Shown: piece after piece, positions 1 through 64,000 of the stretch
Layout: every line of letters starts with the position of its first letter
Position numbering within the stretch: position 1 is the stretch's first letter
From: Halobaculum sp. XH14
GTDB lineage: Archaea; Halobacteriota; Halobacteria; Halobacteriales; Haloferacaceae
DNA: 64,000 nt
NCBI RefSeq assembly: GCF_032116555.1
Contig: NZ_CP134949.1
Location: forward strand, 2,232,001 to 2,296,000
Direction of reading: 5' to 3'
Made by a program: the position numbers and the translations under genes
The notes under the pieces: generated by a model
Told to the model about the DNA's origin: nothing
Databases searched by the model: none
Seen by the model: only the letters and a program-made list of their open reading frames with translations

Positions 1-405
1 GGCCTCGAGTACGACCGGACGACCGTCACGGCCGTTGACGCGAACGGCACGGAACTCGACACGATCGACGTCCGCGTGGCCGACACCTACTGGAAGCGCT
101 ACACCGGCCTGAGTGACGCCGACCGACTCCCCGACGGCGAGGGGATGTTGTTCGTCCACCCCGGCGGCGGCGAGCACGCCTACGTGATGCGCGGGATGGC
201 GTTCCCGCTGGACATCGTCTTCGTCGCCGCCGACGGCACCGTCACGCGCGTCCATCACGCGGAGCTCCCGCCGGCCGGCACGAGCGGCGGCGACCTCACG
301 CGCTATCGCGGCACGGGAACGTACGTTCTCGAGGTGCCGTACGGCTACACGAACGAGACGGGCATCGACGCCGGCGACCGCATCGTCATCGGGGGCGAGT
401 ACTGA
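1..405 (+). CDS. DUF192 family protein (5' end outside window)
   Basis: The frame is open from base 1, so the gene starts upstream of the window; the GTG at base 76 is internal. The visible 134 residues carry the DUF192 core: a ...WKRYTGLSD... segment, then GMLFVHP and a VMRGMAFPLDIVFV strand, then a basic loop and a C-terminal VLEVPYGYTNETGI segment. DUF192 proteins are small beta-rich, often exported or membrane-anchored proteins of unknown biochemical role. The N-terminus, where a signal peptide or anchor would be, is not visible. It ends 67 bases before the ABC transporter on the same strand. Confidence 0.85.
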   Translation, partial: GLEYDRTTVTAVDANGTELDTIDVRVADTYWKRYTGLSDADRLPDGEGMLFVHPGGGEHAYVMRGMAFPLDIVFVAADGTVTRVHHAELPPAGTSGGDLTRYRGTGTYVLEVPYGYTNETGIDAGDRIVIGGEY

Positions 406-438
406 GCCCGAAGCCGGCCCGTTTCGATTCGAAGCGAA

Positions 439-448
439 CCCTTTAGGG
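439..448 (+). promoter_or_regulatory. Putative TATA box of the ABC exporter gene
   Basis: An AT-richer CCCTTTAGGG segment lies about 25-34 bases before the ATG at 473, the usual spacing for a leaderless or nearly leaderless haloarchaeal mRNA. Inferred from position only. Confidence 0.4.
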
Positions 449-472
449 CGGCGGCTTCTTCCAGTCTGACCA

Positions 473-2440
473 ATGAGTCACCCCGCCGAGGAGGACGACC
501 CCTTCGAGGACGTCCGTGAGCGCACGGACAACGCGATGCGCCGCCTCTTCCAGGAGTACGGACGGGAAAACTGGTACCAGTTCACCGTCGGGCTCGTCGC
601 CAGCGTCTTCGCCCGGGTGCTCGACCTCTTCCCGCCGCTCGTGCTCGGCGTCGCCATCGACGCGCTGTTCAACCCCGAGACGGACATCTCCTACGCGGAG
701 GCCACCGCCGACCTGCTCCCCGGAATCACGCCGGCGATGCTCGCCGGGGTCATTCCGGCCGGCAGGCAGGGCCAGTTCGAACTCTCCATCGCGCTCATCG
801 CGCTCGGCTTCTTCGGCGGGGCGGCGTTCCACTGGTCGCGCAACTGGGGGTGGAACTCGTTCGCCCAGAACATCCAGCACAGCATCCGCGTCGACACGTA
901 CAACAAGATGCAGCGGCTGAACATGGACTTCTTCGCCGACAAGCAGACCGGCGAGATGATGTCGATCCTCTCGAACGACGTGAACCGGCTCGAACGGTTC
1001 CTCAACGACGGGATGAACTCCTTCTTCCGGCTCTCGGTGATGGTCGTCGCCATCGCGGTCATCCTCTTCTCGCTCAACTGGCAGCTGGCCCTGGTCGCGC
1101 TCGTCCCGGTCCCGCTCATCGCCTTCTTCACCTGGAAGTTCATCGAGACCATCCAGCCGAAGTACGCCGACGTCCGCTCGTCGGTCGGCGCGATGAACTC
1201 CCGGCTGGAGAACAACCTCGGCGGCATCCAGGTCATCAAGACGTTCAACACGGAGAACTTCGAGTCCGACCGCGTCGACGACGTGTCGATGGACTACTTC
1301 GACGCGAACTGGGACGCCATCGAGACGCGCATCAAGTTCTTCCCGGGCCTGCGGGTCATCGCCGGCATCGGCTTCGTGCTGACGTTCCTCGTCGGCGGCC
1401 TCTGGGTGTTCTCGGGCCCGCCATGGTTCTTCACGGGCACGCTCGAACTCGGCCAGTTCGTCATCTTCATCACGCTCACCCAGCGGTTCATCTGGCCGAT
1501 GGCGCAGTTCGGGCAGATCATCAACATGTACCAGCGGGCCCGCGCGTCCTCCTCGCGCATCTTCGGGCTGATGGACGAGCCCTCCCGCATCACCGAGGAT
1601 CCCGACGCCGAGGAACTGGTCGTCGGGGACGGCGACGTCGTCTACGACGACGTCACGTTCGGCTACGACGAGGCCGAGACCATCATCGAGGACGTGAGCT
1701 TCGACGTCGAGGGCGGCGAGACGCTCGCGCTCGTCGGTCCGACCGGCGCGGGCAAGTCCACGGTCCTGAAGCTCCTCCTCCGGATGTACGACGTGAACGA
1801 GGGCTCGATCACCATCGACGGGCAGGACCTCCGGGACGTCACCATCCCGAGCCTCCGCCGGCAGGTCGGCTACGTGAGCCAGGAGACGTTCATGTTCTAC
1901 GGCACGGTGAAGGACAACATCGCCTACGGCACGTTCGACGCCGACGACGAGGCGATCGTCGAGGCAGCGAAGGCCGCCGAGGCCCACGAGTTCATCCGGA
2001 ACCTGCCCGACGGTTACGACACCGAGATCGGCGAGCGCGGCGTGAAGCTCTCGGGCGGCCAGCGCCAGCGGCTCTCCATCGCCCGCGCGGTCCTGAAGGA
2101 CCCCGAAATCCTCATCCTCGACGAGGCGACCTCCGACGTCGACACGGAGACGGAGATGCTCATCCAGCGCTCGCTCGACCAGCTCACCGAGGATCGGACG
2201 ACGTTCGCCATCGCACACCGGCTCTCCACCATCCGTGACGCCGAGCAGATCCTGGTGCTGGAGGACGGTCGCGTCGCCGAGCGCGGGCGACACGAGGAAC
2301 TGCTCGAGGCTGACGGTCTCTACGCCCACCTCTGGGGCGTCCAGGCCGGCGAGATCGACGAGCTCCCACAGGAGTTCATCGACCGCGCGGCCCGCCGCGC
2401 CTCCCGCACGGAGGCCGGCGGGGAGGCCAACGACGACTGA
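473..2440 (+). CDS. ABC transporter, fused permease and ATP-binding protein
   Basis: 655-residue half-transporter of the exporter type, expected to work as a dimer in the cytoplasmic membrane. The N-terminal half (about residues 35-340) is a six-helix transmembrane domain; the C-terminal half is the ATPase with Walker A GPTGAGKST near residues 421-429, signature LSGGQRQ near 525, Walker B ILILDEA near 547 and the AHRLST switch region near 581. The substrate cannot be read from the sequence; relatives export lipids, peptides or drugs. It is followed by a 200-base gap before pgk, so it is probably transcribed alone. The acidic C-terminal tail is typical for halophiles. Confidence 0.95.
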   Translation: MSHPAEEDDPFEDVRERTDNAMRRLFQEYGRENWYQFTVGLVASVFARVLDLFPPLVLGVAIDALFNPETDISYAEATADLLPGITPAMLAGVIPAGRQGQFELSIALIALGFFGGAAFHWSRNWGWNSFAQNIQHSIRVDTYNKMQRLNMDFFADKQTGEMMSILSNDVNRLERFLNDGMNSFFRLSVMVVAIAVILFSLNWQLALVALVPVPLIAFFTWKFIETIQPKYADVRSSVGAMNSRLENNLGGIQVIKTFNTENFESDRVDDVSMDYFDANWDAIETRIKFFPGLRVIAGIGFVLTFLVGGLWVFSGPPWFFTGTLELGQFVIFITLTQRFIWPMAQFGQIINMYQRARASSSRIFGLMDEPSRITEDPDAEELVVGDGDVVYDDVTFGYDEAETIIEDVSFDVEGGETLALVGPTGAGKSTVLKLLLRMYDVNEGSITIDGQDLRDVTIPSLRRQVGYVSQETFMFYGTVKDNIAYGTFDADDEAIVEAAKAAEAHEFIRNLPDGYDTEIGERGVKLSGGQRQRLSIARAVLKDPEILILDEATSDVDTETEMLIQRSLDQLTEDRTTFAIAHRLSTIRDAEQILVLEDGRVAERGRHEELLEADGLYAHLWGVQAGEIDELPQEFIDRAARRASRTEAGGEANDD

Positions 2441-2642
2441 CCCCGCGAAGCCTTTTATTCGAAGACGGTGCCAGCGCCCGCAATGTGCTGACAGCCACGG
2501 CGCGTCGGGAAGCGGTTGCGCGGCCCGACGACGCGCCACGTCAGCCGAGAGCGCGGCCGCCTGTTCGCAACGAGGGAATCCGCGATAGCGTCCGCTCCGG
2601 GTTCCGGACCTTCTAAGTCTCGGTCCGCCGTCGATCCACGCG
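2441..2642. other. Intergenic region between ABC exporter and pgk
   Basis: About 200 bases without a credible gene. A CCTTTTATTC segment shortly after the exporter stop could serve as a T-rich terminator, and CCTTCTAAGTC around 2608-2618 is a candidate TATA element for pgk at the usual distance from its ATG (2643). No tRNA-like fold or small ORF with coding character was found. Confidence 0.4.
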
Positions 2643-3872
2643 ATGGTCGACTTCCGCACGCTCGATGACCTCCCCGCCGAGCAGCGCGTCCTCGCCCGCC
2701 TCGACCTCAACTCCCCGGTCGAGGACGGGCGAGTGCAGGGCAATCGCCGGTTCGACCGCCACGCGACCACCGTCGCCGAACTCGCCGATGCCGGCCACCG
2801 CGTGGCGCTCATGGCCCACCAGGGGCGTCCGGGGAGGGACACGTTCGTCTCACTCGAACGACACGCCGAGATCCTCGCCGAGCACGCCGGCGTCGACGTC
2901 GACTTCGTCCCGGACACGTTCGGGGACGAGGCGCTCGCGGCCGTCCGCGAGATCGAGGGGGGCGACGTGCTCCTCCTCGAGAACGTCAGGATGGCCGACG
3001 ACGAACTTCCGGAGAAGGAGCCCGAGGAACACGCCGCGAGCGAGTTCGTCGAGACGCTCGCGCCGGCGTTCGATGCCTACGTGAACGACGCCTACTCGGC
3101 GGCCCACCGGAAGCACGCATCGCTGGTCGGCTTCCCGCTCCGCCTGCCCAGCTACGCGGGGCGGGTGATGGAGACCGAGTACGAGGCGAACACCGCCATC
3201 GCCGAGCGGGAATTCGACGGCGACGTGACGATGGTCGTCGGCGGGACGAAGGCGACCGACGTGATCGGCGTGATGGAGGCGCTCGACGAAACGGTCGACA
3301 CGTTCTGTCTCGGCGGGGTCGCCGGCGAACTGTTCCTGCGCGCGGCCGGCTACCCGGTCGGGACCGACGTTGAGACGGACCTGTTCGGCGAGCAGTGGGC
3401 CGAAAACGAGGACACGGTCCACGAGGTGCTCGACGAGCGGAGCGAACAGATCCGGCTGGCCTCTGATCTCGCGTACGAGGGCGATGACGGCGAACGCGTC
3501 GAGGCCGCCGTCGAGGACATCGACGAGAAGACACGCGCGTTCCTCGACGTCGGCTCGGAAACGGTGGCGACGTACGACTCGATCGTCCGCGACTCGGCGG
3601 CCGTGTTCGTGAAGGGTGCGCTCGGCGTCTTCGAGGACGAGCGCTTCAGCGACGGCACCGTCGGGGTCCTCCGCGCCATCGCCGAGACTGACTGCTTCTC
3701 GGTCGTCGGCGGGGGCGACACCTCCCGGGCCATCGGGATGTACGGGCTGGACGAGGCCGACTTCTCGCACGTCTCGATCGCCGGCGGCGCGTACATCCGC
3801 GCGCTGACCGGCGAACCCTTACCGGCCGTTGAGCTACTGGAACGGAACGCGGCCGGCGAGTTCGACGGCTGA
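2643..3872 (+). CDS. pgk: Phosphoglycerate kinase
   Basis: 409 residues, normal for archaeal PGK. It interconverts 1,3-bisphosphoglycerate + ADP and 3-phosphoglycerate + ATP in the cytoplasm. Visible family motifs: DLNSPVEDGRVQGNRRFDRH near residue 20 (substrate-binding loop, halophile variant of the RxDxNVP region), LLENVR near 115, HRKHAS near 155, VVGGTKATDV near 200 and the nucleotide-binding GGGDTSRA near 358. It lies about 2 kb from type II GAPDH, the enzyme preceding it in glycolysis; the two are on opposite strands and so not in one operon. Function is near certain. Confidence 0.97.
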   Translation: MVDFRTLDDLPAEQRVLARLDLNSPVEDGRVQGNRRFDRHATTVAELADAGHRVALMAHQGRPGRDTFVSLERHAEILAEHAGVDVDFVPDTFGDEALAAVREIEGGDVLLLENVRMADDELPEKEPEEHAASEFVETLAPAFDAYVNDAYSAAHRKHASLVGFPLRLPSYAGRVMETEYEANTAIAEREFDGDVTMVVGGTKATDVIGVMEALDETVDTFCLGGVAGELFLRAAGYPVGTDVETDLFGEQWAENEDTVHEVLDERSEQIRLASDLAYEGDDGERVEAAVEDIDEKTRAFLDVGSETVATYDSIVRDSAAVFVKGALGVFEDERFSDGTVGVLRAIAETDCFSVVGGGDTSRAIGMYGLDEADFSHVSIAGGAYIRALTGEPLPAVELLERNAAGEFDG

Positions 3873-3922
3873 TCGGGTCGGCGTCACGCGGCTTCTTGTG
3901 CGTGGGAACCGAACGCCGGGAC

Positions 3923-4411
3923 ATGAAGGTCGGCGTCGTCTCCGACACGCACGACAACGCTCGCTACGTCGAGTCGGCGGTGCAACTGTTCGAGGGTACG
4001 GCCGACGCCGTCGTCCACTGTGGCGACGTGATCGCTCCGTTCTCGGCGACGCCGTTCGACGCCGGCTTCGAGTTTCACGCCGTCCGCGGCAACAACGACG
4101 GCGAGTGGGCGCTCGCGGACGCGATCGACTCGTTCGGCACGTACTTGGGCGAGATGGGCGAGCTGACGTTCGACGGGGTCGAATTCGCCGTCCATCACGG
4201 AACGAGCGAGCCGATCGTCGACGCCCTGATCGACTGCGGTCGCTACGACTACGTGGTGCGCGGTCACACCCACGAGCGCGTCCACGAGGAGCGGGACGGG
4301 ACCGTCCACCTCAACCCGGGCGGCGTCCCGATCCCGGGGAGCGAGGAGGAACCGGCAGGGGTCCTCGTCAACACCGGAACTGGAGACGTCAGGTTCGAAG
4401 AACTGGGGTAG
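3923..4411 (+). CDS. YfcE/MJ0936-type metallophosphoesterase
   Basis: 162-residue calcineurin-like phosphodiesterase. The start is set at the ATG giving MKVGVVSDTHDN, because the DxH metal motif of this small family lies at the extreme N-terminus; an in-frame upstream start would add nine residues with no family match. Later metal ligands are visible in HCGDV (near 37), RGNNDG (near 60), VHHGT and VVRGHTHERV (near 114). Members cleave phosphodiester model substrates; the natural substrate is unknown. It starts 50 bases after pgk on the same strand and may be cotranscribed. Confidence 0.9.
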   Translation: MKVGVVSDTHDNARYVESAVQLFEGTADAVVHCGDVIAPFSATPFDAGFEFHAVRGNNDGEWALADAIDSFGTYLGEMGELTFDGVEFAVHHGTSEPIVDALIDCGRYDYVVRGHTHERVHEERDGTVHLNPGGVPIPGSEEEPAGVLVNTGTGDVRFEELG

Positions 4412-4446
4412 CGTCCCCGAACGATCAGCCGCTCCGCATCCGGGAC

Positions 4447-5520
4447 TCAGTCGTCGGCCTCGCGGGGCACGACGCGCCGCCGCGCGCCGCGAAACAGCGA
4501 CTCCAGACCGACGCCGAGCGTCTCGTCGGTCGTCGCCACGCTCGTCTCCCGGTCCTCGCGGCCGAGCAGCGCCCGGACCGCGTCGATGTTCTCGGGGATG
4601 ACGTCCGACTCCTGGTGGATCGACTGGAACAGGTAGAGGTCGCTCCCCTCCGTCGAGACGGACTCCTCCCAGATGCAGTTCTCCCAGAGGTCCCCCCGCG
4701 GACGGCCGGTGTCCTGGGCGAACTCCTTCAGCTTGCCCGTGCCGTCGATGCCGGCCTCCTCGGGCACGAGGAACAGGCGCGACTCGTCCGAGAGGAGGTT
4801 CCGGACGTCCGCCGCGGAGGGCTCGGCGTCGAGGGTGACGTTCACGGAGTGGAGGTGCATCAGGGTCGCGGGCACCTTCACGCCGAGCGTGTCGATGTCG
4901 ACATCGGGGAAGATGGTGTTCACGTCGGGGCCGTGGTGGGAGGGGACGGTGACCGGGTCCGGGAGGATGTCGTTGATGGGGCCGCGGGAGGTCTGTCCGG
5001 GGTCTCCCCCACGTCGGACGAGCGTGACGCGCGCCTTCTCGACGCCGTACGCCTCCCTGAGCGGGGCGAGCAGCCGGGAGAGCCCGGTCGTGTTGCAGGA
5101 GACGACGCGAACGTACTCGACCTCGTCGGCGGCCGCGGCCTCGTAGTTGGCGCGCGCGACGAAGCTGGCGTCGGCGACGTCCGGGTCCTCGCCGCCCTGG
5201 AACGTCGCGGGCGTGTCGTAGCGCTCGTACAGTTCTCGGTTCTGTTCGCCGACGCCGGAGGGCGTCGTGTCGACCACCACGTCGGCCTTCATCACCATGT
5301 CCTCCACCTCGCCGGCCAGGTCGATGCCGGCATCGTGAAAGCGGTCCGCGCGGTCGGGGATGGCGGCGTAGAGCGGGTACCCCTTCCGAACCGCGGTCTC
5401 GGCCTCGTAGTTCGGGCGGGTCTTGGCGACCCCTGCGAGTTCCATGTCGGGTTGGGCGGCTACCGCGTCGGCGACGCGCTTGCCGATGGTGCCGTAGCCG
5501 TTGACGCCCACCTGAATCAT
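4447..5520 (-). CDS. gap: Type II glyceraldehyde-3-phosphate dehydrogenase
   Basis: 357 residues, archaeal GAPDH family, distinct from the bacterial type. N-terminal Rossmann loop GYGTIG (residues 8-13), the diagnostic SCNTTGL with catalytic Cys142, and the [14 protein letters not shown] segments of the archaeal enzyme are all present. It catalyses NAD(P)-dependent interconversion of glyceraldehyde 3-phosphate and 1,3-bisphosphoglycerate. In haloarchaea with two GAPDHs this type is linked to gluconeogenesis (family knowledge); a second copy elsewhere cannot be excluded. It converges with the phosphoesterase gene and has its own upstream region shared divergently with the aminopeptidase. Confidence 0.95.
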
Positions 5521-5702
5521 CGTCCGAACATCCCCCGTCGCCGGGGTTAATCGTTACGGAGGCAACCCCAAGAAAACAACTACAGAGCGAGTAAGACGGC
5601 CGATTATCCGGTCGCTTCCGTCCGCGTCCGTCGGACGCTCGACCGGCCTCCGCGTCGTCGCCTTTGGCAAGACCTAACGTCGGGCCAACCGACGTTCCGG
5701 CC

Positions 5703-6653
5703 ATGGACGAGGACCTTCGCGCGGCGGCGGAAACGGCCATCCACCAGTGTCTCGCGCTCGGGAGCGACGAGTCGCTCGCGGTCGTCACCGACGACCGGCG
5801 CGAGGCGATCGGCGAGGCGCTGTACGAGGTCGGCAGCGAGGTGACCGACGACGCGAGCGTCGTGCGGTATCCGCCCGGCGAACAGCACGGCGCGGAGCCG
5901 CCCGCGCCCGTGGCTGCGGCGATGCGCGACGCGGACTCGTTCCTCGCGCCGACGACGAAGAGCCTGAGCCACACCCGCGCGCGCGGCGCGGCAACGGACG
6001 CCGGCGCGCGCGGCGCGACGCTGCCGGGCATCACGCGCGAGGTGTTCCTCACCGGACTCGACGCCGATTACGACGACATCGCGGCCCACTGTGCCGACGT
6101 GCGCGAGCAGGTCGAGGACGCCGACGAGGTTCGCGTCATGACGGCGGCCGGCACGGACATCACGTTCGAGCCCGGCTCCCGCGAGTGGCGCTCGGACACC
6201 GGCGACGTGAGCGCGGCCGGATCGTTCTCGAACCTCCCCGCGGGCGAGGTGTTCGTCAGCCCGGAGACCGCGAACGGGACGTACGTGGTCGACGGGACGA
6301 TGATGCCGTACGGGCTGCTGGAGGAGGGACGGGAACTCCGCTTCGAGGTCGAGGACGGCCTCGTCACCGACATCTCGGACGACGAGGTTCGCGGCCAGGT
6401 CGAGGCGGCAGCCGAGGAGGTCGGCGAGGACGCGTACAACCTCGCCGAACTCGGGGTCGGGACGAACGTCGGCGTGACCGAGCTGGTGGGATCGGTCCTG
6501 CTCGACGAGAAGGCGGCCGGGACCGTCCACATCGCCATCGGGGACGACGCCGGCATCGGGGGCGACGTCGAGGCGCCGCTCCACCTCGACGGCATCGTCC
6601 GGGATCCGACCGTCCGCGCCGACGGCGAGGTGGTCGACCTCCCTCGGCCGTAG
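5703..6653 (+). CDS. M29-like aminopeptidase (leucyl aminopeptidase family)
   Basis: 316 residues from the ATG at 5703; a longer frame begins 39 bases earlier but those residues are not family-like. The protein has the alpha/beta N-terminal half and the C-terminal catalytic half of thermophilic-type metallo-aminopeptidases, with TLPGITREVF near residue 105, the GEVFVSP segment near 180, AELGVGTN near 256 and HIAIGDDAGIGG near 281. These contribute acidic and His ligands to a two-metal site. Expected role: removal of N-terminal residues from peptides in the cytoplasm. The overall match is good but specificity is not readable. Confidence 0.85.
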   Translation: MDEDLRAAAETAIHQCLALGSDESLAVVTDDRREAIGEALYEVGSEVTDDASVVRYPPGEQHGAEPPAPVAAAMRDADSFLAPTTKSLSHTRARGAATDAGARGATLPGITREVFLTGLDADYDDIAAHCADVREQVEDADEVRVMTAAGTDITFEPGSREWRSDTGDVSAAGSFSNLPAGEVFVSPETANGTYVVDGTMMPYGLLEEGRELRFEVEDGLVTDISDDEVRGQVEAAAEEVGEDAYNLAELGVGTNVGVTELVGSVLLDEKAAGTVHIAIGDDAGIGGDVEAPLHLDGIVRDPTVRADGEVVDLPRP

Positions 6654-6696
6654 CGTCGGGGAGCCACCCGTCGAACCCCGGAAGAACTGTCGAGTC

Positions 6697-7128
6697 TCAG
6701 CCAGCCGTCGAGTGGCGACGTTCGAGCGCTCCCACGAACACGAGTTTCAGCGCCGTCGAAACCGCCGCGGCGACGATCGCTCTGCCCGGCCGCCGCCGGT
6801 AGGCGGACAGGAGCGCGTAGCCGAACGCCGCGGAGTTGAGTGCGTTGAGCCGCGTCCACCCGCCGGGATCGATCCCCTCGCGGAGCCACGCCCGTTCGGC
6901 GTCGACGACGCGGGTCATCCACGCGAGGTCGGCGTCCCGATCCACCGGCGGGAACGCGACCAGATTGACGAGCGTGAAGCCGAGCGCCAGCGCGAGCAGG
7001 CGGCGGTCGCGCGCGTAGACCGCCCAGAGCAGCAACGGGGTCGCGAGGAAGCGCGACCAGCCGCTCAGCGGGTTCGCGTGGCGCTCCCAGAACCAGTCGG
7101 CGTCGGCGAGGCGGCCGGCGAGGGACAT
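6697..7128 (-). CDS. DUF6653-like small membrane protein
   Basis: 143 residues. It begins with a conserved-looking amphipathic segment (ADADWFWERHANPLSGWSR) followed by about four hydrophobic helices. That N-terminal WFW-RHANPxSGWSR signature is what I associate with haloarchaeal DUF6653 proteins; the assignment is from memory and moderate. No catalytic motif is visible. It converges with the aminopeptidase gene and starts 27 bases downstream of the thioredoxin-partner gene on the same strand. Confidence 0.7.
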   Translation of the reverse strand: MSLAGRLADADWFWERHANPLSGWSRFLATPLLLWAVYARDRRLLALALGFTLVNLVAFPPVDRDADLAWMTRVVDAERAWLREGIDPGGWTRLNALNSAAFGYALLSAYRRRPGRAIVAAAVSTALKLVFVGALERRHSTAG

Positions 7129-7155
7129 ACGCGGGCTACGTATCCCGCACCTATC

Positions 7156-7800
7156 TCAGTTGCGCGCCGGCGAGCCATCTGGTGGGGGAACGTCGACCGG
7201 ACAGCCCCGAATCTCGCCGCCGCGGAGCCCCTCCGCGAGCCAGTAGAGCGAGAGGCCGAGCGGGACGAGCGCGAGCAGGGTGAACTCCAGCCCCTCCAGC
7301 GGGAAGAACAGGAGCAGCCCCGACCCGCCCGCCAGCGACAGGACGCCGACCAGGACGGCCGACCCGCACGCGGCACAGCCGGCGCCGAGCGCGCCGAGCA
7401 GGACCCCCACGGTCCCGCCGGCGCTTCCGGCACCTCCCTCTCGCAGCGAGAGCCCGTGTTCCCGGAGGTGGTAGGCGACGACGGCGACGGCGACGCCGAC
7501 GAGCACGGCGACCGCGAGGAGGAACAGCCCCGCGACCGGACCGTAGCCGGTGCTGACGAACGGGTACTGCTCGGCCAGGATGGTGAGCCGCGCGTCGAGC
7601 GGGAGCGACCCGCCGAGTACGGTGTCCCGGATCAGCGCGACGTTCTGGGAGAGCACGAACCCGGAGAGCGCGAGCGCCGCCGCGACGAGCGCGCCGACCG
7701 CGTAGGTGGGGATGCCGAGGACGAGCCTGACGGTCCGTGCGACCAGCCTGGCGTCCCGGCGCGAGCGCGGCAGTCGGGGGAGGAGGCGGCGGACGCTCAC
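7156..7800 (-). CDS. Membrane partner of the DsbA-like protein, with CAAC motif
   Basis: 214 residues if started at the GTG (7798-7800) that overlaps the stop codon of the upstream thioredoxin-like gene; upstream in-frame sequence is only a shadow of that gene. It has a basic N-terminus, then four or five transmembrane helices. A Cys pair (GCAACGS, residues 142-145) sits at the start of the third helix and another Cys near the C-terminus. The overlap indicates translational coupling with the thioredoxin-like protein, so I infer a role in envelope thiol-disulfide exchange, perhaps re-oxidising or reducing that protein. It is not clearly a VKOR or DsbD homologue; the family is unrecognised. Confidence 0.75.
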   Translation of the reverse strand: MSVRRLLPRLPRSRRDARLVARTVRLVLGIPTYAVGALVAAALALSGFVLSQNVALIRDTVLGGSLPLDARLTILAEQYPFVSTGYGPVAGLFLLAVAVLVGVAVAVVAYHLREHGLSLREGGAGSAGGTVGVLLGALGAGCAACGSAVLVGVLSLAGGSGLLLFFPLEGLEFTLLALVPLGLSLYWLAEGLRGGEIRGCPVDVPPPDGSPARN

Positions 7801-8485
7801 AGCTCCAGGGCGGCGGCGACGGTGTCGTAGCTCACGACGCCGGACGCGACGGTGTGGTACGTCCCGTCGCGGAACATGTATAGCGTCGGCGTGCGGTCCG
7901 CGCCGGCGGCCTCGCCCGCGTCCAGGTCGGCCTGCACGGCGTCGTCGTACGCCTCGGCCTCCGCGTCGGCGACGACCGCGTCGGCGTCGAGGTCGGTGTT
8001 GGCGTCGAGCCAGTCGCGCGTCCGGTCGAGGACGTTGTCGCCGTCGAAGTCGTCCTGCCGGGCGAAGTAGTGGTCGAACAGCCCCCAGAAGGCGTCGGCC
8101 TCTCGGGCGTACGTCGCCTCCAGCGCCTGTGTCGCCGGTTCTCCCCACGGGTAGATGATCGGGTAGGTGCGGACGACGAAGCGGAGCCGGCCGTCCGCGA
8201 GCGGGCCGTCGCGGAGCCGACTGCCGGTCTGGCGTTCGAAGCGCCGGCAGGTCGGACAGGAGGGGTCCTCGAAGGCCACGACGGTCGCCGACGCGTCGGA
8301 CCCGCCGAGGGAGGGCTGCTCGGCGAGCCCCCGGCTCGCCGGGTGGGTGTCGAGCGACCGTGGCGTCTCGGTGGCGTCGCCTTCCCGACCCCGTTCCGCG
8401 TCCCGCCGCCCACGCTCCCGAGACAGCCCACAGTCGTCGCACTCGCACCGAGCGCCGCGAGCACGTCCCGGCGCGTCCTCGTCAT
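7797..8485 (-). CDS. DsbA/thioredoxin-like Tat lipoprotein, apparently frameshifted
   Basis: The thioredoxin-fold part is read in one frame (down to 7797) and has ATVVAFEDPSCPTCRRFE, i.e. an exposed CPTC redox site, then a helical insert and a TPTLYMFRDG strand with cis-Pro, as in DsbA-like oxidoreductases. The only plausible N-terminus, starting at the ATG at 8485, lies in another frame: twin-arginine RRDVLAALG then a lipobox TVGC (Cys21). The two frames join if one base is added near 8385-8400, close to a run of four G. The intact protein would be about 229 residues, exported by Tat, lipid-anchored and acting outside the membrane. Without the correction, the domain frame runs on upstream to 8606 with no family match and into the divergent gene's start. 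Confidence 0.75.
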
Positions 8486-8623
8486 ACCGTCGACGACGGG
8501 ACGTGGTGGCAGGGGGTTTTCGCGGTCGGGCGCGATTCGCGCACGGTCGTTCGTTGACTCGTTTCGGTGGCCCTCCGGCACCGCCGTCAAAACGCCAAAG
8601 TCCCACGTCTCGAACGGGTACGC

Positions 8624-9415
8624 ATGACCGACGGCATCCGACAGGGGTTCATGGTCGGCAACGGCGCGGACCCGGAGCGGTGTTTCCGCCTGGCCGACGA
8701 GGTCGGGTTCGACTTCTTGGAACTGAACACCGACCACCAGTTCGACCGGTCGCGCGTGGACGCGGGCGAACTCCGAACGCTCGCGGACGACCACGGCCTC
8801 GACCTGGTCTGTCACCTGCCGTACCGGCTCGACGCCTGCTCGCCGCGCGAGCACGTTCGAACGGGCGGCGTCCGGGAACTGGAGGCCGCGGTCGACCACG
8901 CCGCCGCGATGGGTGCCGAGACGGGCGTGTTCCACCTCCAGACGCTCGTGAACGACGGGAAGTGGACGGCTGAGGAGGTTCGACCCGCGATGTACGAGAC
9001 GGCCGCCCACCTGACCGCCCATGGACGGGATCGAGGGGTCGAGGTCGTCGCGGAGAACCTGAAGTCGGCCTTCTTCGACGCGGGCGACTTTCCCGACCTG
9101 TTCGTCGAAACCGATGCGTCGGCGTGTCTCGACACGGGCCACGCGTTCGTCACGGGGCATGACGGCGCCGAGCAGGCGGCCCTGATCCGCGAGCACGGCG
9201 ACCGGATCAGTCACGTGCATCTCAACGACACCCGCATCGAGGAGGACGACGAGCACCTGCCGGTCGGGATGGGGCGGATCGATTTCGGGGCGATCGCGGA
9301 CGCGATGCGTGACTCCGGCTGGACGGGGACCTGCACGCACGAGCTGTTCACGTTCGACCGGTCGTACGCCGTCGCCGGGAAGGAGCGGTTCGATTCGATG
9401 CTATCCGGCGTCTGA
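8624..9415 (+). CDS. Sugar phosphate isomerase/epimerase family TIM barrel
   Basis: 263 residues from the ATG at 8624, giving MTDGIRQGFMVGN. The protein has the AP-endonuclease-2/xylose-isomerase-like barrel pattern: FLELNTDHQ on strand 2, LVCHLPYRLD on strand 3, GVFHLQT, VVAENLKSAF with a catalytic-type Glu-Asn, ACLDTGHAFVTGH with the metal-binding Asp/His, and HVHLNDTR, then CTHELF near the C-terminus. These provide the acidic and His ligands of a divalent metal site. The exact sugar or nucleic acid substrate cannot be told; many haloarchaeal members are uncharacterised. Confidence 0.85.
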   Translation: MTDGIRQGFMVGNGADPERCFRLADEVGFDFLELNTDHQFDRSRVDAGELRTLADDHGLDLVCHLPYRLDACSPREHVRTGGVRELEAAVDHAAAMGAETGVFHLQTLVNDGKWTAEEVRPAMYETAAHLTAHGRDRGVEVVAENLKSAFFDAGDFPDLFVETDASACLDTGHAFVTGHDGAEQAALIREHGDRISHVHLNDTRIEEDDEHLPVGMGRIDFGAIADAMRDSGWTGTCTHELFTFDRSYAVAGKERFDSMLSGV

Positions 9416-9595
9416 CCGGCGAGATGCCGGGCCCCGTTTCAGTGGCGGGTCCCCGGACGTTCGCGTACCGATCCGTTCACACGGCGTTGCGTCGTGTGGC
9501 GTCCGCCTCGAAAGTCCCGCCGTGCTCGGCGCTCGGGCCGTCACGCCGACCGGAGGCGACCGGGTCCCGAGGACCGATCGGGACCCGGACCCTCC

Positions 9596-10438
9596 TCACC
9601 CGAGGTGATCGACGAGCTGATCGCAGTACGCCGCCGACCGGTCGTGGGTGACCCAGTGGTACGCATCCGCCAGGGCCACGACCGCTCCGTCGCCGGAAGT
9701 CGCCTCGACCAGCCGCTCGGCCTGCGACACCGGCTGGAGCACGTCGTCGCCGCCCCAGAGACACAGCAGGTCCGCGGTGATCTCCCCGTAGTCGATCTCG
9801 GTCGTGTGGTTCGTGTTGGTCGAGACCGCCGCGCGGGCGAGCGCGCGCCGGCCGCCCTCCCGCTCCCACGGGGCCTTCATCCCCGCGAGCCACTCGGGGT
9901 CGGCCTCGTCGTAGGCGCCGTCGGCGAACAGGAACTCGAGCTGCTCGTCCAGCTCCTCGTCGTCCCAGCCCTCCACCGTGCCCGGGACGCCCAGCGAGTT
10001 GATGAACTCGACCGGCCAGGAGTCGAAGCAGGCGGCGTTCGAGAGCACCAGCTTCCCCACCGAATTTGGCCGGGCGGCCGCGTAGCGGAGCGCCACCGCG
10101 CCGCCGACGTCGTGGGCGACGAAGTCGACGTCCTCGACGCCGCGTTCGGCGAGAAAGTCCGCCAGCGCGACCGTCTGTGCGCGCACCGAGCGGTCGAAGC
10201 CGTCCCGGTTGGCCGAGTTGCCGTAGCCCACGAGGTCCGGCGCGATGACCCGGCGGTGCTCGGCCAGCGCCGGGGCGGCGTCCCGCCAGAGGAACGACCA
10301 CGTCGGGATGCCGTGGAGGAACACGACCGGCGGGCCGTCGTGTTCGGAGCCGTCCTCGTAGACGGCGTACCGGAGGTCGTGCCCGTCGACCGTGACGGTC
10401 GTCTCCCGCTGCGTCTCGGTCCAGTCGTGATGGTCCAT
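9596..10438 (-). CDS. Alpha/beta hydrolase, haloalkane-dehalogenase-like
   Basis: 280 residues. It has the oxyanion-hole motif FLHGIPTWSFLWRD (near 40-53) and a nucleophile elbow AHDVGG with Asp110 instead of Ser, as in haloalkane dehalogenases and fluoroacetate dehalogenases; the catalytic His is likely in YHWVTHD near the C-terminus. The Asp nucleophile supports attack on an alkyl halide or a related ester or epoxide, but substrate is not determinable. It lies 47 bases downstream of the acyl-CoA dehydrogenase gene on the same strand and may share its transcript. Confidence 0.85.
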   Translation of the reverse strand: MDHHDWTETQRETTVTVDGHDLRYAVYEDGSEHDGPPVVFLHGIPTWSFLWRDAAPALAEHRRVIAPDLVGYGNSANRDGFDRSVRAQTVALADFLAERGVEDVDFVAHDVGGAVALRYAAARPNSVGKLVLSNAACFDSWPVEFINSLGVPGTVEGWDDEELDEQLEFLFADGAYDEADPEWLAGMKAPWEREGGRRALARAAVSTNTNHTTEIDYGEITADLLCLWGGDDVLQPVSQAERLVEATSGDGAVVALADAYHWVTHDRSAAYCDQLVDHLG

Positions 10439-10485
10439 ATCGAACCATCAGGGGCACGGGGCTTTAGCCCGGCGCCGCTCGGCGT

Positions 10486-11706
10486 TCAGCCGTCGTACCG
10501 GGTGACGTTCTCCAGTTCCGAGGGGTCGACGTCCTCGAACGCCTCGCGGGCGATGACGCGCCTGTGGACCTCGTCGGCCCCGTCGACCAGCCGGAACTGC
10601 CGGACCGCCTCGTAGAAGTCCGAGACCGGGAGGTCCTTCCCGATGCCGTTCGCGCCGCACGTCTGGAGGCAGGTGTCGATCACGTCCTGGACGACGTTCG
10701 CCGCGAACGTCTTGCTCATCGACACCTGCACGCGGGCCTCCTCGCCCGCGGCGATTCGGTCGGCCGCGTCCCGGACCGTTGTCCGAACCGCGTGGAGCCG
10801 CGTCTCCGCGTCGGCGATCTCGTACCGGAGCGACTGCTTCTCCGAGAGCGGTTCGCCGAACCCCTCGCGCTCGCTGGCGTACGCCGTCGCCACGTCGAGC
10901 GCGCGCTCGGCCATCCCCGAGTAGCGCATGCAGTGGGTGAGCCGCGCGGGGCCGAGCCGCTGCTGTGCGTGCCGGAACCCCTCGTTCAGTTCGCCGAGCA
11001 GGTTCTCCTCGGGCACGCGCACCCCCTCGAACGTGATCTCCGCGTGGCCGAGGCCGTCGACGCCGCCGCCGAGGTGGGGGATGTCGCGCTCGACCGTCAC
11101 GCCCGCCGTATCGGCGTCGACGAGGAACAGCGAACAGCCGGCGTAGGGGTGTGCGTCGGGGTCGGTGCGGGCCATGACGATGAGGAACTCGGCCTCCGAC
11201 CCGCCCGTCGTCCACCACTTGTGGCCGTCGATGACCCACTCGTCGCCCTCCTTTTTCGCGCTGGTCTTCAGCATCTTCGGGTCCGAGCCGCCGCCCTGCA
11301 TCGGCTCGGTCATCGAGAAGCCCGAGGAGACGTCGCCGGCGACGAGCGGCCGGAGGTACTCCTCCTGCTGGGCGTCGGTGCCGAGCAGTTCCAGCGTGTG
11401 CATGTTGCCCTCGTCCGGCGCGTCGACGCGGCACGCGGCCGGGCCGAGCAGCGAGCGCCCCGCCACCTCGAACATCGGCAGCGCGTCCCGGAAGTCGACG
11501 CCCATGCCGCCGAACTCCTCGGCGATCTGCGGGCAGTAGACGTCGTACTCGCGTGCCGCCCCGCGGAGCTCCGCCACCTGCTCGTCGCTCACCGGGTCCC
11601 CGCCCAGCACCTCGCGCTCGACGGGGATCACCTCCTCGTCGAGGAACTCCCGCGCCCGCCCCGCGAGGTCCCGTGCCGCCTCGCTGTCGTCGTAGCTGAC
11701 GTTCAC
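10486..11706 (-). CDS. Acyl-CoA dehydrogenase
   Basis: 406 residues, full length for the family. Helical N-terminal domain, then FSMTEPMQGGGSD (FAD/substrate loop near residue 152), the central beta domain with GHKWWTTGGSEAEF, and the C-terminal four-helix domain with a FAD-contact segment QTCGANGIGKDLPVSDFYE near the end. It introduces an alpha-beta double bond into an acyl-CoA and should pass electrons to ETF, whose genes are at 56.6-58.3 kb. The sequence most resembles the ACAD10/11-like branch. It is divergent from an APH-fold kinase gene, the partner domain to which ACAD10/11 is fused in eukaryotes. Confidence 0.93.
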   Translation of the reverse strand: MNVSYDDSEAARDLAGRAREFLDEEVIPVEREVLGGDPVSDEQVAELRGAAREYDVYCPQIAEEFGGMGVDFRDALPMFEVAGRSLLGPAACRVDAPDEGNMHTLELLGTDAQQEEYLRPLVAGDVSSGFSMTEPMQGGGSDPKMLKTSAKKEGDEWVIDGHKWWTTGGSEAEFLIVMARTDPDAHPYAGCSLFLVDADTAGVTVERDIPHLGGGVDGLGHAEITFEGVRVPEENLLGELNEGFRHAQQRLGPARLTHCMRYSGMAERALDVATAYASEREGFGEPLSEKQSLRYEIADAETRLHAVRTTVRDAADRIAAGEEARVQVSMSKTFAANVVQDVIDTCLQTCGANGIGKDLPVSDFYEAVRQFRLVDGADEVHRRVIAREAFEDVDPSELENVTRYDG

Positions 11707-11803
11707 AGGAGGGTGTCGGACGGACCCGACAAAACGATGTCCCCGAACGGGGCGCGGGGTCCCACCCCCTCCGTTTTTGCGCCCACCACCGGTACGCCAT
11801 CAC

Positions 11804-12979
11804 ATGACCGACGACGCGACCGGCACGGGTGAGGCCGACGAGCGGAGCGCGGACGCCGGCGACGGAGGCGCGGGCGGCGACGGCCGGAGCGCGGGCGGTG
11901 ACGGCGGGACGGACGGCACGGACGACGAGTACACCGCCCGCCTCGTCGACCCCGAACGCCTCCGGGCCCACCTCGACGCGGAACTCGGCCCCGCCGACGA
12001 GTTCGCCGTGGAGCGCCACCAGGCGGGCCACTCGAACGAGACGCTGTTCGTGACCCACGGCGACCGCGAACTCGTCGTCCGCAGGCCGCCGCCCGGCGCG
12101 ACAGCCGAGACGGCACACGACGTGCTCCGGGAGTACCGGGTGATGGACGCGCTCCAGGACACGCCGGTCCCGCTCCCGACCACCGTCCTCGCCTGCGAGG
12201 ACGAGTCGGTGCTCGGCGCGGAGTTCTTCGTGATGGACCGGACCGCGGGCGACGTGCTGCGCGCCGAGGAGCCGGAGCGCTTTGCCGCGCCCGAGCCCCG
12301 CCGACGGATCGGCGAGGAACTGGTGGACACGCTCTCGGCGATCCACTCCGTTGACCCCGCGGCGGTGGGGCTCGCGGAGTTCGGCAGACCGGCGGGGTTC
12401 ACCCAGCGGCAGGTCGACCGCTGGGCGAAGCAGTACGAGTGGGCGTTCGCGGTGACCGCCGACGAGCGCGAGGTGCCCGCCATCCACGAGACGACGGCGT
12501 GGCTCCGGGAGCACGTCCCCGAGTCACACCCCGAGACGCTGGTTCACGGGGACTACAAGCTGGACAACGTGATGTTCGGTCCCGGGACGCCGCCGGACCT
12601 CGTCGGCGTGTTCGACTGGGAGCTGTCGACGCTGGGCGACCCGCTGACTGACCTTGGCTGGATGCTGTCGTTCTGGCGCGAGGCGCGGGACCCCGAGCCC
12701 GCGGTGCCGGAGCTTCAGGCGACGTTCATGGCCCGGGAGGGGTATCCGAGCCGACGGGAGCTGGTGGAGCGCTACGAGGCCGCCACGGGCCTCGAGTACG
12801 AGCACGACCGCTTCTACCGGACGCTCGCGGTGTACAAGCTGGGCGCGCTCGGCGAGATGTTCTTCCGGCGACACCTGGAGGGGAACAGCGACGACCCGCT
12901 GTACCCGCTGATGGAGGACGGCGTGCCGGCACTTGGCGAGCGCTGTCTTCGTATTATCGGCGGTGAAGAGGAGTTGTAA
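11804..12979 (+). CDS. APH-fold phosphotransferase, ACAD10/11-kinase-like
   Basis: 391 residues from the ATG at 11804; the first 40 are a low-complexity Gly/Asp/Ala leader. The kinase core shows an N-lobe (HQAGHSNETLFVTHG, then LVVRRPP with the ATP-binding basic residue), catalytic loop LVHGDYKLDNVMF (near 245-257) and the metal-binding FDWELSTLGDP (near 270-280). This subgroup pairs with acyl-CoA dehydrogenases; the ACAD10/11 kinase domain phosphorylates 4-hydroxyacyl-CoA intermediates. Together with the divergent dehydrogenase it may process hydroxy fatty acids. Aminoglycoside resistance is unlikely given the context. Confidence 0.88.
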   Translation: MTDDATGTGEADERSADAGDGGAGGDGRSAGGDGGTDGTDDEYTARLVDPERLRAHLDAELGPADEFAVERHQAGHSNETLFVTHGDRELVVRRPPPGATAETAHDVLREYRVMDALQDTPVPLPTTVLACEDESVLGAEFFVMDRTAGDVLRAEEPERFAAPEPRRRIGEELVDTLSAIHSVDPAAVGLAEFGRPAGFTQRQVDRWAKQYEWAFAVTADEREVPAIHETTAWLREHVPESHPETLVHGDYKLDNVMFGPGTPPDLVGVFDWELSTLGDPLTDLGWMLSFWREARDPEPAVPELQATFMAREGYPSRRELVERYEAATGLEYEHDRFYRTLAVYKLGALGEMFFRRHLEGNSDDPLYPLMEDGVPALGERCLRIIGGEEEL

Positions 12980-13048
12980 GTAGGCTTCTCCGTTCGGTGT
13001 TTTCGAAGTTCGGTTCGTTTCATCGGTTCCTGGTTGGTTCGATACGCA

Positions 13049-13089
13049 ACTACTGCTTGATCGGCCGAGTAGACCACTACTGCTTGATC
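13049..13089. repeat. Two 14-base direct repeats, 27-base period
   Basis: ACTACTGCTTGATC occurs at 13049-13062 and again at 13076-13089. The unit is AT-richer than the genome. Function unknown; it could be a protein-binding site or the remnant of an insertion. Confidence 0.6.
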
Positions 13090-13090
13090 T

Positions 13091-13107
13091 AGGAGGGCCT
13101 CGCCCTC
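13091..13107. terminator. Perfect GC hairpin after the APH-like gene
   Basis: GGAGGGC, a three-base loop, then GCCCTCC form a 7-base-pair stem about 110 bases after the APH-like gene. No T-run follows directly, so a terminator role is only a possibility; it may be part of the repeat-rich region. Confidence 0.35.
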
Positions 13108-13276
13108 CCCAACCGCTTGCGATGCTCGCTCGCAGGCTCGCTGCGATGCTCACCCCCCACGCGCGTCGACTCACCCCACAGGGGGGTTCGAGTCACGCGC
13201 GCCAAGCCAACCACCAGCAGGCGCAGACCGCACCCCTGCTGCCGACGCACCCGCCAGTTGACCGGGAGAACGCTCC

Positions 13277-13471
13277 GGTGGACTACCTACGGCGTGCTCG
13301 TTCGGTAGTCGGGGGCGCGTCGCTCGGCCGACTTTCCGCAGGGTGGGACTGAAAGGGGCCGCGGCGCTCGTGGTGCCCCGACGACGCAAGCACCGCAGGA
13401 ACGAGGCCGCAGGCCGAGTGACGAGGAGCGCAGCGAGGCGCGGCCCACGAGCGCCGCGGGGGCTTTCGAGG
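13277..13471 (+). repeat. Dispersed hairpin repeat, copy A
   Basis: The copy starts with GGTGGACTACC...GGTAGTC, itself a small inverted repeat, and ends with CCGCGGGGGCTTTCGAGG. Between them is a long hairpin: left arm 13359-13373 (CCGCGGCGCTCGTGG) pairs perfectly with 13445-13459. The loop holds CAAGCACCGCAGG (13387-13399) and ACGAGGAGCGCAGCG (13421-13435), both of which recur in copy B. It lies between two convergent gene ends. Confidence 0.75.
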
Positions 13472-13534
13472 CCACTCCGACGCTCACCTGATACTGGTTG
13501 AACCGAAGACCGCTAAAGATCCCCGAGAAGAACC

Positions 13535-14470
13535 CTAAACGTACGCGAACCACTCCTCGTGGTCGTCCGTCCGCCGCTCCACGAGGTCGAAGAACGCCTG
13601 CTGGAGTTCCTCGGTGACGGGTCCACGCGAGCCGTTGCCAATCTCGACGTTGTCCACCTGGCGGATCGGGGTCACTTCCGCGGCCGAGCCGGTGAAGAAC
13701 AGTTCGTCGGCCGTGTTGAGTTCGCCCCGCGAGATGCTCACGTTGTCGTGCACCTCGTAGCCGCGCTCCTCCGCGAGCGTGATGACCGTGTCTCGGGTGA
13801 TGCCGTCGAGGATCGACTCGCTCAGGCCCGGCGTGTAGAGCTCGTCGTCCCTGACGAGGAAGATGTTCTCGCCCGGCCCCTCCGCGACGTTCCCCTCCTT
13901 GTTCAGCACGATGGCCTCAGCGAAGCCGTTGCGGCGGGCCTCCTCGCCCGCGAGCAGCGAGTTGACGTACAGGCCGGTCGTCTTCGCGTTCGTCGGAATC
14001 TGGCTGGAGGCGTGCTTGCGCCAGGAGGAGATCTTCACCTTGATGCCGTTCTCCAGGGCCTCCTCGCCGAGGTACGCGCCCCAGGGCCAGGCGGCGACGA
14101 CGACGTCCGTCGGGCACTCGCCCGGCGAGACGCCGAGACTGTGGTAGCCGTAGTACGCGAGGGGGCGGACGTACGCCGAGTCGAGGTCGTTCCGCCGGAT
14201 CGCACCCATCGTCGCCTCGGTGAGCTCCTCGCGCGAGTAGTCGATCTCCATGTCGTACGGCTTTGCCGACTCGTAGAAGCGGTCGAGGTGCTCCTCCCAG
14301 CGGAAGACCGCCGTGCCCCGCTCGGTGTCGTACGCGCGGACACCCTCGAAGATGCCCGTACCGTAGTGGAGCCCGTGGGTGAGCACGTGGGTCGTCGCGT
14401 CCGCCCAGTCGACGAACTCGCCGTTCTGCCAGATGACCCCGCCGTCCGCCATCTCCTCGAAGGCCGTCAT
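13535..14470 (-). CDS. ilvE: Branched-chain amino acid aminotransferase
   Basis: 311 residues, fold-type IV PLP enzyme of normal length. It shows the N-terminal GVIWQNGEFVDW and THGLHYGTGIFEGVRAY signatures, the PLP-lysine region PTNAKTTGLYVNSLLA, the substrate loop NKEGNVAEGPGENIF, and TPGLSESILDGITRDTV. It transfers the amino group between glutamate and the 2-oxo acids of Leu, Ile and Val in the cytoplasm. Dense family motifs leave little doubt; a D-amino-acid or aminodeoxychorismate variant is unlikely given GVRAY and the internal motifs. Convergent with the APH-like gene across the repeat region. Confidence 0.95.
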   Translation of the reverse strand: MTAFEEMADGGVIWQNGEFVDWADATTHVLTHGLHYGTGIFEGVRAYDTERGTAVFRWEEHLDRFYESAKPYDMEIDYSREELTEATMGAIRRNDLDSAYVRPLAYYGYHSLGVSPGECPTDVVVAAWPWGAYLGEEALENGIKVKISSWRKHASSQIPTNAKTTGLYVNSLLAGEEARRNGFAEAIVLNKEGNVAEGPGENIFLVRDDELYTPGLSESILDGITRDTVITLAEERGYEVHDNVSISRGELNTADELFFTGSAAEVTPIRQVDNVEIGNGSRGPVTEELQQAFFDLVERRTDDHEEWFAYV

Positions 14471-14563
14471 GCGAGACTCGAGGTATCGCCCGGACTTAAA
14501 ATCATGAGAACCGCCCGCGTTCGACGCGAACGTTGCCGGAGAACCGAGCGGGAACGGTGCAGG

Positions 14564-15241
14564 TTAGCCGAGCGCGTCGACCAGGTCCGCGCCCTCGACG
14601 TACGGGAAGCCGTGGCGCCGGGCGTACTCGCGGGCCGCTTCCGGCGCGAGCGCCGCGCCCGACTCGTCGTCGAGCATCTCACAGACCACGACCGCGGGCG
14701 CGCACCCGGCCTCCGCGGCGAGCGCGAGACCGAGTTCCGTGTGGCCGACGCGGTCGGCCAGTCCGCCGGGCGCGCCGCGCAACACGTCGACGTGGCCCGG
14801 CGAGCGGAACTCCGCCGCGAACTCCTCGGCGCCGTAGTCGTGGCCCGCGGCCACCGTCTCGGCCATCGAGGCGAGTTCGGTGATGGTGCGCGCCCGGTCG
14901 TCGTCGGTGACGCCGGTGAACGTGTCGCGGTGGTTCACCGGCAGCGAGAACGACGAACGGTCGTCGTACGCGAGGTCGTGGCCGCCCGCGGCCGGGTGGT
15001 CGAGCGCGTCCTCCAGGAACGGGAGGTCGACCGCGTCGGCGACGTCGTCCGGGACGGCGACACAGATCAGCCCGCCCGCGTCGTTCCGCATCCGGGCCAC
15101 GTCGGCCGGCGTCACCGACTCGGCTGGCGTGACGACGTCAGTCTCGCCCTCCCGGTCGGCGAAGTCGTGGACACACACCGGGTCGCCCGCGCGGAACGCC
15201 TCCAGCGCGCGGTCGAACGCGGCCGCCTGCTTGCGGCTCAT
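14564..15241 (-). CDS. ribB: 3,4-dihydroxy-2-butanone-4-phosphate synthase
   Basis: 225 residues from the ATG (15239-15241) that overlaps the ribK stop codon by ATGA. It converts ribulose 5-phosphate to DHBP and formate, the four-carbon precursor of the riboflavin xylene ring. Visible: [10 protein letters not shown] (acidic metal/catalytic loop near 28-37; canonical DREXE), [12 protein letters not shown], and the C-terminal [24 protein letters not shown] segment with conserved His and Arg. There is no GTP cyclohydrolase II domain, as expected in archaea. Cotranscribed and translationally coupled with ribK. Confidence 0.95.
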
Positions 15242-16011
15242 TCGGTCGCCTCCGTCCCGCCCGCAGGCTCCTCGTCGGCGTCCGCGTCCCCGGCTGTGGG
15301 GCCGTCCGCCCGCACCGCGTCCTCGACGCTCACGGTGAGTTCGTCGCCGTCGTCCAGCCCCAGTTCGTCGCGGAGCTTCGCGGGCGCGATGACCTCGAGC
15401 TGCTCCTCGTCGTGGTGGGTCCGCTCGGGGACGATGACGTGTGCCGGCTCGAACGAGCCGCCGGTCGCCTCGACGCGCGCCGCGTAACACGTCGCCGGGC
15501 CGAACGTCCGCTCGTCGTCCTCCCAGCCGTCGATGGGGACGCCGTCCACCGAGTCCATGCCCGCACGCGCCCGGACGGACGCCTCCGTGAGTGCGACGTT
15601 CAGCGTCCCCAGGAACGGCTCGTAGCCGAGCCGCTCGCGGAACTGCGCCATGTACCCCGACAGCGAGATGTAGTGGCGTCCCTCGCCCATGCCGCCGGTG
15701 ACGGTGCCCGAGAGCGTCAGGCCGGTTCCGTCCTCGAACACGCGCCGGTAGTCGGCGTACTCGGCGCGGAGGCGGCGCTCGCCCTCGTCCGTGACCGACA
15801 CCCACTGGCCGTCGCTCACCACGTCCCGGTCGAGCAGCCCCGCCTCCTCCAGCCGCTGGAGGCGGCGAGAGGCGGTCTGGCTCGACGCGTCGAGACGGTC
15901 GCCGAGCGCGGAACAGGAGACTTTGACGGGCTCGCGGAGCCCGCCGCGGAGGGCGACCGTCTTCAGCGCGGCCACCTCGTCGTGGCCGACGGTCCTCGCA
16001 GTCGTTGCCAT
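15238..16011 (-). CDS. ribK: HTH + CTP-dependent riboflavin kinase (RbkR-like)
   Basis: 257 residues from the ATG at 16011; a start nine codons earlier is possible but lies before the predicted transcription start. Residues about 10-85 are a winged helix-turn-helix ([22 protein letters not shown]), and 95-225 are the archaeal kinase domain with [16 protein letters not shown] and the LGTLNVAL substrate loop. The kinase makes FMN from riboflavin using CTP. HTH-kinase fusions of this kind are known as RbkR, which also repress riboflavin genes, so autoregulation of ribK-ribB is expected. The tail after about residue 230 is disordered and acidic. Confidence 0.93.
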
Positions 16012-16032
16012 TGGCCACAGTACCGGGGCGAC

Positions 16033-16097
16033 CGGCAAAAGCGTATCGAAGGTGAGGTGCGTCCCGAATTCGTTATGGAGGGCGTACGATCCGGATC
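16033..16097 (-). promoter_or_regulatory. ribK-ribB promoter with two palindromes
   Basis: On the minus strand a CGCTTTTGCC element (about 16035-16044) is at TATA distance from the ATG at 16011. Upstream of it lie two short palindromes, CGAATTCG (16065-16072) and GATCCGGATC (16088-16097), candidates for binding by the RbkR-type HTH of ribK itself. Inferred from position and symmetry only. Confidence 0.35.
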
Positions 16098-16234
16098 TCG
16101 TGAGTTAACGCGGGAGCGACACGCTGAAAAATCGTCGGATCCCGGCGTCCATCGACGGTGACCGCGCCGAGGACCGCGTGGCGTGGCCGGGCGCTTCGGA
16201 AACCCCTTTATCGGCGGCGGGGGAAGCCTCGCCC

Positions 16235-17998
16235 ATGTTCAGACAGTTCCGGTCGGCCGTCGCGGCGGCGCTCGCCGAGGCGCTCGCCGAGCGCGGGTAC
16301 CCGACCGACGACCTCGGCATCGAGGAGCCGCCCGGCGACGTGGCGGCGACGCTGGCGTCGAGCGTCGCCTTCCGGCTGGCCGGCGAGGCGGGGGCCCCGC
16401 CGCCCGAGGTGGCAGCGGAGGTCGCCGACGGAATCGACGTCGACGCGACCGAGTACCTCTCCCGGGTCGAGACGAGCGGGCCGTACCTCAACTTCTTCAC
16501 CGACGACGCGTACCTCGCGGGCACCCTCGAGGCGGCCCGGGCGGACGGCTACGGCTCGCTGCCCGAGCGCGGGGAGTCGGTCGTCGTCGAGCACACCTCC
16601 GCGAACCCGACCGGCCCGGTCCACGTCGGCCGCGCGCGCAACCCGATCGTCGGCGACGCGGTTGCGAACACCCTCGCGTACGCCGGCTACGACGTGGAGC
16701 GTCACTACTACGTCAACGACGCGGGCCGTCAGATGGCCGTGTTCACCTGGGCGTTCGAGACGTTCGACGAGTCGGAGCTTCCCGAACCGGACCGCGAGAA
16801 ACCCGACTACGACCTCGTGCGGTACTACCGGAAGGGGAACAGCTTCCTCGAGGCGGGGGACCCCGACGAGGTCGCGGACGCGGAAGCCGAGATCGAGTCG
16901 ATCATGCGGGGGCTCGAATCCGGCGACGAGGCGACCTACGAGCGCGTGAGCGAGGTGGTCGACACGGTGCTCTCGGGCATGCAGGAGACGCTCTCGCGGC
17001 TCCCCGCCGGCTTCGACGAGTTCGTCAAGGAGACGCGGTTCATCCGCGACGGCAGCGCGGCCGAGGCGGTCGACCGCCTGAAGGACAGCGAGTACGCCGA
17101 GACGGACGACGGCGCGTGGGTGCTCAACCTGGGGGAGTGGGGCATCGACAAGGAGTTCGTGTTCCTGCGCTCGGACGGCACCTCGCTGTACACGACCCGC
17201 GACCTGGCCCACCACGAGTGGAAGTTCGAGAACTACGACCGCGCGGTGACGGTGCTGGGCGAGGACCAGCGCCTCCACGCGAGCCAGCTCGAGGCCGCCC
17301 TGGAGGTGCTGGGCAACGACACCGACCAGCTCACCTCGATGTTCTACTCGTGGGTGAACCTCCCCGGCGGCGAGGGGATGAGCACCAGGGAGGGCACCGG
17401 CGTCGACCTGGACGACCTGCTGGACGAGGCGATCGACCGCGCCCGCGAGGAGGTCGAGACGCGGATGGACGACCGCATCCGCGACGACGACCTCACCTAC
17501 GCGGACGTCGAGCGCATCGCCGAGCAGGTCGGCGTCGGGGCGGTCCGCTACGACATCGTCTCCAAGCAGCCGACGAAGACGATCACGTTCGAGTGGGATC
17601 ACGCGCTCGACTTCGAGGCCCAGTCGGCGCCGTACGTCCAGTACGTCCACGCGCGCTGCTGTGGCATCATCGACGAGGCGGCCGCCGGGGGGACGACCCC
17701 CGCGGCCGACGTCGACGCCGAGGCGCTCTCGACGTCCGAGGAGCGCGCCCTGCTGGCGAGCATCGCACGGCTGCCGGCCGTGATCGAGGAGGCCGCCGAG
17801 GATCTCGAACCCCACCGCGTCGCCACCTACACCCGCGAGTTCGCGGAGACGTTCAACGCGTTCTACCGCGAGTGTCCGGTGCTGACGGCGGAGGACGAAC
17901 CGACCCGCGAGGCCCGTCTCGCGCTCGTCGCCGCCTCGCGCACCACGGTCGCGAACGCGCTCGACGTGCTCGGCGTCGCGGCTCCCGAGTCGATGTAG
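16235..17998 (+). CDS. argS: Arginyl-tRNA synthetase
   Basis: 587 residues from the ATG at 16235, standard for archaeal ArgRS. N-terminal additional domain (about 1-110), then class I catalytic core with [18 protein letters not shown] (HIGH equivalent HVGR at 130-133), [22 protein letters not shown], and [11 protein letters not shown] as the KMSKS-equivalent near 385. The C-terminal helical anticodon-binding DALR domain ends with [18 protein letters not shown]. It charges tRNA-Arg in the cytoplasm. Single gene, its own promoter (CCCCTTTATCGG about 30 bases upstream). Confidence 0.97.
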
Positions 17999-18037
17999 GC
18001 GGTCGGAGAACTGTCGGGGCTCGATCCTTCGACGGCC

Positions 18038-18154
18038 TCAGGCGACGAGCGTGCCGCCCGAGGTGGTGACGGCGTACGCGCCCAGTCCGAGCGCGAGCAC
18101 GACGAAGACGATGACCCACCACAGCGGGACGCGACCGCTCTCTGCTTGACTCAT
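18038..18154 (-). CDS. 38-residue single-span membrane protein
   Basis: ATG at 18152-18154, TGA at 18038-18040. The product begins MSQAESGRVPLWWVIVF and is one hydrophobic helix (about residues 11-29) followed by a short polar tail. Support: clean ATG start, halophile codon use, a Trp-Trp at the membrane interface and a location 59 bases downstream of the MinD-like gene on the same strand. No family recognised. Too short for most gene finders, so easily missed. Confidence 0.6.
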   Translation of the reverse strand: MSQAESGRVPLWWVIVFVVLALGLGAYAVTTSGGTLVA

Positions 18155-18213
18155 ACGTTGGGGTCGCGTTCGCGGCCCAATGAACTTCGCGGTTCGCCCC
18201 GGGCGAGCGAACG

Positions 18214-19626
18214 TCAGCGGAACAGTCTGCTGAGGATTCCACCGCCGGCGTCGTCCCCGTCGCCCTCCTCGTCGTCCGTCTCGTCCGCGTCCGCGGCGGC
18301 GGCCGCGGACGTGCCCTCGTCGTCGCGCTCGGCGAAGGGGATCGCCTCGTCGTCGATCGCATCGCCCTCCGCCGCCTCGTCCCCCGCGGAACCGTCCTCC
18401 GTGAACTCCTCGTACTCCTCCCGGCCGAGGACGGTCCCCCGTGCTGCCGCGGCCGCCCCGTCCTCCCCGCCGTCGTCCTCGATGATGACTGCGTCGTCCG
18501 AGACCGACTCCTCGTCGCCGGCCGACTCCTCGTCCGCGATCGACTCGTCTCCCTCGGCGACGTCCGGGTCGGCATCGTCGGCGTCGCCGGCCGGCTCCGC
18601 CGTCACGTCGGAACCGTCGGCGTCCCCGGCGGAGTCCGGTTCGTCTTCGCTATCGGGCGCTCGCTCCGCGTCTGCCGGTTCCCTCCGGTCGCCGTCGGGG
18701 TCCGTGTCCGCACCAGCGTCACCCTCGCCGTCCGAATCGACATCCACGCCGTCGTCCCCGTCTCCGTCCACCTCACCGTCGGGGTCCGCGTCCCCGTCGG
18801 AGTCCGCGTCGGTCCCCGGATCCGTGCCGGCGACGGCGGCATCACCCGGCATCGTCGGGTCCTGTTCGCCCTCCTCCACCTCGTAGGAGAGGGGCGGACG
18901 GATCGGTTCGCCCGTGAGCGAGGACGCGAGCGATCGGTAGCTCGCGGCCGCGTCGCCGCCGGGATCGTGCTGGGAAATCGGCTCCCGTGCCGCGATCGCG
19001 TCGGCGATGACCGACTCCTCCTCGATCCGCCCGAGCACCGGTGCCTCGAACGCCCCGGGGTCGACGTCGGCGGCCGCGAGCGCGGACTCGAGCGTGTCGT
19101 CGGGGCCGACGCGGTTGAGCGCGATGCCGACGATCGTCCCGCCGAGCCGTTCAGTCAGGTCGATCGTCTTGCCCGTGTCGACGATGCCGTCCCGTGTCGG
19201 CGTCGAGACGAGCAACACCCCGTCCGCGAGCGAGAGCGGGAGCGCGCTCTCGTGGGTGAGCCCCGCGCCGGTGTCGACGACGACGTAGTCGGCAGCCGTG
19301 ATCGACCCGAGCACCTCGCGGATCCGCGAGGGGTCGGCCGTCCGGAACGCCGACAGCGACTGGTCGCCCGGGACCACCGAGAGCCCGTGGGGGCCCTCGT
19401 AGGTCGCGTCCGCCGGGTCGGCCTCGCCGGCGAGCACGTCGTGGAGCGTCGCCCCGTCTTCCGGTACCTCGAGGCCGAGCGCCGGCGCGAGGTTGGCGGT
19501 CCCGATGTCGCCGTCGACCGCCACCGTCTCGAACCCGGCGGCCGCGAGCGTCGCCGCCAGGTTGGCGGCGGTCGTCGTCTTCCCGACTCCCCCCTTCGCG
19601 CTGGCGACGGCGTAGATAGTCGGCAT
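18214..19626 (-). CDS. MinD/ParA-family ATPase with long acidic tail
   Basis: 470 residues. Residues 1-245 are a complete deviant-Walker ATPase: KGGVGKTT (10-17), VDGDIGTANLAPALG (switch I, near 38-52), DYVVVDTGAG (Walker B, near 133-142) and a nucleotide-base region NRVGPDD. After about residue 255 the chain is a roughly 200-residue low-complexity tail dominated by Asp, Glu, Gly, Ser and Ala with DxDGD-like repeats, ending in a short basic GGGILSRLFR motif that resembles a MinD-type membrane-targeting helix. Haloarchaea have several MinD homologues for positioning surface machines; the cargo of this one is unknown. Confidence 0.88.
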   Translation of the reverse strand: MPTIYAVASAKGGVGKTTTAANLAATLAAAGFETVAVDGDIGTANLAPALGLEVPEDGATLHDVLAGEADPADATYEGPHGLSVVPGDQSLSAFRTADPSRIREVLGSITAADYVVVDTGAGLTHESALPLSLADGVLLVSTPTRDGIVDTGKTIDLTERLGGTIVGIALNRVGPDDTLESALAAADVDPGAFEAPVLGRIEEESVIADAIAAREPISQHDPGGDAAASYRSLASSLTGEPIRPPLSYEVEEGEQDPTMPGDAAVAGTDPGTDADSDGDADPDGEVDGDGDDGVDVDSDGEGDAGADTDPDGDRREPADAERAPDSEDEPDSAGDADGSDVTAEPAGDADDADPDVAEGDESIADEESAGDEESVSDDAVIIEDDGGEDGAAAAARGTVLGREEYEEFTEDGSAGDEAAEGDAIDDEAIPFAERDDEGTSAAAAADADETDDEEGDGDDAGGGILSRLFR

Positions 19627-19650
19627 TTGGGAGGAATCGGAGGCACGGTG

Positions 19651-19658
19651 ATATAAAG
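19651..19658 (-). promoter_or_regulatory. TATA box of the MinD-like gene
   Basis: CTTTATAT on the minus strand, 25-32 bases before the ATG at 19626, points to a leaderless transcript and supports that start. Confidence 0.55.
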
Positions 19659-19805
19659 GTGGGTCCCAGCGTCCGACACCGCTGCCGCGAGTCTCGACCG
19701 GGCAGAGCCGCCATCGGCGGGTTCGGCGGCCGCCGGGCGGACGACGGATGTGGACGTATCGCAGTATTCAACAGTTACTTACACGCACGCCGGCGACTAG
19801 GACCA

Positions 19806-21068
19806 ATGAGTAGCGACGCGGCGGACGGGGCGGACGAGCCCTCCGAGGACCGACGGAAGTACGAGTTCCGCAAGGTCCTCGAGGAGCTCGACGAGTACGA
19901 GGGCTCGGGCACCCAGCTCGTCACCATCTACATCCCCGAGGACAAACAGATCTCCGACGTGGTCGCCCACGTCACCCAGGAACACAGCGAGGCGTCCAAC
20001 ATCAAGTCCAAGCAGACGCGGACGAACGTCCAGGACGCGCTCACCTCCATCAAGGACCGGCTCCGGTACTACGACATCTACCCGCCGGGCAACGGGATGG
20101 TCATCTTCTCGGGCGCGGTGAACGCTGGCGGCGGCCAGACCGACATGGTGACGGAGGTGCTCGAGTCGCCGCCCGAACCCGTCGAGTCGTTCCGCTACCA
20201 CTGCGATTCGGACTTCCTGACCGAGCCGCTCGAGCACATGATGGCCGACAAGGGCCTGTTCGGGCTCGTCGTCCTCGACCGACGGGAAGCGAACGTCGGC
20301 TGGCTGAAGGGGAAACGCGTCGAGCCGGTGAAGTCGGCGTCCTCGCTCGTGCCGGGCAAGCAGCGGAAGGGCGGCCAGTCCGCCCAGCGGTTCGCCCGCC
20401 TGCGGCTGGAGGCGATCGACAACTTCTACCAGGAGGTCGCGGGGATGGCCAACGACCTGTTCGTCGCCAAGCGCCACGAACTGGACGGCATCCTCGTCGG
20501 CGGCCCCTCGCCGACGAAGGACGAGTTCCTCGACGGCGACTACCTCCACCACGAGATCCAGGACAACGTGCTCGGCAAGTTCGACGTCGCCTACACCGAC
20601 GAGTCCGGGCTGTACGACCTGGTCGACGCCGCCCAGGAGGTGCTCGCAGACCAGGAGGTCGTCAAGGACAAGCGACAGATGGAGGAGTTCTTCGAGAACC
20701 TCCACACCGGCGACGAGGCGACCTACGGGTTCGCCGAGACGCGCCGGAACCTCGTGATGGGCGCGGTCGACCGCCTGCTGCTCTCGGAGGACCTCCACCA
20801 CGACGTCGTCCCGTTCGAGTGTCCGAACGGCCACGAGGAGTACGAGATCGTCGAGCGCCGCCACTCGACGCCCGAGCACACCTGTTCGAGTTGCGGCGAG
20901 GAGGCGGAGCCGGGCGAGCGCGAGGACGTCGTCGAGCACCTGATGAACATCGCCGAACAGCGCGGCACGGAAACGAAGTTCATCTCCACCGACTTCGAGA
21001 AGGGCGAGCAGCTCATGGACGCGTTCGGCGGCGTCGCCGGCATCCTCCGCTATCGGACCGGCGTGTAA
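19806..21068 (+). CDS. prf1: Peptide chain release factor aRF-1
   Basis: 420 residues from the ATG at 19806, typical for aRF1; the in-frame extension upstream is GC-rich noise. Domain 1 carries NIKS (residues 65-68) for stop-codon reading, domain 2 carries GGQ (189-191) for peptidyl-tRNA hydrolysis, and domain 3 includes a zinc-like CSSCGEE segment near 362. Recognises all three stop codons in the ribosomal A site, with aEF1A/ABCE1 as partners. Divergent from the MinD-like gene with 179 bases between them. Confidence 0.97.
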   Translation: MSSDAADGADEPSEDRRKYEFRKVLEELDEYEGSGTQLVTIYIPEDKQISDVVAHVTQEHSEASNIKSKQTRTNVQDALTSIKDRLRYYDIYPPGNGMVIFSGAVNAGGGQTDMVTEVLESPPEPVESFRYHCDSDFLTEPLEHMMADKGLFGLVVLDRREANVGWLKGKRVEPVKSASSLVPGKQRKGGQSAQRFARLRLEAIDNFYQEVAGMANDLFVAKRHELDGILVGGPSPTKDEFLDGDYLHHEIQDNVLGKFDVAYTDESGLYDLVDAAQEVLADQEVVKDKRQMEEFFENLHTGDEATYGFAETRRNLVMGAVDRLLLSEDLHHDVVPFECPNGHEEYEIVERRHSTPEHTCSSCGEEAEPGEREDVVEHLMNIAEQRGTETKFISTDFEKGEQLMDAFGGVAGILRYRTGV

Positions 21069-21167
21069 GCCGGCGATCAGGGTCCCGGTAACCGGTTCTC
21101 GGGGGCGTGTGTGTCGGTACCACGCCACCAGCCGATTCAAGAGGGGGAACCGAGAACCGACGGTCGA

Positions 21168-22244
21168 ATGAATCCGCTCGCAGCCGTCGACACGGACGTG
21201 ATCCTCTCGGGCCGGAGCGACTGGATCGGTCCGGACCTCGCCGAGACGCTCTCACACCACCCGTTGGCGTCGATCGAGACCGAGTTCCCCCACCACGTCC
21301 GCTCGATGGAGTCGCCCGAGAGGAACGAGCGCCCCAGGGAGCGGCACCCGGTGTTTTACGGCTGCTACGACTGGCACTCGGCGGTCCACAGCCACTGGGC
21401 GCTGGTTCGACAGCTCCGACTGTTCGACGAACACCCCCGGGAGTCCGAGATTGTCGGGAGCTTCGACTCGCGGTTCACCGAGGAAAACGTCGAACGGGAG
21501 GTCGAACGGTTCGCGGAGACCGAGTCCTTCGAGAAGCCGTACGGCTGGGCGTGGCTCCTGCATCTCGCCTCGGAGCTCTCGCTGTGGGACGACCGGCGCG
21601 CGGACGGGTGGGGAGAACTGCTCGAACCGCTGGAGGAGACCATCGTCGACCTCGTCGAGTCGTCGTTCCTGACCGGGGAGCGGCCGTTCCGGGTCGGGAC
21701 CCACGGGAACACGGCGTTCGCCCTCCACTGCGTCCTCGATTACGCGCGGACCACGTCGAACGACTCGCTGGAGTCCGCGGCTTCGGCGACTGCGCGGAAG
21801 TTCTACGCGGACGACCGCGACTACCCGGTCGCGTACGAACCGCTCGGCTGGGACTTCCTCTCTCCGGCGCTGACCGAGGCGGATCTCATGCGGCGCGTCT
21901 ACGATCGGGACGAGTTCGTGACGTGGCTCGACGGCTTTCTCCCGGAGCTTTCCGCTTCGCCCCACGAGTCGATCCTCGACCCGGTGCGGGTCGACGCTGC
22001 CCCCGACGAGGGTGTCGCGCTCCACCTCGTCGGACTGAACGTCTCGCGCGCGTGGTGTCTGGCGGGCCTCGCGGACGCACTCGACGGGCACCGGTACGGC
22101 GACCCGTTCGAGCGGAGCGCCCGGCGGCACGCCGAGCGGGGTCTGGAGGGGGCGTTCACCGACGATTACGCCGGGTCACACTGGCTCTCGTCGTTCGTGC
22201 TCTATCTGCTGACCCGAACCGAGGGCGGCATCGCGCCGGAGTGA
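21168..22244 (+). CDS. DUF2891 family protein
   Basis: 358 residues from the ATG at 21168. It matches the DUF2891 pattern: HPVFYGCYDWHSAVHSHWALVRQL near residue 62, EKPYGWAWLLHLASEL near 122, RVGTHGNTAFAL near 180, YEPLGWDFLSP near 222, and a final GSHWLSSFVLYLL. The fold is expected to be an alpha/alpha toroid. Conserved Trp/His clusters suggest a carbohydrate- or peptide-active site, but no member with a proven activity is known to me. Monocistronic, 99 bases after prf1. Confidence 0.9.
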   Translation: MNPLAAVDTDVILSGRSDWIGPDLAETLSHHPLASIETEFPHHVRSMESPERNERPRERHPVFYGCYDWHSAVHSHWALVRQLRLFDEHPRESEIVGSFDSRFTEENVEREVERFAETESFEKPYGWAWLLHLASELSLWDDRRADGWGELLEPLEETIVDLVESSFLTGERPFRVGTHGNTAFALHCVLDYARTTSNDSLESAASATARKFYADDRDYPVAYEPLGWDFLSPALTEADLMRRVYDRDEFVTWLDGFLPELSASPHESILDPVRVDAAPDEGVALHLVGLNVSRAWCLAGLADALDGHRYGDPFERSARRHAERGLEGAFTDDYAGSHWLSSFVLYLLTRTEGGIAPE

Positions 22245-22344
22245 CCCCGGACCGTTCCCGCCGTCAGACGCACGGGAACGGCAGCCGCTCGGCCGGCCGC
22301 GCGGGCCCAGTTTTACGGTAACGGGGTGAGACGTCCCAGCAGCG

Positions 22345-22776
22345 ATGACCTCGCCAGCGGTTTACGACCACTTCCGCCCCGCCGACGCCGACCATCCGGA
22401 CGGGGTCTACCGCGTCGTCGGGGCCGGCGAACGCGGCGTGACGCTCCTCCGCGTCGGCGACGCCCGGGGACGACGCGTCAACACCGGCGAGCTACTCCGC
22501 CTCGACGCCCTCGACGGGTTCGAATCCGCGGAAAACCCGGACGGGAACCGGCGGGCCGGGGACGTCGTCGCGTCGACGGTGAAGACGGCCTACTGGTCGG
22601 TTCGCGCGTTCGTTCAGCAACTCGTCGCCAACCCGCTCCCGGCGACCGCCGCGCTCGCGTTCGTCGTCGTCGGAGCGGCGGGCGAAGGGATCGTCCCCCT
22701 CCCCGACGTCGCGTTCGGCGGCCTGATCGTCGTCGGGAGCCTCGGACTCGCGTACGTCGGCAGCGGCCGCCTGTAG
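22345..22776 (+). CDS. Small membrane protein, N-terminal soluble domain
   Basis: 143 residues. About 55 residues of soluble sequence (YRVVGAGERGVTLLRVGDARGRRVNTGEL..., small beta-barrel-like) precede two transmembrane helices (about 90-115 and 120-140). The N-terminal part resembles haloarchaeal domains found in front of membrane segments, but I do not recognise a named family. Convergent with the DMT transporter gene. Confidence 0.75.
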   Translation: MTSPAVYDHFRPADADHPDGVYRVVGAGERGVTLLRVGDARGRRVNTGELLRLDALDGFESAENPDGNRRAGDVVASTVKTAYWSVRAFVQQLVANPLPATAALAFVVVGAAGEGIVPLPDVAFGGLIVVGSLGLAYVGSGRL

Positions 22777-22806
22777 TGCCCCGGGCGACCGATCCACGGG
22801 AGCCGC

Positions 22807-23703
22807 TCACTCCCTGGCCGTCTGAATCAGGACCACGCCGCTCAGGATGAGTCCGGCACCCACGAGCATCACCGGCGTCACCGCCTCGTCGAGGAACGCC
22901 GCGCCCAGCACCACCGCGACGGCCGGCTCGACGGTCGAGATCACGCCCGCGCGGCTCGCGCCGACCCGCTTCAACCCCGCGAAGAACGCGAAGATGGCCA
23001 GCGCCGTGGCGACGGTGCCGAGCGCGAGGATCACCGCCCAGCCGACCCGGGTCGTCGGGAGCGAGAGCGATCCCGTGGCGGCTCCGACGAGGCCCATCGA
23101 GGCGGCGGCCGCGGGCGCGACGTAGGCAGTCAGCACCCGCTCGTCGGCGGTCCGGAGCGCGACCCGCGAGGTGGTGATGTAACCGGCGTACAGCACGGCC
23201 GCGGCGAGCGTCGCCGCCGCCCCGACCGCGTCGAACGTGGCCGCGCCGGTCCACGAGACGAGACCGACGCCCGCAAGCGTGAGCACCGCCGCGGCGACGG
23301 TTCGGCCCCCCACACGCTCGTCGAGGACCGTCGCCGCGAGCGCGACGACGAACAGCGGGTAGGTGTACAGCAGCACCGCGGCGAGCCCCGCCGAGGTCCG
23401 TTCGACGCCGACGAAGAAGCCGTAGCTGACGCCCGCGTAGCCGACCGCGCCCAGCGCCACCGCGACCGCCGCGTCCCGCGTCGGCAGGCGGAGGACGGGC
23501 GAGGTGTCGGGGACGAGGAGGCGGTGGACGCCGAGTCCCGCCCAGACGACGGCCCCGCCGACCAGAAATCGGAGCGTCAGCGCGGCCGGCACCGACAGCC
23601 CCGCGCGGAACGCGAGTTCGCCGAGGACGCCGAGCGTCCCGAAGCAGGCCGCCGAGAGGAGGACGAACAGCGTGCCGACGGTTCGGCTGTCGAGACGACC
23701 CAT
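22807..23703 (-). CDS. EamA-family (DMT) transporter
   Basis: 298 residues with ten predicted transmembrane helices in two EamA repeats; the repeat hallmark of a helix ending in TRVALR/TSRV and the late STVEPAVAVVLGAAFLDE (near 255-272) are clear. These are small-metabolite exporters or exchangers in the cytoplasmic membrane; substrate unknown. No operon partner: the next gene upstream is 90 bases away on the same strand. Confidence 0.92.
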   Translation of the reverse strand: MGRLDSRTVGTLFVLLSAACFGTLGVLGELAFRAGLSVPAALTLRFLVGGAVVWAGLGVHRLLVPDTSPVLRLPTRDAAVAVALGAVGYAGVSYGFFVGVERTSAGLAAVLLYTYPLFVVALAATVLDERVGGRTVAAAVLTLAGVGLVSWTGAATFDAVGAAATLAAAVLYAGYITTSRVALRTADERVLTAYVAPAAAASMGLVGAATGSLSLPTTRVGWAVILALGTVATALAIFAFFAGLKRVGASRAGVISTVEPAVAVVLGAAFLDEAVTPVMLVGAGLILSGVVLIQTARE

Positions 23704-23793
23704 CCGTCGGCGGCGACGGGGGCATCGCGTAAATCCCTCGCGGTCCGCGTCGGCCGACCCGTGCGGGACGTGGTCGACGCTCCTCCCGTCGGC

Positions 23794-24213
23794 TCACTCG
23801 AGTAGGGAATCGAGTTGACTGGTTCGCCGTTCCAGGTCGAACTGCGGGTTCGGATCCGCACCGATCAGCCGGTCGAGCGTCAGCGCGACGTCGACGCCGG
23901 CGGCCTCCGCGTGCTCGCGGAGGGTCGCGATCGCGTCCTTCTCCAGGGCCAGGCTCGGGAGTTTCCCCAGGAGGAGCGCGAACGCGACGCCGCCCTCGCC
24001 GCCTGGAAACGAGTCGTCGATCCGTCCGAAGTCGGGCGTTTCGTCCGAGATAACACCGGCGTCGGCGGCGGCTTCCTCGGCGTCGACCGGACTCACGCGG
24101 AGACAACGCGGGCAGATGGCGGCCGTCGACGCGCCCTCGGGGGCGTGTTCCCGGAGCGTCTCGGGAACGGCGAAGGCGACCGGCGGAACCTCGCAGTCGG
24201 GGCAGGTCGGCAT
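23794..24213 (-). CDS. DUF6276-like zinc-ribbon protein
   Basis: 139 residues. Two CxxC pairs (CPDC near residue 4 and CPRC near 34) in the first 40 residues imply one zinc-ribbon site; the rest is an alpha-helical acidic domain with GGEGGVAFALLLGKLPSLALEK. I associate this architecture with haloarchaeal DUF6276, with moderate certainty. Function unknown. Located between the DMT transporter and atpD, same strand, 73 bases downstream of atpD. Confidence 0.75.
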   Translation of the reverse strand: MPTCPDCEVPPVAFAVPETLREHAPEGASTAAICPRCLRVSPVDAEEAAADAGVISDETPDFGRIDDSFPGGEGGVAFALLLGKLPSLALEKDAIATLREHAEAAGVDVALTLDRLIGADPNPQFDLERRTSQLDSLLE

Positions 24214-24286
24214 ACCGGATGCTGGCGAGCGAACGACGAAAAAGCGCCGGTGGCCGGTGCCGTGGGGACGGGCGTGGACGCGTCGG

Positions 24287-24985
24287 TCAGTCGTCGGCGT
24301 TGACCGTGCCGGGTTCCAGAACCTCCTCGGGATCGCGGGCGGCCTCCTCCTCGGCTTCCTTCTCCTCCTTTTTCGCCTTGATCTTCTTCAGCCGGAAGAT
24401 CTCCTCCCGCTCCTGCTCCTCGAGCTTCTGCTCGATGAACTCCTGGTTCTCGCGCAGGGTCGGCAGGAGCGTGAACTCCAGGGCGTTGACGCGGCGCTTG
24501 GTCGTCTCGATCTCGGTGAGCATCTTCTTCATCGCCGTCTCGACCTCGGCGGCGAGGATGATGCTCTCGATGAGCTCCTCGTAGTCGTCCGCGGCCTCAT
24601 CGATGCGCGCCGAGGAGCCCAGCAGGCCGTAGCCCCGCTCGTCGAGGCTCTTTCGCACCTTCGAGGACTCGATCTGCGGGACGACGACGCCCATGATGTT
24701 CTTCGACTGCGTGGTGATCTCGGGGTGTTCCTGCAGCGCCGCCGCGGCACCGCGGACGGCAACGTCGCCCTCCATCGCGCGAGCCTTGTTGATGGTGTCC
24801 TGGGCGGACTCGTAGTCGTCCTCCAGTTTCGAGCGGACGTCCTGGGCCTGATCGAGGATGTCCATGAACTCCATGATGAGCCCGTCACGCTTCTGTTCGA
24901 GCGTGTCGTGGCCGCGCTCGGAGAGTTCGATGCGGTCCTCGATCTCCATCAGGTTCTTGCGAGTCGGTTTGACGTCCTCGGCCAT
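24287..24985 (-). CDS. atpD: A-type ATP synthase subunit D
   Basis: 232 residues. The long N- and C-terminal helices of the central rotor stalk are evident ([21 protein letters not shown] at the start; [27 protein letters not shown] toward the end), with a short acidic tail. Subunit D turns inside the A3B3 head and couples ion flow to ATP synthesis. Unlike the other subunits, which lie in one block from 26758 to 34936, atpD is separated from atpB by an opposing nucleotidase-like gene and repeat sequences, so it needs its own promoter. Confidence 0.95.
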
Positions 24986-25081
24986 GGCTGTTGGTGGTGG
25001 CTTGCCGGCGGAGGGTGTTAATGCTTGTTAGTCTGCCCGCGATTCTCGGGAGCAGGCGTCACGACCGTAGTCAGTACTCGG

Positions 25082-25141
25082 CTGGTGACGACCTCGAAAG
25101 CCCCCGGACGCTCGACCGTCGGCCCTCGGCCGCCGGTAGTC
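25082..25141 (-). repeat. Dispersed hairpin repeat, compact copy E
   Basis: Read on the minus strand it opens with GACTACC and closes with CCGGGGGCTTTCGAGG followed by TCGTCACCAGC. The 3' flank is shared with copies B and D; the long internal hairpin of A and B is absent. It lies in the divergent gap between atpD and the nucleotidase-like gene. Confidence 0.6.
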
Positions 25142-25195
25142 GTGCGGTGGCCCGAGTGCGGTGGCTTTTCGGCCCGACCACGAGACGTCGGTCCC

Positions 25196-26467
25196 ATGAC
25201 CCCTCCACCCCGCCTGGTTCACCTCTCGGACCTGGAGACGATCTACGACCGACCCGAGGACGCCGGCCGGCTAGCCGGTGCCGTCGAGGCGTTGCGGGAC
25301 GAGCGAACGATCGTCGTCACCACCGGCGACACGACCGCCCTCGGGTCGCTCGCGCTCGCGACCGACGAGGGTCGGCGCCACGGACTGCCGTTCATGCGTG
25401 CTGTCGCCCCGGTCGCGAGCACCTTCGGGAACCACGACCTCGACGAGGGGCCGGGCTGGGCCGCCGAGTGGGCGCGCGACGTGCCCGGCACCCACCTCGC
25501 GGCGAACCTCGACGGCCTCGCCGCCGACGCGTTCGAACCCGGCCTCCTCACGGAGGTGGACGAAGCGCGCGTCGGCCTCGTCGGCGTCGTCAACCCCCGC
25601 ACGCCGGAGATGTGTCACGCCGTCGAGTCGCTGACGTTCACCGACCCGGTCGAGGCGGTCCGCAGGGAGGCCGCCGCCCTCCGCGACAGGGGTGCCGAGT
25701 TCGTCGTCGTCCTCTCCCACTGCGCGAGCGTCGACGCGGACATCGCGGGCGGGACCGACGTCGACGCGGTGCTCGGCGCGCACGACCACGAGCAGGTCGA
25801 GGAGCGTGTCGACGGGACGCTCGTCGCGCGCACCCGCGGCGGACAGGCGAACGAGTACGAGGTCGTGACGCTCGGCGAGGACCCGGCGGCCGACGTCCGG
25901 GACCTGACTGACGCGCCGGTGGACGGGCCGGTCGCCGCCGAGTACCGCGAGCGCCGCGCGGCCGCGGGCATCGACGAGGAAGTGTGCTCGTTCCCCGAAC
26001 CGCTCCCGGAGGCCGAAACCGGGTGGGCCGTCGCCGAGACGTACCGCGTCCGAGGCGAGGCGGACATCGGCGTCGTCGTCGCCGGATCGGTCCGGGGCGG
26101 CTTGCCCGCGACCATCACGGTCGGCGACCTGCTCGGCGTCGTCCCGTTTTCGTCACACCTCCACACGCTCGCCGTCGGCGGCGAGGACCTCGCGAACGCG
26201 ATTCGGCTCGGTCGCGACGAGCCCGACGACACCCACGGCCGCATGTACGTCGCGGGCGCGTCCGTACGCGAGGACGGGCCGGTCGTCGTCGACGACGACC
26301 CGATTTCCCCCGACGCCACCTACCGTGTCGCCTGCACGAGCTATCTCACCGAGGTCGCCCCGCTCCCGGGGTTCGAGCCGGATGCGCTCGTCGCGGACCA
26401 CGGGCTCCAGTACGAGCACATCATCGCGCAGGCACGGGCCGGGGAGTTCGGTCGCGACGTGGAGTGA
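25196..26467 (+). CDS. 5'-nucleotidase/2',3'-cyclic phosphodiesterase-like protein
   Basis: 423 residues from the ATG at 25196, which gives MTPPPRLVHLSDLE; earlier in-frame codons overlap repeat E. N-terminal calcineurin-like domain with metal motifs HLSDLE, TTGDT, STFGNHDLD, LSHCAS and GAHDHEQV (canonical GHxH here AHDH); C-terminal 5'-nucleotidase domain (about 265-423) with GSVRGGLPATITVGDLLGV. No signal peptide, so probably cytoplasmic, unlike most bacterial members. Likely hydrolyses nucleotides or related phosphoesters. It lies between atpD and atpB on the opposite strand, with repeat copies E and B on its two sides. Confidence 0.9.
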   Translation: MTPPPRLVHLSDLETIYDRPEDAGRLAGAVEALRDERTIVVTTGDTTALGSLALATDEGRRHGLPFMRAVAPVASTFGNHDLDEGPGWAAEWARDVPGTHLAANLDGLAADAFEPGLLTEVDEARVGLVGVVNPRTPEMCHAVESLTFTDPVEAVRREAAALRDRGAEFVVVLSHCASVDADIAGGTDVDAVLGAHDHEQVEERVDGTLVARTRGGQANEYEVVTLGEDPAADVRDLTDAPVDGPVAAEYRERRAAAGIDEEVCSFPEPLPEAETGWAVAETYRVRGEADIGVVVAGSVRGGLPATITVGDLLGVVPFSSHLHTLAVGGEDLANAIRLGRDEPDDTHGRMYVAGASVREDGPVVVDDDPISPDATYRVACTSYLTEVAPLPGFEPDALVADHGLQYEHIIAQARAGEFGRDVE

Positions 26468-26489
26468 GTGCAGAGAGGCGACAGTCCCC

Positions 26490-26688
26490 GACTACCGACC
26501 GCGGGGACGAGCGGTAGTTCCGATGAAACGCGAGCCCGACCGACCGACAGGGCGGGAATGGAAGGGGCCGCGGGTCTCGGGGAAGGCGCGGACCGTCAAG
26601 CACCACAGGCGAGCGACCGGAGGGAGCGAGACGAGGAGCGCAGCGGCCGCACCGAGCCGAGACCCGCGGGGGCTTCCGCGGTCGTCAC
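26490..26688 (+). repeat. Dispersed hairpin repeat, copy B
   Basis: The copy starts at GACTACC...GGTAGTT, then GGGCGGGAATGGAAGGGG, then a long hairpin with arms 26568-26580 (CCGCGGGTCTCGG) and 26657-26669, perfectly complementary, then GGGGGCTTCCGCGG and GTCGTCAC. The loop shares CAAGCACC-CAGG and ACGAGGAGCGCAGCG with copy A at similar spacing, but the arm sequences differ from A while still pairing. It fills most of the gap between the convergent nucleotidase-like and atpB genes; nothing else is seen in that gap. Confidence 0.75.
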
Positions 26689-26757
26689 TTCGCAACCCAC
26701 GATGCGATCCGTTACACTGCAATGGAACGAAATCTAACAGAAAATTCCGAAGGGAAC

Positions 26758-28191
26758 TCAGTCCGCCGAGACTTCCTCGGCCGACTCGTCGCCGCCCGTG
26801 ATGTCCTCGCGGTAGTGCTCCTCGATGAGGTCCTCGCCGACGCGGTTGAGTTCCTCCCTCGGCAGCGTCGAGAGGAGGTCCCAGCCGATCTCGAGCGTCT
26901 CGTCGATGGTGCGGTCCGTGTCGTACCCTTGCTCGACGAACTCCTCCTCGAAGCGGTCCGCGAAGTCGAGGTACTTGTTGTCGCGCTCGGAGAGCGCCTC
27001 CCGACCGACGATGTTCACGAGGTCGCGCAGGTCCTCGCCCTCCGCGTACGCCGCGTACATCTGGTCGGAGACGTCGCCGTGGTCCTCGCGGGTGAGCCCC
27101 TCGCCGATGCCGTCGTCCATCAGGCGCGAGAGGCTCGGCAGCACCTGCACCGGGGGCTGGATGCCCTGGCTGTGCAGGTCGCGGTCGACGTAGATCTGCC
27201 CCTCCGTGATGTAGCCGGTCAGGTCCGGGATCGGGTGGGTGTCGTCGTCGCCCGGCATCGTGAGGATCGGAATCTGGGTCACCGAGCCGTCACGACCCTC
27301 GATCCGGCCCGCGCGCTCGTACAGCTGCGCCAGGTCGGTGTACATGTAACCGGGGTAGCCACGCCGCCCCGGGACCTCCTCGCGGGCCGCCCCGATCTCG
27401 CGGAGCGCCTCGCAGTAGTTGGTCATGTCCGTCAGGATGACGAGCACGTGGTAGTCCTTGTCGAACGCGAGATACTCCGCGGTCGTCAGCGCCATCCGCG
27501 GGGTGACCGTCCGCTCGACCGCGGGGTCGTCCGCGAGGTTCATGAAGACGACCGAGCGCTCCAGCGCGCCGGTGCGCTCGAAGTCCTCCATGAACTCGTT
27601 GGCCTCCTCCTGGGTGATGCCCATCGCGCCGAAGATCACCGCGAACTCCGAGCCCTCGTCGTCCTCGGACGCCTCGTCCTCCTCGGGCACGGTCGCCTGG
27701 CGTGCGATCTGCAGCGCCAGGTCGTTGTGGGGCAGCCCCGAGGCCGAGAAGATCGGGAGCTTCTGGCCCCGGACCAGCGTGTTCATGCCGTCGATCGAGG
27801 ACACGCCGGTCTGGATGAACTCCTCGGGGTACTCCCGGGAGACGGGGTTGATGGCGGCGCCGACGATGTCGCGCCGCTCGTCCGGGACGATGTCCGGGCC
27901 GCCGTCGATCGGCTGGCCCGAGCCGTCCAGCACCCGCCCGAGGAGGTCCTCGGTGACGGGCATCTTCAGCGTCTCGCCCAGGAAGCGGACGGACGCGTTG
28001 CGGTCGATGCCGGTGGTCCCCTCGAACACCTGGATGGCGACGAGGCCGTCCTCGCTCTCGAGGACCTGGCCGCGCTTCGTGTCGCCGCCGGGCGTCTCGA
28101 TCTCGACGATCTCGTCGTAGCCGACGGGCTCGTCGACCTCGGCGTACACGAGGGGGCCACTGATCTCCGTGATTGTCTGGTACTCTTTCAT
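26758..28191 (-). CDS. atpB: A-type ATP synthase subunit B
   Basis: 477 residues, non-catalytic nucleotide-binding subunit. Start [25 protein letters not shown] is the N-terminal beta barrel; [18 protein letters not shown] replaces a Walker A loop, and [23 protein letters not shown] plus [24 protein letters not shown] are the subunit B core. It forms the A3B3 hexamer with AtpA. Last gene of the main operon block; atpA ends four bases upstream. Confidence 0.97.
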
Positions 28192-28195
28192 TGGT

Positions 28196-29959
<1,764 letters not shown>

Positions 29960-29963
29960 GGTT

Positions 29964-30296
29964 TTACTCGTTGTCGTCGTCTTCGGCCATCAGGTCGATC
30001 CCGATGGCGCGTTTGATCTGTTCGCGCAGGCCGCTCCCGGCGCCGCCGCCGAGCGTGACGAGCACGGGCTCCACGCTCCCCTCGGCGGACCGGCGGACGG
30101 TCCGCGAGAGGTGATCGAGGTCCTCGTCGCGCATGACGACGATGCCGACCTCGTCGTCGGCGAGCGTGCGCTCGACGGCGTCGTCGAGCCGCTCGTCCTT
30201 CTCGTCGTCCGCGACGTTCTCGCACTTGCGGACCCCCGCCAGTCGAAAGCCCGTCGTGAACTCGGGGCTGCCGATGACCGCGATTTCCTGACTCAT
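29964..30296 (-). CDS. atpF: A-type ATP synthase subunit F
   Basis: 110 residues. Rossmann-like domain with [18 protein letters not shown] at the N-terminus and [14 protein letters not shown] in the middle, ending in a charged tail. It binds the rotor stalk with subunit D. It overlaps atpC by ATGA (four bases), indicating coupled translation. Confidence 0.95.
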
Positions 30297-31342
30297 AGGA
30301 TCACCAGTTCCTCCTCGATCTCCTCCTCGGAGAGGCCGGCCTCCTTCCCGCGGGCGATGGCCCGGATGTTGTCAACCTCGCGCTCCTTGGCGAGGATGTA
30401 CGACACCACGGGCGTCACCGACAGCGGGTAGACGTGCCCGAGCGAGTCCGCGTACTCCAGCAGCGCCGCCTCCAGCGCGCGCTCGAACCCGATGAGGCTC
30501 TCCGCGGCCTCCAGGTCGGCCAGCGCGTCCGAGAGGTCCTCGCCGTACCGACTGTCGCGGACCCGCTGGACGAGCTCGTCGGGGTTCTGTGCCAGCGCGC
30601 GGAGCTCCTCGGCCGAGAACAGGACGCCGCCCTCGATGTAGTACTCCGAGGGGTCGACGTCGGCGCCCGACCGGGCGAGCCGCAGCGCGTTGATCGCGTT
30701 CCGGAAGTCGATCTCGGACTCCAGGAACTCGCGGTACTCGGCGAGCGCCTCGCCGGAGAGGTCGCTCGTCGAGAGCAGTTCGTAGTACGCGCGGTCGACC
30801 GCGTTCTCCAACGGGACCAGCACGCCGCTGGCCTCGTAGTCGCCGTACGCCTCCTCGAGCCCCGGACCGAACGGGGTGTCGGAGAGCACTTCGACGACCT
30901 CCTCGATGGACCCTGCATCGAGCAGCCGCCCGATGCGGGCGTCGTCGAACTCGCCGGCGCGGATGAAGTCGGCCTCGACCGACTCGCGCTCGGCGTCCGC
31001 GTACTGCCCGCGGAGCGCGGTTTTGACGTTCCACGCGTCGAACTTGCGGAGGTAGCGGGCCACCTGGTCGTACAGCCGACCCTCACACCAGTCGAGGACG
31101 TCCTCGAACTGCTCCGCGAGGTTCCCGTTCAGCGCGTACTCGATGAGGTCGACGCCGGAGAACCGCGAGCCGAGCTCGTTCACCTGCTCCTCGTAGGCCG
31201 ATTCCTCCATGAAGCGGGCGATCTCGGCCGGGCTCATCCGGACGAGCTTCCGGTAGTCGTCGGTGTCGTACAGCGCGCCGCGTCGGGAGCTGACGCGGGC
31301 GTTCACGTACTCCGGGTTCGACGTGCCGGCGCTCTTACTCAT
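30293..31342 (-). CDS. atpC: A-type ATP synthase subunit C
   Basis: 349 residues, three-fold repeat of helical units typical of subunit C, with the conserved NPEYVNARVSSRRGALY start. It links the rotor ring of K subunits to the D/F stalk. It overlaps atpE by eight bases and atpF by four. Confidence 0.96.
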   Translation of the reverse strand: MSKSAGTSNPEYVNARVSSRRGALYDTDDYRKLVRMSPAEIARFMEESAYEEQVNELGSRFSGVDLIEYALNGNLAEQFEDVLDWCEGRLYDQVARYLRKFDAWNVKTALRGQYADAERESVEADFIRAGEFDDARIGRLLDAGSIEEVVEVLSDTPFGPGLEEAYGDYEASGVLVPLENAVDRAYYELLSTSDLSGEALAEYREFLESEIDFRNAINALRLARSGADVDPSEYYIEGGVLFSAEELRALAQNPDELVQRVRDSRYGEDLSDALADLEAAESLIGFERALEAALLEYADSLGHVYPLSVTPVVSYILAKEREVDNIRAIARGKEAGLSEEEIEEELVIL

Positions 31343-31919
31343 CGTCGAACAGTCGGTCGCTCAGCTCCTTGAGGTTGTCCTCCCAGACGTCCTCGAGGAC
31401 CGAGTCGAACGTGTTGTTGACCCGGACGCGGGAGCCCTCGCTCTCGACGAACACGCCGCCGAGACAGTCGCGGGACCCCGCGTACGACCAGCCCTCGTAC
31501 TCCGAGAGCACGTCGGTCAGCAGTTCCTCGTCGCCCGCGCGGCCGTAAACGGAGACGGTCTCCGCGTCGTCGAACTCCTCGGCCGCCTGGTCGAGCAGCA
31601 GTCGGGTCAGCTCCTCGCGCCGCTCGCCCTCCAGGTCCGCGATGGCCGCCTCGACTTCCGCCCGGACCGTCTCCAGGGCGTCGCGGCGGGCCTCGAGTCG
31701 CTCCTGCTTGGCTTCGAGCTTCGCGCTGGAGAGCGCCTGTTCGCGCTCCTGGTCGATCTGTCGTTCGACGGCCGCCTCGCGCTCCTCGCGGACGCGCTCG
31801 GCCTCGGCTTCCGCCTCGGCGACGATCTCGTCCGCGCGTTCCTCACCGTCTTCGCGGATTTCCTCCGCACGCGCGCGGGCTTCCTCTCGAATGTCCTCGG
31901 CGACAGTGTCCAAACTCAT
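31335..31919 (-). CDS. atpE: A-type ATP synthase subunit E
   Basis: 194 residues. A long charged coiled coil (about 1-105, with many ARAEEIREDGEE-type heptads) is followed by a globular domain with SVYGRAGDEEL and GGVFVESEGSRVRVNNTFDSVLE. It forms the peripheral stalk with AtpH. Eighteen bases separate it from atpK upstream. Confidence 0.95.
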   Translation of the reverse strand: MSLDTVAEDIREEARARAEEIREDGEERADEIVAEAEAEAERVREEREAAVERQIDQEREQALSSAKLEAKQERLEARRDALETVRAEVEAAIADLEGERREELTRLLLDQAAEEFDDAETVSVYGRAGDEELLTDVLSEYEGWSYAGSRDCLGGVFVESEGSRVRVNNTFDSVLEDVWEDNLKELSDRLFDDE

Positions 31920-31937
31920 GGTGAAGAGAGGGGGTGG

Positions 31938-32195
31938 TTACACCAGGAAGAAGGTGACCAGCGCGAGAATGACGAGGGTCTCCGGCAGGACCGTGAAGAT
32001 CAGGCCCGTGACGAAGAGGTCCTCGTCCTCCGCGACCGCGCCGACGGCGGCCGACCCGATGCCGCGCTCGGCGTAGCCCGAGCCGAACGCCGCGAGGCCG
32101 ACCGCGAGCGCCGCCGCCGCGTTGGGCGGAATGGCCGCCGTGCCGCTACCATCCTGCAATACAACGTCTGCCAGTTGAGGGAGTGTGTCGATCAT
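31938..32195 (-). CDS. atpK: A-type ATP synthase subunit K (proteolipid)
   Basis: 85 residues from the ATG at 32195; a 24-residue in-frame extension lacks family features. Two transmembrane helices (about 28-50 and 60-84), with the ion-carrying Glu72 in FTVLPETLVILAL. K subunits form the membrane ring turned by protons or Na+. There is no clear Na+-ligand set beyond this Glu, so coupling ion is not decided here. A separate promoter lies upstream, so this very abundant subunit may be boosted over atpI. Confidence 0.95.
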   Translation of the reverse strand: MIDTLPQLADVVLQDGSGTAAIPPNAAAALAVGLAAFGSGYAERGIGSAAVGAVAEDEDLFVTGLIFTVLPETLVILALVTFFLV

Positions 32196-32252
32196 GGTTT
32201 TCGGTGGCTGGTTGCCAGTCTCCGGACAGTCGGTGGTTGCACCCAGAGGAGA

Positions 32253-32260
32253 CATAAACC
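32253..32260 (-). promoter_or_regulatory. Internal TATA box upstream of atpK
   Basis: GGTTTATG on the minus strand, about 60 bases before the atpK ATG and inside the 160-base gap that separates atpI from atpK, the largest gap of the block. This suggests an internal start within the ATP synthase operon. Confidence 0.45.
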
Positions 32261-32355
32261 TTCCCAAAGAAACCGGCCGAGGGCCCCGAATCCGAGGGGT
32301 ACGGGCTCGGAGCTATTCGCGTCTCGGGTTGAAAAACGCGCCGAAGTCGGTCGAG

Positions 32356-34617
32356 CTACTCGTCGGTGGTGTGAGTCCGCTCGTGGCCGAACGGCGTGTA
32401 CTCCGTGCCGCCGCCGTCGAAGAACTTCGAGAAGAACTCGTAGTACTCCAGCCGGACGGCCTGCAGGCCGGCGGAGGTGACCCCCAGCGCGAGCACCAGC
32501 AGGTGCCCGAACAGGAGGACGAGGATGCCGCCGACGAGCGCCGCGACGCCGCCGTGCATCAGTCCGCCGAACATGATCTCGGTCACCTCGTGCCCGTGGT
32601 ACGTCGAGCCGACCTCGGGCATCCCCGAGAGCGCGAAGTGCCACTGGGCCTCCTCGCCGTGCCCGGTGACGTAGACGCCGAAGAACAGGAGGTTGACGAC
32701 GAACGCCATCCCCGCCTTCGCCAGCAGCACCGCGGCGAGCCGGATGTACGAGAGCCCGTTGACGAGCGACAGCAGGAACAGGGCCTCGATGGCCTCGCCG
32801 TAGTCGCCCGACGCCCAGATGAGCACGAGCCCGAGGAAGAACGCGCCGAGGCCGATCTGCCCCACGAGCGGGGAGAACCCGGCGAAGCCGAGCGGGAGCG
32901 GCTCCCCGTTGAACACGTAGAACAGGAACTCCGGCTTCTTCCCGGCCAGGAAGTTGCTCAGCACGAACACCCACAGCCCGTTGAGCATCAGGATCCACGA
33001 GCCGCTCTCGAGGATCGCGTCCTTCAGGCCGTGGAACTCGTAGTCCTCGAGGAAGCTGAACACGTAGCCCACGTCGAGGTGGACCACGCCCGCGAGCACT
33101 GCGACGACGAGCCACGTCTCAGCCCAGTTGGAGTAGTACGGCTGGAGCCCCTTGTGGAGCGGCGCGCTCCCGAAGCCGAGGAGGCCCTCCCAGAAGTGCG
33201 TCGCGATCAGGTGCAGCCCGAACAGTTCGCCGTAGAGCACGCCGAACAGCATCGTGAACAGCCCCGCCGCGATGGTGACGCCGCCCATGCTCTTGAACGC
33301 CGGCGACTCGAAGTTGCTGTAGAGGAAGTAGCCGATGAGCGAGTAGAGGATCCCGTAGCCGAGGTCGCCGATCATGAACCCGAAGAACGCCGGGAACGTC
33401 AGGAAGAGGATCACGGTCGGGTCGAACTCGGTGTACTTCGGACGACCGACCGCCTTCACCAGCACCTCGAACGGGTTGACGATGCCGGGGTTGTTCTGCA
33501 CGACCGGCGGCTGGTCGTCGCGCATGACGACCGGGCCGCCGGAGCCGTCCGCGACCGCGCGCTTGGGCTCTTCTTCCGCGGCCTCCGACTCGTCGTCCTC
33601 CCCGTCGACCGTCTCCCGCTCCGAGACGCCCGCCGGGACGTCCTCGCGGAGCTTCACCTCGCCGTTGGAGCCGAACGCCGCGCGTTCGAGCTCCTCGACC
33701 TCGGCGTGGCTGCCCACCGCGTCCTGGATCACGCTCGCGAACTCGGTGTAGCGGTCGCTCGGGATCCAGCCCTCGGCGACGAAGGCGTTGTCGGTCGTCG
33801 CGAACGAGAGCGGCGCTTCCGTCTTCTGGACCTCGATGGACAGCCGCTCCTCGGCGGCCAGCAGGAACGCCGCGGCGTCCTGCTTTTCGGCCTCGAGGTC
33901 GTCCTCGACCTGGTCGAGCTCCGATTCGAGCTCCCGTTTCCGGGCCTCGAGGTCGTCGAGGTGTGCGGTCGGGCTGACGCGGTCCCCCTCGACGGTCGGC
34001 ACCTCGACGGCGGTGAACTCCGCGCTCACCAGCGCGTCCGTCAGCGCGTCCTCGTCGCCGGAGGGCTCGGGGCGAGCCAGGACGGCGAGCGTCCCGTCCT
34101 CGCCCTCGTAGAGCTCGTACTCGCCGAGCGTGTCGGCGTCGAGCAGGGCGCGCTCGACCGCCTCACGGTCGCCCTCGCCGACGGCGACCTGCAGCGTGTC
34201 GTACCCCTGCAGCAGGTCGAGGTCGATGTCGAGGTCGGCGAACGGGCCCACCGCGTCGATCCGCTCCTCGAGGTCGCGGATCTCGCCGCGGAGGTCGTCG
34301 CGCCGGTCGTCGAGCGCGTTCACGCGCTCGCGGATCGATTCGAGTTCCGCCTCGAGTTCGTCGTCGTCGAGCACCCGGGCGGGACCGCCGTCGTCCTCGT
34401 CCACGTCGAGCATCGACTCGATGGAGCGGACGGTGACGAGTTTGTCCGCGGCGTCCTCGGCCCCCTCGGTGGGCGTGCCCGGCCGGAACCCCGACCAGGA
34501 GTCGTCGTAGTCGGTGACGTGCAGGAGGTTCAGGTCGTGGACCGCCTCGACGACGGACTCCATGACGCCCTTGGAGCCCGTCACCGAGACCTTGCTCATT
34601 CGTTCAGGTCTGAGCAT
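32356..34617 (-). CDS. atpI: A-type ATP synthase subunit I (a-subunit)
   Basis: 753 residues. N-terminal half (about 1-380) is the soluble stator arm with coiled coils and an acidic insert near 340-355; C-terminal half has about eight transmembrane helices including FGFMIGDLGYGILY (near 415) and GHALxxx-type terminal segments. It carries the proton half-channels. I used the ATG at 34617 (MLRPERMSKVSV), which overlaps atpH by 14 bases and agrees with relatives; an internal ATG at 34599 is the alternative. Confidence 0.95.
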   Translation of the reverse strand: MLRPERMSKVSVTGSKGVMESVVEAVHDLNLLHVTDYDDSWSGFRPGTPTEGAEDAADKLVTVRSIESMLDVDEDDGGPARVLDDDELEAELESIRERVNALDDRRDDLRGEIRDLEERIDAVGPFADLDIDLDLLQGYDTLQVAVGEGDREAVERALLDADTLGEYELYEGEDGTLAVLARPEPSGDEDALTDALVSAEFTAVEVPTVEGDRVSPTAHLDDLEARKRELESELDQVEDDLEAEKQDAAAFLLAAEERLSIEVQKTEAPLSFATTDNAFVAEGWIPSDRYTEFASVIQDAVGSHAEVEELERAAFGSNGEVKLREDVPAGVSERETVDGEDDESEAAEEEPKRAVADGSGGPVVMRDDQPPVVQNNPGIVNPFEVLVKAVGRPKYTEFDPTVILFLTFPAFFGFMIGDLGYGILYSLIGYFLYSNFESPAFKSMGGVTIAAGLFTMLFGVLYGELFGLHLIATHFWEGLLGFGSAPLHKGLQPYYSNWAETWLVVAVLAGVVHLDVGYVFSFLEDYEFHGLKDAILESGSWILMLNGLWVFVLSNFLAGKKPEFLFYVFNGEPLPLGFAGFSPLVGQIGLGAFFLGLVLIWASGDYGEAIEALFLLSLVNGLSYIRLAAVLLAKAGMAFVVNLLFFGVYVTGHGEEAQWHFALSGMPEVGSTYHGHEVTEIMFGGLMHGGVAALVGGILVLLFGHLLVLALGVTSAGLQAVRLEYYEFFSKFFDGGGTEYTPFGHERTHTTDE

Positions 34618-34936
34618 GTACCGCCTCCTCGAACCGTGTCACCGCGAACTCGACCGCCTCCTCGGTGCGCTCCTCGGCCTCCTCGACGAGCCGCCGCCGC
34701 TCGTCGCGGCCCTCATCGAGGACGTCCTCGCGCTCCTGTTCGATCTCCTCGCGGGCGGCCGCCAGCCGGTCTTCCTCCAGCTCGGCGGCCTCCTGCTCGG
34801 CCTCGGAGACGATCTCGTCGGCCCGCTCCCGGGCCGCCGTGAGTCGCTCCTCCCGATCCGCCTCCGCCTCGGCCACGATATCCTCGGCGTCGGCTTCGGC
34901 CTCTTTTACGCGTTCGAGAACTTCGGGTCTCGGCAT
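34604..34936 (-). CDS. atpH: A-type ATP synthase subunit H
   Basis: 110 residues, nearly all one long right-handed-type coiled coil rich in Glu, Ala and Arg (about 5-100). It pairs with AtpE as the peripheral stalk. First gene of the operon; the upstream TATA box fits the start at 34936. Confidence 0.93.
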   Translation of the reverse strand: MPRPEVLERVKEAEADAEDIVAEAEADREERLTAARERADEIVSEAEQEAAELEEDRLAAAREEIEQEREDVLDEGRDERRRLVEEAEERTEEAVEFAVTRFEEAVHAQT

Positions 34937-34970
34937 GGGTAATCGTCGGTTGGGACTTGTACGACCTCCG

Positions 34971-34978
34971 TATAAGGC
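34971..34978 (-). promoter_or_regulatory. TATA box of the atpHIKECFAB operon
   Basis: CCTTATAC on the minus strand, 35-42 bases before the atpH ATG, with a short leader following. The best TATA match in this divergent gap and well placed to drive the whole block. Confidence 0.55.
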
Positions 34979-35059
34979 GTTTGCGGAACCGCGTTGCGGC
35001 GGCCCGAACCCTGGGCTCGGTCAGCGGTCGGTTTCGGGGGCGCTCGGCTCCTGGATTAA

Positions 35060-35081
35060 TTCGGTCGTCGCGTCGACCGAA
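35060..35081. promoter_or_regulatory. 22-base palindrome between atpH and carS
   Basis: TTCGGTCG and CGACCGAA surround a six-base centre, preceded by an ATTAAT element. Its position in the divergent gap suggests a dimeric regulator site for one or both genes. Symmetry only; no factor is assigned. Confidence 0.35.
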
Positions 35082-35193
35082 CTAGTACGCGAGTCCAGAC
35101 CCGCACCGAATCTCGAGGACAGTGCCGCGAGGAGTCCGAACACGCCCGATGGAAACCGAAGCAACAAAACGCAGTTGCGGAGACAGGTCGACC

Positions 35194-35733
35194 ATGCTCG
35201 AACTCGTCGCGGGCGCGCTCTGGGCGATGCTGCCCGCGTACGTCCCCAACAACGCCGCCGTGCTCGCGGGCGGGGGGCGACCCATCGACGGGGGCCGGAC
35301 GTGGGGCGGCCGCCGGCTGCTCGGCGACGGGAAGACGTGGCGCGGCACCGCCGTCGGCGTCGTCGCCGGCGTCGCGCTCGCGCTCGTGCTCGACGCGATC
35401 GTCGCGCCCGTCGGCGACGCGCTGGGCATCACGCTCCCGGGGTTCCCGCTCGCTGCGGCCGTCGGGCTCGCGCTCGGCGCGATGCTCGGCGACGTCGCCG
35501 CGTCGTTCCTCAAGCGCCGGACCGGCCGCGACCGGGGGGCCTCGTTCCCGATGCTCGACCAGCTCGACTTCGTCGTCGGGGCGCTCGCGCTCGCCGCGCT
35601 CGTCGCTCCCGCGTGGTTCGGCGCGACGTTCTCGCCCGCGCGCATCGCGGTGGTCGTCGTCGTGACGCCGCTGCTCCACGTCGGCACGAACGCGATCGCG
35701 TACGCGGCGGGGCTGAAAGCCGAGCCGTGGTGA
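35194..35733 (+). CDS. carS: CDP-archaeol synthase
   Basis: 179 residues from the ATG at 35194. About five transmembrane helices and the CarS signatures [20 protein letters not shown] (near 12-31), [14 protein letters not shown] (near 43-56) and [26 protein letters not shown] (near 108-133). It activates unsaturated archaetidic acid (DGGGP) with CTP, the step before polar head-group attachment in archaeal phospholipid synthesis, in the cytoplasmic membrane. Family assignment is firm. Confidence 0.95.
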
Positions 35734-35851
35734 GACGCGAACGCGCCGGACGACCGGGCGCGTAGTGCGCCGACGGGACGGCCGCCACCCCGTTCTCAGC
35801 GCTGATTTTCGGGCCGACGAGTTTTAGCCTCCGCCCGGACCCCGTCCGCAC

Positions 35852-36352
35852 ATGGTATCGGTGAGCCGATCCCCCGAAGCGGAGGACGACGACACGGAGG
35901 GTCGCACGCTCCGCGGCAGGACGCGTGCCAACCTCCCGATCCTCGCGCTCGGGTTCATGCTCGCCTCGGCGGTCAGCGTGGCCGCCATCGGGGGCGCGGT
36001 CGCGACGGGCGTCGGCGAGTCCTCGTTCGACGGCCCGACGGGGTTCACCTTCTCGGTCGACCGGAGCGGCGACACGCCCGCGATCGTCATCAGTCACGAC
36101 AACGGGACGGTCCCCCACTCCGACCGCGTCTACGTCGTCGACGAAGCCGGAACCGAAGTGCCCTGGACCGACCTCCGACGCGACGCCGGGAGCGCGAAGG
36201 TGACCGGCGACAGCGCGCTCGCCTGCCCGCGACAGGGAGCGACGCTCACGGTCGTCTTCCACAACAAGCGGACCGTGGAGACGATCGACAGCTACGAGGT
36301 GTCCGCTCCGATTCCCGCGAGCGTCGTGGAGCGGTGTGAGGCGGCGGGCTGA
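35852..36352 (+). CDS. Membrane-anchored secreted protein, pilin-like N-terminus
   Basis: 166 residues. A basic segment RGRTRANLP (near 22-30) precedes one hydrophobic helix (about 31-53); the remaining 110 residues are an acidic extracellular beta-rich domain with two Cys (near 129 and 162) that could form a disulfide. The topology is like haloarchaeal pilin-family proteins, but the usual cleavage signature is weak. A GTTTTAG TATA element 25 bases upstream supports the start. Unrecognised family. Confidence 0.7.
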
Positions 36353-36482
36353 ACTGACGCGACGGCGGGAACGGCGATCGGACGTCGGGAAGCGCTCCGC
36401 TGCCGTCGTTCTCGGTGATTCGTCCGAACGGGTCGCGGTCGAGACCGGCACCTTTTCGCCCGTCCCAGCCCCCGATTTCCCC

Positions 36483-37019
36483 ATGACGACCACCGACACG
36501 TCGGCCCTGCTCGCCGCGCTGCGGGACGCCGACGCGGTGCTGTTCGGCAAGTTCGAACTCTCCCACGGCGGCACCAGCGACTACTACGTGGACAAGTACC
36601 GGTTCGAGACCGACCCCGCGTGTCTCGAACGCATCGCTCGGGCGTTCGCCGAACGCGTCGAGGGGACGAAACTCGCGGGCGTCGCACTCGGGGGCGTCCC
36701 GCTGGCGGCGGCGACGGCCGTCGAGACCGGGCTCCCGTACGTCATCGCGCGCAAGGCCACGAAGGAGTACGGCACCGGCAACCGCATCGAGGGCGAACTG
36801 GCCGAGGGCGAGGAGGTCGTCGTCGTCGAGGACATCGCCACGACCGGCCGGTCGGCGGTGGACGCCGTCGAGGCGCTCCGCGAGGCGGGCGCGACGGTGA
36901 ACCGCGTGCTCGTCGTCGTCGACCGCGAGGAGGACGCGACCGAACTGCTCGCGGACCACGGCGTCGAACTCGACGCACTGCTCACCGCGTCCGAACTGCT
37001 TGCTGACGCGGACGAGTAG
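36483..37019 (+). CDS. pyrE: Orotate phosphoribosyltransferase
   Basis: 178 residues from the ATG at 36483. It has the OPRT hallmarks: [16 protein letters not shown] (near 24-39, substrate loop), [15 protein letters not shown] (near 90-104, flexible catalytic loop with Lys residues) and the PRPP-binding [13 protein letters not shown] (112-124). It makes OMP from orotate and PRPP in pyrimidine synthesis. In haloarchaeal genetics this locus is a common selectable marker. Upstream of gfcR on the same strand, with a 256-base gap. Confidence 0.95.
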
Positions 37020-37245
37020 CAGGGCGCGTTCAGGCACCGGCTCGGTGCCAGCCGCCGCGTTCGCCGTCGACGGATCGATGCCGGACAGCGCGTCTTCTTC
37101 CGGTCGATTCCCGGCCCGGCCGTTCGTCGCTCGAACCGTCGCTGCCGGGTCGAGGGTCGTCGTCGCACCGCCGCCCCGGACCGGCCGGATACGCCCTCGT
37201 GGGCATCACCCTCGTGATCATGTACCACCATCCGCGATTCGAAGT

Positions 37246-37281
37246 GTTCATACTTGCACGAACGAGCATACATGCATGAAC
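37246..37281 (+). promoter_or_regulatory. gfcR promoter with palindromic arms
   Basis: A TTCATACT element (37247-37254) lies 22-29 bases before the ATG at 37276, consistent with a leaderless mRNA. The stretch is bounded by GTTCAT and ATGAAC, an inverted pair straddling the start codon, and contains TGCACGAA (37255-37262), which recurs at 38041-38048 upstream of the permease gene. Candidate autoregulatory site. Confidence 0.4.
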
Positions 37282-37989
37282 CGAGCCGAGAAGGCCGCCC
37301 TGCAGTTGCAGGCGGTCACCGTCCTGCGGACGCTGAAGGAGACGCGGACCTACGAGCAGCTCGCCGAGGTGACGGGCCTCCCCGCCGGCGACCTGAACCG
37401 CTACGTCAACGGACACGTCCTGCCGGGCGCCGAACGGGCACAGGAGGTCGTGGGCGGCATCGGGCACGAGACGCTCGCCGAGGAGCTTGAAACCCGCGTG
37501 AGCTTCGACGACGAGGGGTACGTGGACAACTCCGCGGTCGTCTTCGACCAGCCGTTCCTCGACCTGGTGGCGCCGGTCGCCGCGGAGTCGCTGTCGTTCG
37601 AGACGCCCGACGTCGTCCTCACCGCCGCGACCGACGGCATCACCCTCGGCGCGGCGATGGCCTCCCACTTCGACGCCCGCCTCGCGTACGCGAAGAAGTC
37701 GAAGGAGACCGCGGTCGAGGAGTTCATCGAGTCCCGCCAGCGGCTCGCCTCCGGCATCGAACTCACCTACTACCTGCCGGCGGGCGCGCTCGACGCCGGC
37801 GAGCGGGTGCTCGTCGTCGACGACCTCATCCGCTCGGGCGAGACGCAGGAACTCCTCCTCGACATCGCGGCGCAGGCGGACGCCGACGTGACGGGCGTCT
37901 TCGCGCTCATCGCCGTCGGCGAGGAGGGGACCGACCGGGCCGCCGCGATGACCGACGCGCCGGTCGGCGCGCTCACGACGTTCGAGTGA
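37276..37989 (+). CDS. gfcR: HTH/phosphoribosyltransferase-like regulator GfcR
   Basis: 237 residues from the ATG at 37276. Residues 1-60 hold a helix-turn-helix (TYEQLAEVTGLPAGDLNRYVNG); the rest is a type I phosphoribosyltransferase domain with the PRPP loop VLVVDDLIRSGET (178-190). In Haloferax this protein is GfcR, an activator of sugar-degradation genes (family knowledge). The retained PRPP loop suggests a PRPP or nucleotide signal. It sits directly before a nucleobase permease, so a purine link, as in bacterial PurR, is also possible here. Confidence 0.9.
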   Translation: MNRAEKAALQLQAVTVLRTLKETRTYEQLAEVTGLPAGDLNRYVNGHVLPGAERAQEVVGGIGHETLAEELETRVSFDDEGYVDNSAVVFDQPFLDLVAPVAAESLSFETPDVVLTAATDGITLGAAMASHFDARLAYAKKSKETAVEEFIESRQRLASGIELTYYLPAGALDAGERVLVVDDLIRSGETQELLLDIAAQADADVTGVFALIAVGEEGTDRAAAMTDAPVGALTTFE

Positions 37990-38040
37990 GTCCGATCCCG
38001 TCCGGTTGACGCGAGGCGCGGTCCGGCTCGGCGAATTGTA

Positions 38041-38151
38041 TGCACGAAGGTGCCTTCTCTTACCGATTTCTCCCGTTATGGCCTCCCGAATTATCCACTA
38101 CTGTGCATGGGTGGGTACAATATTCCTAAACGTTTAAGATGGGTGTGCACA
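38041..38151 (+). promoter_or_regulatory. AT-rich regulatory region of the nucleobase permease
   Basis: This low-GC stretch contains TGCACGAA (38041-38048, also upstream of gfcR), TGTGCA at 38103, a TTTAAGA TATA-like box (38133-38139) about 25 bases before the permease ATG, and the perfect palindrome TGTGCACA (38144-38151) just downstream of that box, a position where a bound repressor would block transcription. Inferred sites only. Confidence 0.45.
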
Positions 38152-38161
38152 AGCGTGCGGT

Positions 38162-39604
38162 ATGGGGTTAACTGACTCGCTGTCGCAGTACTTCGAGTTC
38201 GGGGAGCACGACACCGACCTCCGCACCGAGGTCGTGGCCGGGATAACGACGTTCCTGACGATGAGCTACATCGTGGTCGTGAACCCGAGCATTCTCGCGG
38301 GGGCCATCTCGGTCCAGGGGCGGACGGCAGACCAGACCGTCCAGATGCTCGCCGTGGTGACGCTCATCTCGGCGGCAGTGGCCACGTTCGTCATGGCGCT
38401 GTACGCGAACCGGCCGTTCGGACAGGCTCCCGGGCTCGGCCTCAACGCGTTCTTCGCGTTCACGGTCGTGCTCGGGCTCGGCATCCCGTGGCAGACGGCG
38501 CTCGCGGCCGTGGTCGTCGAGGGGATCGTCTTCATGATCCTCACGGCCGCGGGGGCCAGAGAGTACATCATCAGGCTGTTCCCGGAGCCGGTGAAGTTCG
38601 CGGTCGGCGGCGGGATCGGCCTGTTCCTCGCCATCATCGGCCTCGAGGCGATGCGGGTCACCGTCGACGACCCGGCGACGTACATCCAGTTCTCGCCGGT
38701 GTTCGCACAGGACCCGGTCGCGGTCGTCTCGGTCGTCGGGCTGTTCGTCACGTTCATGCTGTACGCCCGGGGCGTGCCCGGCAGCATCATCATCGGCATC
38801 GTCGGGACGAGCGCCCTCGGCGGACTCGTCTCGATGCTCGGCTACTCGCCGTATCCGGCGGGCGAACTCCCCGACGGGAGCATCCTCCCCGCTGCGTCGC
38901 TCGCGCCGTCGCTCGACTCGCTCACCTACTCGGCGGCGGGCTACGACATCACGCCGCTGGCGGGCGCGTTCGTCTCCGGACTGACGAACGTCGACGCGTT
39001 CGCGTTCTCGCTCATCGTGTTCACGTTCTTCTTCGTGGACTTCTTCGACACGGCGGGCACGCTCACGGGCGTCTCGCAGGTCGCCGGCTTCCTCGACGAG
39101 GACGGCAACCTCCCCGACATCGACCGGCCGCTGATGGCCGACGCCATCGGCACGACCGTCGGGGGGATGCTCGGCACCTCGACGGTGACGACGTACATCG
39201 AGTCCGCGTCCGGCGTCGAGGAGGGCGGCCGGACGGGAATGACCGCGCTGGTCGTGGCGATCCTGTTCGTCGCCTCGCTCGCGGTCGTCCCGCTCGCGGC
39301 CGCGATTCCCCAGTACGCCAGCCACATCGCGCTGGTCGTCATCGCGGTGCTGATGCTCCGCAACCTGGTCGACATCGACTGGGCGGACTACACCAACGCG
39401 GTCCCGGCCGGCCTCACCGTGCTCGTCATGCCGTTCACCTACTCCATCGCGTACGGCATCGCCGCGGGCATCATCGCGTACCCGCTCGTGAAGCTCGCGG
39501 CGGGACGAACCGACGAGGTGCGGGCGGGCCACTGGGTGCTCGCGGGCGCGTTCGTCCTGTACTTCTTCGTCCGGACCGGCGGCGTCCTCGCGTCCGCGGT
39601 CTGA
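38162..39604 (+). CDS. NCS2 nucleobase permease, AzgA (adenine/guanine/hypoxanthine) type
   Basis: 480 residues with about 12-14 transmembrane segments. The start EFGEHDTDLRTEVVAGITTFLTMSYI, the PFGQAPGLGLNAFFAFTVV region (near 80-98), the FFFVDFFDTAGTL motif (near 293) and TSTVTTYIESASGVEEGGRTG (near 339-359) place it in the AzgA/purine branch rather than the uracil branch. It takes up purine bases with H+. Next to gfcR, whose PRPP-binding domain may couple its expression to nucleotide status. Confidence 0.93.
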   Translation: MGLTDSLSQYFEFGEHDTDLRTEVVAGITTFLTMSYIVVVNPSILAGAISVQGRTADQTVQMLAVVTLISAAVATFVMALYANRPFGQAPGLGLNAFFAFTVVLGLGIPWQTALAAVVVEGIVFMILTAAGAREYIIRLFPEPVKFAVGGGIGLFLAIIGLEAMRVTVDDPATYIQFSPVFAQDPVAVVSVVGLFVTFMLYARGVPGSIIIGIVGTSALGGLVSMLGYSPYPAGELPDGSILPAASLAPSLDSLTYSAAGYDITPLAGAFVSGLTNVDAFAFSLIVFTFFFVDFFDTAGTLTGVSQVAGFLDEDGNLPDIDRPLMADAIGTTVGGMLGTSTVTTYIESASGVEEGGRTGMTALVVAILFVASLAVVPLAAAIPQYASHIALVVIAVLMLRNLVDIDWADYTNAVPAGLTVLVMPFTYSIAYGIAAGIIAYPLVKLAAGRTDEVRAGHWVLAGAFVLYFFVRTGGVLASAV

Positions 39605-39717
39605 TCGTCGCCCGGCCGACGGCCCCCCGTCCACCACAGCGCTCGTTCGACCGCGATCCACCGCCGGCCGGCCGGCAAGCACAAGAGTTTCATCCGGCGA
39701 CGGTCCTTCGAAAAACG

Positions 39718-41136
39718 ATGGACATCTCGTCGGTCCCTCGTCGCCGCGTCGTGCGTTCTCTCGCCCTCCTCTGTGTTCTCGCGCTGTTCGTCCCGGCACT
39801 CGGACAGGCGCTCGTGCCACAGGAGACGGGGACGCCCGGAACCGTCGGCCTCGAGAACGGCACCATCCAGTCGCCCGCCAACGGCTCGACCGTCGTCGGC
39901 ATCCAGGGGTTCCACTTCCGCGGCCAGGGCTCGACGAAAAAGCCCGCCCGCGTCGTCTCGGTCGGCCCGAACGGCTCGACCGAGTGGGTGTACGGCGGGA
40001 GCAGTCGCGGGGCGACCTGGTTCTACGACGTCGACCCGCTGGCGAACGGAAACCTCCTGATCGTCTCGACCGACGCCGACGGCACCACCGTGTTCGAGAT
40101 GGACCCGGAGACGCGGGACCGGGTCTGGGAGGAGCGCTTCGACATCCACGACACCCACGACGTCCAGAAGCTCCCGAACGGCGACCTGCTCGTCGCCAAC
40201 ATGCGACAGTGGAACGAGTCGACCGGCCGCTCGGACGACCGCGTGTTCGTCTACAACCGCTCGACCGACGAGATCGACTGGGAGTGGACGTTCCGGAACC
40301 ACTACCCCGAATCGACCGACGGCGGCTACAGCCAGGACTGGACGCACGTCAACGACGTGGAGCGCATCGCCGAGGGACAGTACCTCGTCTCGCCGCGCAA
40401 CTTCGACCAGGCGATCGTCATCAACCGCTCAACGAAGGAGATCGACTACCGGCTGGGCTCGGACGGCGACCACGACACCCTGAACGAGCAGCACAACCCC
40501 GACTGGCTCGTCAGCGAGGACGGCAACCCCGTCATCCTCGTGGCCGACTCCGAGAACGACCGCGTCGTCGAGTACGAGAGGCGCGACGGCGAGTGGGAAC
40601 TCGTCTGGGAGCTGGGCACCGATCAACTCTCCTGGCCGCGCGACGCCGACAGGCTCCCGAACGGGAACACGCTCATCACCGACTCGCTGAACCACCGCGT
40701 CATCGAGGTGACGCCGCGCGGGGAGATCGTCTGGGAGTACTACGCCACCTGGGGGCCCTACGACGCCGAGCGGGTCGCCCACGGCGGCGGGTCGAACGGC
40801 CCGACGATGTCCGACCAGGGCGTCGCCGGGAGCTATCGCATCTACGGCAGCGCGGGGCTCATCGCCGGCACGGGCGACTCGATGACGTTCGCGGCGACGG
40901 TCCAGAACACGTTCGCCGGCACGCCGCTCTCGGGGGTCGCCACCGAGTTCGCGAACCTGTGGGCGGGCGTGACCCCCTGGATTCGACCGGTGTGGATGGG
41001 TCCCTGGGCGTTCGCCTGGGCCGTGCTGGGCGTGCTGACGTTGCTCGGCTGGGGGCTCGCGGAACTCGTGTTCGCCCGGGAGCGGGTGGTTGCGACCGTT
41101 CGCCGTGTCGGCGGGCGCGTCGCCGAGTTGTCCTGA
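39718..41136 (+). CDS. Arylsulfotransferase-like beta-propeller membrane protein
   Basis: 472 residues from the ATG at 39718. It has an N-terminal hydrophobic signal or anchor (about 12-32), then an ASST-type six-bladed propeller with repeated LPNGDLLVAN / DRVVEYERRDG / LPNGNTLITD blades and the histidines of IHDTHDVQ and WTHVNDV that resemble the bacterial active-site His. A C-terminal transmembrane helix (about 433-455) anchors it. The propeller faces outside. Sulfotransferase activity is unproven; it may act on surface glycans or be a binding scaffold. Confidence 0.85.
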   Translation: MDISSVPRRRVVRSLALLCVLALFVPALGQALVPQETGTPGTVGLENGTIQSPANGSTVVGIQGFHFRGQGSTKKPARVVSVGPNGSTEWVYGGSSRGATWFYDVDPLANGNLLIVSTDADGTTVFEMDPETRDRVWEERFDIHDTHDVQKLPNGDLLVANMRQWNESTGRSDDRVFVYNRSTDEIDWEWTFRNHYPESTDGGYSQDWTHVNDVERIAEGQYLVSPRNFDQAIVINRSTKEIDYRLGSDGDHDTLNEQHNPDWLVSEDGNPVILVADSENDRVVEYERRDGEWELVWELGTDQLSWPRDADRLPNGNTLITDSLNHRVIEVTPRGEIVWEYYATWGPYDAERVAHGGGSNGPTMSDQGVAGSYRIYGSAGLIAGTGDSMTFAATVQNTFAGTPLSGVATEFANLWAGVTPWIRPVWMGPWAFAWAVLGVLTLLGWGLAELVFARERVVATVRRVGGRVAELS

Positions 41137-41320
41137 AAACCGTAGGGCATCCGGCGAGCGCTTCCGGGTGCGACCCGGTTCCGTCGTTGCGTCGACTACT
41201 TCGAAACGGGGGCGGGACTGGTCCTGACGCCAAGGATGGACGGACTTCCGGGGAGCCTCCGCTCGGGACACGGCCACTTACGACCAGAAATCCACGGCCG
41301 AACCGACTACCCCACCTGAC
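41137..41320. other. Convergent gap with no gene seen
   Basis: 184 bases between the ends of the arylsulfotransferase-like and phosphodiesterase genes. No ORF, repeat or clear terminator stands out. Confidence 0.4.
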
Positions 41321-42667
41321 TCACACCAGCGAAGCGCCGTCGAACTCCGTCCGGGCGTAGTCGACCCCCATCAGGTCGAGGATCGTCGGCGCGATGTCGA
41401 GCAGGTCGGCGTCGGCGATCGTCGCCTCCCGGTCGTCGACGAACAGCGTCGCGTTCTCGAAGCTGTGCATCCCGTTTCGCGGTCCCGTCGAGAACACGCC
41501 GTCGTCGTGGGCCTTGAACTTCGACTTGAGGTCGAAGCCGTGGTTCGGGATGACGACGAGATCAGGGGCGATGTCGTCGTGCTCGCCGCGGAACGCCGCC
41601 TCCTTCTCGACGACGCGGGCGGCGACCTTCGTGCCGTCCGGCCCCTCGAGCGACTCGATGTCCGCCTTCAGTTCGTCGCGCACGTCCTCGTAGTCGGACT
41701 GGGGCACCGAGCCGCGCGGTTCGCGCCCCTCCAGGTTGATGTAGAACCGGCCGGGGATGAGCGAGTAGGCCCGCGCGTCGTCCGCGATGTCGTCGAGGCT
41801 GTCGTGGTCGTCGTCCTCGAAGGAGAGCCACCCCTCGTCCTGGAGCCACCGGTTGAGTTCGACCTCGTAGTTCTGGACCGTGAACCCGTGGTCTGAGGCG
41901 ACGACGAGCGTCACGTCGTCGGCCAGTTGCTCGCGGATCTTCCCGATATAGTCGTCGATCTTCCGGTAGAACTCCACGAACTCGTCGTGGTAGCGCCCGT
42001 CCTCCGCGTAGTCATTGAACAGGAAGTGGTTCACGCGGTCGGTCGTCATGAACACGCCGAAGAACAGGTCCCAGTCGTCCTCCTCGATGAAGTGGGAGAA
42101 CGCCTCGTACCGCGCGTCGACGGTCTCGTGGGCGTTCTCGATGAACTCGGACTTGTCCTCCTTGTGCCCGAGCTTGGGGTTCGTGTCGATGCGGTAGTCG
42201 GTGCCCTCGAGGTACTCCCGGAGCTCGTCGGGGTAGGACGCCTTGTCGACGTCCGGCGAGAGGAAGCCCGAGACCATCCGCTGGACGTTGCGCTGGGGCG
42301 GGAACGTCACGGGCACGTTCATCACCGTGGCGTCGAGTCCCTCCTCCGCGACCCGGTCCCAGAGGCGAGTGGCCTGCACGTCCCGACCCATCGGGACGTA
42401 CGTGTCGTACGAGCCGACCTCGCGGTCCTGGAAGCCGTACACGCCCGTCTCACCGGGGTTGACCCCGGTCGTCAGTGCTGGCCAGCAGGCGGACGACTCC
42501 GGCGGCACGATGGAGTCGATGTCGCCGCCGGCACCCTCCCTCGCCAGCGCGGCGAAGTTGGGAAACTCCTCCGGGTGGTCATCGAGCAGCGAGTACGGCA
42601 CCCCGTCGATGCCGATGAACGCGACGCGCGGGTTGTCGTCCCCCCGCAGCCGGTCGAACAGTCCCAT
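41321..42667 (-). CDS. Alkaline-phosphatase-superfamily phosphodiesterase/pyrophosphatase
   Basis: 448 residues, type I phosphodiesterase/nucleotide pyrophosphatase family. Metal ligands and nucleophile are visible: AFIGIDGVPY (Asp near 19), PPESSACWPALTTG (nucleophile Ser/Thr region near 55-68), TTDRVNHFLFND (near 210), VASDHGFT (near 258) and a late NATLFVDD. No signal peptide, so it probably acts in the cytoplasm. Related haloarchaeal proteins hydrolyse nucleotide or lipid-linked phosphoesters; the substrate here is open. A TATA box (ACTTTATT, about 42690-42697) lies 23 bases upstream. Confidence 0.9.
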   Translation of the reverse strand: MGLFDRLRGDDNPRVAFIGIDGVPYSLLDDHPEEFPNFAALAREGAGGDIDSIVPPESSACWPALTTGVNPGETGVYGFQDREVGSYDTYVPMGRDVQATRLWDRVAEEGLDATVMNVPVTFPPQRNVQRMVSGFLSPDVDKASYPDELREYLEGTDYRIDTNPKLGHKEDKSEFIENAHETVDARYEAFSHFIEEDDWDLFFGVFMTTDRVNHFLFNDYAEDGRYHDEFVEFYRKIDDYIGKIREQLADDVTLVVASDHGFTVQNYEVELNRWLQDEGWLSFEDDDHDSLDDIADDARAYSLIPGRFYINLEGREPRGSVPQSDYEDVRDELKADIESLEGPDGTKVAARVVEKEAAFRGEHDDIAPDLVVIPNHGFDLKSKFKAHDDGVFSTGPRNGMHSFENATLFVDDREATIADADLLDIAPTILDLMGVDYARTEFDGASLV

Positions 42668-42689
42668 ACTCCCCGCGTCACCCCCGACG

Positions 42690-42697
42690 AATAAAGT
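42690..42697 (-). promoter_or_regulatory. TATA box of the phosphodiesterase gene
   Basis: ACTTTATT on the minus strand, 23-30 bases before the ATG at 42667, implying a leaderless transcript. The MFS gene on the other strand has a matching CCGTTTAG element about 25-32 bases before its ATG. Confidence 0.5.
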
Positions 42698-42812
42698 CCT
42701 TCAGGTTCGATGCGAAGTTAGACGCCGTATAGTACTGTTGAACCCCCTGGCCGGCGAACCGAACCGGCTGGTACCCCCAACCGTTTAGCGACCCGAGTGC
42801 GACCCGCCGACC

Positions 42813-44216
42813 ATGGCCGGGGAATCCGAAACGGGGGGAGAATCGGACACCAACGGGCGGGTGGGAGCCGGGGCGGAACCCTCGCCCGAGCCGGACCCGC
42901 TCGACGCGTTCCGCCAGTTCGTCTCGCTCCCGGGCGACGTGCTCGTCCTCTCGCTCGCCATGTTCGCGTTCAGCCTCGGCTTCCAGATGACGGGGCGGTA
43001 CCTCCCGGAGTACCTCTCGGTGCTGGGGGCGGGCAGCGTCGTCATCGGGCTGTACGGCAGCGTCGGCAACCTGATCTCGGCCGTGTTCCCGTATCCGGGC
43101 GGCGCACTCTCGGACCGGATCGGCTCCCGCTCGGCGCTCACGCTGTTCGGGGTCGCCTCGACGCTCGGGTTCGTGGTCTGGTGGGCCGCGGACCCGCTCC
43201 GAACGGTGACGCTCGGCCCGACGAACCTGGCCGTGATCGTCGTGTTCCTCGGACTGTTCCTCTCGCAGGCGTGGAAGTCGTTCGGCCTGGGCGCGACGTT
43301 CGCGGTCGTGAAGCAGTCGGTGCCCGACGGAAGCCTCGCCTCGGGCTTTGCCGCAACCGAGACGTTCCGCCGGACGGCGTTCCTGCTCGGCCCGCTGCTC
43401 GCCGCGGGCGTCCTCTCGCTGTTCTCGTTCACCGAGGGGTTTCGGATCCTGCTGCTCGTCGCGGCCGCGGCCGGCGGCCTCGCCACGGTCGCCCAGCGCT
43501 CGCTTTATGACGCCTCGAAGGACTCGCTCGGGAAGTCGTTCGAGGGGCTCGACTCCGTCGTCGAGGACCTCCGGTCGCTGCCCGACCCGCTCCGCCCGCT
43601 GCTCGTCGCCGACACGCTGGTCCGCTTCGCCAACGGGATGGTGTACGTGTTCTTCGTCATCGTCGTCGTCGACTTCCTCTCCGTGGGTGCGACGCTGCCG
43701 GTCGTGGGGCGGCTCTCCCCCGAGGCGTTCTTCGGCGTGCTGCTGGCCGTCGAGATGGCGGTCGCCTTGCTCACGATGGTGCCCGTCGCACGGCTGGCCC
43801 GGCGCGTCGGGCTGAAGCCGGTCGTCGCCGTCGGGTTCGCCGTATACGCGGTGTTTCCGGTGCTGCTCATCAGCGCTCCCGGCGAGGCGGTCGCGGCCAC
43901 CGTTCCGGTTCTCGGGACGGTGACCGTCCCGCCGGCGGCCATGCTCGCCATCCTGTTCGCGTTCTCCGGGCTCCGGTTCGCGGGGCTGCCCGCCCACAAG
44001 GCGCTCATCGTCGGCCCCGCCGAGCGGGACGCCGGCGGCCGCGTCACGGGGTCGTACTACCTCGTTCGCAACGCGATCACCATCCCGAGCGCGGCCGCGG
44101 GCGGGCTCATCTACGGGGCCTCGCCGGCGGCGGCGTTCGGGACCGCGACGGTCGTCGGCCTCCTCGGAACCGGCTACTTCCTCCTGCGCGGCGAGGAGTT
44201 CGCGGCGTACGCCTGA
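42813..44216 (+). CDS. MFS transporter
   Basis: 467 residues with a disordered acidic N-terminal tail (about 1-35) and twelve transmembrane helices. The helix 2-3 loop GGALSDRIGSRSAL is the classic MFS motif; a second related loop RLARRVGLKPVV follows helix 8. Substrate unknown; drug or metabolite efflux is the common role. Divergent from the phosphodiesterase gene. Confidence 0.92.
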   Translation: MAGESETGGESDTNGRVGAGAEPSPEPDPLDAFRQFVSLPGDVLVLSLAMFAFSLGFQMTGRYLPEYLSVLGAGSVVIGLYGSVGNLISAVFPYPGGALSDRIGSRSALTLFGVASTLGFVVWWAADPLRTVTLGPTNLAVIVVFLGLFLSQAWKSFGLGATFAVVKQSVPDGSLASGFAATETFRRTAFLLGPLLAAGVLSLFSFTEGFRILLLVAAAAGGLATVAQRSLYDASKDSLGKSFEGLDSVVEDLRSLPDPLRPLLVADTLVRFANGMVYVFFVIVVVDFLSVGATLPVVGRLSPEAFFGVLLAVEMAVALLTMVPVARLARRVGLKPVVAVGFAVYAVFPVLLISAPGEAVAATVPVLGTVTVPPAAMLAILFAFSGLRFAGLPAHKALIVGPAERDAGGRVTGSYYLVRNAITIPSAAAGGLIYGASPAAAFGTATVVGLLGTGYFLLRGEEFAAYA

Positions 44217-44296
44217 ACGGGGCCGATTCCGTCGGAAGCGGGCCGGGCGGCGACGCCGTGCGATGGTGCTTTGAGCGTCCCCCGCCAACGGCCGCT

Positions 44297-44734
44297 GTGA
44301 CACGAGACGGCTCGGACGCGGGGACCGGTGCCGAGGCGGGGGCCGGGACGGGCGAGCGCGCGACTGGAGCCCCCGGCGTCGATCCGAGCGGGTCGGGCGA
44401 TCCGAGCGGGCCGGGGGATCCGAACGACGTGGGCGACCCGACGGACGACCGCGCCCCCGACCGACCGCCCCGGGCCGCGATGCTGGAGGCGCTGTCGGTC
44501 CGCCGGAACGTGCTCGCGGGGCTCGCGGCCGGCGTCGCGCTCGCGCTCCTCGTCTACCTCGTCCGGACGTTCGAACTCCTCGGGCCGAACCTGGAGACGC
44601 GACAGTACCCGCTGCTCGGCCCGGAGGGCTACTTCCTGCTGCTCGGCTTCGTGCTGGCGAGCGCGACGGCCATCCTCGTCGCCACCGCGCTCACCGTCGT
44701 CTCCGTCGTGCGACTCGCCAGGGAGGAAGTGTAG
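44297..44734 (+). CDS. Two-helix membrane protein with disordered N-terminus
   Basis: 145 residues from a GTG at 44297, placed about 25 bases after a GCTTTGAG TATA-like box; a frame-consistent ATG at 44258 would add 13 residues but lies ahead of that box. The first 60 residues are Gly/Asp/Pro/Ser low complexity with repeated GDPSG-like units. The conserved part, from ALSVRRNVLAGL on, has two membrane helices joined by the loop RTFELLGPNLETRQYPLLGP. Family not recognised with certainty. Confidence 0.65.
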   Translation: MTRDGSDAGTGAEAGAGTGERATGAPGVDPSGSGDPSGPGDPNDVGDPTDDRAPDRPPRAAMLEALSVRRNVLAGLAAGVALALLVYLVRTFELLGPNLETRQYPLLGPEGYFLLLGFVLASATAILVATALTVVSVVRLAREEV

Positions 44735-44782
44735 GTTCGGAACCGGACGCACCGGCCGGTACCCGTCCGCGTTCGCACCCGC

Positions 44783-46006
44783 TCAGTCCTCGAACTCGCG
44801 CGGGTCACCGACGAGCCGCGAGAGCCGCTCCGCGCCCGCCCTGGTTCCCTTCGCGAGCACCACGTCGCCGGCTCGGAGCGCCGTCCCGCTCCCGGGCGAG
44901 ACGACCCACTCGCCGTCGCCATCGGCGCCGGCCGGCCGGCGGACGGCGATGACGCGCATCCCCGTCTCCTGTTTCACCGTCCGCTCGCCGAGCGTCGCGT
45001 CGGCGAGTTCCGACCCCGACGCGACCGACAGGCGCACGATGACCTCGTCGGAGGCTTCGACGGCCTCGGCGACGACGGGGTGGGCGTCGAGCCCACGGAG
45101 GACGCCCTCGCTGATCTCCAGGGCCGCGTCGCTGATCACCTCCGTCGCCGACGCGAGGTGGACGAGTCCACGGAGCGAGACGGGGTCCTCGACCCGGGCC
45201 GCCGCGCGGAGCGTCCAGGCCTCGAATCGTGACTTGAGCGCGTCGACCTCCGCCTCCAGTTCCGCGACCTCGCCCGCGACCGCCTCGCTGTTGAACAGCA
45301 CCGAGCCGTACGCCAGGTCGACGGCGAGTTCGCTCATGTTCTTCATCAGCACGACCGAGTCGACGGCGCGCTCGAGGTCCTCGACTCCCGCGGTGGGGGC
45401 GTCCGGTTGAACGTAGGACTCCCCCGTGGCGGCCTCATAGACCGTCCGGAGCCCCTCCTCGCCCCCGCGGAGGAACAGCGTGTCGCCGGGCTCGATGGTG
45501 GTCTCGGCGTCCGGGTTGAGCAGCCACTCCGTGCCGCGCCGCAGGGCGATGACACGGACCCCCGTCTCGGTTTCGACGTTCGCGTCGGCGAGCGTCCGCC
45601 CGGCGTAGGCCGAGTCGTCCGCGAGTTCCGCCCGGACTAGCGTCTCGACCGCCTCGGGCAACGCGGCGCGGATCGCGTCGGGGAGCCCCACCTCCTCCAA
45701 CACGACCTTCGCGATGTCGCCCGCCGCGTCGCTGATCTTCTCGGCCGCGCCGATGACGCCCAGCACGGGCGCGAGTTCCTCGGCGTCCTCCGGCGAGCGC
45801 GCGGCCATCATCACGCTCATCCGGGCCTGTAACTGCAGCTGGTCCATGCGGGACTCCAGTTCGAGCACCTCCCCCGCGAGGTCGGCGCTCCCGTGGAGCA
45901 CCGCGGAGTACGAGAGGTCGATGAGCAGCTCCGCGGTGTCCTTCATCTCCGCGAGCACTGCCTTCACGGAGGTCGGCTCGTACGCGACGCGGTCCTCGGG
46001 GGTCAT
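44783..46006 (-). CDS. Tandem PhoU-RCK_C protein (potassium-channel-associated type)
   Basis: 407 residues with an internal duplication: PhoU/DUF47-like helices (about 12-105) + RCK_C/TrkA-C domain (about 120-195), then a second PhoU-like domain (about 215-310) + second RCK_C (about 320-395). The repeat is visible in SVKAVLAEMKDTAELLIDLSY / SVVLMKNMSELAVDLAY and in the paired GVRVIALRRGTEWLLNP / GMRVIAVRRPAG strands. RCK_C domains bind small ligands such as cyclic dinucleotides and gate K+ transporters. No channel domain is in this protein, so it likely regulates one in trans. Confidence 0.88.
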   Translation of the reverse strand: MTPEDRVAYEPTSVKAVLAEMKDTAELLIDLSYSAVLHGSADLAGEVLELESRMDQLQLQARMSVMMAARSPEDAEELAPVLGVIGAAEKISDAAGDIAKVVLEEVGLPDAIRAALPEAVETLVRAELADDSAYAGRTLADANVETETGVRVIALRRGTEWLLNPDAETTIEPGDTLFLRGGEEGLRTVYEAATGESYVQPDAPTAGVEDLERAVDSVVLMKNMSELAVDLAYGSVLFNSEAVAGEVAELEAEVDALKSRFEAWTLRAAARVEDPVSLRGLVHLASATEVISDAALEISEGVLRGLDAHPVVAEAVEASDEVIVRLSVASGSELADATLGERTVKQETGMRVIAVRRPAGADGDGEWVVSPGSGTALRAGDVVLAKGTRAGAERLSRLVGDPREFED

Positions 46007-46073
46007 CCGTCGTGGGCGGCTTCGACGGGCCGGCGGAAAAGGGTTGCTCGCACGGGACCGTGCGGTTCCCGCC

Positions 46074-46135
46074 CGGCTCAGGCCGCTTCGGTCTCCAGTG
46101 ACGGCTCAGGCCGCTTCGGTCTCCAGTGACGGCTC
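46074..46135. repeat. 28-base tandem duplication at the histidine kinase 3' end
   Basis: CGGCTCAGGCCGCTTCGGTC followed by TCCAGTGA occurs twice without a gap (46074-46101, 46102-46129), then CGGCTC starts a third partial copy. The kinase stop codon lies in the second copy, so the extra copy extends only the untranslated part. It looks like a recent slippage or duplication. Confidence 0.9.
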
Positions 46136-47269
46136 CGGCGTGGAAGCGCCCTCCGGTGCCGCCCGTTCGAGCAGTTCGATCACGAACTCCGTCCCCGCCG
46201 GACCCGTGCTGTGCAGTTCGAGCCTCCCCCCGTACAGTTCGACGAGGTTCCGCGTCAGGAACAGCCCGTAGCCGTGATCGCCCGACCTCGGCGGTTCGAA
46301 GAGTCGCTCGCGCTCGGTTCGCGGGATTCCACGACCGTCGTCGCTGACGCGAACCGAGACGCGCTCCCCGTCGGCTTCGACCGAGAGCGTGATGGTGACC
46401 CCGGCCTCGTTGTGCTCGACCGCGTTCTCGATCAGGTTGACGAGCACCCGGTCGAGGAGGTCGCCGGCCAGCACGAACGCCGAGTCCGGGGCCTCGAGCA
46501 CGAGTTCCGCCTCCGGATGGGAGCGCCCGATCCAGTCGAGTTCCGTTTCGATGACCGAGACCACGTCGAGCACTTCGAGCTCCGGGTCGTGGTCCGTCGT
46601 ATCCAGGATGTCCCGGATCGAGTCGATGAACAGGGCGATGTCCTCGCTGCTGTGGCGGATGATGTCGAGATAGCCGGCCGTCGCCTCGGTCTGTTCGCCC
46701 CGTTCGGCGAGCAGGCCGGCGTAGCCGTTGATCTTCGCGACCTCGTTCAACACCTCGTGTCTGAGGTAGTTGTTCAGGTGTTCGAGCTGTTCGCGCTCCC
46801 GCTTGCGGCGTCGCGCGACCAGCCGCGATCGGTTCCGCTCGCGTTCGCTCTGTTTCGATCTGACGCCCATGATTCCGATGACCGACCCGGAGGAGGCGCC
46901 GAACCCGGTCGACAGCAGGAGGATCAGCCAGCGCTCGCCGGGGTCGAACGTCGTCTCGATGACGAACAGCGCCGCGTACATCGCCACGACGAACAGCAGC
47001 GCGCTCCCGGCCGTCCAGCCGATCACCGGCGGCCGGAGTTCGGGGTCGGTGTCCGACTCGTGGAGCCACATCGCCGCCGCGAGCAGGACGACCGACGGGA
47101 TCGCGAGCAGGATGACCTCGAGGTAGCCGTCGAGGCTCGAGTCGGCGATCTCGCGTGCGTCCTGAAACACGTAGAAGAAGGACACGTACGCGACGGTGAA
47201 CCCGACCCACAGGAACGCCATGATTCGCGTCGTGGTGAGGCACCGTCCGGTTCCGAGGGGAGGTCCCAT
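46106..47269 (-). CDS. Membrane histidine kinase
   Basis: 387 residues. Four membrane helices in the first 135 residues form the sensor; after a charged linker comes the phosphoacceptor helix NYLRHEVLNEVAKI with His171, then an HATPase with NLIENAVEHNE (N box), VSDDGRGIP (G1) and GYGLFL (G2). No PAS, GAF or receiver domain. The partner response regulator is not nearby, which is common in haloarchaea. A shorter start at MAFLWVGF (17th residue) is possible. Confidence 0.92.
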   Translation of the reverse strand: MGPPLGTGRCLTTTRIMAFLWVGFTVAYVSFFYVFQDAREIADSSLDGYLEVILLAIPSVVLLAAAMWLHESDTDPELRPPVIGWTAGSALLFVVAMYAALFVIETTFDPGERWLILLLSTGFGASSGSVIGIMGVRSKQSERERNRSRLVARRRKREREQLEHLNNYLRHEVLNEVAKINGYAGLLAERGEQTEATAGYLDIIRHSSEDIALFIDSIRDILDTTDHDPELEVLDVVSVIETELDWIGRSHPEAELVLEAPDSAFVLAGDLLDRVLVNLIENAVEHNEAGVTITLSVEADGERVSVRVSDDGRGIPRTERERLFEPPRSGDHGYGLFLTRNLVELYGGRLELHSTGPAGTEFVIELLERAAPEGASTPEPSLETEAA

Positions 47270-47386
47270 CGCCTACGCAGTCCGCCAATCGGCATACAGC
47301 GTTTACTATGATGACTCAATACTGCCCACTATTCGGACGGAGGGCTACTAGAAGCAGTTATTCTCGGGTGCCGCCGTTCGCCGGCC

Positions 47387-47977
47387 GTGTCACGAGGAAC
47401 CGGCGGGTCGACCGGGGTCGGCGACGCGATCGGGCGGGACCCACGCTGGGAACGCACGGTCCTCGCTCTCGGACTCCTCAGCGCGCTGCTGTTCGGACTC
47501 GGGCTACAGGTGACCGAGGCGGCCGGCGAGTTCGCGGTCGACGTGGACCTCAAGCCGTTCTTCATCCCGTACCTGCTCGTCGGCCTGGCCAGGTTCGGCA
47601 TCCCGACTCTGTCGGTCGGGCTCGGGGCCGCGCTCGGCGAGGGCGTCCTCGACGTGTTCGAGGGGTACGAACTGGACGACCCGATCGGGTTCATCGGCTA
47701 CGTCGTCGGCTTCGTCGTGTTCGGCTGGTATCTCGACCAGCGAACCGCGGACCCGACGTCGTCCCGGTCGCTCGTCGTCGCGGCCGTCCTCGGCGCGCTC
47801 GCCCAGGCCGTGTTCGAGGGATCGGCGTTCCTCATCTTCGACCCGAGCGCCGGCCCCCTCGCCGCGACGCTCAGCGTCCTGGGGAACACGGTCACCCACG
47901 GAGTCCTGCTGGGCGCGATTCCGCTCGTGCTGCTCCACGACCCGGTTCGGCGGCGGTTCGGCGCGTACGTGCCGTGA
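47387..47977 (+). CDS. Multi-span membrane protein, possibly ECF-type S component
   Basis: 196 residues from a GTG at 47387; a CAGTTATTC TATA-like element about 25-30 bases upstream supports this non-ATG start. About six hydrophobic segments, with FFIPYLLVGLARFGIPTL and a GEGVLDVFEGYELDDPIGFIGY loop. The size and helix pattern resemble vitamin-binding S components of ECF transporters, but no ECF ATPase or T component is nearby. Treat the assignment as tentative. Confidence 0.7.
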   Translation: MSRGTGGSTGVGDAIGRDPRWERTVLALGLLSALLFGLGLQVTEAAGEFAVDVDLKPFFIPYLLVGLARFGIPTLSVGLGAALGEGVLDVFEGYELDDPIGFIGYVVGFVVFGWYLDQRTADPTSSRSLVVAAVLGALAQAVFEGSAFLIFDPSAGPLAATLSVLGNTVTHGVLLGAIPLVLLHDPVRRRFGAYVP

Positions 47978-48060
47978 CTGGAGGGCCGAGCCGCCGGGGG
48001 ACTGACGGGACCCCCCGCGACCGGTTCATCGCCCGTCCGACTCGTTCACGGAACGGCCGC

Positions 48061-48525
48061 TCACTCCCGAAACAGCCGATAGGAAGTCCGCCCGACCGCG
48101 ACGTCCTTCTGCTCGCCGTCCGGGTCGACGCTCGAGACGACCGTGTCGGTGTAGCCCATCGAGCCGCCCGTCCGGAGCACCTCGGCTTCGACGCGGAGGT
48201 CGTCAGTCGCGGGCCGGAGGTAGGTGACGTTCAGGTCGGTCGTCGCCAGCGACCCGGTCGTCGGGTCGTCGAACGTCGAGCGGAGCGCGAACCCGGACGC
48301 GGTGTCCACGAGCGTCGCCGCGATGCCGCCGTGGATGGAGCCGACGGGCGAGCCGGGGTTCACCAGCTTCTCGTCGTACGGGACGGACATGACGATGCGG
48401 CCGCGATCGAGCTCCTCGACGCGCAGGTTCAGCCACGAGAGGAAGCCGTGGCTCTCGATGAACGACTGGAGCAGTTCGACGTGGTCGGCGTCGAGGTCCG
48501 GGAACAGTTCGTCGTCCTCGCTCAT
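48061..48525 (-). CDS. PaaI-family hotdog thioesterase
   Basis: 154 residues. Single hotdog domain with the active-site segment NPGSPVGSIHGGIAATLVDTASGFA (near 66-90, Asp as catalytic residue in the central helix) and DLNVTYLRPA (near 108). It hydrolyses aromatic or short acyl-CoAs, in the cytoplasm, usually as a tetramer. No clear pathway partner adjacent. Confidence 0.92.
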   Translation of the reverse strand: MSEDDELFPDLDADHVELLQSFIESHGFLSWLNLRVEELDRGRIVMSVPYDEKLVNPGSPVGSIHGGIAATLVDTASGFALRSTFDDPTTGSLATTDLNVTYLRPATDDLRVEAEVLRTGGSMGYTDTVVSSVDPDGEQKDVAVGRTSYRLFRE

Positions 48526-48620
48526 GGGAGAAGGGGGCCGCCGCGGTACTTCACCGTTCGGAAGTCGCCGGGCGGTAGCCGCCGCCTCGGGTCAGTACCG
48601 AACCCGCGTCCCCGTCCGAG

Positions 48621-49325
48621 TCAGTCCTCGCCGTCGGCGACGACGCTCTCGCCCGTGTCGTCACGCTCGTCGGTACCGTCGTCCCCGGCGGCGCTCTGTC
48701 GACCCTCGGCGGCGCTCACCGGCCCGCCGTCGCCCTCGCCGAAGCCGGCCGAGAGGACGCGGGTGAGCGCCTCCTCGACCCGCTCGTCCGTCTCGGTGAT
48801 GTCGGCCGACTCCACCTCCAGCACGAACCCGGTGGTGATGTTCGGCGCTGTCGGCATGAACAGCACCTCGCGGTCGTCGCTCGTTCGCTTGCCGGTCTTG
48901 AACGCCGTCATCCGCATCCCCTCCCAGGGCTCGATGCGGACGGGCTTCTGGAGTTCGTCGGTCCCGGTGAGCGCCGTCTCGACCGCGAGCTTCGACGCGT
49001 TGTACAGCACCCGAATCACCGGGAGGCGGTTGATGGCGGCGTCGAGAAATCCCTCCGCGAACCGCCCCGCGGTCGTCCGCATCATGTACCCGGCCGCGAA
49101 CACGACGAGGACGAACACCGTCAGGACGATGACGACCTGCAGGAGGTTGACGACGAACGCGACGAGCCAGTCGGCCATCCCCGGCGGCGGCGACTCCCAG
49201 ACCACCGTCGGGACGAACGGGAGTTCGAGGAGCTGGGTGTAGAGCCAGTTGGCGACGAACAGGATGACGAGCAGCGGGATCACGACCACGAGCCCGCTTG
49301 CGAAGTCCCGCTTCCACGTGGACAT
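48621..49325 (-). CDS. DUF502 family membrane protein
   Basis: 234 residues. Two transmembrane helices (about 8-30 and 53-80) and the DUF502 core: RLPVIRVLYNASKLAVETAL (near 100-119), TAPNITTGFVLEV (near 158-170). The C-terminal 35 residues are an acidic disordered tail typical of halophiles. Cellular role is not established for the family. Confidence 0.92.
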   Translation of the reverse strand: MSTWKRDFASGLVVVIPLLVILFVANWLYTQLLELPFVPTVVWESPPPGMADWLVAFVVNLLQVVIVLTVFVLVVFAAGYMMRTTAGRFAEGFLDAAINRLPVIRVLYNASKLAVETALTGTDELQKPVRIEPWEGMRMTAFKTGKRTSDDREVLFMPTAPNITTGFVLEVESADITETDERVEEALTRVLSAGFGEGDGGPVSAAEGRQSAAGDDGTDERDDTGESVVADGED

Positions 49326-49436
49326 TGTTGTGCTACTTCACGTTCGGGGACGAGGGGTTATCAGCGCTTCTACACGCGCGAGGCTCGCCCTCGGAGGCGA
49401 ACGAGCCGGACGGACCTCCGGGGGAACTCGGTCCGT

Positions 49437-50276
49437 TCAGACGCCAACGACCGCCCGCAGCGCGAACAACAGGTTCTCCTTGCGCTCGCGCACGCGGCGG
49501 TAGAAGTACGAGAGCCACTTGTCGCCGTAGGGCGCGTACTGCCACACCTCCACGCCCTCGGCGGCGAGTTCGCGCTGGGCGTCCGGGCGCACGCCCATGA
49601 GCATCTGGACCTCGAACCCGGCGCCGTGTTCCGCGTGGAGCTCCTTCGCGTACGAGATCATCGCGGGGTCGTGGCTCCCGACCGCGATGCCGCCCTCCCG
49701 GCGCGAGAACAGCAGTTCCAGCCCCTCGCGGTACGCCTCGTTCACGTCGGCCTTGTCGGTGTACGCGATTTCGGGGTCCTCGTCGTAGGCCCCCTTCACG
49801 AGCCGGAGTTTGCCGGGGACGTCGGCGAGCCGGTCGAGGTCCTCCCGCGTGCGCCGGAGGTTCGCCTGCACGCAGAGGCCGACGCCGCCGTCGTGTTCGC
49901 GCGCCAGCTCCTCGAAGGCGTCGAGCGTCGCGCCCGTCGTGGTTGCGTCCTCCATGTCACACCAGACGAACACGTCGTGCTCCCGGCCCGCCTCGACGAC
50001 CCGGCCGAAGTTCTCGCGGAACACGCCCTCGCCGACGTCGAGGCCGAGTTGTGACGGCTTGACCGAGACGCAGGCGTCGAGGTCGGTGCCGCCGATGTCG
50101 GCGACGAGCGACTCGTAGGTCGCGGCGTCCTCGTCGGCCGGGGCGCGCTCGTGGTAGTGTTCGCCCAGGAGGTTGAGGATGACCTTGACGTCGTCCTCGT
50201 TCTCCCGGCGGGCGTGTTCGAACGCCGCCGCGGGCGTCTCGCCCGCGACGAACCGGCTCGCGATGGGAGGAATCAT
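49437..50276 (-). CDS. Proline dehydrogenase
   Basis: 279 residues from the ATG at 50276. Monofunctional PRODH (beta/alpha barrel, FAD): VSVKPSQLGLDVG (near 96-108), FVWCDMEDATTT, RLVKGAYDEDPEIAYTDKADVNEAY (near 173-197), VGSHDPAMI and the C-terminal EVWQYAPYGDKWLSYFYRRVRERKEN (near 240-265, substrate-binding Tyr/Arg). It oxidises proline to pyrroline-5-carboxylate, electrons probably going to quinone or another carrier. The P5C dehydrogenase is not adjacent. Confidence 0.95.
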   Translation of the reverse strand: MIPPIASRFVAGETPAAAFEHARRENEDDVKVILNLLGEHYHERAPADEDAATYESLVADIGGTDLDACVSVKPSQLGLDVGEGVFRENFGRVVEAGREHDVFVWCDMEDATTTGATLDAFEELAREHDGGVGLCVQANLRRTREDLDRLADVPGKLRLVKGAYDEDPEIAYTDKADVNEAYREGLELLFSRREGGIAVGSHDPAMISYAKELHAEHGAGFEVQMLMGVRPDAQRELAAEGVEVWQYAPYGDKWLSYFYRRVRERKENLLFALRAVVGV

Positions 50277-50416
50277 CTGGTCGCACGCTTGCCACCCCCC
50301 CGTCTTGAGTGTTGTCGGTTCTGCTCCGCGGTGTCCGGGCGGAGTGGTATCTTTCGCGGTGTTCTCCGGATTTTTGTCGCGTGCGTGTTCTGACCGGTCG
50401 TCGTCGCAGGGGTGAC

Positions 50417-50525
50417 GCTGGTGACGACCGCGGAAGCCCCGCGGCTCTGTCATTCCCGTCCACCGGTTTTCCTATCAAGCGTCGTTCCCCTGACTACCGA
50501 ACGTGCACGCCGTGGGCAGTCCACC
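50417..50525 (-). repeat. Dispersed hairpin repeat, copy D (hairpin lost)
   Basis: Read on the minus strand: GGTGGACTGCCCACGGCGTG (compare copy A: GGTGGACTACCTACGGCGTG), then CGTTCGGTAGTC, a 40-base spacer, GGGAATG, and finally GCCGCGGGGCTTCCGCGGTC followed by GTCACCAGC. The two outer blocks match A and B, but the central hairpin is missing. Confidence 0.7.
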
Positions 50526-50641
50526 GTGACGCCGCCCGGCTGACGGTCGACGGGATGTGGCGGGCGCGACCGCGAGCGACCCGTGGGAGCGAGCCGCGCC
50601 CGCCGGGGAGGCGTGGGGAGCCCACGCGACGACCCGACCGT

Positions 50642-50694
50642 CCCACGGGGCGGGACTGAACGGGATCGGATCGGGCGTCCGGGGGCTTTCAACG
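50642..50694 (+). repeat. Dispersed hairpin repeat, truncated copy C
   Basis: GGGGCGGGACTGAACGGG is followed within about 14 bases by CCGGGGGCTTTCAACG, so only the inner boundary and the 3' end of the family are present. Confidence 0.5.
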
Positions 50695-50748
50695 TAGTCG
50701 TCAGGCGGGCGATCGAAACGGCAGGAGTACTGGCTCCGTTCAGGACGG

Positions 50749-51378
50749 CTAGCCGAAACTCTCGATCTTCGCGTCGTCCACGTCGGCACCCGCCGCCGCC
50801 AGCGCTTCCGAGGCGTCCTCGACGAACCCGGCGAACCCGTAGACGAACGCGCGCTCGCCCTCTGCTCCCGTCACCGCGTCCGCCACCGGGTCCGCTATGT
50901 CGCCCTCGGTCACGACGACGCTCGCGCCGCGCTCGCGGATGTCGTCCAGGCGGTCGACGTGGGCCGGTCGGTCGTCCCGGTACACGACCGCCGCATCGTT
51001 GCCCGTTTCGAGGGCGGCCTCAGCGATGGCGACCGCCGGGCCGATGCCGGGCCCGCCCGCGAGGACGACCGCGCGGGACTCGCCCTCGTAGTACTCGTCG
51101 CCGAAGGGGCCCGACAGTTCGACCGTGTCACCCGGGTCGAGCGCGGCGAGTTCGGCCGAAAAGTCGCCGCCGTCGAGGCCGACGGTCGTCTCGAACGTGC
51201 CGTCGGCGTCGGGCGAGGAGACGGTGTAGAATCGCGATTCGGGCTCGCCGTCCACCTCCGCCGTCAGGCGGGCGAACTGGCCGGGCTTCGCGTCGAACGC
51301 GGCGGGGGAGTCGAACGCGACCGCGACGGTGTCCGGGCCGACCTCGGTGACCGACCTGACCGTGATCGTAGCGTCCAT
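50749..51378 (-). CDS. FAD/NAD(P)-binding ferredoxin reductase-like oxidoreductase
   Basis: 209 residues from the ATG at 51378. N-terminal FAD-binding beta barrel with SRFYTVSSPD (near 48-57, RxYS equivalent), then an NAD(P)-binding domain with VVLAGGPGIGPAVAIAEAAL (near 104-123) and FVYGFAGFVEDASEAL near the C-terminus. No iron-sulfur domain. It probably shuttles electrons between NAD(P)H and a flavin, ferredoxin or other partner. Located just upstream of, and divergent from, korAB, whose product is reduced ferredoxin; a link is plausible but unproven. Confidence 0.9.
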   Translation of the reverse strand: MDATITVRSVTEVGPDTVAVAFDSPAAFDAKPGQFARLTAEVDGEPESRFYTVSSPDADGTFETTVGLDGGDFSAELAALDPGDTVELSGPFGDEYYEGESRAVVLAGGPGIGPAVAIAEAALETGNDAAVVYRDDRPAHVDRLDDIRERGASVVVTEGDIADPVADAVTGAEGERAFVYGFAGFVEDASEALAAAGADVDDAKIESFG

Positions 51379-51594
51379 GCCCGTCGTTTTGAACGGGGGG
51401 TACGGGAAGGTGTCGTTCCCCCGACGGGCGAGCACGCTCGGCAGCGGCGGACGAACGTCCGGTTTTCGTCCGTCGTTGGGTGGCCGGTTCGACAGATGAC
51501 GGCGAATCCGCCGGATCGCCGGCCGAACGGCAAGCACGTGAAGTCTCCCCCTTTCAGAAGGCTTTTCCTCCGACCACGGGAACCACCGACTAGT

Positions 51595-53343
51595 ATGCCA
51601 GCGGACTTCAACTGGGCCATCGGCGGCGAAGCCGGCGATGGGATCGACTCCACCGGGAAAATCTTCGCGCAAGCGCTCTCCCGCGCGGGTCGACACGTCT
51701 TCACCTCGAAGGACTTCGCCTCCCGAATTCGGGGCGGCTACACCGCCTACAAGGTGCGAACGTCCGTCGACAAGGTGCAGTCGGTCGTCGACAGGCTCGA
51801 CGTGCTCATCGCGCTCACCCCCCGGACCATCGACGAGAACCTCGACGAGCTGCACGACGGCTCGGTGATCATCTACGACGGCGAACGCACCACGATGCAG
51901 GACGTCGAGATTCCGGGCGAGATGATCGGCCTGAACGTCCCGCTGAAGGCGCTGGCCGAGGAAGCCGGCGGCGCGATCATGCGGAACGTCGTCGCGCTGG
52001 GGGCCGCGTGTGCGGTCACCTCCTTTCCCATCGAGAACCTCGACTCCTCGCTGAAGAAGCGCTTCGGCGACAAGGGCCAGGCGATCGTCGAGAACAACAA
52101 GGAGGCCGCCCGGAAGGGGCTCGAGTACGTCCGCGAGGAGTACGACGAGGAGGACCTGGAGTACGACCTCGACACGACCGACAACGACTACGTCCTGTTG
52201 AACGGCGACGAGGCCATCGGGATGGGCGCCATCGCCGCCGGCTGCAAGTTCTACGCCGGCTACCCCATCACACCCGCGACGGACGTGATGACCTACCTGA
52301 CGGGTCGCATCGAGCAGTTCGGCGGGCACGTCGTGCAGGCCGAGGACGAGCTCGCGGCGATCAACCTCGCGCTGGGCGCCGCTCGCTCGGGCGCGCGCTC
52401 GATGACCGCGACCTCCGGCCCCGGCATCGACCTGATGACCGAGACGTTCGGGCTCGTGGCGACCTCCGAGACGCCGCTGGTCATCTGTGACGTGATGCGT
52501 TCGGGCCCCTCGACGGGGATGCCGACCAAGCAGGAGCAGGGCGACCTCAACATGCTGCTGTACGGCGGGCACGGCGAGATTCCCCGCTTCGTCCTCGCGC
52601 CGACGACGGTCGCCGAGTGCTTCTGGAAGACCGTCGAGGCGTTCAACCTCGCCGAGCAGTATCAGACTCCCGTCTATCTCACCTCCGACCTCTCGCTCGC
52701 GGTCACCGAGCAGACGTTCGAGCCGGACGCCTTCGACATGGACGCCGTCGAGATCGACCGCGGCAAGGTCGTCGACGACGACTCCATCGGCGACCACCGG
52801 ACCGAGCAGGGACAGTTCAAACCCCACGAGCTCACCGACGACGGCGTCAGCCCGCGCGCGTTCCCGGGCACCGCCGGCGGCGCGCACATGTCCACCGGCC
52901 TGGAACACGACGAGCTCGGGCGACGGACCGAGGACACGGAGATGCGCGTGAAGCAGGTCGAGAAGCGCGACCGGAAGGTCGAGACCGCGCGGGCCGAGGA
53001 GGACTGGAGCCCGCGGGAGTTCGGCGACCCCGAGGCTGAGAACCTCGTCGTCTCGTGGGGCTCGAACGAGGGCGCGCTCGTCGAGGCGCTCGACCTCCTC
53101 GAGGAGGAGGACGTCGAGGTCCGCGTGCTTTCGGTGCCGTACATCTTCCCCCGACCCGGCCTCTCCGAGGCGTTCGAGTCGGCCGAGGAGGTCGTCGTCG
53201 TCGAGTGTAACGCGACCGGACAGTTCGCGGACGTGCTCGAACACGACACCCTTACCCGCGTGAAACGTGTGAACAAGTACAACGGCGTCCGCTTCAAGGC
53301 GGACGAACTCGCGGCGGACATCAAGGAGACACTGGAGGCCTAA
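51595..53343 (+). CDS. korA: 2-oxoacid:ferredoxin oxidoreductase subunit alpha
   Basis: 582 residues from the ATG at 51595. An N-terminal gamma-type domain (about 1-190, IGGEAGDGIDSTGKIFAQAL) is fused to the alpha domain (about 195-582, DEAIGMGAIAAGCKFYAGYPITPATDVMTYL). It decarboxylates a 2-oxoacid (2-oxoglutarate or pyruvate) with CoA and ferredoxin, together with KorB. Haloarchaea use two such complexes, Kor and Por; the sequence alone does not tell them apart firmly, so the symbol is provisional. One base separates it from korB. Confidence 0.93.
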   Translation: MPADFNWAIGGEAGDGIDSTGKIFAQALSRAGRHVFTSKDFASRIRGGYTAYKVRTSVDKVQSVVDRLDVLIALTPRTIDENLDELHDGSVIIYDGERTTMQDVEIPGEMIGLNVPLKALAEEAGGAIMRNVVALGAACAVTSFPIENLDSSLKKRFGDKGQAIVENNKEAARKGLEYVREEYDEEDLEYDLDTTDNDYVLLNGDEAIGMGAIAAGCKFYAGYPITPATDVMTYLTGRIEQFGGHVVQAEDELAAINLALGAARSGARSMTATSGPGIDLMTETFGLVATSETPLVICDVMRSGPSTGMPTKQEQGDLNMLLYGGHGEIPRFVLAPTTVAECFWKTVEAFNLAEQYQTPVYLTSDLSLAVTEQTFEPDAFDMDAVEIDRGKVVDDDSIGDHRTEQGQFKPHELTDDGVSPRAFPGTAGGAHMSTGLEHDELGRRTEDTEMRVKQVEKRDRKVETARAEEDWSPREFGDPEAENLVVSWGSNEGALVEALDLLEEEDVEVRVLSVPYIFPRPGLSEAFESAEEVVVVECNATGQFADVLEHDTLTRVKRVNKYNGVRFKADELAADIKETLEA

Positions 53344-53344
53344 C

Positions 53345-54208
53345 ATGAGCTCGCAGGTCAAATTCACCGACTTCAAGTCCGACAAGCAGCCGACGTGGTG
53401 CCCCGGGTGCGGGGACTTCGGCACGATGAACGGCATGATGAAGGGGCTGGCGGAGACGGGGAACGACCCCGACAACACCTTCGTCGTCGCCGGCATCGGC
53501 TGTTCGGGCAAGATCGGCACGTACATGCACAGCTACGCCATTCACGGCGTCCACGGCCGGGCGCTCCCGGTCGGCGCCGGCGTGAAGATGGCGAACCCGG
53601 AACTGGAAGTGATGGTCGCCGGCGGCGACGGCGACGGCTACTCCATCGGCGCGGGCCACTTCGTCCACGCGGTCCGGCGCAACGTGGACATGAGCTACGT
53701 CGTGATGGACAACCGCATCTACGGGCTCACCAAGGGCCAGGCCTCGCCCACCTCGCGCGAGGACTTCGAGACGGCGACGACGCCCGAAGGGCCGAAACAG
53801 CCCCCGGTCAACCCGCTCGCGCTCGCGCTCGCCTCCGGCGCGACGTTCATCGCCCAGTCGTTCTCCAGCGACGCCCTGCGTCACCAGGAGATCGTCCAGC
53901 AGGCGATCGAGCACGACGGGTTCGGCTTCGTCAACGTGTTCTCGCCCTGTGTGACGTTCAACGACGTGGACACGTACGACTACTTCCGCGACTCGCTGGT
54001 CGATCTGGCCGACACCGACTACGACGCCACGGACCGCGAGGCGGCAAAGGAGAAGGTCCTCGACGCGGACAAGGAGTACATGGGCGTCCTCTACCAGGAC
54101 GAGGACTCCGTGCCGTACGAGGCCCAGCACGGGCTCGACTCGCCGATGCACGAGGTCGACGACGGCGCGCCCGAGGGCGCGATGGACCTCGTTCGGGAGT
54201 TCTACTGA
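53345..54208 (+). CDS. korB: 2-oxoacid:ferredoxin oxidoreductase subunit beta
   Basis: 287 residues. TPP-binding subunit: KQPTWCPGCGDFGTMNGM (near 16-33, Cys ligands of the [4Fe-4S] cluster with a later Cys in FSPCVTF), GIGCSGKIGTYMHSY (near 54-68) and the TPP motif GGDGDGYSIGAGH (near 94-106). No ferredoxin-like two-cluster domain, as normal for the halophile enzyme. Cotranscribed with korA. Its stop codon is followed immediately by a repeat containing GAACCTCTTTT. Confidence 0.94.
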   Translation: MSSQVKFTDFKSDKQPTWCPGCGDFGTMNGMMKGLAETGNDPDNTFVVAGIGCSGKIGTYMHSYAIHGVHGRALPVGAGVKMANPELEVMVAGGDGDGYSIGAGHFVHAVRRNVDMSYVVMDNRIYGLTKGQASPTSREDFETATTPEGPKQPPVNPLALALASGATFIAQSFSSDALRHQEIVQQAIEHDGFGFVNVFSPCVTFNDVDTYDYFRDSLVDLADTDYDATDREAAKEKVLDADKEYMGVLYQDEDSVPYEAQHGLDSPMHEVDDGAPEGAMDLVREFY

Positions 54209-54679
54209 AGGAACCTCTTTTCCGGAGGTCCTCCTCGCTCGCGCGCCGGAGGCGCGCTCGCTCGTCGAACCCCCGCAAAACCCGTTCATGCCAAAAGGCC
54301 GCGAGCAACGGTCGGCGCGGCTTCGCCGCGCCTCCCTCGCTCGCGGTGGGTACCGGAATGACTGATCCCCTGATCGGGTTCGTCGCTCACCAGTTGTCTT
54401 CCTGCTATCTCCTCGGCCGGAGAACTGAACGTTTGCACTAGACACCCTTGCTTTTGTACCCCGTTCACGGAGAAGCTGCCGTGGCGTACGACGGCCGATG
54501 AGCATCCATCGCTACGATAGCAGGACCCCCAATGTCGCACCAGTAGTTGTACCGTGAGAGAGGGAGGCCGGAGGCCGACCGAGCGAGCGGCTCTTTGGCA
54601 TGAACGGGTTTTGCGGGGGTCTGGCCGCAGCGCTCGACGAAGTCGAGCGCGAGGACATGCCCCCGCAAAAGAGGTTCGT
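54209..54679. repeat. Head-to-head repeat pair between korB and idsA
   Basis: Two copies of a roughly 135-base sequence face each other across a unique spacer of about 200 bases. The inner blocks, 54269-54295 and 54594-54620, are a perfect 27-base inverted repeat (ACCCCCGCAAAACCCGTTCA plus TGCCAAA). The outer ends share GAACCTCTTTT and begin at the korB stop codon on one side and at the reconstructed idsA stop on the other; the inner ends share CCTCCCTC-CTC-CGGT. Each copy has its own GC hairpin. No ORF is supported in the spacer. The T-rich ends could terminate both convergent genes. Confidence 0.8.
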
Positions 54680-55523
54680 TTACCGTTCCCGAACCACGAC
54701 GAACTCGGCGAGGTCCCGCAGGTAGCCCGACGCCTCGGAGTCCTCGATGGTCGCCGTCTCCAGGGCCTCCAGCGCGCGGGTCGGCCTCCTCGCGTGCCCG
54801 CTCGTCGGCCTCCTCGGGCGTCAGGTCCGTCACCTGGAGCAGCGACGGCCGGTCCACCGCCTCGTCCTGGCCGGTCGGCTTGCCGAGGTCCGCCGCGTCC
54901 GCGGTCGCGTCGAGCACGTCGTCGCGGATCTGGAAGGCGACCCCGACGCGCTCGGCGTACTCGCCGAACGACTCGACCGTGAACCCGTCGGCGCCCGCCG
55001 CGACCGCGCCGAGTTCCGCTGACGCGCGGAACAGCGCGCCGGTCTTCCGGCGGGCCAGTTCCATGTACTCCGCCTCGTTCGTCGGCCGGGCGACGAGTTC
55101 GGTCGCCTCGCCCTCGCCGAGTTCGACCATCGCCTCCGCGACGATCTGCATCGCCCGCTCGTCCCGCGAGAAGAGGCCGAACGCCTCGCCGAGCAGGCCG
55201 TCGGAGGCGACGATGGCGGGGCCGTAGCCGAACTCCGCCCAGGCGCTCGGCGTCCCCCGGCGCACCTCCGACCGGTCGATGATGTCGTCGACGACGAGCG
55301 AGGCGTTGTGGACGAGCTCCGCGCCGACCGCGAAGTCGACCGCCTCCGTCGGGTCGCCCCCGGCCGTCTCGCAGACGAGGAGCGTCACCGTCGGGCGGAC
55401 GCGCTTGCCGCCGGCGAGCGCGACGTGCTCCAGCTCCGCGGCGAGTGCGTCGGGCTCGACCGACTCGGCAACCTCGCCCAGCCGGTCGTTCACCATCACG
55501 ACCCGGCGCTCCAGGTACTCCAT
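54680..55523 (-). CDS. idsA: Isoprenyl diphosphate synthase (GGPP type), frame break near 3' end
   Basis: Start ATG at 55523. All trans-prenyltransferase signatures are present in frame: GGKRVRP (near 38-44), first Asp motif VVDDIID (near 77-83), and second motif QIRDDVLD (near 197-204). After TPEEADERAREEA the frame is lost; skipping one G near 54782 restores TRALEALETATIEDSEASGY...VVVRER and a TAA at 54680-54682, giving about 281 residues. Uncorrected, translation runs on into the repeat to 54465. The enzyme builds the isoprenoid chains of archaeal lipids, so a true loss would matter unless another copy exists. Confidence 0.85.
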
Positions 55524-55751
55524 TGCCCATGCTTCCGGGATGGCCCGGCAAGTACGTGACGGAACGTCCGGGCGGACTCGGACGAGCGGCCGCGGGCGAC
55601 CGGAACGAGCGACGAGAAGCTGAGCGAAACCAGGCGTAGGTTCATGTCCGAAGCCGTGGCCACGCCACCCCATGACCTGACCGACGCCGCGGGTCGGGCG
55701 AGGCCGGTGTACGGCGTCCCGCCCGCGGACCGTCTCGCCGTCTGTCAGCCC

Positions 55752-56468
55752 TCAACGGAGCGTCGCGCGGAGACACAGGGACGTCGGCTCCCGCGACACG
55801 CGCTCGTACGTCTCCGGGGATTTCTCGCGGAACCCCCCGGTCGGCGTCGCCTCGGAGACGCGGTCAAGCCGAAAGCCCGCTTCGAGCAGTGGGTTTAGCG
55901 CCGTCTCCAGCGGTCGGCGGTACGTCGGCACCTCGACCGGGTCGCCAAAGTCCTCCCAGACGGCGCTCACCGCCTCGACCGCGAAGTAGTCCTCCGGGTC
56001 GAAGAACGTCGCGTCCGCGAACGGGTGTCCGACCGAACAGACGAGAGTTCCGTCTGCCCGAAGTATCCGCGCGAGCTCCCCGAACAGCGGCGTCCAGTCC
56101 CGGACGTAGTCGAACGCCAGGGAGCCGTGGACGACGTCGAACGAACCGTCAGGAAACGGGAGGGGGCCGCCGAGGTCCGCACGGAGCAGCGACGCGTCCC
56201 CGTCGATGCGGCCCCAGGCGTGCCGGAGCATCGCCGGACTCACGTCGAGACCGACTACCTCGGTGCCGGCCGCCAGCAGTTCGGCGGTCGTGATGCCGGG
56301 ACCACAGCCGGCATCGAGAACTCGTTTCCCGTCCAGATCCGGGAGTAGCTCCCGCGTTTCCGGGCGTTCGAGGTCGGCGTTGAACGGCTTCGTCGGCGCG
56401 CGTTCGGCGTAGGCGTCCGCGAGCCGCTCGTAGGCTTCGAGCGCCCGCGGTCGCTCCTCGTCAGTCAT
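55752..56468 (-). CDS. Class I SAM-dependent methyltransferase
   Basis: 238 residues. SAM-binding motif I VLDAGCGPGITTAELL (near 48-63), motif II VVGLDVSPAMLRHA, the post-I DGSFDVVHGSLAFDY (near 108-122) and a RILRADGTLVCSVGHP strand. Similar to methyltransferases acting on small molecules or lipids; no more precise family could be assigned. It starts 118 bases downstream of etfA on the same strand. Confidence 0.88.
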   Translation of the reverse strand: MTDEERPRALEAYERLADAYAERAPTKPFNADLERPETRELLPDLDGKRVLDAGCGPGITTAELLAAGTEVVGLDVSPAMLRHAWGRIDGDASLLRADLGGPLPFPDGSFDVVHGSLAFDYVRDWTPLFGELARILRADGTLVCSVGHPFADATFFDPEDYFAVEAVSAVWEDFGDPVEVPTYRRPLETALNPLLEAGFRLDRVSEATPTGGFREKSPETYERVSREPTSLCLRATLR

Positions 56469-56586
56469 GACTTCCCTGCGCGATCGGGGATGAAAACGGC
56501 GTCGGGCGACGAGCCCGACGGATCGCGGCGGGGTCGGTGGGCGACGCTCGGTTCCGCGGTCGGCGACGGTCGACGCCCGCCCCCGG

Positions 56587-57543
56587 CTACTCGAACTGTT
56601 CGATGAGCGCCGGTACCACGTCGAACAGGTCGCCGACGACGCCGTAGTCGGCGATGTCGAAGATGGGCGCGTTCGGGTCCGTGTTCACCGCGACGATGGT
56701 CTCGGCCCCCTTCATCCCGGCGACGTGCTGGACGGCCCCGGAGATGCCGATCGCCAGGTAGACGTCCGGCGTCACCTGCTTGCCGGACTGGCCGACCTGC
56801 CGATTCTTCGGGAGCCAGCCGTTGTCGACGATGGGCCGCGACGAGGACAGCGTCGCGCCCGTGGCGTCGACGAGGTCGCGGATGAGATCGAGGTTCTCCT
56901 CCTCCTCGATGCCGCGGCCGATGGAGACGAGGAAGTCCGCGTCCGCGATGTCGACGTCGCCGCCGCCGACCTCCTCGAACCCGGTCACGCGCGAGCCCGC
57001 CGCGTCGGCGTCGAACTCGTAGTCGAACGGTTCGACCGCCGCCTCGCCCGTCCCCTCCGTCGGTGCCCACTCGCCGCCGCGGACGGTGACGGCGAACTGC
57101 TCGGCGTCGACCGTGACGGTCGTCTCGACCTTCGAACCGTACATCTCGCGGGTCGCCTCGAGGCCGCCGTCGTAGGCGAAGTCGATGGCGTCGGAGACGT
57201 ACGGCAGTTCCAGCGCGTTCGCGACCGCCGGCGCGTAGTCGAGGCCGTTCACCGAGTTCGGCATGAGCAGCGCAGTCGGGTCGATCTCGGCGAACAGCGC
57301 CTCGAGCGCCCCGGCGTAGAGGTCGTGGTTGAACTCCGCGCCGTCGTCGACGGTGTCAATCGTGTCCACGCCGTCCAGGTTCAGCGTCTCCGCGAAGCCG
57401 TCCACGTCGCCGGCGATGACGGCGAGGTGGAGGTCGCCACCCATCTCGGCGGCGAGTTCGCGGCCCGCGGTGACGACCTCGAAGGTCACGTCCCGGAGCT
57501 CCCCGCGCCGGTGCTCAGCGACGGCGAGCACGTCGGAACTCAT
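56587..57543 (-). CDS. etfA: Electron transfer flavoprotein subunit alpha
   Basis: 318 residues. C-terminal FAD-binding segment is typical: LSSSRPIVDNGWLPKNRQVGQSGKQVTPDVYLAIGISGAVQHVAGMKGAETIVAVNTDPNAPIF is readable at about residues 225-290 (RQVGQSGKQV and GISGAVQH are the key parts). Together with EtfB it carries electrons from acyl-CoA dehydrogenases to the respiratory chain. It overlaps etfB by ATGA. Confidence 0.96.
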   Translation of the reverse strand: MSSDVLAVAEHRRGELRDVTFEVVTAGRELAAEMGGDLHLAVIAGDVDGFAETLNLDGVDTIDTVDDGAEFNHDLYAGALEALFAEIDPTALLMPNSVNGLDYAPAVANALELPYVSDAIDFAYDGGLEATREMYGSKVETTVTVDAEQFAVTVRGGEWAPTEGTGEAAVEPFDYEFDADAAGSRVTGFEEVGGGDVDIADADFLVSIGRGIEEEENLDLIRDLVDATGATLSSSRPIVDNGWLPKNRQVGQSGKQVTPDVYLAIGISGAVQHVAGMKGAETIVAVNTDPNAPIFDIADYGVVGDLFDVVPALIEQFE

Positions 57544-58331
57544 TCGCCGACCACCCCCTTCTCGCGGAGCATGTCGGCGAGTTGGCTGGCCTGGTCACCG
57601 GCGTCGCCCTCGAAGTAGGTCGCGTCTGACTCGGTCTCGGGCTCGTACATGCTCGTCCGTTCGATGGGCGAGGCGACCGCGTCGGTGTCGAGACCCAGGT
57701 CATCGAGCGTCATCGGCGCGATTTCCTTCGACTGGGCCTGCCGGATGCCGCGCAGGCTGGCGTAGCGCGGCTCGTTCAGGCCGGTCTGAATCGTGAGCAC
57801 CGCGGGGAGGTCGACGTCGGTCAGCTCCTCGACGCCGCCTTCCAGTTCGCGGTGGACGCTGGCCGTCGAGAAGTCCTCCGACATGTCGAGCGCGTTGACG
57901 ACCGCCGCCCACTCGAAACCGAGCTCGTCCGCGAGGGCGACGCCGGTCGCGCCGAAGCCGTCGTCGTTGGCCTGCACCCCCGAGAGGATCAGGTCCGGGT
58001 CCTCCTCGTCGGCGACCGCGGCGAGCAGTCGTGCCTTCGCGGCGACGTCGAGGTCGGCGGCCGCGACATCGTCGTCCCAGACGCGAACGGCCCGGTCTGC
58101 ACCCTTCGCCAGCGCCATCCTGATGGTCTCTTCGCTCCGCTCGGGGCCGATCGTCACGGAGACGACCTCGACGTCGTCGAACGCCTCCGAGAGCTGCACG
58201 CCGGCCTCGATGGCGTAATCGTCCCACTCGTTGAGGTCGTACTCGAGGTACTGCTCCCCGACGTCGAGCCCGTCGATCTCGAAGTCGTCGGCCGCCTCCG
58301 CGACTTCCTTGACGGTGACGAGAACTTTCAT
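57540..58331 (-). CDS. etfB: Electron transfer flavoprotein subunit beta
   Basis: 263 residues from the ATG at 58331. It has the ETF-beta start MKVLVTVKEVAE, LNEWDDYAIEAGVQL (near 33-47), ALAKGADRAVRVWDDD (near 74-89), the signature GVQANDDGFGATGVALADELG (near 117-137) and LTIQTGLNEPRYASLRGIRQA (near 183-203). It is the first gene of the etfBA pair; the acyl-CoA dehydrogenase at 10.5 kb is a likely electron donor. Confidence 0.96.
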   Translation of the reverse strand: MKVLVTVKEVAEAADDFEIDGLDVGEQYLEYDLNEWDDYAIEAGVQLSEAFDDVEVVSVTIGPERSEETIRMALAKGADRAVRVWDDDVAAADLDVAAKARLLAAVADEEDPDLILSGVQANDDGFGATGVALADELGFEWAAVVNALDMSEDFSTASVHRELEGGVEELTDVDLPAVLTIQTGLNEPRYASLRGIRQAQSKEIAPMTLDDLGLDTDAVASPIERTSMYEPETESDATYFEGDAGDQASQLADMLREKGVVGE

Positions 58332-58503
58332 CGTCCGTCGATTGCTCCGGTCGGCGCTAAATCCTTTCGAAACCCCGCACACGCCGTTCCGGATTGTCGG
58401 GGGAACCGTCGAACGGATCGGCCAGCCTACCGGGGACGATTCGACCGTCCTCGACGACCCGGATCGCCTCCCGCTTCCATCACGACCGACCGACGCCGAC
58501 GGC

Positions 58504-59700
58504 TCAGACGCCGTTACCGCGCGGACCCTCGTCCTCGTCGCCGTCCGGGAGCGAGATGAGGTTCTCGCGGCCGAGCCTGAGTTTCTCGACGTCGCCGTCA
58601 TCGGCCATCGTCGAGAGCAACTGCGACACCTTCGCGTCCGACCAGCCGGTCTCCGAGACGATGTCAGCCTGTCGCATCCGCCCGCCGTTCCTGTCGAGCA
58701 GCCGTTCGACCCGTTCCTCGTCGGAGAGGAGTTCCGGGTCGGGCTCCGGGTTCGACGCGGCCGCACCGCCCCCCTCTGCAGCGACGGCGTCCTCGGTTCC
58801 GCCGTTCGTCGCGTCGCCCCCGACCGCGGCCACGCCGTCACCGTCCACCGACCCGGCCGGCGGATCGCCGGCGGTCGTCCGCTCGTCCGCGGTCCCGGCC
58901 GTTCCCGGCCGGCGGCGCGAAAGGAGATACGCCCCGACGACGAGCACCCCGAGCAGGAGCGCCGAACCGATCAGGAACTGCGTGTCCTGCCAGAACGGTG
59001 CCTCCTCCTCGGAGCCGGTGAACGTGACCGAGATGTCGCCCGCGGCGAACGTGTACGGCTCGGTGACGACGATGTTTCGGCTCACGAGGCGGTAGTTCGC
59101 CTCGATCGAGATGTCCGGTGCGGTGTACCCGGGTGGCGGCTGGATGACCAGCCGCTGACCCGACTGGAGCGTCCGGAACCAGGTCTCCTCGGGACCCGTG
59201 ACGAACACGTCGCCGAGAACGAGGGTCCCGTTCTCGGTCCGTTCGAGGAAGTTCGTCCACGTGAACCGGAGGCGGAGCACGCCGGTCGTCTCGTTTCGCA
59301 GCCCCGCCGTGTAGTTCACGTTCCGAATCCGCATCTCCCGGCCCGTGTGTTCGGCCGCAACCACGGCCGCGTTCCGGAACACGTCGGTCGACGGGCCCGT
59401 CTCCGACCCGTCGTCACGGTACCCGTCGGCGTACGCCTCGAACGCCTCCCGCGATTCCGGGTCCTCGAGTCGGTACTCGACCCCGACCGTCCAGCGTGCG
59501 TTTCCGTTCTCCCGCAGCGAGATGTTGAACGTCGTCGTGCTGTCGTCGAACGGGGTGGCCGTGTCGCCGAACTGGGACGGGGCCGTCACCCGTCCCGGGT
59601 CGCTTGCGGCCCCGGGACCGGCGTCCGCCGGGAGCGTCGCGGCGGCCGGCACTGGTGCGAGGAGGCACAGAACCGCGAGGAGGAGGGCAACGTGCCGCAT
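58504..59700 (-). CDS. Membrane-anchored winged-helix regulator with extracellular domain
   Basis: 398 residues. Signal peptide (1-22), an extracellular beta-rich domain (about 35-235) with several N-x-S/T sites, one transmembrane helix (about 241-261), a long Gly/Asp/Ala linker, and a C-terminal winged helix (about 325-390, ERVERLLDRNGGRMRQADIVSETGWSDAKVSQLL). I associate this with haloarchaeal DUF7345/DUF7343-type proteins, from memory. Predicted function: a one-component sensor that reads the envelope outside and binds DNA inside. It is divergent from the secreted coiled-coil gene. Confidence 0.82.
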   Translation of the reverse strand: MRHVALLLAVLCLLAPVPAAATLPADAGPGAASDPGRVTAPSQFGDTATPFDDSTTTFNISLRENGNARWTVGVEYRLEDPESREAFEAYADGYRDDGSETGPSTDVFRNAAVVAAEHTGREMRIRNVNYTAGLRNETTGVLRLRFTWTNFLERTENGTLVLGDVFVTGPEETWFRTLQSGQRLVIQPPPGYTAPDISIEANYRLVSRNIVVTEPYTFAAGDISVTFTGSEEEAPFWQDTQFLIGSALLLGVLVVGAYLLSRRRPGTAGTADERTTAGDPPAGSVDGDGVAAVGGDATNGGTEDAVAAEGGGAAASNPEPDPELLSDEERVERLLDRNGGRMRQADIVSETGWSDAKVSQLLSTMADDGDVEKLRLGRENLISLPDGDEDEGPRGNGV

Positions 59701-59805
59701 TCATCGCCTGAGTCACGGCCGCGCACCTAAACGCTTTCCATGCGGGAGTCGGGCTCACGCTCGGTTCGCTCGGTTTTTTAGTGTTGGCGGCGAAAGCCGC
59801 GCTCG

Positions 59806-61107
59806 ATGAGAACAGCCCCCGTCGTTCTTACCCTCCTCCTGGTCTGTGCCGCCGCCGCGGGCGCCGCCGGGACCGGCGGCCCCGGGGCCGTCGAGGCGAC
59901 CACACCGACCGCCGAGCAGGCCCCCCCGGAGCCGGTGCCGACCGCAGTGACCGCCGTGGCGAACGGGACGGACGTGACGAACCGGACCCACGTGCTCTCG
60001 ATCCCGAGCGAGAACGTCACGAACGCCCGCATCGACGAGGCCCGCATCGACGCCGGCCTGGCGGTCGGGGTCGAGGTGAACACCTCCGCCGAGCGGATGG
60101 AAACCATCGCCCTCCGGCAACGCATCACCGCCGCGGAAACCAACGACGAGCGCCAGCGGCGCGTCCTCGACGGGATGAACGAGCTGGAAAAACGGGTCGT
60201 CACCCTCCGAACGGAGCACCGAACCGCCATCGAAGGCTACGCGAGCGGGGAGCTCGGCACCCGCGAACTCCTCGCCGAACTCGCCCGAATCAAGGCCGAG
60301 TCCGACGCGCTCGAACGGCGACTGGCGGTTCTCGAGGAACTGGCCAGCGAGACCGAGGGGAGCACGCTCGACAGCGACCGCATCCCGGCGCTCGCCTTCC
60401 AGCTTCGTGCCTTCGACGGCCCGGTCCGGGATCGGGCGCTCCAAGCCAGTAGCGGCGAGGCTCCGCCGACGCGCATCTACGTCGCGGCGAGCGAGGACGG
60501 CGTCGTACTCTCGACGGTCATCGACGGCCAGTACGTCCGAGAGGTGTATCGCGGTGACCTCCGGAGCCTGCAGAGTGGAACCGTGGCCATGGCGGAGAAC
60601 GTCACCGCCAGAAGCTACCCCGCGATCTGGGCGGCCTCTACCAACCCGAGCGGAACCGGTTCCGGTTCGACGCACATCGTCGACGTGCCGTACGCCACCG
60701 GGAACCTCACGGCGTTCGTCGACGGCGGGAGCGAACGCGTGTTCAAGGAGTACCAGCGGATCCGGCTGGCGAACGTGACCGGCGGCGAGGTCCGGGAGCG
60801 AACGATCGACCTGACCGTTCGCGTCAACCGGACGTACGCCGGCGGGCCGCTCCGGATCGAAGTGCTCGACCCCGGGACCGGCGATCCGATCGACGCGTCC
60901 GTGCGGATCGCGGCCGGCAACGAGGGGAGCGTCGACGTCGGCACGACCGGGGAGGACGGCGTCCTCTGGACGGTCGCGCCCCGCGGGACGTTCGTGGTCA
61001 CCGCCATTCAGGAGGGGTCGAACGACCTCTCGACGGTCGAGATCACCTCGACCGAACCCGTGTCCGTGGCGGAGGCGTACGGATCGAACGACAGCGGCGA
61101 CGACTGA
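59806..61107 (+). CDS. Secreted coiled-coil envelope protein (DUF7096-like)
   Basis: 433 residues. Signal peptide (about 1-20), a domain with VTNRTHVLSIPSENVTNARI (near 57-76), a long amphipathic coiled coil (about 95-190), a central beta domain, and a C-terminal carboxypeptidase-regulatory-like fold (about 345-425, GGPLRIEVLDPGTGDPIDASVRI). No C-terminal anchor. N-glycosylation sequons are frequent. I associate the N-terminal part with haloarchaeal DUF7096, from memory. A TTTTTTAG promoter element about 30 bases upstream supports the start. Confidence 0.8.
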   Translation: MRTAPVVLTLLLVCAAAAGAAGTGGPGAVEATTPTAEQAPPEPVPTAVTAVANGTDVTNRTHVLSIPSENVTNARIDEARIDAGLAVGVEVNTSAERMETIALRQRITAAETNDERQRRVLDGMNELEKRVVTLRTEHRTAIEGYASGELGTRELLAELARIKAESDALERRLAVLEELASETEGSTLDSDRIPALAFQLRAFDGPVRDRALQASSGEAPPTRIYVAASEDGVVLSTVIDGQYVREVYRGDLRSLQSGTVAMAENVTARSYPAIWAASTNPSGTGSGSTHIVDVPYATGNLTAFVDGGSERVFKEYQRIRLANVTGGEVRERTIDLTVRVNRTYAGGPLRIEVLDPGTGDPIDASVRIAAGNEGSVDVGTTGEDGVLWTVAPRGTFVVTAIQEGSNDLSTVEITSTEPVSVAEAYGSNDSGDD

Positions 61108-61149
61108 ACCGGGCGAACGCTTTTGGCCGATGACGGGACCAGCCTGCCC

Positions 61150-61611
61150 GTGTCGTCACGCGCATCCGCACCGGCGGTCGGCATCGCGCTGCTCCTGCTG
61201 GTCGCCGTCGGGCTCTCCGCGACGGTCGGCGCGGCGGCCTTCGGCGTCGCCGGGACGCCGGCCGACCCCGCACCGGTCGCCAGCCTCTCGCTTGCGATCG
61301 ACGACGGGGCGCTGGTGTTCGAGCACGGCGGCGGCGACACGCTCGACGTCCGGACCCTCCACCTCCGCGTCTCGGTGGCGAACGAGGAACTCACCCACCA
61401 GCCGCCGATTCCGTTCTTCGCCGCACGGGGGTTCGTGTCCGGTCCGACCGGCCCGTTCAACGTCGCGGATGATCCCCGCTGGAGCGCCGGCGAGCGTGCC
61501 CGAGTCGAGCCGGCGGGGACGAACGAACCGGCCATCAGACCCGGCGTGACGGTCACGGTTGACGTGTACGTCGACGCCCACAGGCTCGTCCGACTTACCG
61601 CCATCGCGTGA
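61150..61611 (+). CDS. Archaeal type IV pilin-like protein
   Basis: 153 residues from a GTG at 61150, with a CTTTTGG TATA-like element 25 bases upstream. The N-terminus is a class III-type signal: SRASAPAVGIALLLLVAVGL, with the cleavage site expected after SRA and the hydrophobic helix forming the pilus core. The mature part is a small beta-rich domain. It begins 42 bases after the coiled-coil gene ends and could be cotranscribed. A TTG start at 61123 is a less likely alternative. Confidence 0.8.
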   Translation: MSSRASAPAVGIALLLLVAVGLSATVGAAAFGVAGTPADPAPVASLSLAIDDGALVFEHGGGDTLDVRTLHLRVSVANEELTHQPPIPFFAARGFVSGPTGPFNVADDPRWSAGERARVEPAGTNEPAIRPGVTVTVDVYVDAHRLVRLTAIA

Positions 61612-61656
61612 CCGGTGCACGGATCCGGGGGAGAAGAGTCGAGCGGTGGCCGCCAG

Positions 61657-62340
61657 TCAGTCGCCCGCCGACGCGTCGATCCGATCGGCCTCCGCGTCGC
61701 TCGCCCGCGCCGCCACGTCGCCATCGGGGACGGTTGCGACGGTCGTGATCGCGCGCGGAGCGCCGACGTGTCGCTGCTGGATGTAGTGGTTCATCTCCGA
61801 AAAGCCCGCCCCACGGAACATGCGTTCCGCCTCCTCGGCGTCGTAGAACAGCATGATCGCGTCCGCGAGCTTCTGGAACGGCTTCGTCTTCGGGTAGTCC
61901 GGGCCGACGACGAGGACGGTTCCGCCCGGCTTCGTGACCCGTCTGAACTCCGCGAGCGCGTCGACGGGGTTCGGCCAGTACTCGATCGAGCCGGACGACC
62001 AGAGCTTGTCGAAGCTGTCGTCCGCGAACGGGAGCCGCTCGGCGTCCCCGCGGTAGAACCGGACCTTGCCGCGCTTGCCGAACTTGGCGAACGCCCGCTC
62101 CATCTGGTCCATCGACTGGTCGAGCGCGTGGACCTCGTCGACGTGGTTGAGCAGCCCCTCCGTGGCGAAACCGGTGCCCGAGCCGACGTCGAGCACCCGG
62201 TCGTCGCGGTCCGCGTCGAACCAGTCGAGCGCCCGGTTGCGCATCCGGTCGTCCCAGATGTACGGGTTGACCGTGTCGTAGACCCTGGAGAGGTACTTGT
62301 AGAACAGGCGGGCGCGCGCCTTGTTCTCGAGGATTCCCAT
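61657..62340 (-). CDS. Class I methyltransferase, quinone/MPBQ-type
   Basis: 227 residues. The N-terminus NKARARLFYKYLSRVYDTVNPYIWDDRMRNRAL resembles chloroplast-type MPBQ/MSBQ methyltransferases, then SAM motif VLDVGSGTGFATEGLL (near 49-64), FYRGDAERLPFADDSFD (near 93-109) and RVTKPGGTVLVVGP. In haloarchaea such enzymes may methylate menaquinone precursors; UbiE/MenG-like activity is inferred. Convergent with the pilin-like gene. Confidence 0.85.
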   Translation of the reverse strand: MGILENKARARLFYKYLSRVYDTVNPYIWDDRMRNRALDWFDADRDDRVLDVGSGTGFATEGLLNHVDEVHALDQSMDQMERAFAKFGKRGKVRFYRGDAERLPFADDSFDKLWSSGSIEYWPNPVDALAEFRRVTKPGGTVLVVGPDYPKTKPFQKLADAIMLFYDAEEAERMFRGAGFSEMNHYIQQRHVGAPRAITTVATVPDGDVAARASDAEADRIDASAGD

Positions 62341-62475
62341 TACCCGTTCGTTCCGACCGGCCGGTCATAATCCCAACGGGTTCCGAGCGACCGTCGGGCG
62401 TACCACGCCGTCCTGCGACTAGATCCGCCGGCGTCGAACTCGGGGGTACAAGTCGCCCGCGTCCCCAGCACCGGC

Positions 62476-63195
62476 ATGAAGCTATCGGAGGCGACCTGGA
62501 CCGACGTTCGGGACGCCGCGCCCGACGCCGCGCTGCTCCCGGTCGGGAGCACGGAACAGCACGGTCCGCACGCGCCGCTCGGGACCGACTCGCTGACCGC
62601 CGAGGCCGTCGCCGCGGCCGCGACGGAGCAGCCCGGAGACGACGTCGTCGTCGCACCGCCGGTCCACGTCGGCGTCGCCGAGGAGCACCGCGCGTTCGAC
62701 GGCACGCTCTGGGTGTCGCCCGACACCTTTCGTGCCTACGTCCGCGAGACGGTCGAGAGCCTCGCCCACCACGGCATCGACCGCGTCGTGCTGGTGAACG
62801 GCCACGGCGGCAACGTCGAGGCGCTCGCGGAGGTCGCACGCCGGGCGTCCCGGGACGGGACGACCGACGCCTACGCCGTCGCGTTCACCTGGTTCGAGGC
62901 CGTCGGCGAGCACGCCTCGGAGATGGGTCACGGCGGGAAACTGGAGACCGCAATGCTCCAGCACGTCGCGCCGGAGCTGGTCCGTGAGGACCGCGTCGAT
63001 GCGGCCCGAAACGGAGGGAGCGACCGCTGGGGCGAGTGGGTTCGCGGGGTCAACCTCGCACACGACAGCGACGAGTTCAGCGACAACGGGGTCGTCGGCG
63101 ATCCGGGTGCGGGTGACGCGGAACTGGGCGAGGAGCTGCTGGACCGCGCGAGCGACGCGCTCGTGGAGGTGCTCGCCGCGGTACGGGAACGGTAG
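62476..63195 (+). CDS. Creatininase-family amidohydrolase
   Basis: 239 residues. It carries the metal-binding LLPVGSTEQHGPHAPLGTDSL (near 21-41, Glu/His), PPVHVGVAEEHRAF (near 61-74), VLVNGHGGNVEAL (near 102-114) and EMGHGGKLETAML (near 147-159). Archaeal members include ArfB (formylamide hydrolase in riboflavin/F420 synthesis) and MftE-like peptidases; which applies here is not clear. ArfB would complement ribB/ribK in this window. Confidence 0.9.
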   Translation: MKLSEATWTDVRDAAPDAALLPVGSTEQHGPHAPLGTDSLTAEAVAAAATEQPGDDVVVAPPVHVGVAEEHRAFDGTLWVSPDTFRAYVRETVESLAHHGIDRVVLVNGHGGNVEALAEVARRASRDGTTDAYAVAFTWFEAVGEHASEMGHGGKLETAMLQHVAPELVREDRVDAARNGGSDRWGEWVRGVNLAHDSDEFSDNGVVGDPGAGDAELGEELLDRASDALVEVLAAVRER

Positions 63196-63220
63196 GCGAG
63201 CGCGTCGGTCAGTTCCCGCC

Positions 63221-63664
63221 CTACGCTTCCGCTTCCCCGCCGTCCGCGTCGTCGCTCCCGGCCTCGGCACCCTCGGCGTGGGCATCCTCAAGCTGGCTGC
63301 GTAGCCCGGGGACGGTGCTCGTGAGCTCGCCGACCTGCTCGTGGGCGTCCTCGATGCTGCCGACGAGGTCGGCGACCTCCTCGATGTCGGTCGCCAGCTC
63401 GTCGTCGTCCTCGAACGCGCCGGCGCGCTCGCCCATCACGTAGCTCTTCTTCGCCTGGCGTAGTTCCTCGGCCGCGTCGCCGGTGTCGAGCGCCGAGCGG
63501 AGGCCGTTGAGCGCGCCGAGCACGTTGTCCGCGTCGGTGTCCCAGACGGCGTCGGCGGTCGGGAGCGTCGCCCGCGCGTTCCGGAGGTGCTTCTCGACGT
63601 CGGCACGGGCCTCGTCGGCCGCCTCGCCGAACAGCTCGTCGTCGTCGAACGTGGTCTGTCCCAT
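63221..63664 (-). CDS. DUF5790-like helical protein
   Basis: 147 residues. Entirely helical and acidic, with the start GQTTFDDDELFGEAADEARADVEKHL, a central RQAKKSYVMGERAGAFED segment and a disordered tail. It matches what I recall of haloarchaeal DUF5790; function unknown. Convergent with the creatininase-family gene. Confidence 0.8.
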   Translation of the reverse strand: MGQTTFDDDELFGEAADEARADVEKHLRNARATLPTADAVWDTDADNVLGALNGLRSALDTGDAAEELRQAKKSYVMGERAGAFEDDDELATDIEEVADLVGSIEDAHEQVGELTSTVPGLRSQLEDAHAEGAEAGSDDADGGEAEA

Positions 63665-63727
63665 ACGACCGATTCGGGCCGTCCGTAGTTAAACGGACGC
63701 CCGAAAGTGAAAGTGAAGCTCCCGGTT

Positions 63728-64000
63728 TCACGCCGTCTCGCCGCCGTCGTCGCCCTCGACGGCGATCAGTTTCATCAAGGGGTAGCCGTCCTCCATCTCC
63801 ATCCGCGTTCTCGCGGCCGCTCCCTCGTACTCGATCCGCATCTCCACCTCCATCAGCCGGCCCGTCAACTCCGTGTAGCCGTTCTCGTGGTCGATGGCGT
63901 CGGCCACCGCGTCGTCGTCGATCCACACGTCGACGGACTCGCAGTAGGGCTGGTTCTCGATCGCTTCGGCCATCGCGCGTTCCAGCGAACGCGCGCTGTC
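63728..64000 (-). CDS. Uncharacterised haloarchaeal protein (5' end outside window)
   Basis: The frame stays open to base 64000 and the nine codons before the ATG at 63973 read DSARSLERA, in keeping with coding sequence, so the true start probably lies beyond the edge. Visible part: RAMAEAIENQPYCESVDVWIDDDAVADAIDHENG then an acidic beta region ending IAVEGDDGGETA. No family recognised. Confidence 0.7.
   Translation of the reverse strand, partial: DSARSLERAMAEAIENQPYCESVDVWIDDDAVADAIDHENGYTELTGRLMEVEMRIEYEGAAARTRMEMEDGYPLMKLIAVEGDDGGETA

Follow-up and report, generated by a model that had tools for sequence, protein, structure and literature searches.

The two long hairpins in the window (the whole 64,000-nucleotide stretch of Halobaculum sp. 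XH14 DNA analyzed here) belong to a family of repeats that fills intergenic space in most of the haloarchaea searched, and that is described neither in Rfam nor in the open-access papers covered by our literature searches. At the heart of the family is a ~127-nt module, M, with conserved loops joined by helices whose two arms change in sequence together. The explanation we favor, at about even confidence, is that M is a non-autonomous dispersed haloarchaeal repeat, which multiplies as DNA via a single, folded plus-strand intermediate. M resembles the REP and PATE repeats, and the folded plus strand that spreads is probably single-stranded DNA; we infer its mobility from the distribution of the copies rather than from an observed move. 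The family lends itself well to studying how a folded strand is propagated or put to use.

Copies of the repeat in the window

A preliminary description of this DNA had proposed two copies of a hairpin repeat, A and B, with perfect stems of 15 and 13 bp, whose arms differ outside CCGCGG and still pair. Both copies and both stems were recovered by our reading, as was the claimed order of the shared blocks, with CAAGCACC-CAGG at 13387-13399 and 26597-26609, and ACGAGGAGCGCAGCG at 13421-13435 and 26631-26645. The features are:

13098-13201 (bounds approximate), minus: inverted remnant of upstream module U, GGCGCGCGTGAC..GGTTGGGGAGGGCGAGG, read against U modules of other copies
13280-13310, plus: copy A, upstream hairpin module H, GGACTACC..GGTAGTC, read directly, with a near-copy in inverted orientation at 50478-50526
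13341-13467, plus: copy A, module M with G tracts, outer helix, long hairpin and CTTTC end; direct reading and covariance model R1 (110.8 bits, E 7e-18)
13341-13347, plus: copy A, G tracts 1 and 2, GGGTGGG, direct reading
13351-13355, plus: copy A, 5' strand of outer helix, GAAAG, paired with CTTTC at 13463-13467
13356-13358, plus: copy A, GGG facing GGG at 13460-13462
13359-13373, plus: copy A, helix P1, 5' arm CCGCGGCGCTCGTGG, 15 bp perfect
13387-13399, plus: copy A, inner conserved block CAAGCACCGCAGG, alignment A2; its GCxCC/GGxGC helix covaries
13400-13420 (bounds approximate), plus: copy A, terminal hairpin P3 with tandem G.A pairs and GCA triloop, from the analysis of P3
13421-13435, plus: copy A, inner conserved block ACGAGGAGCGCAGCG, reading and alignment
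13445-13459, plus: copy A, helix P1, 3' arm CCACGAGCGCCGCGG, 15 bp perfect
13460-13467, plus: copy A, GGG and CTTTC end, direct reading
26490-26519, plus: copy B, upstream hairpin module H, by reading; sister genome G002 retains H at this locus too
26550-26677, plus: copy B, module M (R1, 94.1 bits, E 6.5e-15)
26568-26580, plus: copy B, helix P1, 5' arm CCGCGGGTCTCGG, 13 bp perfect
26597-26609, plus: copy B, inner conserved block CAAGCACCACAGG, reading and alignment
26631-26645, plus: copy B, inner conserved block ACGAGGAGCGCAGCG, reading and alignment
26657-26669, plus: copy B, helix P1, 3' arm CCGAGACCCGCGG, 13 bp perfect
50428-50461, minus: third copy, left half, a degenerate M without the hairpin
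50478-50526, minus: third copy, module H, 86% match to 13276-13324
50648-50690, plus: third copy, right half, M without the long hairpin (R1, 27.4 bits, E 0.004)

The outermost helix, which is GAAAG/CTTTC in A and GGAAG/CTTCC in B, represents a further paired change. That these hairpins are not chance palindromes is indicated by their R1 scores, although A and B were both among the 86 sequences from which the model was built, and by dozens more copies in the same genome. The GACTACC..GGTAGT block, which had been taken as the 5' part of the repeat, is indeed present in A and B, but constitutes a separate upstream hairpin module, H, that most copies lack. The folding energy of the whole 195-nt copy A is unremarkable (z -1.26); the M cores fold better (z -2.8 for A as DNA, z -3.8 for B as RNA), and the case for structure in A and B is a comparative one, not one of folding energy alone. 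The window also contains a 34-nt inverted repeat unrelated to M, ACCCCCGCAAAACCCGTTCATGCCAAAAGGCCGC, at 54269-54302 and 54587-54620, the arms of which are 94% complementary and 284 bp apart.

Architecture of the module

The elements of M are: 1) two G tracts, GGG-N-GGG; 2) a 5-bp outer helix, which is GAAAG/CTTTC in 38 and GGAAG/CTTCC in 11 matched copies, with one discordant copy having GGAAG/CTTTC; 3) an opposed GGG/GGG loop; 4) a helix of 13-19 bp with free sequence; 5) an inner motif, CAAGCACC-CAG / GAGGAGCGCAG; and 6) a terminal hairpin capping this motif, with tandem G.A pairs and a GNA triloop. All four G tracts are intact in 126/146 copies, and the GGG/GGG loop is found in 133/146, with GGG/CCC being read in 3/146, which are possibly misaligned. 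Tandem G.A pairs are present in 103 of 127 terminal hairpins and a C(GNA)G triloop in 88; any GNA triloop occurs in 92/127, as against ~6 in shuffled sequences.

Upstream of M there may be an optional module, either H (the GACTACC block described above) or the ~150-bp U, whose inner motif is a related one, and inverted pairs of the form M'-U'-U-M, with their 5' ends facing, are common. The arm-plus-CTTTC end is often tandemly repeated ~60 bp further downstream. At two loci (L226 and L299) a ~65-bp unit containing TTTATAA, a copy of the arm and GGGGCTTTG is repeated in tandem 3-4 times in the downstream tail, which could set several 3' arms in competition for a single 5' arm. Some paralogues have arms in common, including the same G.G mismatch.

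Four loci (L054, L068, L078 and L087) carry a hairpin-less M, GGGTGGGACTGAAAGGGGCCGCGGGGGCTTTC, which reads as a canonical four-tract G-quadruplex motif, and all of them have module H upstream. Other repeats are nested within M at L050, L052, L043, L057, L058 and L088: hairpins of the type GTTCACGAG..CTCGTGAAC lie in the arm of several copies, and a TTCGAGAGAGC..GCTCTCTCGTCATCACGAAAATCTTCGATTTTCGAACGA block replaces the terminal hairpin in several.

Covariation and the folding strand

The preliminary description had called for an alignment of copies from this genome and its relatives. Covariance model R1, derived from 86 copies, served to build two realignments, A3 with 86 Halobaculum copies and A4 with 60 copies drawn from many genera; the structure was set by hand and by model-based realignment, an RNAalifold consensus on a MAFFT alignment having misplaced the arms. 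As an independent check, the arms were also read directly from their flanking anchors. In A4, 92.9% of the paired cells are complementary, as against 71.3% upon shuffling, with 347 versus 89 double-changed cells. The covariation score is 0.516 in A4 (0.140 shuffled, at most 0.08 in slid controls) and 0.336 in A3 (0.113 shuffled); both alignments lean to the model and kinship can exceed such shuffles without structure, weaknesses of which the slid controls and the anchored readings are free. The inner GCxCC/GGxGC helix also covaries, with CACT/GAAG and GGACC/GGACC variants.

The paired changes, which far exceed the controls, have also arisen by descent within a single orthologous insertion site. 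In genus g14, five occupants of this site, with 19-bp arms, show alternative Watson-Crick pairs at 9/19 positions, with no mismatch and a single G.U pair. The site thereby offers a clean natural test of palindrome co-evolution, in which selection can be weighed against DNA-level correction of arms.

The earlier proposal that the paired changes reflect selection on structure is supported, in the wider sense of selection or concerted change, with the caveat that hairpin template-switching or copy-to-copy exchange of DNA can also alter both arms together. In its extreme form, this would mean that the palindrome merely corrects itself in DNA, with no selection on the fold of what is otherwise junk, an explanation to which we give very little credence. 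Such correction would account for the scarcity of intermediates at the g14 site, for the G.G mismatch common to paralogues, and for the replacement of whole arms between L199 and L202, whose flanking proteins are ~96-97% identical; this last case requires that copies also exchange their arms or that arms are also corrected at the DNA level. However, arm exchange by itself leaves unexplained why the GGG/GGG loop, with a paired helix on either side, has hardly ever been turned into GGG/CCC. The class-wide conservation of inner loops, G.A pairs and GNA loops, and the excess of G.U over A.C described below, also speak against it.

The mispairs of the well-aligned helices, in which G.U makes up only 2-3% of pairs, point to the strand that folds. 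G.U outnumbers A.C by 32:5 in A4 and 45:20 in A3 (77:25 together). A plain cruciform, one of the forms suggested initially, would have both strands folding and G.U equal to A.C, and is not supported in view of this excess; folding of the plus strand of M on its own is well supported. GNA loops occur in RNA too. The C(GNA)G form characterizes DNA mini-hairpins of extraordinary stability (PMC4686876), and by this analogy may tilt M towards single-stranded DNA.

Distribution and turnover

Similarity searches of the home genome returned about 50 places per query, and 54 stretches, after removal of overlaps, yielded about 76 copies of M, namely 57 full, 7 hairpin-less and 12 partial. Across Halobacteria, the model matched 163 of 194 genomes, with dozens of copies per genome in most haloarchaea searched. 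Among genomes drawn from the whole phylum, 46 had a match, all of them belonging to the 53 Halobacteria, and none of the ~240 others did. The conjecture of an unlabelled haloarchaeal element is thus upheld by this distribution and by the Rfam searches given below. Two pattern matches in viral contigs fit the model weakly, and M was not found in phages.

By our own gene calls all copies are intergenic and the units contain no ORF; these calls, like the empty sites below, come from few genomes. The neighboring genes are arranged in tandem-sense (24), tandem-antisense (20), divergent (21) and convergent (10) orientations, and a 5'UTR or terminator element was rejected for want of an orientation rule relative to genes.

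Turnover of M at individual loci is well supported. The B locus retains only remnants in sister genomes G001 and G002, as does the A locus in G001, and the home copy L087 has no hairpin while its G001 counterpart, L173, has one. At the g14 insertion site described above, which has conserved flanks, the unit is whole in 8 genomes and missing in 11. A MITE would have terminal inverted repeats shared with a transposon, and a target duplication; no clear terminal inverted repeat or target duplication was seen at this site, where the flanks diverge next to the unit, and no exact junction was found, the empty sites differing between flanks. A non-autonomous mobile unit, one of the possibilities raised at the outset, best fits the intergenic placement, the absence of an orientation rule, and the presence/absence and decay at orthologous loci.

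Against this stands the retention of M at the same place in three genera, with different arms in each, between a topA-like zinc-ribbon gene and an endA-like tRNA intron endonuclease gene (names assigned from sequence reading rather than family search; L199, L202, L208, L209, L222), which can mean a host function. One such function, which we consider quite improbable, is that of a DNA structure in the chromosome, a G-quadruplex with a hairpin, which the host would use in, for example, supercoil handling, replication pausing or nucleoid binding, and which would be spread by recombination and kept by use. The prevalence of the four GGG tracts and the GGG/GGG loop would suit such an element, as would its class-wide, intergenic occurrence and the paralogues with common arms, as if exchanged. 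Yet 31 of the 194 genomes have no match, copies are lost or broken at syntenic sites, and no regular spacing or orientation of M along the chromosome was seen.

In genome G082 two near-identical copies of a whole G200-type locus (L296 and L297) lie ~1.1 Mb apart.

RNA or DNA

The preliminary description had also entertained a structured RNA. M could be a transcribed structured RNA, forming together with U an ncRNA of ~300 nt, acting as a multicopy RNP or regulator, in which case the covariation would be ordinary RNA selection; we regard this as rather unlikely. Like the structured ncRNA classes of Rfam, M has conserved loops joined by covarying helices, and a variable helix between conserved internal loops has the look of structured RNA. 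The plus-strand-specific tolerance of G.U and the retention of one site in three genera would also agree with an RNA. In g14, a TATA-like box precedes M by 140-170 bp in 7 of 9 loci. This spacing places it where a promoter of U might lie and would suit transcription of the unit in this genus, a point against the mobile-DNA explanation; the g14 tail repeats contain TTTATAA too, so this box may not be a promoter.

On the other side, the 450 bp preceding each of 62 Halobaculum copies showed neither a TATA-like box nor an AT peak. Unlike the Rfam classes, M matches no Rfam model: searches at the gathering score gave nothing in the window or at four further loci, and the surroundings of copy A gave nothing at E-values up to 5. 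The copies have no sense bias to genes, they have decayed in sister species, and mismatched intermediates are almost absent at the orthologous site. An RNA role is therefore possible, but in Halobaculum sp. XH14 it finds neither a promoter-like box nor a fixed relation to genes. We lean towards DNA rather than RNA for M, short of proof.

Search for a mobilizing partner and comparison with known repeats

No transposase partner for M was found among the candidates considered. IS200/IS605 elements were rejected as movers: M is absent within 1.5 kb of 30 tnpB genes (0/30 loci), and several genomes rich in M have little or no TnpB (G001 and G059, which carry M, have none), while it is abundant in some M-poor ones. 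An omega-RNA of TnpB, which would lie at the 3' end of a tnpB gene, was likewise discarded, as the sole TnpB of the home genome, at C1:488790, is not at any M copy. Y1_Tnp was detected neither in the home genome nor in several other M-rich genomes, and dependence on a Y1/RAYT enzyme was rejected for the home genome, where PF01797 (the REP-associated Y1 transposase) has 0 matches. The independence of M from IS200/IS605 poses a concrete question, namely what spreads a folded strand in haloarchaea.

Under the mobile-DNA explanation, the plus strand of M would become single and fold during DNA multiplication. The folded strand would present a G-tract platform, the free-sequence helix and the conserved inner motif with its compact GNA hairpin cap to a putative trans-acting enzyme. 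Were copying restricted to foldable copies, any arm sequence capable of pairing would do, and a copy for which its site has no need would decay. A bolder form, which we hold only tentatively and at a low probability, is that of a class-wide element in which the selected unit is the folded single strand (G-quadruplex platform, free helix, inner motif and GNA hairpin), with an enzyme different from any known transposase partner to move or use it; this could amount to a new single-strand transposition system or a new class of large ncRNA that is mobile.

Among known repeats, the palindrome-associated transposable elements (PATEs) of Haloquadratum (PMC3119063) are like M haloarchaeal, without coding capacity and present in many copies, with palindromes near their ends, core deletion by recombination between repeats, and insertions nested in one another. 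M, with its hairpin, no ORF and a position between called genes, shows the palindromes near termini and lack of a coding gene that typify PATEs. PATEs have ends in common with IS605-type transposons, whereas M abounds in genomes devoid of Y1 and TnpB. The small mobile repeats (SMRs, ~110 bp) of Haloquadratum (PMC3119063) are also short and hairpin-like with no known mobilizer, and the hairpin-less M copies resemble an outer block able to drop an inner hairpin; SMRs are set apart by fixed inverted terminal repeats, the arm of M being free sequence between conserved blocks.

The bacterial REP/BIME/REPIN sequences with RAYT are, like M, intergenic palindromes in dozens of copies, with inverted pairs around a spacer and a folded single strand as the likely substrate. 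REPs need a Y1 enzyme. They are 20-40 bp long with a GTAG or CGTC tag (PMC3733652), whereas M is ~127 nt long with G tracts and an inner motif. GGTAGTC, which includes the letters of the GTAG tag, is confined to module H, a unit separate from M.
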